A stretch of DNA of 24,776 nt from a virus, in IMG/VR virus record IMGVR_UViG_3300030012_001719, positions 2,764 to 27,539 of that record, one strand, 5' to 3'. The notes beneath the pieces are model-generated. The model was not told where the DNA came from and did not search any database. It saw only the letters and a list, made by a program, of their open reading frames with translations. The position numbers and the translations under genes were made by a program. This document shows, in pieces, positions 1 through 24,776 of the stretch (positions are counted from its first letter, which is position 1; every line of letters begins with the position of its first letter).

Positions 1-1
1 T

Positions 2-88
2 AAAGCTTCAAAAACACATGCTGGACAAGCTAAAACACTAAGAGGAGTTATAAATGGATCCAAGAAAAGGAACGGGAAAAAAGCCTAA
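2..88 (+). CDS. C-terminal tail of an upstream gene, 5' end outside window
   Basis: The frame starting at base 2 is open from the window edge to a TAA at 86-88 and reads as a short basic Lys/Ala/Gly-rich tail ending in NGKKA. The other two forward frames are closed by stops before base 54, so an upstream gene reaching the next one would have to use this frame. It would overlap the next gene by 35 bases, which is long but tolerable in this compact genome. No function can be assigned from 28 residues. It could instead be a chance open stretch. Confidence 0.4.
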   Translation, partial: KASKTHAGQAKTLRGVINGSKKRNGKKA

Positions 89-335
89 AGGTTCTGGTAG
101 AAGGTTATATACGGATGAAAATCCTAAAGATACGGTAGGAATTAAATTTGCGACACCAGCAGATGCTAGAAGAACTGTATCTAAGGTAAAAAAAGTAAAC
201 AAACCTTTTGCTAGAAAAATACAAATATTAACAGTTATGGAACAACGTGCTAAAGTAATGGGCAAAACAGAAGTTGCAAGAATAGCTAAGGCAGGTAAAC
301 AAGCTATAAGAAAAAAGGAGAAAAAAATTGGCTAA
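54..335 (+). CDS. Small basic conserved phage protein of unknown function
   Basis: This 93-residue protein is rich in Lys and Arg throughout. The N-terminus carries KGTGKKPKGSGRRLYTDENP and the middle carries an FATPADARRTV segment followed by a predicted helical basic tail. The ATG at 54 has GAGGAG at 42-47 at good spacing. I recall similar small basic proteins from marine phages and some large algal viruses (possibly DUF5872, an unverified memory). The charge suggests nucleic-acid binding, but no catalytic motif is visible. Its stop overlaps the TTG start of the next gene, so the two are probably translationally coupled. The opposite-strand open frame here is a shadow of this gene. Confidence 0.8.
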   Translation: MDPRKGTGKKPKGSGRRLYTDENPKDTVGIKFATPADARRTVSKVKKVNKPFARKIQILTVMEQRAKVMGKTEVARIAKAGKQAIRKKEKKIG

Positions 336-492
336 AATAAATACATTTATTCCAGAACCAAAAGAGGAATACAATATAGAAAATCAAAGATTAATTAATT
401 TAGCTATAAGTCAAATAATACAAAAACTAAATTTTACTTATCAACAAGAAATTAAAAATGAACAACAAACATTTGAGTGGTTTTTATCATGA
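328..492 (+). CDS. Small TTG-started protein, unknown function
   Basis: A 54-residue frame begins at TTG 328 with an AAGGAG at 315-320 and ends at TGA 490-492. It begins MAKINTFIPEPKEEY and ends TFEWFLS, with a polar, probably helical middle (INLAISQIIQKLNF). It fills the 141-base space between two firm genes, overlaps the upstream stop by 8 bases and shares an ATGA junction with the downstream ATG at 489. I recall similar short MAKIN-type proteins in the same position in marine phage structural clusters, where they remain hypothetical. The non-ATG start makes it easy to miss. No function is inferred. Confidence 0.7.
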   Translation: MAKINTFIPEPKEEYNIENQRLINLAISQIIQKLNFTYQQEIKNEQQTFEWFLS

Positions 493-839
493 CAATAAGA
501 TACAAAAATCAAGGTTATAAACAAACTGGTACAGGTAAAACTACGGTGTTTACTTGTCCTAGTGATGCCACAGTTATAGTGAAAAGTATTTACTGTGCAA
601 ACAATGATAGTTCGTCAGCTATATTAGTTAATATGAATTTTGTAGATTCATCTGACTCAAACACAGAATATGAATTTTTTAGAGATGATGTTCCAGCTAA
701 ATCACAAGTAAATGCTTCACCTCAAGGTTTAAACTTAGAAGCAGGTGATGCTATTACTGTGCAATCAGCTACTGGTAGTGGTAAAATACAAGGACTAATT
801 AGCTATGCTTTGGTTGATCGTTCTCAAGAAAATGGATAA
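489..839 (+). CDS. Small beta-rich probable virion-associated protein
   Basis: This 116-residue protein starts MTIRYKNQGYKQ at ATG 489, which overlaps the upstream TGA as ATGA. An in-frame ATG at 477 would overlap the previous gene more and lacks the coupling geometry, so 489 is preferred. The sequence alternates short beta-strand-like stretches (TVFTCPSDATVIVKSIYC, AILVNMNFVD, DAITVQSATGSGKIQG), suggesting a compact beta-sandwich. Two cysteines (in TCPS and IYCAN) sit near each other. No enzyme motif is visible. The fold type and late-gene position suggest a decoration, tail or fibre-associated protein; this is inference. Its stop shares TAATG with the next gene. Confidence 0.75.
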   Translation: MTIRYKNQGYKQTGTGKTTVFTCPSDATVIVKSIYCANNDSSSAILVNMNFVDSSDSNTEYEFFRDDVPAKSQVNASPQGLNLEAGDAITVQSATGSGKIQGLISYALVDRSQENG

Positions 840-1396
840 TGCAACTTCATCAAGCTATTTTTAAAATAGAAAAAGTTCTATCTAAAGACTGGTGTAAAAA
901 TCTTACTCAATATATGGATATTGTGTGTAATAATAAAGCAACAGTTTTAATCAACAATAAAAGAGTAGAAGATACAAAACAAAGAAATGTTTATGATTAT
1001 GGATTATCTGATCAAGGACAAGATGTTGATTATAATAAAATTTTGTCAGATGTAATTAAAGATAACATACGTCAATATTTAAAAAGTTTTACTTATTTAC
1101 TAGAACTTAAAATGGAAGGTATAAATTTACTAAAATATACTGAGGGTAATTTTTATAATACACATATTGATTCGTTTCATACTGTTAACAGACAAATATC
1201 TATTATAATAAATTTAAACGAAAATTATGAAGGAGGTGACATAGTTTTTATGCACCCTACTACAAGAAAACCTTATAGCAAAATTAGATTAAAAACAGGA
1301 GATATGTTACTATTTCCTAGTAATTTTATGTACCCTCATCAAGTAACAAAAATAACAAAAGGTATAAGATATAGTTGTGTTAGTTGGTGTTATTAA
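839..1396 (+). CDS. Prolyl-4-hydroxylase-like 2OG-Fe(II) oxygenase
   Basis: A 185-residue protein with the double-stranded beta-helix signature of 2-oxoglutarate/Fe(II) dioxygenases. The iron ligands are visible as HID (H109, D111) in the YNTHIDSFH motif and a distal histidine H167 in NFMYPHQV. R177 in KGIRYSCVSW is placed to bind 2-oxoglutarate. Between them lie the expected strands (ISIIINLNENYEGGDIVF and KTGDMLLFPS). Length fits the single-domain P4H-like proteins common in marine phages, whose substrates are generally unknown; protein hydroxylation or modification of virion or host proteins is possible. It is coupled to the previous gene through TAATG and is the last gene before a strong terminator. 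Confidence 0.9.
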   Translation: MQLHQAIFKIEKVLSKDWCKNLTQYMDIVCNNKATVLINNKRVEDTKQRNVYDYGLSDQGQDVDYNKILSDVIKDNIRQYLKSFTYLLELKMEGINLLKYTEGNFYNTHIDSFHTVNRQISIIINLNENYEGGDIVFMHPTTRKPYSKIRLKTGDMLLFPSNFMYPHQVTKITKGIRYSCVSWCY

Positions 1397-1459
1397 ATCT
1401 TTTATTTTTTATTATATGTGATATTATTTAGTTGTTTTTATTCAAAACTTCTCCAATTC

Positions 1460-1488
1460 AACCCTAACTACTCAGTTAGGGTTTTTTT
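1460..1488 (+). terminator. Rho-independent terminator after the oxygenase gene
   Basis: A perfect 10-bp inverted repeat, AACCCTAACT (1460-1469) and AGTTAGGGTT (1474-1483), encloses an ACTC loop and runs into seven T residues at 1482-1488. It lies about 65 bases past the oxygenase stop and separates the first gene block from the SET/glycosyltransferase cassette. Confidence 0.92.
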
Positions 1489-1489
1489 G

Positions 1490-1517
1490 TTGCTCTGTCT
1501 TGTTTTTTATGTAATTA
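1490..1517 (+). promoter_or_regulatory. Weak candidate promoter after the terminator
   Basis: TTGCTC at 1490-1495 and TAATTA at 1512-1517 are separated by 16 bases. A start near 1524 would place the transcript's 5' end almost on the ATG at 1526, which has no Shine-Dalgarno sequence. Such elements occur easily in AT-rich DNA, so this is only a candidate. Its position directly after a terminator supports the need for a promoter here. Confidence 0.25.
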
Positions 1518-1525
1518 TATGTGCT

Positions 1526-1720
1526 ATGAAAACAATTAAATGTGAAACAAAAGAAGTATACAGAAACAAAAAAAACAATATGGTTTATGCCTCTAAAGAA
1601 GATGCAGAACACGATATAAACAACCCAAACACAGATACCAAAAGAGAAGATGTCGTAAATGATGTTACCGTCATAGTGCCACCAGAGGCTTTATCTTTAG
1701 TCTCAGATACACAAAAATGA
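1526..1720 (+). CDS. Small acidic/polar protein of unknown function
   Basis: A 64-residue protein beginning MKTIKCETKEVYRNKKNNMV and continuing with a polar repeat-like stretch (NNPNTDTKREDVVNDVTV). The frame is open upstream to 1418, but that extension would be translated through the terminator hairpin at 1460-1488, so the ATG at 1526 is chosen. No clear Shine-Dalgarno precedes it; leaderless translation is possible. I recall similar short YASxEDAExD...NPNTDT proteins in T7-like marine phages, function unknown. The stop overlaps the next start (ATGA at 1717-1720). Confidence 0.65.
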   Translation: MKTIKCETKEVYRNKKNNMVYASKEDAEHDINNPNTDTKREDVVNDVTVIVPPEALSLVSDTQK

Positions 1721-2034
1721 AAATTCAATATAACAAATTTTATTACAATCCTTTGCCTGATGCTTTATCTATTCGTAAAAGTGATATTCATGGGCATGGA
1801 ATATTTGCTAATAAAGAAATTAAAAAAGATCAAGACTTGGGCAGCACACACATCAAAGTTCCTATGATATTAGGTTATATCAGAACACCTTTAGGTGGTT
1901 TTCTTAATCATTCAAATAAACCAAATTGTGTTTTAGAAGTTACAAGAGATTGGGATGATTATATTATTTATAATGTATTTACTACTAGACTTATTAAAAA
2001 GAATGAAGAGTTGTTACTAGAGTATGGTGCTTGA
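1717..2034 (+). CDS. Minimal SET-domain protein
   Basis: This 105-residue protein carries the recognisable SET-domain landmarks in order: an N-terminal GHGIFANKEIKKDQ segment (residues 26-39), the NHSNKPNC motif (64-71) that forms the SAM-binding pseudoknot, and a C-terminal EELLLEYG (97-104) carrying the conserved tyrosine. SET proteins normally methylate lysines using S-adenosylmethionine. At 105 residues this is close to the minimum and has no pre- or post-SET cysteines, like short viral SET proteins. The target is unknown; a virion or host protein is possible. It lies in a coupled cassette between a small protein and two glycosyltransferases, overlapping both neighbours. Confidence 0.85.
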   Translation: MKIQYNKFYYNPLPDALSIRKSDIHGHGIFANKEIKKDQDLGSTHIKVPMILGYIRTPLGGFLNHSNKPNCVLEVTRDWDDYIIYNVFTTRLIKKNEELLLEYGA

Positions 2035-2963
2035 TGTTACCTAGAGGTGGAACAGAAATACAACATCATTTTTTATCACATTATGTAGATGAAAAACTAC
2101 TATCTAATTTTCAGATATGTACATCTATACCAAATAAAGTTCCGATACTAGAAGATAAAATAAATATATTGTGGCAAAAAAACAGTTACGATCAACCTAA
2201 TATATACCCTTGGTTTGAAGATAAAACTAACCACGACAAATTTGATTGGTATGTTTTTAACTCACACTGGAACTATGAAAAGTTTAGATATAAGTTTGAT
2301 GTGCCTACTCACAAATGTCACGTTATAAAAAACGGAGTTACTAATTTTCCAGAACGTATTCCTTACAAACAAGGCGACACTGTAAGAATGTTATTTCACG
2401 TTACTCCTTGGAGAGGTTTAAATGTATTACTAGGAGCTATGCAACAATTACAGGATTGTAATGTGCATCTAGACGTATTTAGTAGTTGTAAGATTTACGG
2501 AGAAGAATTTGAAAAAGCAAACGAACATATTTATGAACCATTGTATGAACAAGCAAGAAAACTAGAAAATGTAAATTACATAGGATATAAAGAACATTCT
2601 TTCATACAAAAATTTTTATATCGTTATCATATGTTTGCTTATCCTAGTATATGGGAAGAAACTAGCTGTAATGCAGCTCTTGAAGCAATGGCTAGTGGGT
2701 TATATTGTATTGTTACTAACTTTGGTGCATTGTATGAAACGTGTTCAGAGTTTCCTGTGTATGTAACATATGATAAAAACTATCGTAACCTAGCTACTGC
2801 TTTTGCTCACGCTATTAGAGGTGCAGTAGACCATATGCACGAACCACGAATACAGGAACATTTACTTATGCAACAAAACTTTGTTAAAAGATTTTATAGT
2901 TGGGAAAAGAAAAAATTAGAATGGACAAGTTTTTTACAAGGAGCTTTAAATGCAAAATCATGA
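2034..2963 (+). CDS. GT4-type (GT-B fold) glycosyltransferase
   Basis: A 309-residue glycosyltransferase with GT-B organisation. The N-terminal half contains the GGTEIQHHF segment typical of GT4 donor/acceptor clefts and the linker VIKNGVTNFPER. The C-terminal nucleotide-sugar half begins with MLFHVTPWRGLNVLL and holds the EX7E-type motif YPSIWEETSCNAALEAMASG. ATG 2034 overlaps the SET stop as TGATG; a TTG one codon earlier is less likely. It probably transfers a sugar from a nucleotide donor; acceptor unknown. Being beside a second glycosyltransferase and a SET gene suggests a virion- or host-surface-modifying cassette. It lacks transmembrane segments and is presumably cytosolic. Confidence 0.9.
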   Translation: MLPRGGTEIQHHFLSHYVDEKLLSNFQICTSIPNKVPILEDKINILWQKNSYDQPNIYPWFEDKTNHDKFDWYVFNSHWNYEKFRYKFDVPTHKCHVIKNGVTNFPERIPYKQGDTVRMLFHVTPWRGLNVLLGAMQQLQDCNVHLDVFSSCKIYGEEFEKANEHIYEPLYEQARKLENVNYIGYKEHSFIQKFLYRYHMFAYPSIWEETSCNAALEAMASGLYCIVTNFGALYETCSEFPVYVTYDKNYRNLATAFAHAIRGAVDHMHEPRIQEHLLMQQNFVKRFYSWEKKKLEWTSFLQGALNAKS

Positions 2964-3786
2964 ACCTATATACTCTCCTGATGCTGATTGGGTTGACAAT
3001 AAAAAAATAAAATTATTTGTAGCAACACCAGTACATAGTGAGGTATCTATACACTACATGCAATCAGTTTTTAAATTACAAGCTAAGTGTAACGAAAAAA
3101 AAATACCTATTACGTTACAACTTATGAAATCCTCTTTAGTAACACAAGGTCGTAATTTATGTGTATCTGAATTTTTAAATTCTGGTTATACACACTTGTT
3201 GTTTATAGATAGTGATATATTATTTAATTCCGACTCTATATTTAAGATGTTAGAAAAAGATCAAGACGTGCTTAGTATCCCCTATCCTATGAAGGTTATA
3301 CAGTGGGATAAAGTTTTAAACAAATGGAAAGGTATACCTAGTATGAATGATACACAAGCAAAAACCAGTGGTAATATGTTTCCTGTCCGTATTAAAGATA
3401 AAGAAGATGATATAACTGTTACAAATGGTATGATTGAATTATCTCATTCTATGACTGGTTGTTTATTAATTAAAAGAGAAGCATTAGAGAAAATGGCAAA
3501 AGCATATCCAGACTTAACTATAAAGCAAGAAACAATGATAGATGGCGAAAAACAATTACGCAAAAACTTGTATAACTTTTTCGATACTTATTACGATCCA
3601 GAAGAAAAACTGTATCTAGGTGAGGATTTTGCTTTTTCACGATTATGGACAAAAATAGGGGGTAAGTGCATGGCTCTTATAAATGAGTACATCACCCACG
3701 TTGGAGAATATCAGTTTACTGGTAGATTAATAGACGAAATGGTAGCAATTCCCACAGATAGTATTGATACTTCAACTAAGAAATAG
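2950..3786 (+). CDS. GT-A-type glycosyltransferase
   Basis: A 278-residue protein overlapping the previous gene by 14 bases. The N-terminus has KLFVATPVHSEVS, then a Rossmann-like segment ending in LLFIDSDILFNSDS, where DSD is the metal/nucleotide-sugar DxD motif. Further on, SMTGCLLIKREALEKM and LGEDFAFSRLWTKIGG match the acceptor-side region of phage GT-A enzymes, with the acidic GED as the expected catalytic-base area. C-terminal THVGEYQFTGR is a common ending in marine and cyanophage homologues as I recall them. Acceptor unknown. The gene ends in two consecutive in-frame TAG codons (3784-3789), which shows that TAG serves as a stop in this genome. Confidence 0.85.
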   Translation: MQNHEPIYSPDADWVDNKKIKLFVATPVHSEVSIHYMQSVFKLQAKCNEKKIPITLQLMKSSLVTQGRNLCVSEFLNSGYTHLLFIDSDILFNSDSIFKMLEKDQDVLSIPYPMKVIQWDKVLNKWKGIPSMNDTQAKTSGNMFPVRIKDKEDDITVTNGMIELSHSMTGCLLIKREALEKMAKAYPDLTIKQETMIDGEKQLRKNLYNFFDTYYDPEEKLYLGEDFAFSRLWTKIGGKCMALINEYITHVGEYQFTGRLIDEMVAIPTDSIDTSTKK

Positions 3787-3797
3787 TAGAATATTTA

Positions 3798-3815
3798 TAT
3801 AATAACCTTAAGGAG
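3798..3815 (+). promoter_or_regulatory. TATAAT box and CTTAAGGAG translation-initiation element
   Basis: TATAAT lies at 3798-3803 and CTTAAGGAG at 3807-3815, six bases before the ATG at 3822. The same TATAAT/CTTAAGGAG/6-base arrangement recurs before the gene at 14389. No good -35 element is visible here (TTCAAC at 3771-3776 gives a 21-base spacer), so promoter activity is uncertain, but the ribosome binding site is strong. Confidence 0.45.
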
Positions 3816-3821
3816 TGTTTT

Positions 3822-4610
3822 ATGGCAGTACCTTTGATTGTACCAATAGCAGCTGGAGTTGGTAGTTTTCTTTTAGCAAAAGCAAGTGGAGCATCTAACC
3901 GAGATGCTTTAATAGCAGGTGGAATAGGTGCATTAGGAGCTTATGGAATAGGAACAGCAGCTGGTCTTGGAACTTCTACTGTTGCAGCTAAAGGCACGAT
4001 AGCAGGAGCATTAGGTGGGTCACAAGTAGCAGCAGCAGCTACTGGAATAGGTGGTGCTACATTAGGAACTATGGCTATGCAAGGACAACCTCAACAAGCT
4101 CAAGCAAATGAAAATATGAATGTAGGATTTAAGGGAGTAGATCCAGCTCAGTACGCACAAGCTACAGAAAACTTACAAGGTATAACACAAAGAGCAACTT
4201 ACGCTGATGCTCCATCAACAGATATGGTACAACAGCCTAGTGTTTATGATTTTACAAATCAAGAGATGTATACAGCTAAAGAAGGTGGATTAGCAGAAAT
4301 AAAAAGATTCAAAGAAGGTGGTGTAAATTATTTGCCAAGTAAATTAGATCACAATGAAAAAGATTACAATAATTATGTTAGAGCAAAAGGCTATGTTGAA
4401 GATGCTACAACTATAGCCAACAAAGACGAAGATACTCTTCTAGCTCAATTAGCTGATGGTGAGTTTGTCAGTAGAGCTGATGCTATTTTAGGTGCTGGTA
4501 TTATGGAAGGAGCAAGTCCTGAAGATTTTAAAGAGATGAGAAGATTAGGAGCTAAGTTCTTTTATAAACAACAAGACCAGTTAAAAAGGATTTACGACAT
4601 AACCTCATGA
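3822..4610 (+). CDS. Probable internal virion / tail-associated protein, Gly/Ala-rich N-terminus
   Basis: A 262-residue protein whose first ~85 residues are a Gly/Ala-rich hydrophobic stretch (MAVPLIVPIAAGVGSFLLAK onward), which could insert in a membrane during DNA ejection. The C-terminal third has the recurrent phage virion pattern GGLAEIKRFKEGGVNYLPSK, then DEDTLLAQLADGEFVSRADA and an ILGAGIMEGASPEDF helix. Variants of the LADGEFV-(S/L)-A/R-ADA motif are frequent in marine phage structural proteins. Start is supported by AGGAG six bases upstream. It opens the main late block and shares an ATGA junction with the next gene. No enzyme motif is seen; a DNA-ejection role is inference. Confidence 0.7.
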   Translation: MAVPLIVPIAAGVGSFLLAKASGASNRDALIAGGIGALGAYGIGTAAGLGTSTVAAKGTIAGALGGSQVAAAATGIGGATLGTMAMQGQPQQAQANENMNVGFKGVDPAQYAQATENLQGITQRATYADAPSTDMVQQPSVYDFTNQEMYTAKEGGLAEIKRFKEGGVNYLPSKLDHNEKDYNNYVRAKGYVEDATTIANKDEDTLLAQLADGEFVSRADAILGAGIMEGASPEDFKEMRRLGAKFFYKQQDQLKRIYDITS

Positions 4611-5020
4611 TAAATATTATCAAGGTTGATGTCGCAGAACATTGGACACGAGCATCTGTAATGTTAGCTGATGCTATAAATTTAAGTAACGGTAGGCATA
4701 CACTAGAAACAACCTACAACAACTTAAAAAAAGGAGTTATGAGATTGTACGCAGTTTATTTTAAAGAAAAATTAAAAAGTTATTTCGTAACTCAAATCAC
4801 CATTTATCCTGCAAAAAGTGTTTATGGAATTATTTTTTGTGGTGGTAAAGAGGTAATAAGACATATAAAAAAAATAGAAACTTTTTTTAAAAATGAAGCA
4901 GTTCTAAATGGCTGTAGAGGATTAGAAATTATTGGAAGAAGTGGTTGGGAGAAAGTTATTGATAATATGCCCTCTCTAGACTTTGAAGCAAAAGGTGTGT
5001 TTTATGAAATGGATACTTAA
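4607..5020 (+). CDS. GNAT-like small protein, possible gp13-like internal virion protein
   Basis: A 137-residue protein with an N-terminal helix (DVAEHWTRASVMLADAIN), a beta-hairpin-rich middle (SYFVTQITIYPAKSVYGIIFCGG) and a C-terminal GCRGLEIIGRSGWEKVI followed by AKGVFYEMDT. That end resembles the last strands of GNAT-fold proteins found in phage virion clusters. T7 internal virion protein gp13 has a comparable GNAT-like fold. The acetyl-CoA-binding loop is not obvious, so catalysis is doubtful. It starts in an ATGA overlap with the previous gene and its end overlaps the next start, consistent with coupled late expression. Confidence 0.6.
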   Translation: MINIIKVDVAEHWTRASVMLADAINLSNGRHTLETTYNNLKKGVMRLYAVYFKEKLKSYFVTQITIYPAKSVYGIIFCGGKEVIRHIKKIETFFKNEAVLNGCRGLEIIGRSGWEKVIDNMPSLDFEAKGVFYEMDT

Positions 5021-6089
5021 ACTATTACCAAACAAAATAAAAGTTTGGTTGTACAAATGTCTATATGATGACATAGCTGAAAAAGGAGAATATGAAGATA
5101 CAGAACTAGCTCACGTTAATCCTTATGAAGTTAAAATATTAAAAGAGATTGGTGGATCTGGTAGATTAAACAAAGCTACTGGATTAAAGGGTTACTTTGG
5201 TGGTGGTGGATCTCCTGCTCCTGCTCCTGCTGGTGGATCTGGTAGACAAGAAACTATATCTAGAGAAGCACCAGAGATTGAAGCTAGAAAGTTAGCTCTT
5301 TATGATCAAGCTATTGATTTAGCTACTGAGCCTATGCAAGTTCCAGAATATAAAGTAGCAGGTCCTTCTCCATTAGAAACTCAAGCATTTCAACAGGCAG
5401 GTCAAACTGGTATTGGTGCTGTTCCAGTACAAGCTGGTATAGGTGCAACATTGGGTGCAGGTCAAACAGCAATGACAGATTTGACTCAACAAGGAGGTAT
5501 GATAGATAGTTTTATGAACCCTTATCAAAGATATGTCATTGATGAAATTAATAGACAAAGTCAAATACAATCTAATCAACAGGCAGCAGAAGCTGTCGCA
5601 TCAGGAGCTTTTGGTGGTGGTAGAGAAGGAGTTCAAAGAGCTGAACAAGAAAGATTAAGATTAGGATTAATAGGTCAAGCACAAGCTGAAGGATTTAAAA
5701 GTGCATTAGGTGCTGCTGAAAGACAAAGACAATTTCAAACTGAGGCACAATTAAACCAAGCAGCTCAACTGTCAGCGTTAGGACAAACACAACAGACTAT
5801 GCAACAGCGTGATATACAACAGCAACTACAAGGAGGGCAGTTACAAAGAGATATTGCTCAAAAAGGCTTAGAGGCACAAAGAGCTACAGAAGTTGCTAGA
5901 CAAGCTGAACCATTTCAAAGAGTAGAATTTGCAAAAGGTATTATGACTGCCTTACCAACAACAGCATCACAGATTACTGCAACGACAGGACCAGGTGCTA
6001 ATCCGTTAGCACAAGCAGCAGGAGCTGGTATAGGAGCATATGCAGCATATAATTTATTAGCACCAACTGGATCAGTTAAACAGAGTTAA
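5004..6089 (+). CDS. Gln/Gly-rich probable internal virion protein
   Basis: This 361-residue protein starts best at ATG 5004, preceded by AAGGTG at 4992-4997; an ATG at 4983 lacks this spacing. After a basic N-terminus (MKWILKLLPNKIKVWLYK) there is a Gly/Pro/Ala linker (GGGGSPAPAPAGGSG), then a conserved FMNPYQRYVIDEINRQ segment and GAFGGGREGVQRAEQERL, followed by a long Gln/Ala-rich helical region (about residues 190-300). A short Gly/Ala hydrophobic end closes it. The MNPY...GAFGG.R(E)G pattern is one I associate with marine podovirus structural proteins next to ejection proteins. A role in the internal core or tail is inference; no catalytic motif is seen. Confidence 0.7.
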   Translation: MKWILKLLPNKIKVWLYKCLYDDIAEKGEYEDTELAHVNPYEVKILKEIGGSGRLNKATGLKGYFGGGGSPAPAPAGGSGRQETISREAPEIEARKLALYDQAIDLATEPMQVPEYKVAGPSPLETQAFQQAGQTGIGAVPVQAGIGATLGAGQTAMTDLTQQGGMIDSFMNPYQRYVIDEINRQSQIQSNQQAAEAVASGAFGGGREGVQRAEQERLRLGLIGQAQAEGFKSALGAAERQRQFQTEAQLNQAAQLSALGQTQQTMQQRDIQQQLQGGQLQRDIAQKGLEAQRATEVARQAEPFQRVEFAKGIMTALPTTASQITATTGPGANPLAQAAGAGIGAYAAYNLLAPTGSVKQS

Positions 6090-6092
6090 GAT

Positions 6093-7883
6093 ATGGCAAT
6101 AGAAAATACAAACATATTAAATGCACCTGCTAATGAAGATCTACTTAAAAATAGATTGATTTCTGATGAGCAAAAAATTGTTGATCAACAACCTAAAGAA
6201 GTTGCATCTGATGAAAAAGCAATTACACCAGATGTAGTTGTTCCTAGCTCAACAACTACGCAACCTACATTTAGTAAAAATGAGAGATTATCCTTAACTC
6301 TTTTACCTCTTGCTAGTGCTTTATTACAAGGTAAAAGATCTGGTAGTGGTAGTTTATTAGGAGATACACTTGCAAGTCTTGGTACAGGACTAGCTGGTAC
6401 TACAGAGGTTGCTTTAAAAATAAAACAGTTGGAAGCAGCTGATAGAACAAAAAAAAGTAGTACCCTAAAACAATATAAATTACAAACTGATCCAAACAAC
6501 CCAAACAAAAAAGTTCAAGTAGGTGGAGCAAGTTATACACCAGATATGAACAGAATATTTCAGTTAAGTGTTGATGATGTAAATGCTTATCCACAAGGTA
6601 CTTTTATTGAAGTAACAAAAGATCAAGAAGAAAAAATAACAAAAGTAGATATTAGAGAGGATTTTACAATAGATGGAAAAACATACAAAACAGGTAAAGG
6701 AGTGCCAGTTCCTCAAAGTGTAATATTAAAACAAAACAATGTTGATCCCAGTGTTTTTGGTGACACTACTACCACTAATCTATCTACACCTAAAAAGTTT
6801 ATTTTTCAAGAAGAAGTAACAGTAACCGTAAACGGAAAAAAGATAACCATACCCAAAGGAGAACAATTAGTCGCACCAGAAGTTGTTACAGCAGTCAATC
6901 AACAAATTGGAGTTGGTAAAGTTAAAGAAGCTCCTAAAGAATATAAACCAGATTCTTTTACTAAACAACTAACAAAAGTAAAAGGTATACTCGGTAAGGT
7001 AACTGATGAAAGCAACACACTAGAGAACAAAGTTGATGTGTTATCTGATGAAGATATATTTGATTTAAAAGCGTATGCCGACAAAATAGGAAAAAAACAA
7101 ACTTACACCATTATTGAAAATGGAGTAACAAAAACTTTTGAAGAAACCCCAATAGATATATTTAATAACTATAAGATAGCTTATGGTGAAACTGCTTATA
7201 AAGATTTATTGGAAAGAATATTTTTAGGTAAAGAGGGGTCAAGAGCTTTAGATCAAGAATTAGTAAAATTAGAGGGAGACAGTCCTAGAAACTTTATAAT
7301 GGATTTTGATGAGGCAGAAGTTGCGTTAGGTGATAAGAAAAAATTATTATCACAAAGTGTAAAACCTTTATCTGGAGGAGATGCACAAAAATTAGCATCA
7401 GCAGAAAGTGCATTAAATGCAATAAAAAATGCTAAGTCTATTATATTTGATAATGAAGGTAATATAAGAACTGGTATATTAGCAGCACCTGGCTCAAGGT
7501 TTTATGAGGCTGGTAGAAAGAAACAGTATTACAGAAGAGCTATAAGAATGGCTACCGAAATACTTTTAAGAGCAAGGTCAGGAGCAGCAGTTCCAGAATC
7601 AGAATTTCAAAGATATGATAAAATGTATGTGCCAAGTGTATTTGATGCACCTGAAGTAGCTAAGATGAAAATAACAGCTCTTGAAAATGAGTTTATAGCT
7701 ATGAGGCAATTATTAGACGAAGGAAGAGGACAGGACTTACAAAAAGGTATACAGTATGATGCAGATGGTAGAATAATATCTATGAAACCTTTGTCTGGTG
7801 CAAATGAGGATTTAGATTTAAATAATAATGAAAGTTTTAAAAACAAAGCTAAAACTGATGATGGTTTTTCTGGAAATAATTAA
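6093..7883 (+). CDS. Large probable internal virion protein
   Basis: A 596-residue protein, mostly polar. A short hydrophobic Gly/Leu/Ser segment lies near residues 66-106 (SLTLLPLASALLQ, SLLGDTLASLGTGLAG). The middle has beta-rich repeats resembling cargo or tail domains (EVTVTVNGKKITIPKGEQLV; DFTIDGKTYKTGKGVPVPQS). The C-terminal part holds RRAIRMATEILLRARSGAAV followed by PESEFQRYDKMYVPS, a motif I recall from several phage virion/ejection proteins. The ATG at 6093 follows the previous stop by 3 bases with only a weak TAAG ribosome site, suggesting coupling. The function is inferred from position and composition; the specific protein is not identified. Confidence 0.65.
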   Translation: MAIENTNILNAPANEDLLKNRLISDEQKIVDQQPKEVASDEKAITPDVVVPSSTTTQPTFSKNERLSLTLLPLASALLQGKRSGSGSLLGDTLASLGTGLAGTTEVALKIKQLEAADRTKKSSTLKQYKLQTDPNNPNKKVQVGGASYTPDMNRIFQLSVDDVNAYPQGTFIEVTKDQEEKITKVDIREDFTIDGKTYKTGKGVPVPQSVILKQNNVDPSVFGDTTTTNLSTPKKFIFQEEVTVTVNGKKITIPKGEQLVAPEVVTAVNQQIGVGKVKEAPKEYKPDSFTKQLTKVKGILGKVTDESNTLENKVDVLSDEDIFDLKAYADKIGKKQTYTIIENGVTKTFEETPIDIFNNYKIAYGETAYKDLLERIFLGKEGSRALDQELVKLEGDSPRNFIMDFDEAEVALGDKKKLLSQSVKPLSGGDAQKLASAESALNAIKNAKSIIFDNEGNIRTGILAAPGSRFYEAGRKKQYYRRAIRMATEILLRARSGAAVPESEFQRYDKMYVPSVFDAPEVAKMKITALENEFIAMRQLLDEGRGQDLQKGIQYDADGRIISMKPLSGANEDLDLNNNESFKNKAKTDDGFSGNN

Positions 7884-7893
7884 GAGATTATAG

Positions 7894-10254
7894 ATGGATA
7901 CAATATTACAAACAAGAGGTATACTAAACTCTACAAAACCAAAAATTTTAGAAAATGGTATCACTGTTACTTTAGATAAAAATTCTGGAGCTCCACTTAA
8001 AACTAGAATGATAGTTGGCAACGAAGAGGATAGACAAAGAAGATTAGAGCTTATAAAACAAGAACATCCAGACGCAGTTGGGTTGTTTGAAAAAAAATCA
8101 TATAGAGACTGGGCAAAAGCAAATAACGTAAGTGAAGATAATTTTATTTTTACTATAAAAGATGCTGATGGAAATGAAAAACAAGTTTTATATAACAATG
8201 AAGGTTTAGTTCCAGATTTAGGAGATTTAGGATCAATAGGTAGAGATATAGTTAGCACTATAGCTTATCCAGTAGGAGCTTTAGCTGGTGCACCAACTGC
8301 TATTGCAACTGGTGGAGCAAGTGTATTAATCGGTGGTGCTTTAGCAGCAGAGGGAGCTGGTCAGGCATATGATAGATTAATAGATATACTATCTAAAGAA
8401 TATGTAAGTAGAGGTAGTTTAACTAAAAATACTGTAGATGCTTTGACTAGAATTGGTATAGATATAACTGGTTCTAAAATATTTGATGATGTAGTAAGAG
8501 TATCTAAAAATTTTAGTATAAGAGACACAGTAAAAAAAGTGTTTGGTGTATCTGACACTGAAGTAAAACAATCAAAAGAAATATTAGAAAAAGCAAAGAA
8601 GTTAGGCATAGAAGTTCCAACTCTAGGTCAAGTTGTTGATAGTAAATTCATACAAGCACTTGAAAAAAGAATAGCTATGAAACCTATGGCAGTAGGTCCT
8701 TATTCTGAAATGATGAAAAAATATCAAGACCAGATGGCAAAGGCTTTAGTAAATTTATCAGAAAAATACGGTAAGCCTGTAGGTAGTGGAGAAGAGATAG
8801 CTATATTAATAAATAAACAAGCTCAACAAACAATAGAAAAAACAGATGCTAAAATTAATAATTTATATAATTTAGCATCAAAAGCCTTACCAACAAATGC
8901 TAGGTCTGATTTAAGAAATGTAAGAGCCTTATATGATGAGTTAGTTAATGCTCAAGAAGAAACAGTTGACCAAAGTAGAGGTAAAGTAATAAATGAAATA
9001 AAAAAAATATTAGATTTAAGTGAAAAGACAGTAGGTAGAAAAGGACCTTTACAACAAGGTTATACAGCACAAAATTTACTAGACCAAAGAAGTATTGTGT
9101 TAAGAAATATTAGACAAGGAGACTCAGCTCTAAAGGGAGACTTTACTAAATCAGAAGTGCCATTTCTTAAAAGATTACAAACTGCCTTGTTCAATGATAC
9201 GGAAGAGCTTGTAAATCAATATGGTGATGATGGTGCATTTAAATTATTAAGAGATGCACAAAATTTTAGAGCTACAGCACAAGAAGAGATTTTTGACAAT
9301 ACAAATGAAATTGTAAAAAGGTTTGATAAGAAAGCGATTAATGTATTTAATTTTGCATTAGACGGAACAAAAACAGGCTCAGAAAGAATCAAAAAAATTT
9401 ATGATGATATTTTAGATGAAAAAGGTAGACAGGATTTAACTGCAAGTTTAACAAGAAGAATGGGTTTTAAAAAACCTGATGGTGGAGAAGACTCTGTATG
9501 GAGCACAAGTACCTTTTTAAAAAATTATAATGATTATTCAAAAGATGCAAAAGATGTAATTTTTGGAAACACAGAGCTAAGAAAGAATCTAGATACTATT
9601 GTGGAAATAGCTAATCGTTCTATGGATGTAGAAAAGTTTGCTAATCCCTCTCAAACTGGATTTGAAACTTCTTCTGTTTTAATGCCTATGTTAAGTGTTA
9701 TGGGTGGTGGTGGAATGTATATGGGAGGAGCTAGTTTAACATCTGCTGCTGTTGTTGGAGGTGGTATTTATATGTCTCCAAGAGCTGCTTTAACACTAAT
9801 GACTAGTCCTAAATTTACTAGTTGGTTATTAAAAACATCCAAACAAGCTGATAAAAATCCTAACATATTAGCTCAATCTATTGGTAATTTGGCTGCAAGT
9901 GTTGTGGAAAAAGAAGTAGATCCTGCCTATGGTGAAGCAGTAGATGAATTTATAAACACTTTACTCTTTCAAGGTCAAACTGAAGAGATGTCACAAACCG
10001 AAACAAAAGATGTTCAAACTATGGCTCAAGCACAGCCACCAAAAGAAACTCCACAACAACAAGTGGGTAATGTTAATGTAACATCTCCAAGAATAAATAT
10101 AGATCCTACTACGTCTCAACCACCACAACAGATGGCTTCTCTCCCAAGTTCACCGTCTGTTGGTGGTGGTATCACTAATGTTGGAAATAAACAACAGTTT
10201 GGGGGTTTATTTCCTACCGACAATATTGGTAAACTAATAGCAGAAAAAGCGTGA
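7894..10254 (+). CDS. Large internal virion protein, probable DNA-ejection protein
   Basis: A 786-residue protein. Residues about 112-160 form a Gly/Ala-rich hydrophobic pair of segments (TIAYPVGALAGAPTAIATGG, ASVLIGGALAAEGAG), and a second one lies near 590-640 (SVLMPMLSVMGGGGMYMGG, LTSAAVVGGGIYMS). The centre (about 230-560) is long, helical and charged. The C-terminus is Gln/Pro-rich and ends GGLFPTDNIGKLIAEKA, an ending I recall from marine phage internal proteins. Size, membrane-insertable segments and place in the late block fit an ejected core protein of the T7 gp15/gp16 kind, but no lytic transglycosylase motif is visible. The stop overlaps the next start as GTGA. Confidence 0.7.
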   Translation: MDTILQTRGILNSTKPKILENGITVTLDKNSGAPLKTRMIVGNEEDRQRRLELIKQEHPDAVGLFEKKSYRDWAKANNVSEDNFIFTIKDADGNEKQVLYNNEGLVPDLGDLGSIGRDIVSTIAYPVGALAGAPTAIATGGASVLIGGALAAEGAGQAYDRLIDILSKEYVSRGSLTKNTVDALTRIGIDITGSKIFDDVVRVSKNFSIRDTVKKVFGVSDTEVKQSKEILEKAKKLGIEVPTLGQVVDSKFIQALEKRIAMKPMAVGPYSEMMKKYQDQMAKALVNLSEKYGKPVGSGEEIAILINKQAQQTIEKTDAKINNLYNLASKALPTNARSDLRNVRALYDELVNAQEETVDQSRGKVINEIKKILDLSEKTVGRKGPLQQGYTAQNLLDQRSIVLRNIRQGDSALKGDFTKSEVPFLKRLQTALFNDTEELVNQYGDDGAFKLLRDAQNFRATAQEEIFDNTNEIVKRFDKKAINVFNFALDGTKTGSERIKKIYDDILDEKGRQDLTASLTRRMGFKKPDGGEDSVWSTSTFLKNYNDYSKDAKDVIFGNTELRKNLDTIVEIANRSMDVEKFANPSQTGFETSSVLMPMLSVMGGGGMYMGGASLTSAAVVGGGIYMSPRAALTLMTSPKFTSWLLKTSKQADKNPNILAQSIGNLAASVVEKEVDPAYGEAVDEFINTLLFQGQTEEMSQTETKDVQTMAQAQPPKETPQQQVGNVNVTSPRINIDPTTSQPPQQMASLPSSPSVGGGITNVGNKQQFGGLFPTDNIGKLIAEKA

Positions 10255-10448
10255 CAAATAGTATGAAAACATTAGCACCATATATAGTAATTATCGTTAC
10301 AGGTTTAGTAACTTGGGGTAGTTTCTCTGCTCGACTAGATGAGGTAGAAAAGAAAGCTGATAACATTGCAAAGATACAGCAAGATATAGCTGTAATAAAA
10401 CAAGAAATAGTATGGATGAAATCTTTTCTTATTAATATGGATAAATAG
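10251..10448 (+). CDS. Small membrane protein with cytoplasmic coiled coil (possible holin/XhlA-like)
   Basis: A 65-residue protein from GTG 10251 (sharing GTGA with the upstream stop), or 61 residues from ATG 10263. One transmembrane helix (APYIVIIVTGLVTWGSF) is followed by a heptad-like coiled coil (RLDEVEKKADNIAKI, DIAVIKQEIVWMKSFL). This one-helix plus coiled-coil plan is shared by XhlA-like haemolysins, some small holins and many unassigned marine phage proteins. No endolysin was found nearby, so a lysis role is unproven. It ends in TAG, 14 bases before the next start. Confidence 0.6.
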   Translation: MTNSMKTLAPYIVIIVTGLVTWGSFSARLDEVEKKADNIAKIQQDIAVIKQEIVWMKSFLINMDK

Positions 10449-10462
10449 GAAGTGATAGAACA

Positions 10463-12106
10463 TTGCAAAATGAAGTTGACAATACTGGTATAAAAGCGAT
10501 AGAAGAACAAGACCTTGGCACCGTAACCGTAAATCCAAACGAAGAAAAAACAGTATCTACCTTTCCACAATTTACAGATGAAGCGAAAAGGCAAAGAGGT
10601 ATTGAGGGATTTAAATTATTCAAGAAAGGTTTTAAACAGGCTTTACCTTACATAGGACAATTAGGTTTAGATTTAGTACCTGGCTCTGGTATTACAGAAA
10701 TATTTGGACAACAAATTGATGTAGTAGAAGGAGGTAAAAGACTATCATTTCCAAAACAAGTTGAAAGAACTACAGAATTAGCTAAAGAAGGTAAAACTAC
10801 TGAGGCTATAGTTAGTGGTGTTGACACAGCACTAACAGGAGTAGCAGGAGTGGGTGAAGGTATTATGGTCGCTGGAGCTATGACTGGTCCTCTTGCTCCA
10901 TTACTTATTGGTGCAGGTTTTGCAATAAAAGGATTAGCAAAAGGTGGTAAATTAATTTTACAATCTACAAAAACTGGTAAAAAAATATTAGCTAATTATG
11001 ATGGTAACAAAAATGAAGGTTTTAATGTTACTGATTTAGAAATACCAAAAGATGTTGAGCCAGACCCAGACATACAAACTTTAGAAGATACTATAGATGT
11101 ACCCACAACAAAAACAGATGACACCGATACAGAAGTTGCTATACCAGAATTAGCAAAGGACCTTAATACTACTGAAGCTATTACAGGCTATGTAGTAGCT
11201 CCAAACAAATTAGATAGAGATCAGTTAGTCGCTAAAGTAGAGAACGACCCAGAAGTAAAAATTAAAACAGATAAATATTTAGAAGAGCAGGGTGTAAGTG
11301 GAGACACAGTTCCTATTTACAGACTTATAAATGTAGAAGATAAAGTTAAAAGAAGATTGGGAGACCCTTTTCCAGAAGTTCTTAAAAAAGCAGAAATAGG
11401 TAATGAGAGTATTATATCTGGCTCACTAACTCCTAAGGCTAATATAAAAACTTATGATTTCTTTGAACCTAAAGTAGGTGTGAATACCACCACTGAACTT
11501 GTTAGATATGATGTGCCTAGAGATAGAATTAAAATAGCAATGGGTGGTTTTAAAAATGATATTAAACAAAATGTAAATAAAAAACTTAAAGAAAAAGGTT
11601 TTGGTCAGGAAAAAATATCTGGATTAAAAACAGTAACTAATCCAAGTAAAACAGCTAAAGAATTAATAGATATGCAAGATGAAATAATAGCTGATGTTAC
11701 TGGGTTAGAAAAAACAGTATTGAATAAAGGACCTTCATTTGGTTTGTCTGATGATGTCAATGCAGCAAGAAATATAATAAACGGTAAAATTAAAACAGTA
11801 GAAGATTATAAAAATTTTAAAGGTCAAAGTTATTTTGCTTTGGATAGAGATGAGGCGAGAGGTTTATCAAATCAAGAATTTGAAAAAGCAAATAATATAG
11901 CATTAGAAAAGGAAGCTAACAAAATAACAGACTTTTATGGTTTACCAAGGTTAGGTGCAACTAAACAAGATGAAGGTATCAAGGCTTTAGAGAAAAAAGA
12001 TAAAGTAGATACTAAACCTAGAGATGAAAGCTCTGGTCACGCAGCTGATTATGTACCAGCTAATTACGGTCCACCAGCTCACGATATGAATATGGTGATA
12101 GAATAG
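10463..12106 (+). CDS. Virion-type protein with ART-like domain, ending at an in-frame TAG
   Basis: The frame starts at TTG 10463 with AGGAAG at 10447-10452 and runs 547 residues to TAG 12104-12106. Residues 1-60 are polar; 62-165 are an Ala/Gly-rich hydrophobic region (ALTGVAGVGEGIMVAGAMTG, LAPLLIGAGFAIKGLAK) as in internal virion proteins. After an acidic linker (190-245), residues 280-360 read DTVPIYRL, SGSLTPKANIKTYDFF and TTELVRYDVPRDRIKI, an order of a YR strand, S-x-T-P strand and (R)Y(D)VPxxRI strand that resembles phage ADP-ribosyltransferase (ART) folds. A second such domain appears to begin at HAADYVPANYGPPAHD (526-541), but is cut by the stop. The same frame stays open beyond the TAG to 13717. 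Confidence 0.65.
   Translation: MQNEVDNTGIKAIEEQDLGTVTVNPNEEKTVSTFPQFTDEAKRQRGIEGFKLFKKGFKQALPYIGQLGLDLVPGSGITEIFGQQIDVVEGGKRLSFPKQVERTTELAKEGKTTEAIVSGVDTALTGVAGVGEGIMVAGAMTGPLAPLLIGAGFAIKGLAKGGKLILQSTKTGKKILANYDGNKNEGFNVTDLEIPKDVEPDPDIQTLEDTIDVPTTKTDDTDTEVAIPELAKDLNTTEAITGYVVAPNKLDRDQLVAKVENDPEVKIKTDKYLEEQGVSGDTVPIYRLINVEDKVKRRLGDPFPEVLKKAEIGNESIISGSLTPKANIKTYDFFEPKVGVNTTTELVRYDVPRDRIKIAMGGFKNDIKQNVNKKLKEKGFGQEKISGLKTVTNPSKTAKELIDMQDEIIADVTGLEKTVLNKGPSFGLSDDVNAARNIINGKIKTVEDYKNFKGQSYFALDRDEARGLSNQEFEKANNIALEKEANKITDFYGLPRLGATKQDEGIKALEKKDKVDTKPRDESSGHAADYVPANYGPPAHDMNMVIE
12104..12106 (+). other. In-frame TAG splitting one 1084-codon frame
   Basis: The codon lies in the context GAA-TAG-GAA-TTT. 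The reading frames before (from 10463) and after (to 13717) are identical, so no frameshift is involved. The next 345 bases have no stop and no ATG, GTG or TTG codon in frame until 12452, yet they encode a plausible domain continuation. At least four other genes (3784, 10446, 15403 and minus strand 15398) end in TAG, so general reassignment of TAG is unlikely. A recent nonsense mutation, inefficient programmed readthrough or a sequence error remain possible. Confidence 0.85.
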
Positions 12107-13717
12107 GAATTTACACCAGAGGGTTATTCAACTTTTTCAACTGAAGTTGGTGATAATTATGAAGATTTAGGATTTTTTATAACCTCTCGTAGAGGCACTA
12201 AACAATATGATGAAGAAGTCGCTTTTTTAAATAAGTTAAAAGAAATCAAAGACAATCCAGATGCCGAGGTAACAATATATAGAGCTAGTCCTACTGATGA
12301 TTTAAGAGCTGGTGATTTAGTTACACCAATAAAATCTGATGCAGAAAATTATGTCGAGCAAAGTAAAGTCACAAGACAAGATATAAGAGATGCAGAAAGA
12401 GAAAGAAGACTACAAGGAGATGAGCCTGTAGATCTTGCCAAAGAAAAAAGTATGAGAACTATGGAAAAGATAGCTGATATTTTTCCAGAACCTGAAGTTA
12501 CACCTTCTAAAGTATTTACATATAAAGTCAAAGCAAAAGATCTTAGATGGGATGGTAATAATGGTTTAGTAAGGTGGGGTTATTTTCCAGAAGCAGATGT
12601 TGTATCACTAAAAGCTGATAAAGGTATAAAACAAATAGACACAGAAAATAAAGGATTAGGTTATCATAAAAACCCATATAAAACTTCTGTACAATTTTTT
12701 AATGATGTAGTAGATGGTAAGGCTAAACCACTAAAACAATATGAGTATATAATAGATGTAGGCAAAAGCACGAATGAATTTAGTCCTTACAATAATAGTG
12801 TTATAAATATATTGGATAGTAAAACTAAAAACTTTGCTAACCATATTAACACGAGTATACCTACATTTAAGGAAGCACAAATAGCCACGATACAGGCAGC
12901 AAGTGCTGTACTACCAAAGAACGCAAAGATATTAGATATAGGTCCTACTGAAGGTGGCTTTATGAATACCTTGGGTAAAGTAAGAAAAGATATACAAGGA
13001 TTAGGAATAGAGCCATCTGAAAAAGCTAATAGAGTATTTGGTATCATTAGTGAGCCTAATATGAAAACAGTTAAAAATGCTTTCTCTGGTTTTAAATCAG
13101 AATATAATCAAAAAGCATTTAAAGATGATGTTGATGCCGATATAGATATTACTGTTTTTGATAATGATACTATACCTGACAAATCTTTAGATATGGTATC
13201 TGAAAAATTTACCTTTCAATTTATAGATAATGAAAGAGCATCAAAGATTGATGTAATAAGTAAAAAACTAAAAGATGATGGCTTTGCTATATTTGAAGAA
13301 AAGTTTGTTCCTAATGTAAAAAATAAAGAGTACGAAGCTAACGAAGCAAAGAAAGATAAATTTAAAAGCAACTATTATAAGACAGAAGATATGACTAAGA
13401 AAAAAGAAGAAGTCTTGTTAGGTATGGAAAAAAATATGGTAGATGCTAAAGATTTTGAAGAGATACTAAAGGGTAAATTTAAACACGTTGTTCAGTATTG
13501 GGACTCTGGTAACTTCTCTGGCTATATAGTTTCTAATAGTGAAGAGAAGGTTAAAAGTTTTTTAAATAATATGCCAAGTTTAAAAAGTGAATACTCTAAT
13601 GTAAAACCTAATAGAGTCGTTCAAGGTATGACAACCAAAACAGAAAAAGTAGAGAAAAAAGCACTTGGAGGATTTGTAGATAGAAACACCTATGATTGGG
13701 TGTATATAGATGGTTGA
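12107..13717 (+). CDS. Continuation past the TAG: second ART-like domain and SAM methyltransferase
   Basis: The frame continues from GAA 12107 for 536 residues to TGA 13715-13717. The first part has DAEVTIYRASP then LRAGDLVTPIKSDAENY, the YR...GDLVTP pattern of phage ART-like domains, and ends with KVKAKDLRWDGNNG and RWGYFPE, typical of their last strands. Past residue ~150 from the ATG at 12452 comes a class I SAM methyltransferase: motif I AKILDIGPTEGGF (residues 159-170 from that ATG), an acidic GIEPSE, DMVSEKFTFQFID and KKLKDDGFAIFEEKF. It ends KALGGFVDRNTYDW. The ATG at 12452 has no Shine-Dalgarno and lies inside the domain, so independent start there would truncate it. Substrate unknown. 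Confidence 0.7.
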   Translation, partial: EFTPEGYSTFSTEVGDNYEDLGFFITSRRGTKQYDEEVAFLNKLKEIKDNPDAEVTIYRASPTDDLRAGDLVTPIKSDAENYVEQSKVTRQDIRDAERERRLQGDEPVDLAKEKSMRTMEKIADIFPEPEVTPSKVFTYKVKAKDLRWDGNNGLVRWGYFPEADVVSLKADKGIKQIDTENKGLGYHKNPYKTSVQFFNDVVDGKAKPLKQYEYIIDVGKSTNEFSPYNNSVINILDSKTKNFANHINTSIPTFKEAQIATIQAASAVLPKNAKILDIGPTEGGFMNTLGKVRKDIQGLGIEPSEKANRVFGIISEPNMKTVKNAFSGFKSEYNQKAFKDDVDADIDITVFDNDTIPDKSLDMVSEKFTFQFIDNERASKIDVISKKLKDDGFAIFEEKFVPNVKNKEYEANEAKKDKFKSNYYKTEDMTKKKEEVLLGMEKNMVDAKDFEEILKGKFKHVVQYWDSGNFSGYIVSNSEEKVKSFLNNMPSLKSEYSNVKPNRVVQGMTTKTEKVEKKALGGFVDRNTYDWVYIDG

Positions 13718-14354
13718 GCCAATATCCACTGCTCTTGCTGGATTGGCATTAGTTAAAAAAAGTGTAGAGTTCATAAAATCCAACATAAGCACAGCTAAAG
13801 ACATAGGTGATATTATCAACCACGTTGATGCTGCAATGAATGGTGAACAACAAATAATTAAAGAAAGAGATAGAAAAGGAGATGACCCCTTTGCTGTAGA
13901 GAACGTGGCTAAATCCGTATTAGATGCTCGAATCGCTAGAGAAAACCTACAAGAGATGAAACTGCTTATTGAGATGAGGTTCCCAGGTGCTTGGAATCAA
14001 ATACTAGCAGAAAGAAAAAGAAGAATAGAAGCAAAGAAACAAGCGATAAAAGAAGCTAAAGCAAAGAAGATAAAAAAAATGCAGGAGATAGAGGAGTATG
14101 TTAAGTATGGTTTTATAGCTCTTGCAACTGTTTTATTTATAGCAGTATCAGTAGGTATTACTATAAAGTTTTTTGTATCAATAACTAACAAAGTATATGC
14201 ACATAATATACAATATGATGATGGAAGCTGTAGACTATATGAACCTAAATATTTTCTAGTGTGTATGCAAGAGGGTCGTGCTTATGCCGACACAGAGTTA
14301 TATTTAGATTACAAAAAAAATCGTGGTAACTGGATTGTAGATGACGAAGAATAA
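13710..14354 (+). CDS. Single-pass membrane protein with coiled coil, unknown function
   Basis: A 214-residue protein starting MVEPISTALAGLALVKKSVE, with a moderately hydrophobic N-terminal helix, a long basic helical region (RKRRIEAKKQAIKEAKAKK, about 102-120) that is likely a coiled coil, one strong transmembrane segment (FIALATVLFIAVSVGITI, about 134-151) and a short C-terminal domain with two cysteines (SCRLYEPKYFLVC). The ATG overlaps the upstream stop by 8 bases. Similar proteins occur in late blocks of marine phages as far as I recall, without known function; a lysis or envelope role is possible but not shown. The cysteine pair beyond the membrane helix could form a disulfide if exported. 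Confidence 0.65.
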   Translation: MVEPISTALAGLALVKKSVEFIKSNISTAKDIGDIINHVDAAMNGEQQIIKERDRKGDDPFAVENVAKSVLDARIARENLQEMKLLIEMRFPGAWNQILAERKRRIEAKKQAIKEAKAKKIKKMQEIEEYVKYGFIALATVLFIAVSVGITIKFFVSITNKVYAHNIQYDDGSCRLYEPKYFLVCMQEGRAYADTELYLDYKKNRGNWIVDDEE

Positions 14355-14363
14355 TAGTATAAT
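14335..14363 (+). promoter_or_regulatory. Candidate sigma70-type promoter before the repeat protein
   Basis: TTGTAG at 14335-14340 and TATAAT at 14358-14363 are separated by exactly 17 bases; a second TATAAT overlaps at 14363-14368. CTTAAGGAG follows at 14374-14382, six bases before the ATG at 14389. This would give an extra transcript for the small basic gene. The -35 part lies within the end of the upstream coding sequence. Confidence 0.5.
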
Positions 14364-14388
14364 ATAATTTTAACTTAAGGAGATACTT

Positions 14389-14676
14389 ATGAGAAAAAGT
14401 AAAGGTATGAGAAGAATGGCTAAAGGTGGTATGAAAATGATGAGAGCCTCTAAAGGTGGAACTAAAATGATGAAGGCTAGAGGTGGTAGAATGGCTTCAA
14501 AAGGTGGAACTAAAATGATGGGAGCTATGAAAGGTAGAATGGCTTCTAAAGGTTACGCTAAAGGTGGTATGAAGATGATGAAAGCTAGTGCTGGAAAAAT
14601 GGCTAAAATGTCTTTAGCACAAGCAAAAAAAGTTTTAAAAGCTAACAATATGAAAGCAGTTAAAATAAAAAAATAA
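14389..14676 (+). CDS. Lys/Met/Gly/Arg repeat protein
   Basis: A 95-residue, strongly basic protein made of short repeats: KGG(M/T)KMM occurs four times and GRMASKG twice, with AKGGMKMM at both ends of the array. The last ~25 residues (SLAQAKKVLKANNMKAVKIK) are a non-repetitive amphipathic helix. Leu, Asp, Glu and aromatic residues are nearly absent in the repeat part. Composition suggests binding to DNA, RNA or membranes, such as a DNA-condensing or packaged peptide; this is inference. Strong ribosome site (CTTAAGGAG) and its own candidate promoter suggest high expression. Other marine phages carry small Gly/Lys 'AKGG' proteins, also unassigned. Confidence 0.75.
   Translation: MRKSKGMRRMAKGGMKMMRASKGGTKMMKARGGRMASKGGTKMMGAMKGRMASKGYAKGGMKMMKASAGKMAKMSLAQAKKVLKANNMKAVKIKK
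14452..14520 (+). repeat. Direct repeat inside the Lys/Met/Gly gene
   Basis: A 21-base unit encoding KGGTKMM occurs exactly at 14452-14472 and again at 14500-14520. It is flanked by near-copies of a unit encoding GRMASKG at about 14485-14505 and 14533-14554. The exact DNA identity suggests recent duplication or slippage. Confidence 0.8.
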
Positions 14677-14712
14677 AAGTTGATTTCTTATCATATTACA
14701 TTACCATAAGGT

Positions 14713-15405
14713 ATGGCATATTTAACTGCTAACATACCTTATTTTAAATGTTGGGTAAGAAAAGAGTTTACACACAACCACAGAAAATATCATGGTGAAT
14801 TTATTCACGCATTAGCTATTGCTGTGACTTGTATACCAGACAGATCTTTATCTTTTCAAGTTGTGTTCACTGGTTGTGAAGATGAAGAAAATAGATTAGA
14901 GGGTCCACATGGAGGAGCTATGTGGGCAAGAGTTCCAATACAAGCATTAGTAGCTGATGAAATGTTAGAGGAGTTTCCCCCACGCATACCGAACCACTAT
15001 GTGCAACCTTGGGATTGTAGCAGTAGATATTTTTCCTTAATTAAATATGATCGTACTAGCAGCTCTCCTTGGATAACAAAAATAGATGGTGACTTTTACA
15101 ATGCTAAATATTATTTTACAATTGATTACACTAATGGTGATGAGATGACAAGTTTAGGAGATGATGTAGCTCAACACAAACAATCTCATATACTAGCCAT
15201 TACCAGTGGAGAATTTGAAGGTCAGATAGTAGCACAACCTAATAACAGAGTAAGAGCTACCAATCCTGCATTATGGGTAACAGGTTCTGGTGTACCAGAT
15301 TTTATACCAAGTCAGTATGAGTTTAGTGCTGAAGAAGATGAGTCTTATATGGACCCAGATTATACGTTTGATAATTTGTACGCAAAAAAAAAGGAGACTA
15401 AGTAG
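14713..15405 (+). CDS. Conserved phage protein of unknown function
   Basis: A 230-residue protein beginning MAYLTANIPYFKCWVRKEF and containing HNHRKYHGEF, GAMWARVPIQALV and the C-terminal VAQPNNRVRATNPALWV. I recall this MAYL-ANIP...KYHGEF family from many uncultured marine phages, next to late genes, but without a known function. It is soluble-looking, beta-rich and rich in Trp/Tyr/His, with no recognisable catalytic motif. The start is set by the conserved N-terminus; the AAGG at 14708-14711 is only one base from the ATG, so initiation geometry is unusual. The gene ends in TAG and overlaps the converging gene by 8 bases. Confidence 0.75.
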   Translation: MAYLTANIPYFKCWVRKEFTHNHRKYHGEFIHALAIAVTCIPDRSLSFQVVFTGCEDEENRLEGPHGGAMWARVPIQALVADEMLEEFPPRIPNHYVQPWDCSSRYFSLIKYDRTSSSPWITKIDGDFYNAKYYFTIDYTNGDEMTSLGDDVAQHKQSHILAITSGEFEGQIVAQPNNRVRATNPALWVTGSGVPDFIPSQYEFSAEEDESYMDPDYTFDNLYAKKKETK

Positions 15406-15410
15406 CCTCC
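15384..15410 (-). terminator. Intrinsic terminator of the minus-strand operon
   Basis: Read on the minus strand, GGAGGCT (15410-15404), loop ACTT and AGTCTCC (15399-15393) form a 7-bp stem with one G-U pair, followed by nine T residues (15392-15384). It sits inside the last codons of both converging genes. In the plus direction the U-tract is poor, so it should act mainly on the minus-strand transcript. Confidence 0.75.
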
Positions 15411-15748
15411 CTTTCAATTATTTGATCAACATGGTTTGCTATGTTCTCCAACAAACTTGGTGAGGTGTCTGGTTTACCATAATGGTCAGAAACTTTATTG
15501 CTCACTACTTCTTCACCATCTTTTATAGTCAACCAAACTTCATCATTGTGATCAGGTGTAACCAACCAATCTATCACTTCTTCGTTAACTATTTTATTAG
15601 GTGAATGTTTGTCTTGCATCTCTCCCAAGAAATCAAAAAATTCATCATCACCCAAACCATCACCCAACTTGTCTATACTATCTTTATTCTTAATAGGTTT
15701 AGTCAATATTTTTTTCAACCTATCTTTGTCTACATGCCATGTTCCCAT
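15398..15748 (-). CDS. Hypothetical acidic protein, last gene of the minus-strand operon
   Basis: A 116-residue protein starting MGTWHVDKDRLKKIL, with an Asp/Glu-rich centre (GDGLGDDEFFDFLGEMQD) and a C-terminal helix (SLLENIANHVDQIIEREA). Only one segment looks beta-like (DEVWLTIKDGEEVV). It has a clear AGGAG upstream of ATG 15748, overlaps the upstream stop as TAATG, and ends in TAG inside the terminator hairpin. No family recognised. Small acidic proteins in such early/accessory operons are sometimes DNA mimics or inhibitors, but nothing here proves that. Confidence 0.65.
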   Translation of the reverse strand: MGTWHVDKDRLKKILTKPIKNKDSIDKLGDGLGDDEFFDFLGEMQDKHSPNKIVNEEVIDWLVTPDHNDEVWLTIKDGEEVVSNKVSDHYGKPDTSPSLLENIANHVDQIIEREAT

Positions 15749-15912
15749 TATTTTTCTCCTTTATTATTTTCTGCATAAGATATTGCTACATTTTTATCAG
15801 CAAAATACATAATGTCTGTATTAGTATCTATAAAATTTTCTCTTAACAAAACTATAGGCTTAACCTCATTAGTTTGTTTATCTAACTGATATATTGTTAC
15901 TTTTTTAGTCAT
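15748..15912 (-). CDS. Small hypothetical protein
   Basis: A 54-residue frame from ATG 15912 (preceded by AAAGGAT) to TAA 15748-15750, sharing TAATG with the next gene. It reads MTKKVTIYQLDKQTNEVKPI and ends ISYAENNKGEK. The first half looks like two beta strands and the rest is polar. It fills the gap between two minus-strand genes and has ordinary spacing for this operon. Unknown function. Confidence 0.65.
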   Translation of the reverse strand: MTKKVTIYQLDKQTNEVKPIVLLRENFIDTNTDIMYFADKNVAISYAENNKGEK

Positions 15913-15942
15913 GAAATTATCCTTTCAAATTTTATTAATATT

Positions 15943-16245
15943 TTAATTTATCAAATTTGCTTCTAATTTTTTATAATCTTTTTTATCTAAAGAATGGCTT
16001 TTAGGCAAATAATTAAAATTTGATAACTTTGCTTTTTTCAATGCGTTGTTCCATAATTTAAGAGCCTTATGAGAATGAAATAATACATAATCATTATGTA
16101 ATACTGGAAATTGTTTCTCTAAATTATGTGTTAATATTCCAGATAATTCTGTTACACTTTTAGTTCCCCAAATTGTGCCATCTGTTTTAATAACCATAAC
16201 TTTATCATTTGTTAATTTTACTAATTTTATTTTACTTATTGTCAT
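15943..16245 (-). CDS. Hypothetical small basic protein, first gene behind the palindromic promoter
   Basis: A 100-residue protein from ATG 16245, chosen because AGGAG lies just upstream; a further in-frame ATG at 16281 would put its codons inside the promoter. It starts MTISKIKLVKLTNDKVMVIK (beta-rich) and continues with helical, Lys/Leu-rich sequence (HKALKLWNNALKKAKLSNFN). No recognised family. A promoter with an embedded palindrome (16272-16300) lies immediately upstream, so this gene and the two after it may be regulated separately from the rest of the operon. Confidence 0.65.
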   Translation of the reverse strand: MTISKIKLVKLTNDKVMVIKTDGTIWGTKSVTELSGILTHNLEKQFPVLHNDYVLFHSHKALKLWNNALKKAKLSNFNYLPKSHSLDKKDYKKLEANLIN

Positions 16246-16271
16246 TTTTTTCTCCTTTGTTTTATATAATA

Positions 16272-16300
16272 TATATAGCACATCAAGATGTGATATGCAA
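16272..16300 (-). promoter_or_regulatory. Extended -10 promoter with palindromic spacer
   Basis: On the minus strand TTGCAT (16300-16295) and TATATA (16277-16272) are separated by 17 bases; the bases before the -10 are TGC, giving an extended -10. The expected start near 16265 leaves about 20 bases of leader with AGGAG before ATG 16245. It would drive 16245-15398. Confidence 0.6.
16279..16292. promoter_or_regulatory. Operator-like palindrome inside the promoter spacer
   Basis: CACATC (16279-16284), AA, GATGTG (16287-16292) is a perfect 6+6 palindrome lying wholly between the -35 and -10 boxes of the minus-strand promoter. A protein bound there would block RNA polymerase. No cognate repressor is identified in the window. 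Confidence 0.5.
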
Positions 16301-16374
16301 ATATACGTCTAAAATAGGCAGAAAACTAGGCTTTTGCAAATACTACATTATTTACAAATGACGAATCGATTCTC

Positions 16375-16515
16375 TTAATATAAACTAGCTATAGTTCTTC
16401 TGATCTCGTCTTGTGTAAATGGTTTTCTATTAGATTTTTTTGTAGAAGTATTATTTGTTTTTTTATCTTCTTGCTTTTTATTATTCTTATTATTAGTTTT
16501 ATTATCTTTTGTCAT
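16375..16515 (-). CDS. Small Lys/Asn-rich hypothetical protein
   Basis: A 46-residue frame from ATG 16515 with AAGGAG at good spacing to TAA 16375-16377. The first ~30 residues are a low-complexity Lys/Asn/Thr tail (MTKDNKTNNKNNKKQEDKKT), and the end is an ordered-looking helix (KPFTQDEIRRTIASLY). An in-frame ATG at 16542, directly after the helicase stop, would add nine residues but loses the ribosome site. It is followed by about 75 bases before the next promoter. Function unknown; being short and low-complexity, it is only moderately supported. Confidence 0.5.
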   Translation of the reverse strand: MTKDNKTNNKNNKKQEDKKTNNTSTKKSNRKPFTQDEIRRTIASLY

Positions 16516-16542
16516 AGTATCTCCTTTTTGTAATTTTATCAT

Positions 16543-17949
16543 TTAATCTAAAAACTGTAAAACCTCTTCTCCTAAAGTTTGAGCAGATATAGTCAACTTA
16601 TGTTTTAATGCTTTTATAATAAACTCATCTATTGTTTTAATAGCAACAAGATCTATGTAAGTAACCTTATCTGCTTTCTGTCCACTTCTATGATTACGAG
16701 CTTCTGCTTGTAATCTCTCTTCTAGGTTATAAGAGTTGTTAAAAAATATTTGTACACTTGCAGCATTTAAAGTTAATCCATATCCACCGACACTTGGATT
16801 ACTGACCAAGAACCTCGCACCACGAGGATCATTAAAATTATCAACAACCTCTGATCTTTTCTTTGTGTCACCGTATAAGGTTGCAACAATATTTTCTTTT
16901 TTATATTTCTTTGCTATCTCCCTTGCAATCAATTCTATTGAGTATCGAAAAGAAGACCAGATAATAACTTTGCCTTGTATCTCATCTAAAATATTTAACA
17001 GCTCTCTTAGTTTTGCATTATCTAATTCTATTAATTTACCATCATCAGAATATAAAAAACCACAACATACTTGCTGCAATTTTCCTATCTCAGTTAACTT
17101 GTTATGAATTGAAGATTGTTTATCTTGTATGACAACCCTTGCGTGTTGTTTTAATATTTCATAAGCATTACGCTGCTCATTAGATAAAAATATATTTCTT
17201 CTTTGCCATACTTGAGGTGGTAGATCTAGACAATCTTTTTTTAATACTCTATGTGTGTAATTTAACATTCTTTGTTCTAGCTCATCTAAATTTATAAACT
17301 TACCAGGTATCTCTATCTTTCTATTTCCAGATACAGATATTTTATTCATTAAACAATATCGAGCTTGAAAAGTATAATACGATTTAAAACCAAGTAACTC
17401 TTCATTTAAAAAACCTATTTGGCTCCATAAGTCTAGAGGAGATTTTGTAATAGGTGTGCCTGTTAATATTCTCTTATAACGAACACCCTTACCTAATTTT
17501 ATTACATTCTTTGTTCTCTTAGCAGTTCTGTTTTTTATTGTGGTAGACTCATCTACTACCATCATAGTAGTTAAACCTTTTTGCTCTACTAATTCTAAAC
17601 CTTTGTTGTAGCCAGACTTATGACTAAATGCTTCTATGTTCATAAGATACCAATTTAATTTATCTTTCTTTGGATAAAACTTTTTGTCTATCTTATGTTG
17701 ATAAATATAATTGTTTGCTGAAGAATGTATCTCTATTTCTTTTTTCCAATTTGTATAAACACTATTAGGAGCTAACACATACACCGTATCAAGTAATTGC
17801 ATATTGTATAAGTATACTGCATTGTCGATTGTAACTTTTGTTTTACCAGTTCCCTGTTCCATAAAAAAACCAAACACACTTTGAGTAGCACCTTTTCTAA
17901 GTGCTACTCTTTGGTGTTCATATGGTTGTGTTTTATAATTATGTGACAT
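16543..17949 (-). CDS. SNF2/SF2-family helicase
   Basis: A 468-residue superfamily 2 ATPase. Motif I is EQGTGKTK (31-38), motif II is VVDESTTIKN (131-140, DEST in place of DEAH/DEAD as in SNF2 relatives), motif III is LTGTP (162-166), and motif VI is QAEARNHRSGQ (about 414-424), with VSNPSVGGYGLTL as motif V. It starts at the typical YEHQRVAL Q-motif-like segment (10-17). Such single-chain helicases are common in phage replication/recombination modules and may remodel DNA or displace bound proteins. Its ATG overlaps the upstream gene by 11 bases. It lacks extra accessory domains. It sits in the minus-strand block with ArdC-like and AcrVA2-like genes. Confidence 0.92.
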   Translation of the reverse strand: MSHNYKTQPYEHQRVALRKGATQSVFGFFMEQGTGKTKVTIDNAVYLYNMQLLDTVYVLAPNSVYTNWKKEIEIHSSANNYIYQHKIDKKFYPKKDKLNWYLMNIEAFSHKSGYNKGLELVEQKGLTTMMVVDESTTIKNRTAKRTKNVIKLGKGVRYKRILTGTPITKSPLDLWSQIGFLNEELLGFKSYYTFQARYCLMNKISVSGNRKIEIPGKFINLDELEQRMLNYTHRVLKKDCLDLPPQVWQRRNIFLSNEQRNAYEILKQHARVVIQDKQSSIHNKLTEIGKLQQVCCGFLYSDDGKLIELDNAKLRELLNILDEIQGKVIIWSSFRYSIELIAREIAKKYKKENIVATLYGDTKKRSEVVDNFNDPRGARFLVSNPSVGGYGLTLNAASVQIFFNNSYNLEERLQAEARNHRSGQKADKVTYIDLVAIKTIDEFIIKALKHKLTISAQTLGEEVLQFLD

Positions 17950-18985
17950 AATCTTTTTCTATTATTCCTCTACTTATGTCTCCTCTCCATTGACTGTTTA
18001 TCCACACCCTTTTACCAGATTTGTAGTTTCTCCAAAAACCTATAACTTCGTGATATTTATTTGTATTAACACTTCTTTCATATCTTGTTGTGGTCAATAT
18101 TTTCTTATTTAAATTAACTATTCTATAAGTATAAAAAGGAGTGTCTGTATTATTTCTTTTGACTGCCTCATCTTTATAATCAAAATATTTAAGTTCTTCT
18201 CTTTGGTACTTATCATTCATATTATGGACAATATGCAAAATATACATAGGTAACAATGCTATTTGATTATAAGTCAATCTATTTATTACTCTTTGAACAG
18301 CTCTTTCTTGAATTTTACGATCTAACTTTTTATCATTTAAATTAGTTTTTAAAAACAGACTAGGACTAGGAGTTACATTATTAATATAAAAAGGTAATAC
18401 TTCTTCTATATTAATTTTATGTATGGCATCCACCTTATTATTATGACTTGTAAACGATTTTATTAGACTTTGTTTTACTATTTCTTTAGGATTTTCTAAA
18501 TCGTTAAGGGAATTATCACTTTCGTGAAATATCCAATCTACAGGAAAAAAACTTAATTTGTTGTTATGCACTACAAAACTCATAACACGAGTATTTCTTT
18601 TACCCTCAAGGTCTTTACCCTTCATAAACCAATACCCTTGTAAGTGAAACAAGTTTCCTAAATAAGGTAATATTAAAACATAATTATCTAACATTGGTTT
18701 GAAATAATTAATATCTAAATTTTCACTTGCATTATTTGTTCCTTGATTTCTTTGCATAATATGAGTAGCAGATATGGTATCGTTAATTACAACTTTAGTA
18801 GCATTTGAAAAGCGTAATAAAGTTTCATCTACATATTCTTTATTGTTATCTGCATACTCATCTTTATTAAATTTTACAGTGTTATTAAAAATTCTGAAAT
18901 GTGTCCTTCTAGGATTTTTAATATAATGTTCAATGTTCTTGAAATACACATTGGCATCTACTCCTAATATTTTTAGTTCATTCAT
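17939..18985 (-). CDS. Protein with AcrVA2-like C-terminus
   Basis: A 348-residue protein starting MNELKILGVDANVYFKNI at ATG 18985 (ATGA overlap with the upstream stop). The N-terminal half carries acyl/nucleotide-like alpha/beta sequence without a clear motif (NYVLILPYLGNLFHLQGYWF, SFVVHNNKLSFFPVDW). The last 37 residues, H312-EVIGFWRNYKSGKRVW-IN-x-QWRGDISRGIIEKDY, match the HxVxGxWR...GxxxW(I/V)xxxxRGD...G pattern that I remember from AcrVA2-like phage proteins. AcrVA2 lowers Cas12a levels by acting on its mRNA during translation. The family is far wider than proven anti-CRISPRs, so anti-CRISPR activity is not shown. The gene precedes the helicase with an 11-base overlap. Confidence 0.55.
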   Translation of the reverse strand: MNELKILGVDANVYFKNIEHYIKNPRRTHFRIFNNTVKFNKDEYADNNKEYVDETLLRFSNATKVVINDTISATHIMQRNQGTNNASENLDINYFKPMLDNYVLILPYLGNLFHLQGYWFMKGKDLEGKRNTRVMSFVVHNNKLSFFPVDWIFHESDNSLNDLENPKEIVKQSLIKSFTSHNNKVDAIHKINIEEVLPFYINNVTPSPSLFLKTNLNDKKLDRKIQERAVQRVINRLTYNQIALLPMYILHIVHNMNDKYQREELKYFDYKDEAVKRNNTDTPFYTYRIVNLNKKILTTTRYERSVNTNKYHEVIGFWRNYKSGKRVWINSQWRGDISRGIIEKDYVT

Positions 18986-19275
18986 ATTTTTATTACCTCA
19001 TAAGTTTTTTTACTTTTAGGTTTAACAATTAAATAACTACTAATAACTAATCTTGAGTTCATTCTTGTACCTACAGATTTTGCAGACTGTATTGCATTAG
19101 TCTTTGCATACCGTAGTGCAGATTTGATTTCATTGTCTTCATACTGTGGTAATTTTTTTCTTAGTTTACCAAAAGTATTATGACCTTGTTCAATTAAAAC
19201 TCTAATATCACTAGCTACCTTTTCTTTAAATGCCATAGTCAAAGCAACTTTTCTTTGTACACCATTTACTATCAT
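18982..19275 (-). CDS. Hypothetical basic protein, possible winged-helix
   Basis: A 97-residue basic protein from ATG 19275, preceded by AAGGGG. The segment DIRVLIEQGHNTFGKLRKKLPQYEDNEIKSALRYAK looks like a three-helix arrangement with a recognition-helix-like DNEIKSALRYA, followed by strand-like VISSYLIV. This would fit a small winged-helix DNA-binding protein, but I do not recognise a family. If it binds DNA it is a candidate regulator for the two minus-strand promoters. Start and end are coupled to both neighbours. Confidence 0.6.
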   Translation of the reverse strand: MIVNGVQRKVALTMAFKEKVASDIRVLIEQGHNTFGKLRKKLPQYEDNEIKSALRYAKTNAIQSAKSVGTRMNSRLVISSYLIVKPKSKKTYEVIKI

Positions 19276-19467
19276 TTATTTCCCCTTATAAATACAATAT
19301 TGAGGATTGTTAAAATCTTCTTCAAACATTCCCACTTCATCAAAACCATAGAGAATATATCCGTTTTCTGGATTGCCACCTTTTTCATAAACAATTAAAT
19401 CTCCATCAATTGTTCCTTGAAAAGTATTTATGTCTATATCAATATAATTTTTTTCATTTACAATCAT
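19276..19467 (-). CDS. Small acidic hypothetical protein
   Basis: A 63-residue, acidic protein starting MIVNEKNYIDIDINTFQGTI with AGGAG upstream of ATG 19467. It is predicted beta-rich and compact (DGDLIVYEKGG, GYILYGFDEVGMFEEDF) and ends CIYKGK. No family recognised. It is the second gene after the promoter at 20465-20493. Its start lies just after the hairpin at 19482-19503, which could affect its translation. Confidence 0.6.
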   Translation of the reverse strand: MIVNEKNYIDIDINTFQGTIDGDLIVYEKGGNPENGYILYGFDEVGMFEEDFNNPQYCIYKGK

Positions 19468-19481
19468 AAAATTCTCCTTTC

Positions 19482-19510
19482 GGAAGTGGCTTATGCCACT
19501 TCCTTTTTTT
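19482..19510 (+). terminator. Perfect plus-strand terminator inside the minus-strand operon
   Basis: GGAAGTGGC (19482-19490), loop TTAT and GCCACTTCC (19495-19503) form a perfect 9-bp stem followed by seven T residues (19504-19510) on the plus strand. There is no plus-strand gene just upstream, so it would stop antisense transcription. On the minus strand the hairpin spans the ArdC-like stop codon and is followed by GAAAGGAG, not by T residues, so it should not terminate that strand. Confidence 0.7.
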
Positions 19511-20420
19511 GTTTAGTTTGAAGATTGTCTAAGAAGTCAATTGCTTGTGTAGACTTTGTGATTGCTTGAAGAACCTGTTCTGGTTTATTTTCAAGTTGCT
19601 CAATCCAACCGTTGATATATTGTGCGTGATCAGATCTTACTGTTGGTGATATGCCTAGCAACGCACTTAAGATTGCTGAACCAGACTCTGCTACTAACTC
19701 TTCAATAGCATAAGCATTATCACCGAACCTACCAGAAAAATCTCTCTTCAATCTTTTGTCACTACCTGTCCAATGTACTAACTCGTGAAGTAATGTTCCG
19801 TAATAAGATTCTGTGTCGTGAAAATCTTCAACATTTGGAAGTTTAATAAAGTCACCTTTAGGAGAATAAAAAGCTCTACTACCACCAAAAGTTATTTTTG
19901 CTTTTGTGTTTGCAACATACTTCTCAACATCTTTTAATATATCTACTTTAGAAACTTTAACTTCTTCAGTCTTTTTTTCAATCACATAATCTTGAATTTG
20001 ACTAGCGTTGAAAACAGGATATGCAGTAAAGAACCAAATCTTTTTCTTAATATCTTTTAATTCTCCACTATCAGTGATAATGCCAAAATCTCTATCTTCT
20101 ACTTCTATTTGTTTAGTAAAAAAAACATGATGAGCAGTTTCACCTTTTTTAATATAGTAACCTTTATCTTTCCATGCTTTAGAAGTACCCCACAAATTAC
20201 TTTCGTAACCATTCTCTTGAGCCTCTATTGCTAAGTTAATGATATTAAAACCATTGTAAGTTTTACCATCAGATATTTTTATTGGAAGTTGTAGTTGAGC
20301 TATTTTAGATGACCAACCTTTTTTCCAATTCTTACCCTCAGTCTTTAATAGTTCTTTTAATCTATTAGCTGCCTTGTTAATTATTTCTTTTCTAGTTTGT
20401 TTTGCTTTATATTTTTTCAT
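19491..20420 (-). CDS. ardC: ArdC-like antirestriction protein (ssDNA-binding domain plus zincin)
   Basis: A 309-residue protein from ATG 20420, supported by AAAGGAT upstream; a longer frame to 20465 would start within the promoter. The N-terminal half is the ArdC-type ssDNA-binding domain (IINKAANRLKELL, YNGFNIINLAIEA, WGTSKAWKDKGYYIKKGE, about residues 10-105). The C-terminal half is a zincin metallopeptidase-like domain with HELVHWTGSDKRL: H212, E213 and H216 form HExxH, and EELVAE (240-245) gives the third ligand region. ArdC proteins protect incoming DNA from restriction and appear as domains of polyvalent proteins. It is the first gene of the minus operon. The symbol refers to family resemblance. 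Confidence 0.88.
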   Translation of the reverse strand: MKKYKAKQTRKEIINKAANRLKELLKTEGKNWKKGWSSKIAQLQLPIKISDGKTYNGFNIINLAIEAQENGYESNLWGTSKAWKDKGYYIKKGETAHHVFFTKQIEVEDRDFGIITDSGELKDIKKKIWFFTAYPVFNASQIQDYVIEKKTEEVKVSKVDILKDVEKYVANTKAKITFGGSRAFYSPKGDFIKLPNVEDFHDTESYYGTLLHELVHWTGSDKRLKRDFSGRFGDNAYAIEELVAESGSAILSALLGISPTVRSDHAQYINGWIEQLENKPEQVLQAITKSTQAIDFLDNLQTKQKKEVA

Positions 20421-20464
20421 TTGTTTATCCTTTGTTATTTGTAAAAAATTTGTCTTACGAATCA

Positions 20465-20493
20465 ATATTAATCGAAATTGTAAGTATTGTCAA
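20465..20493 (-). promoter_or_regulatory. Consensus sigma70-type promoter for the minus-strand operon
   Basis: On the minus strand TTGACA (20493-20488, perfect -35) and TAATAT (20470-20465) are separated by exactly 17 bases. Transcription would begin near 20458, leaving about 38 bases with AAAGGAT before the ATG at 20420. It is the best promoter in the window. Confidence 0.8.
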
Positions 20494-20583
20494 ATCATAT
20501 CTTAAAAATATGTGCTATGTTTTCTCTAGGTTTGTACCCTATATTTTTTTTTGTTTGACTAAAAACATTTTATGTTTTAAAAA
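20487..20583 (+). promoter_or_regulatory. Divergent upstream region with weak plus-strand promoter candidates
   Basis: Before the plus-strand gene at 20606 there are two weak pairs: TTGTCA (20487-20492) with TATGTG (20509-20514, 16-base spacer), and TTGACT (20555-20560) with TAAAAA (20578-20583, 17-base spacer). The first -35 lies on the minus-strand -35 (20488-20493), so the two directions could exclude each other. AGGAGG precedes the ATG at 20606. Confidence 0.35.
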
Positions 20584-20605
20584 AATAAAATAGAAAGGAG
20601 GTCTA

Positions 20606-21157
20606 ATGGACTTACGAAAAGAAGCTAATAAGTTAAAGACTGAACTTAGTACAGATAATTTAGCTGACATAACTTCTGAATGTAATAAATTAATGACACT
20701 TCAAGACGAAATAAAAAAGATGGAAGATAGATTAAAAGAGTTACAAGCTCAAGAAAGAAATTTATCTCAAGAAGTGATTCCTAATTTATTGCATCAAGTT
20801 GGTGTTACAGAAATTAAAACTACTGACGGTGCTACAGTTCAAGTGAAACCTTTTATCAAAGCATCTATTACAAAAGCAAATCAAGAAAGAGCTTTTGACT
20901 GGTTACGAGATAATGGGTTTGAAGACATTATTAAGAATCAATTAGCAATTAACTTTAAAAAAAGTGAAGACAATATGGCTTCAGATATTTATGAGGATTT
21001 GAAGTCAAAAGGGTTAAATGTTAATCGAGAAGAGAAAGTTAACACAAATACTTTAACTGCAACTTTTAAAGAATTAATTTTAGAGAAAGGTGAAGCAGTT
21101 CCTAATGATGTGTTTTCTATATTTCAATCAAACAAAACTAAAATAATAAGGAGTTAA
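20606..21157 (+). CDS. Coiled-coil protein of the replication module
   Basis: A 183-residue protein beginning MDLRKEANKLKTELSTDNLA with a heptad-type coiled coil over about residues 20-62 (ECNKLMTLQDEIKKMEDRLK) followed by a compact alpha/beta part (VGVTEIKTTDGATVQVKPFI, AFDWLRDNGFEDIIKNQLAI) and a C-terminal strand (DVFSIFQSNKTKIIR). I recall proteins of this build in early/replication clusters of marine phages, but without a known activity. AGGAGG sits close before the ATG. It is first in the plus-strand replication block and is followed after one base by the SSB-like gene, so it may act with it; this is inference. Confidence 0.7.
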   Translation: MDLRKEANKLKTELSTDNLADITSECNKLMTLQDEIKKMEDRLKELQAQERNLSQEVIPNLLHQVGVTEIKTTDGATVQVKPFIKASITKANQERAFDWLRDNGFEDIIKNQLAINFKKSEDNMASDIYEDLKSKGLNVNREEKVNTNTLTATFKELILEKGEAVPNDVFSIFQSNKTKIIRS

Positions 21158-21158
21158 T

Positions 21159-21989
21159 ATGAATACAGTTACAAAGAAAAAAGAAAGTCTACCAACTAAA
21201 ACTAAAATAAGTTTAAGACAAAGTGCTGGTCAAGGTATGGAAAAAATTACTGCCAAGGATCAGAAGCTGCCAATCTTAAAACTATTACATTCTTCTAGTC
21301 CAGTATTAGAAGAGGGTAATCCTAAATATAATGAGAACGCTAGAATTGGAGATATATACAACGAGGTTACAAATACTTTATATGGTAAGAGTATTATTGT
21401 TGTACCTTGTTTTTATATCAACACTTACAATGAGTGGGCAGATAGAGGAGAAGGAACAGGTAGACCTATAGTGCATACAAAGTTTGATATGTCTAAAACT
21501 ACAAGAGATGATCAAAACAAAGACAGACTTGAGAACGGTCATTATGTAGAAGATACAGGTAATCATTTTTGTTACATACTTGATCCTAAAACTTATGAGC
21601 CAAAAGAATCTGTGTTGATTACTATGAAGTCCTCACAAAAGAAAAAGTCTGCAAGTTGGAATACATTAACAACTACAAAGACAAGAACAGATGATCAAGG
21701 TAGTTTTGTACCTCCTTTATGGAGTAGTGTATATAAATTGTCTACTGTCAAAGAAGAGAATGTGCAAAAAGGTCACAAGTGGCATGGGTGGTCTGTTGAA
21801 TTTCATAAATGGTTAGAGGAGGGTAAAGATGATGAGATTATGAGAACTACCTCTGCTTTTTATGAAGCAGTATCTAAGAATGATATTTTTGGAGAAGTTG
21901 ATTTTGAATCTGGATTAGATGATGCAGAGGAAAAAACTGAGCCTAAACAGGCACAGGTTACTTCACAATCTGAAGACGATCCTTTTTAA
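21159..21989 (+). CDS. Single-stranded-DNA-binding-like protein with acidic DDPF tail
   Basis: A 276-residue protein with a folded body (residues ~25-230) and an unstructured acidic end that finishes EDDPF, like the C-terminal tips by which SSB proteins recruit partners. The body starts KLPILKLLHSSSPVLEEG and contains IGDIYNEVTNTLYGKSIIVV and PPLWSSVYKLSTVKE, with aromatic and basic residues suited to ssDNA binding. I recall related proteins in marine phages near primases. No classical OB-fold signature is readable, so the assignment rests mainly on the tail and the neighbours. AAGGAG before ATG 21159. Confidence 0.65.
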   Translation: MNTVTKKKESLPTKTKISLRQSAGQGMEKITAKDQKLPILKLLHSSSPVLEEGNPKYNENARIGDIYNEVTNTLYGKSIIVVPCFYINTYNEWADRGEGTGRPIVHTKFDMSKTTRDDQNKDRLENGHYVEDTGNHFCYILDPKTYEPKESVLITMKSSQKKKSASWNTLTTTKTRTDDQGSFVPPLWSSVYKLSTVKEENVQKGHKWHGWSVEFHKWLEEGKDDEIMRTTSAFYEAVSKNDIFGEVDFESGLDDAEEKTEPKQAQVTSQSEDDPF

Positions 21990-21995
21990 AGTATT

Positions 21996-23573
21996 ATGCA
22001 GAAACTCTTTGATCTTTTCAAAGGGAACTCTGACTCTTACATCAAGTCCTCTGTAACAGGAGAGCTTGATGATAGGGGTAAGAGGATCACCTCTTATACT
22101 ACGGTTAACGAACCAATAACCACGAAACAGTGGAAAGAACACTTAAGTGGTAAAATTAGAATTGGTTTTAAACCAGAACAAAACGGTAAATGTATGTGGG
22201 GTTGCATTGATGTAGATCCTAATAGCTACAAAAATTATTCACAAAAAAAATATGTAGACATAATTAAAAATTATAAACTGCCACTTGTCGCAGTTAAATC
22301 GAAATCTGGTGGGTTACATATATTTGTATTTTTCTCAGAGTGGGCAGAAGTTGATAGGGTGGCAGATAAACTAAAAAGAATAAATGATAAATACTTTTTA
22401 GCACAAGAAATATTTCCTTGTAACAAAGCATTGAATATGCCTTATCAAAATATGGATAGCAGTATGGAGTTTGCTTATGACGATAATAACAATCCTGTGT
22501 TAATTCAAAAATTTATTGAGATTGCTGAAGCAAAAAAAATAGCACCAGAAGATTTTTATAAACTAAGAATAAAAGACTATGAACCAGAAAGTATGTGGAA
22601 TACTTATGCACCTTGTGTGCAAAAGTTAATACAAGAAAGATGGGAAGGTAACAACAGAAATAATTATTTATTTAATGTGTTGGTATTAGAAATGAAAAAA
22701 AATAATGCTAATACTGTTGCTGAGTTAGAGGAGATAGCTCATAGTAGAAACAGTCAAATATTTCATAATCCCTTACCACGAAACGAGGTTACACAACTAT
22801 CTAAAAGTGTACACAAAAGTAATTACGATTTTCAATGTCCACCTAAACATCCAGAGTATGCACCGATATGTAACAAAGAATTATGTAAACAAAGAAGATT
22901 AGGAATTGGTGAAGCTACACCAGAAATTATTGATGATTTTACAGACATTACTTTTATTCGAGATACAAAAACTATTTGGTATGAGTTCAACTATCAAGGA
23001 CAACGCATAACGGTGCAACCAGAAGATATGAAAGATGAGAAAACATTTAGAACCAGATTATTACGCTACAGAGTTTTTTGGATGACGTTGCCTAAAAGTA
23101 AAAAAGGTCCTAATCCTTTTGAGTTATTAATGAAAGGTGTAGTAGAGAGATCTGTAGAAGACTCACAACATAAGTTTGAAGATACTTTAGAAGAAGAAAA
23201 ATATAACACATTAAAGAAGTTTTTTGAAAGTCATATTGAACAAGACAATTACGATAAGTTAAAAGATGGGTATGTGGTATTAGATACCTCTAGTAATATA
23301 TGTTACTTCAAAAAGATAACCTTAGATAAATTTATTAAAAAAAATGCAGCACGAATATTCAACACAACAACTGATGCTTTGCGTTTATTAGGGTGTAGAA
23401 GAAAAGATTATCACGAAGGAGAGAAAAATATTTGGCACGTTACTTTGCCAGAGTTCATATCTCACGAAAGTATTAAACCAAAAACAAAAGATCAAATAAC
23501 GGAGTTAGATGAAGCGTACCATGACAAGTTTAGGACTGGAGAAACAGAAAGCGATACACAAAAAAACTATTAA
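21996..23573 (+). CDS. Archaeo-eukaryotic-type primase (AEP), TOTE-like
   Basis: A 525-residue primase. The AEP catalytic motifs are IDVD (71-74, D72 and D74) and KSKSGGLHIFVFF (101-113, sxH-type, H108). A segment with MPYQNM and MEFAYDD follows, as in phage AEPs. The C-terminal part has PLPRNEVTQLSKSVHK, like PriCT-type helical regions, and a cysteine cluster CPPKHPEYAPICNKELC that may bind zinc or an iron-sulfur cluster. The sequence of IDVD, SxH and cysteine motifs recalls primase domains of TOTE conflict systems and phage primases. It makes primers for phage DNA synthesis. It has a weak ribosome site and follows the SSB-like gene by six bases. Confidence 0.85.
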   Translation: MQKLFDLFKGNSDSYIKSSVTGELDDRGKRITSYTTVNEPITTKQWKEHLSGKIRIGFKPEQNGKCMWGCIDVDPNSYKNYSQKKYVDIIKNYKLPLVAVKSKSGGLHIFVFFSEWAEVDRVADKLKRINDKYFLAQEIFPCNKALNMPYQNMDSSMEFAYDDNNNPVLIQKFIEIAEAKKIAPEDFYKLRIKDYEPESMWNTYAPCVQKLIQERWEGNNRNNYLFNVLVLEMKKNNANTVAELEEIAHSRNSQIFHNPLPRNEVTQLSKSVHKSNYDFQCPPKHPEYAPICNKELCKQRRLGIGEATPEIIDDFTDITFIRDTKTIWYEFNYQGQRITVQPEDMKDEKTFRTRLLRYRVFWMTLPKSKKGPNPFELLMKGVVERSVEDSQHKFEDTLEEEKYNTLKKFFESHIEQDNYDKLKDGYVVLDTSSNICYFKKITLDKFIKKNAARIFNTTTDALRLLGCRRKDYHEGEKNIWHVTLPEFISHESIKPKTKDQITELDEAYHDKFRTGETESDTQKNY

Positions 23574-24776
23574 AATATATGGACCACCTGGTACAGGTAA
23601 AACATATACGCTAATAGAACGAATACTAAAAAGGTACTTAGCAAAAGGGGTATCACCTAATGATATTGCTTACATAAGTTTTACTAACAAAGCAGTTAAT
23701 GAAGCAATAGATAGAGCAATAAATACTTTTCCTAATTTTAATATAAAAGACTTTGAAAGATTTAAAACGCTGCACAAATATGCAAGAAGATATTTTGAAG
23801 AGGAAGTATTTGATCCTAAAAATTGTATGATAGATTTTGCATTACAAAATAAAATAATTAAAACTTCAGATAATCGTTTGGCAGATGATGGGTTTATATA
23901 TAAAGATTGGTCTTTAGGTATTTACGATAAAGCAAGAAACACAATGCAAGATCCTGTCCTCACTTACAAAAAAGAAAGTTACAAAAAAGATTCATTAGAT
24001 GTTTATTTAAGAAAGATCTCTACTTATGAACATTACAAAAAAGATAGTTTTATAGATTTTACGGATATGATAGAAAGAGCTATTAATGAAGTGGACTTTC
24101 CTAATCTAAAATTATTGATATTAGATGAAGCTCAAGACTTTACTCCCTTACAATGGTCGCTAATATATAAAATGGTTGGCAATGTAGATAGAGTAGTCAT
24201 AGCAGGAGATGATGATCAGAGTATATACGGTTGGAATGGTAGTGATCATAAATATTTTACAACTTACTTTCCAGGTCGCAAAGTAATACTAAGAAAAACA
24301 AAAAGATTTGGTGAAGCTATCTATCAATTCTCACAGATAATAAGAAGAGGTATTATAGATAGTTTAGAGAAAGAATACTATCCGTCTGATAAAGAAAGTT
24401 ATGTAAAAAGATATTTAAGTTTTCAAGAGGTGCCTCTTAATTTAGAAGGCACGTGGTTTATTTTAGGTAGAGTAAACTCAGTGGTTAATGAATTACGAAT
24501 GATGGCAAAAGATGCAGGTTTATATTTTTCTGATAACAAGGGAAATAAAAGTTTTGATGTGAAGCAATGGGAGGCTATAAAATCTTGGACAAAGATAAGC
24601 AATAATAAAAAAATCAGTAGGAATAGTGCAGAAAACATGTATAAATACCTAAGAGAACTAAAAGATTTTAATTTTAGAACACCAAAGTTTTGGCAAAATA
24701 TACCTGAGACTCAGATGTTTGATTTAAAAGATTTAAGAGAATGGTGTGGCTTAGACATGGATGATTCTTTTTTAAA
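23509..24776 (+). CDS. UvrD/Rep-type SF1 helicase, 3' end outside window
   Basis: A helicase frame open to the right window edge, so at least 422 residues. The start is set at ATG 23509 because GGAG lies at 23501-23504 and the frame is closed by TAG just upstream at 23506; ATG 23521 is possible but has worse spacing. It overlaps the primase by 65 bases in another frame. Motifs: I GPPGTGKT (25-32), Ia ISFTNKAVNEA, II LDEAQDFTPLQW (205-216, with DEAQD) and III GDDDQSIYGW (233-242). SF1A helicases unwind DNA 3' to 5'; this one probably drives fork movement or repair with the primase and SSB. C-terminal motifs V/VI are beyond the window. Confidence 0.92.
   Translation, partial: MKRTMTSLGLEKQKAIHKKTIKIYGPPGTGKTYTLIERILKRYLAKGVSPNDIAYISFTNKAVNEAIDRAINTFPNFNIKDFERFKTLHKYARRYFEEEVFDPKNCMIDFALQNKIIKTSDNRLADDGFIYKDWSLGIYDKARNTMQDPVLTYKKESYKKDSLDVYLRKISTYEHYKKDSFIDFTDMIERAINEVDFPNLKLLILDEAQDFTPLQWSLIYKMVGNVDRVVIAGDDDQSIYGWNGSDHKYFTTYFPGRKVILRKTKRFGEAIYQFSQIIRRGIIDSLEKEYYPSDKESYVKRYLSFQEVPLNLEGTWFILGRVNSVVNELRMMAKDAGLYFSDNKGNKSFDVKQWEAIKSWTKISNNKKISRNSAENMYKYLRELKDFNFRTPKFWQNIPETQMFDLKDLREWCGLDMDDSFL

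Follow-up and report, generated by a model that had tools for sequence, protein, structure and literature searches.

Does the block of minus-strand genes in this viral DNA serve to counter host defences? The original prediction regarded it as a candidate counter-defence island: a single operon with its own promoter and terminator, beginning with an ArdC-like antirestriction zincin and also encoding small proteins, a protein with an AcrVA2-like C-terminus and an SF2 helicase. The window, the whole 24,776-nucleotide stretch that we analyzed, is a virus fragment from a source record of 27.5 kb. DNA-level comparison of the window with known phage records returned no match. Its Pam3_gp34-like protein is closest to that of Pelagibacter phage HTVC023P (51%), and we assign the window to a marine phage of the HTVC023P pelagiphage type. 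Because the phage is akin to this group, its host is probably a SAR11 bacterium. CRISPR and restriction-modification systems are rare in SAR11 (PMC6811365, PMC7029224, PMC9516812), which makes selection for counter-defence hard to explain and leaves the targets unclear.

Nine open reading frames occupy the minus strand at 15.4–20.5 kb, where they had been predicted (Table 1). The signs of GC and AT skew reverse across 15–20 kb, and the genes are joined by tight or overlapping junctions with RBS-like sites. Together with the terminator, these features confirm an opposite-strand block. We placed the ardC start at ATG 20420 (309 aa) and not at TTG 20465, because the latter falls inside the -10 box. 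Similarly, ATG 16245 is the most likely start of gene 15943, since GTG 16281 sits within the second promoter; gene 16375 probably starts at ATG 16515. Scans of the window for tRNAs and Rfam families returned nothing.

Table 1. Predicted features of the minus-strand block, numbered by position in the window.
Feature	Coordinates	Strand	Basis or remark
P1, ardC-unit promoter, TTGACA-17-TAATAT	20465..20493	-	TTGACA invariant in 11 loci
5' leader hairpin GTAAGA-CAAATT-TTTTAC	20441..20458	-	near predicted transcription start
ArdC, 309 aa	19491..20420	-	PDB 6i89/6sna, Pfam, phrog_7245
9-bp hairpin across ardC stop codon	19482..19503		dG -17, z -6.9; kept in 10 loci
63-aa acidic protein	19276..19467	-	singleton cluster
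97-aa basic protein	18982..19275	-	91-97% aa identity in other contigs
348-aa swappable protein, allele A	17939..18985	-	comparison of alleles
SNF2-type SF2 helicase	16543..17949	-	Pfam SNF2-rel_dom, Helicase_C; phrog_62
46-55-aa basic protein	16375..16542	-	also in contig 3300038530_001653
P2, TTGCAT-17-TATATA	16272..16300	-	spacer palindrome CACATCTTGATGTG at 16279-16292
100-aa basic protein	15943..16245	-	85-88% in three other contigs
54-aa protein	15748..15912	-	96-98% in three contigs
116-aa acidic protein	15398..15748	-	recurs in >=20 contigs
Intrinsic terminator ending block	15388..15415	-	12-bp stem + T-run

The promoter calls rest on conservation, as consensus matches are at chance level: a scan of the window found 32 sites against 38 expected in shuffles. 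The predicted terminator stands, and the predicted promoter stands through its conservation in 11 loci and not through its consensus match. The leader hairpin (6 bp) is paired in 66 of 66 cells across 11 sequences and has compensatory changes at two pairs. Its covariation score was matched by 0 of 500 shuffles, a control that overstates significance because the sequences are related; slid controls were far lower. The z value of the leader hairpin is -2.9. Read on the plus strand, the strong stop-codon hairpin of ardC and its T-run look like an intrinsic terminator. It might stop late plus-strand transcripts that would otherwise cross the island into the replication genes.

A second promoter (16300-16272) appears to start a separate downstream unit, unit 2, so the block is not the single simple operon that had been proposed. 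The spacer of P2 (16–17 bases) holds a palindrome, which reads CACATCTTGATGTG in the window, GCACATCTAGATGTGC in relative L004 and TCACATTTAAATGTGA in L012. This palindrome promoter is present in single copy in the window and in 8 of 8 relatives, always shortly after the helicase, and it precedes the first downstream cargo gene irrespective of that gene's identity. It is absent from the complete sequence of HTVC023P and from the partial sequences of HTVC027P and 023Pt_psg01. The palindrome suggests a dedicated repressor as a candidate regulator. Aca-controlled anti-CRISPR loci offer a parallel, as Aca repressors bind promoter inverted repeats and the window's palindrome lies in the spacer of a promoter that precedes exchangeable small genes. 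Unlike those loci, the block contains no Aca-family match, and searches of Pfam, NCBIfam and PHROGs found no HTH or Aca match among the small proteins.

The predicted helicase differs from its neighbors in its distribution. The same SNF2 helicase is found on the minus strand at the late/replication junction of HTVC023P, HTVC027P and 023Pt_psg01, with 39–49% identity to the window protein, equal position and strand, and a location beside the DUF7307, Pam3_gp34-like and primase genes. HTVC023P gp86 and HTVC027P gp87 are orthologous and identically oriented, but stand alone on the minus strand, whereas the window helicase is accompanied by cargo; in 023Pt_psg01 there is one additional small gene. 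Among the IMG/VR relatives, the helicase was found wherever the region was covered, and all other minus-strand content varied. More distant relatives (L021–L025) keep the helicase and have no cargo gene upstream of it. The helicase is also one of five conserved proteins behind the published tree of the group (PMC9599517). These comparisons identify it as a core gene of HTVC023P-type phages, not cargo. It must accordingly be removed from the proposed island: conservation as a core function in all relatives is the very outcome that the original prediction had named as contradicting it. We also rejected a role as a Zorya-, DISARM- or Dpd-like defence gene, as the PADLOC matches are to generic SNF2 proteins with partial coverage and the gene is core. 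The early genes of HTVC027P are all without assigned function (PMC12753301), which implies that its helicase is not among them; early expression of the block is not assured.

The genes around the helicase behave as mobile accessory genes. Relatives were fetched from IMG/VR by short peptide patterns, and the counts are lower bounds: among 14 distinct loci, ardC occurs in 13 (alleles ranging from 97% to 54%), gene 17939 in nine and the 97-aa gene 18982 in six. Gene 17939 has two alleles, A and B, that are 24–28% identical and occupy one site with similar flanks. Comparison of L002 with L009 revealed sharp borders, with the promoter and ardC 87–100% identical, gene 17939 at 20–48% and the helicase at 98%. 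A deletion is recorded at positions 7985-8011 of L017, where an eight-codon scar (MIEKDYVA; ATG-ATA-GAA-AAA-GAT-TAT-GTC-GCA-TAA) fuses the opening codons of the L007 B-allele gene to its closing ones at a TGATAGA repeat, and the two contigs match perfectly over 97 and 171 bases on either side. Two contigs that showed none of the group's core genes also carry the B allele, in a form at about 50%.

The small proteins show a similar pattern of gain, loss and exchange. The 63-aa protein was found only in the window among the loci compared. The 97-aa protein is 91–97% identical in relatives, and a 91–95% identical form occurs in contigs without the helicase, DUF7307 and 14713 genes within the sequence covered; longer ORFs clustering with this family in some contigs were set aside as possible chance linkage. 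Other genes take the place of the 100-aa gene in further relatives, and a distant form of the 54-aa protein occurs in two more contigs. Several of the at least 20 contigs that encode the 116-aa protein come from another phage lineage, including contigs whose primase is closest to that of pelagiphage HTVC115P. Presence and absence across relatives thus support the accessory nature of the small genes. The products of 19276, 18982, 16375, 15943, 15748 and 15398 had no meaningful match in Pfam, PHROGs, NCBIfam or PADLOC (the last a collection of defence, not anti-defence, proteins), and our library searches linked neither them nor the 348-aa protein to any family known for defence or for its inhibition. 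With its fixed hotspot, two conserved promoters and sharp borders, the locus would allow systematic, position-based collection of host-takeover and counter-defence candidates.

One gene of the block, ardC, belongs to a known anti-restriction family. The predicted protein matched PDB 6i89/6sna with an E-value of 3e-43, the 6i89 alignment spanning residues 12-308, and both Pfam PF08401 (ArdcN) and PF18818 (MPTase-PolyVal) scored above cut-off; it also matched phrog_7245. At the metal site, HELVH aligned with HEATH of 6i89, and EELVAE with EELIAE. These data identify it as a true, full-length member of the ArdC family and uphold the claim that the block begins with an ArdC-like zincin. It shares with R388 ArdC the full-length match, two domains, and HExxH with a downstream glutamate helix, but differs in belonging to a lytic-type phage of hosts that rarely have type I restriction, and its activity is predicted. 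R388 ArdC acts against HsdRMS, perhaps by coating DNA (PMC7213743). ArdC is encoded by other pelagiphages as well; in HTVC011P it is the second gene, near the genome start and ahead of the RNA polymerase, just as the window ArdC is first in its own unit. Given the match to solved ArdC structures, the role of the R388 protein and the early position in HTVC011P, anti-restriction is the best guess for its function. If it is active, these phages may encounter restriction at a higher rate than one would expect from SAR11 genomes; alternatively, they may infect hosts not represented among the sequenced strains.

The gene is nonetheless not universal. It is missing from L011, which retains the promoter and leader, and from the equivalent position in the isolates HTVC023P, HTVC027P and 023Pt_psg01. 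We considered whether ArdC offsets restriction sites that have not been avoided, and rejected this proposal: GANTC occurs at 0.53 of expectation in the window, similar to the 0.46 of the ArdC-less L011. The ratios do not separate contigs with and without ArdC, which argues that ArdC is unlinked to site avoidance. GANTC bias has been published for some pelagiphage clades (PMC9516812), and the window's ratio echoes it; the ratio in HTVC023P is 0.88.

Overall, the block is best described as a modular hotspot of accessory genes in a phage group already known; it combines one established anti-restriction family with several genes that are candidates for host interaction. A counter-defence role for the whole block is plausible; ArdC and the accessory small genes fit the island that was proposed, while the core helicase, the lack of anti-defence matches in the searched libraries and a tenuous AcrVA2 link do not. 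On balance, we lean towards a variable hotspot where the late block meets the replication block, centred on the core helicase, in which ArdC shields DNA, the 348-aa and small proteins interact with the host, some of them in counter-defence, and a repressor controls unit 2. Comparison of the loci shows that recombination and short-repeat deletion exchange, add and remove small genes at fixed positions, with the helicase, two promoters, 5' hairpin, stop-codon hairpin and terminator retained. By analogy with R388, ArdC would most likely coat or occupy incoming phage DNA via its ssDNA-binding N-domain and thereby block type I restriction. The variable N-terminal part of the 348-aa protein likely meets a host target, its C-terminal domain being conserved, and the small proteins probably serve in interaction with the host. 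Unit 2 is probably regulated by a dimeric repressor whose target would be the palindrome that separates the -35 and -10 boxes.

The block could instead be a replication/recombination module, in which ArdC acts as an ssDNA-binding protein, the helicase remodels forks or strips off proteins close to the replication genes, the small proteins aid host takeover and nothing is specifically anti-defence. We consider this unlikely, if deserving of attention: the core helicase adjoins the primase block, R388 ArdC binds ssDNA with a protease site that is dispensable in conjugation (PMC7213743), and the rarity of restriction systems in the hosts (PMC7029224) fits as well. However, the absence of ArdC from L011 and the isolates indicates that it is dispensable for replication, and swapping of alleles is atypical of replication factors. 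The rapid replacement of cargo genes, and their exchange with other lineages of pelagiphages, would fit any arms race, including one between phages, but a role of the cargo in superinfection exclusion and not in evasion of host defence seems quite improbable, as no exclusion role is known for ArdC.

Returning to the hotspot that we favor, its 348-aa protein had been described as having an AcrVA2-like C-terminus. This region contains a conserved domain (HxVxGFxRxYKSGKxVWI) with the GxxRxYKxGK..W motif of the PHROG 10678 superfamily. Alignment to PHROG 10678 with hhalign gave 97.7%, or 89% with the seed motif masked, and membership survived masking of eight fetch columns (89–98%). By profile comparison, then, the domain belongs to a broad superfamily of phage proteins, PHROG 10678 among them. 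The proteins of that family (Brevibacillus phage Sundance gp162, Faecalibacterium phage FP_Brigit) have the same C-terminal domain but are shorter, about 210–250 aa, with an N-terminal part unlike that of the 348-aa protein.

AcrVA2 itself (7ci1, 7ci2) is similar in length to the 348-aa protein and, like it, has a conserved C-terminal motif of the [R/I]G[H/F]-W type, whereas the N-terminal two thirds of the 348-aa protein are unrelated in sequence. Using a query checked to be identical to 7ci1, we found no significant match of gene 17939 or its alleles to AcrVA2 or an 11-member AcrVA2 alignment by phmmer, hmmsearch or hhalign, and 7ci1 was not among the best 50 Foldseek matches listed for an AlphaFold query model too weak to settle the fold (pLDDT 58; a second model from a deeper alignment was worse, at 43). 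We therefore rejected direct homology over the whole protein. A small family of viral-contig proteins of about 290–300 aa (L099–L102) resembles AcrVA2 as well as the C-terminal domain of PHROG 10678. This family aligned with AcrVA2 and the 348-aa protein alike, reaching 96.3% against AcrVA2, or 34% with the seed motif masked, where none of 40 shuffles exceeded 2.1%; since its members were picked by a motif resembling AcrVA2's own, the bridge is suggestive only, though useful for work on AcrVA2 origins. The AcrVA2-like C-terminus thus persists as a motif type and through this bridge, not in direct tests, and the link is weakly supported.

AcrVA2 acts by translation-coupled loss of Cas12a mRNA (PMC13131331). 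It is a long shot that the 348-aa alleles form a widespread phage family in which the C-terminal effector domain stays constant and the N-terminal recognition domains are exchanged; AcrVA2-like recognition of the nascent chains of particular host proteins would then cause loss of their mRNAs, directed at non-CRISPR targets in SAR11. That the protein is a true AcrVA2, a Cas12a-directed anti-CRISPR, is most improbable despite the shared motif type and the bridge, given the failed direct searches, the drop on masking and the lack of any report of type V CRISPR in SAR11 in the cited literature.

Two further genes of the window deserve mention. The last plus-strand gene before the island (14713-15405) matches PHROG 3704, listed as ferredoxin; it is 28% identical to HTVC023P gp44, which is annotated as PurM, in disagreement with the ferredoxin label, and is located elsewhere in HTVC023P. 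Finally, a 2OG-Fe(II) oxygenase or 'ferrochelatase'-like gene lies amid the late genes at 839-1396, comparable to HTVC023P gp65-gp67.
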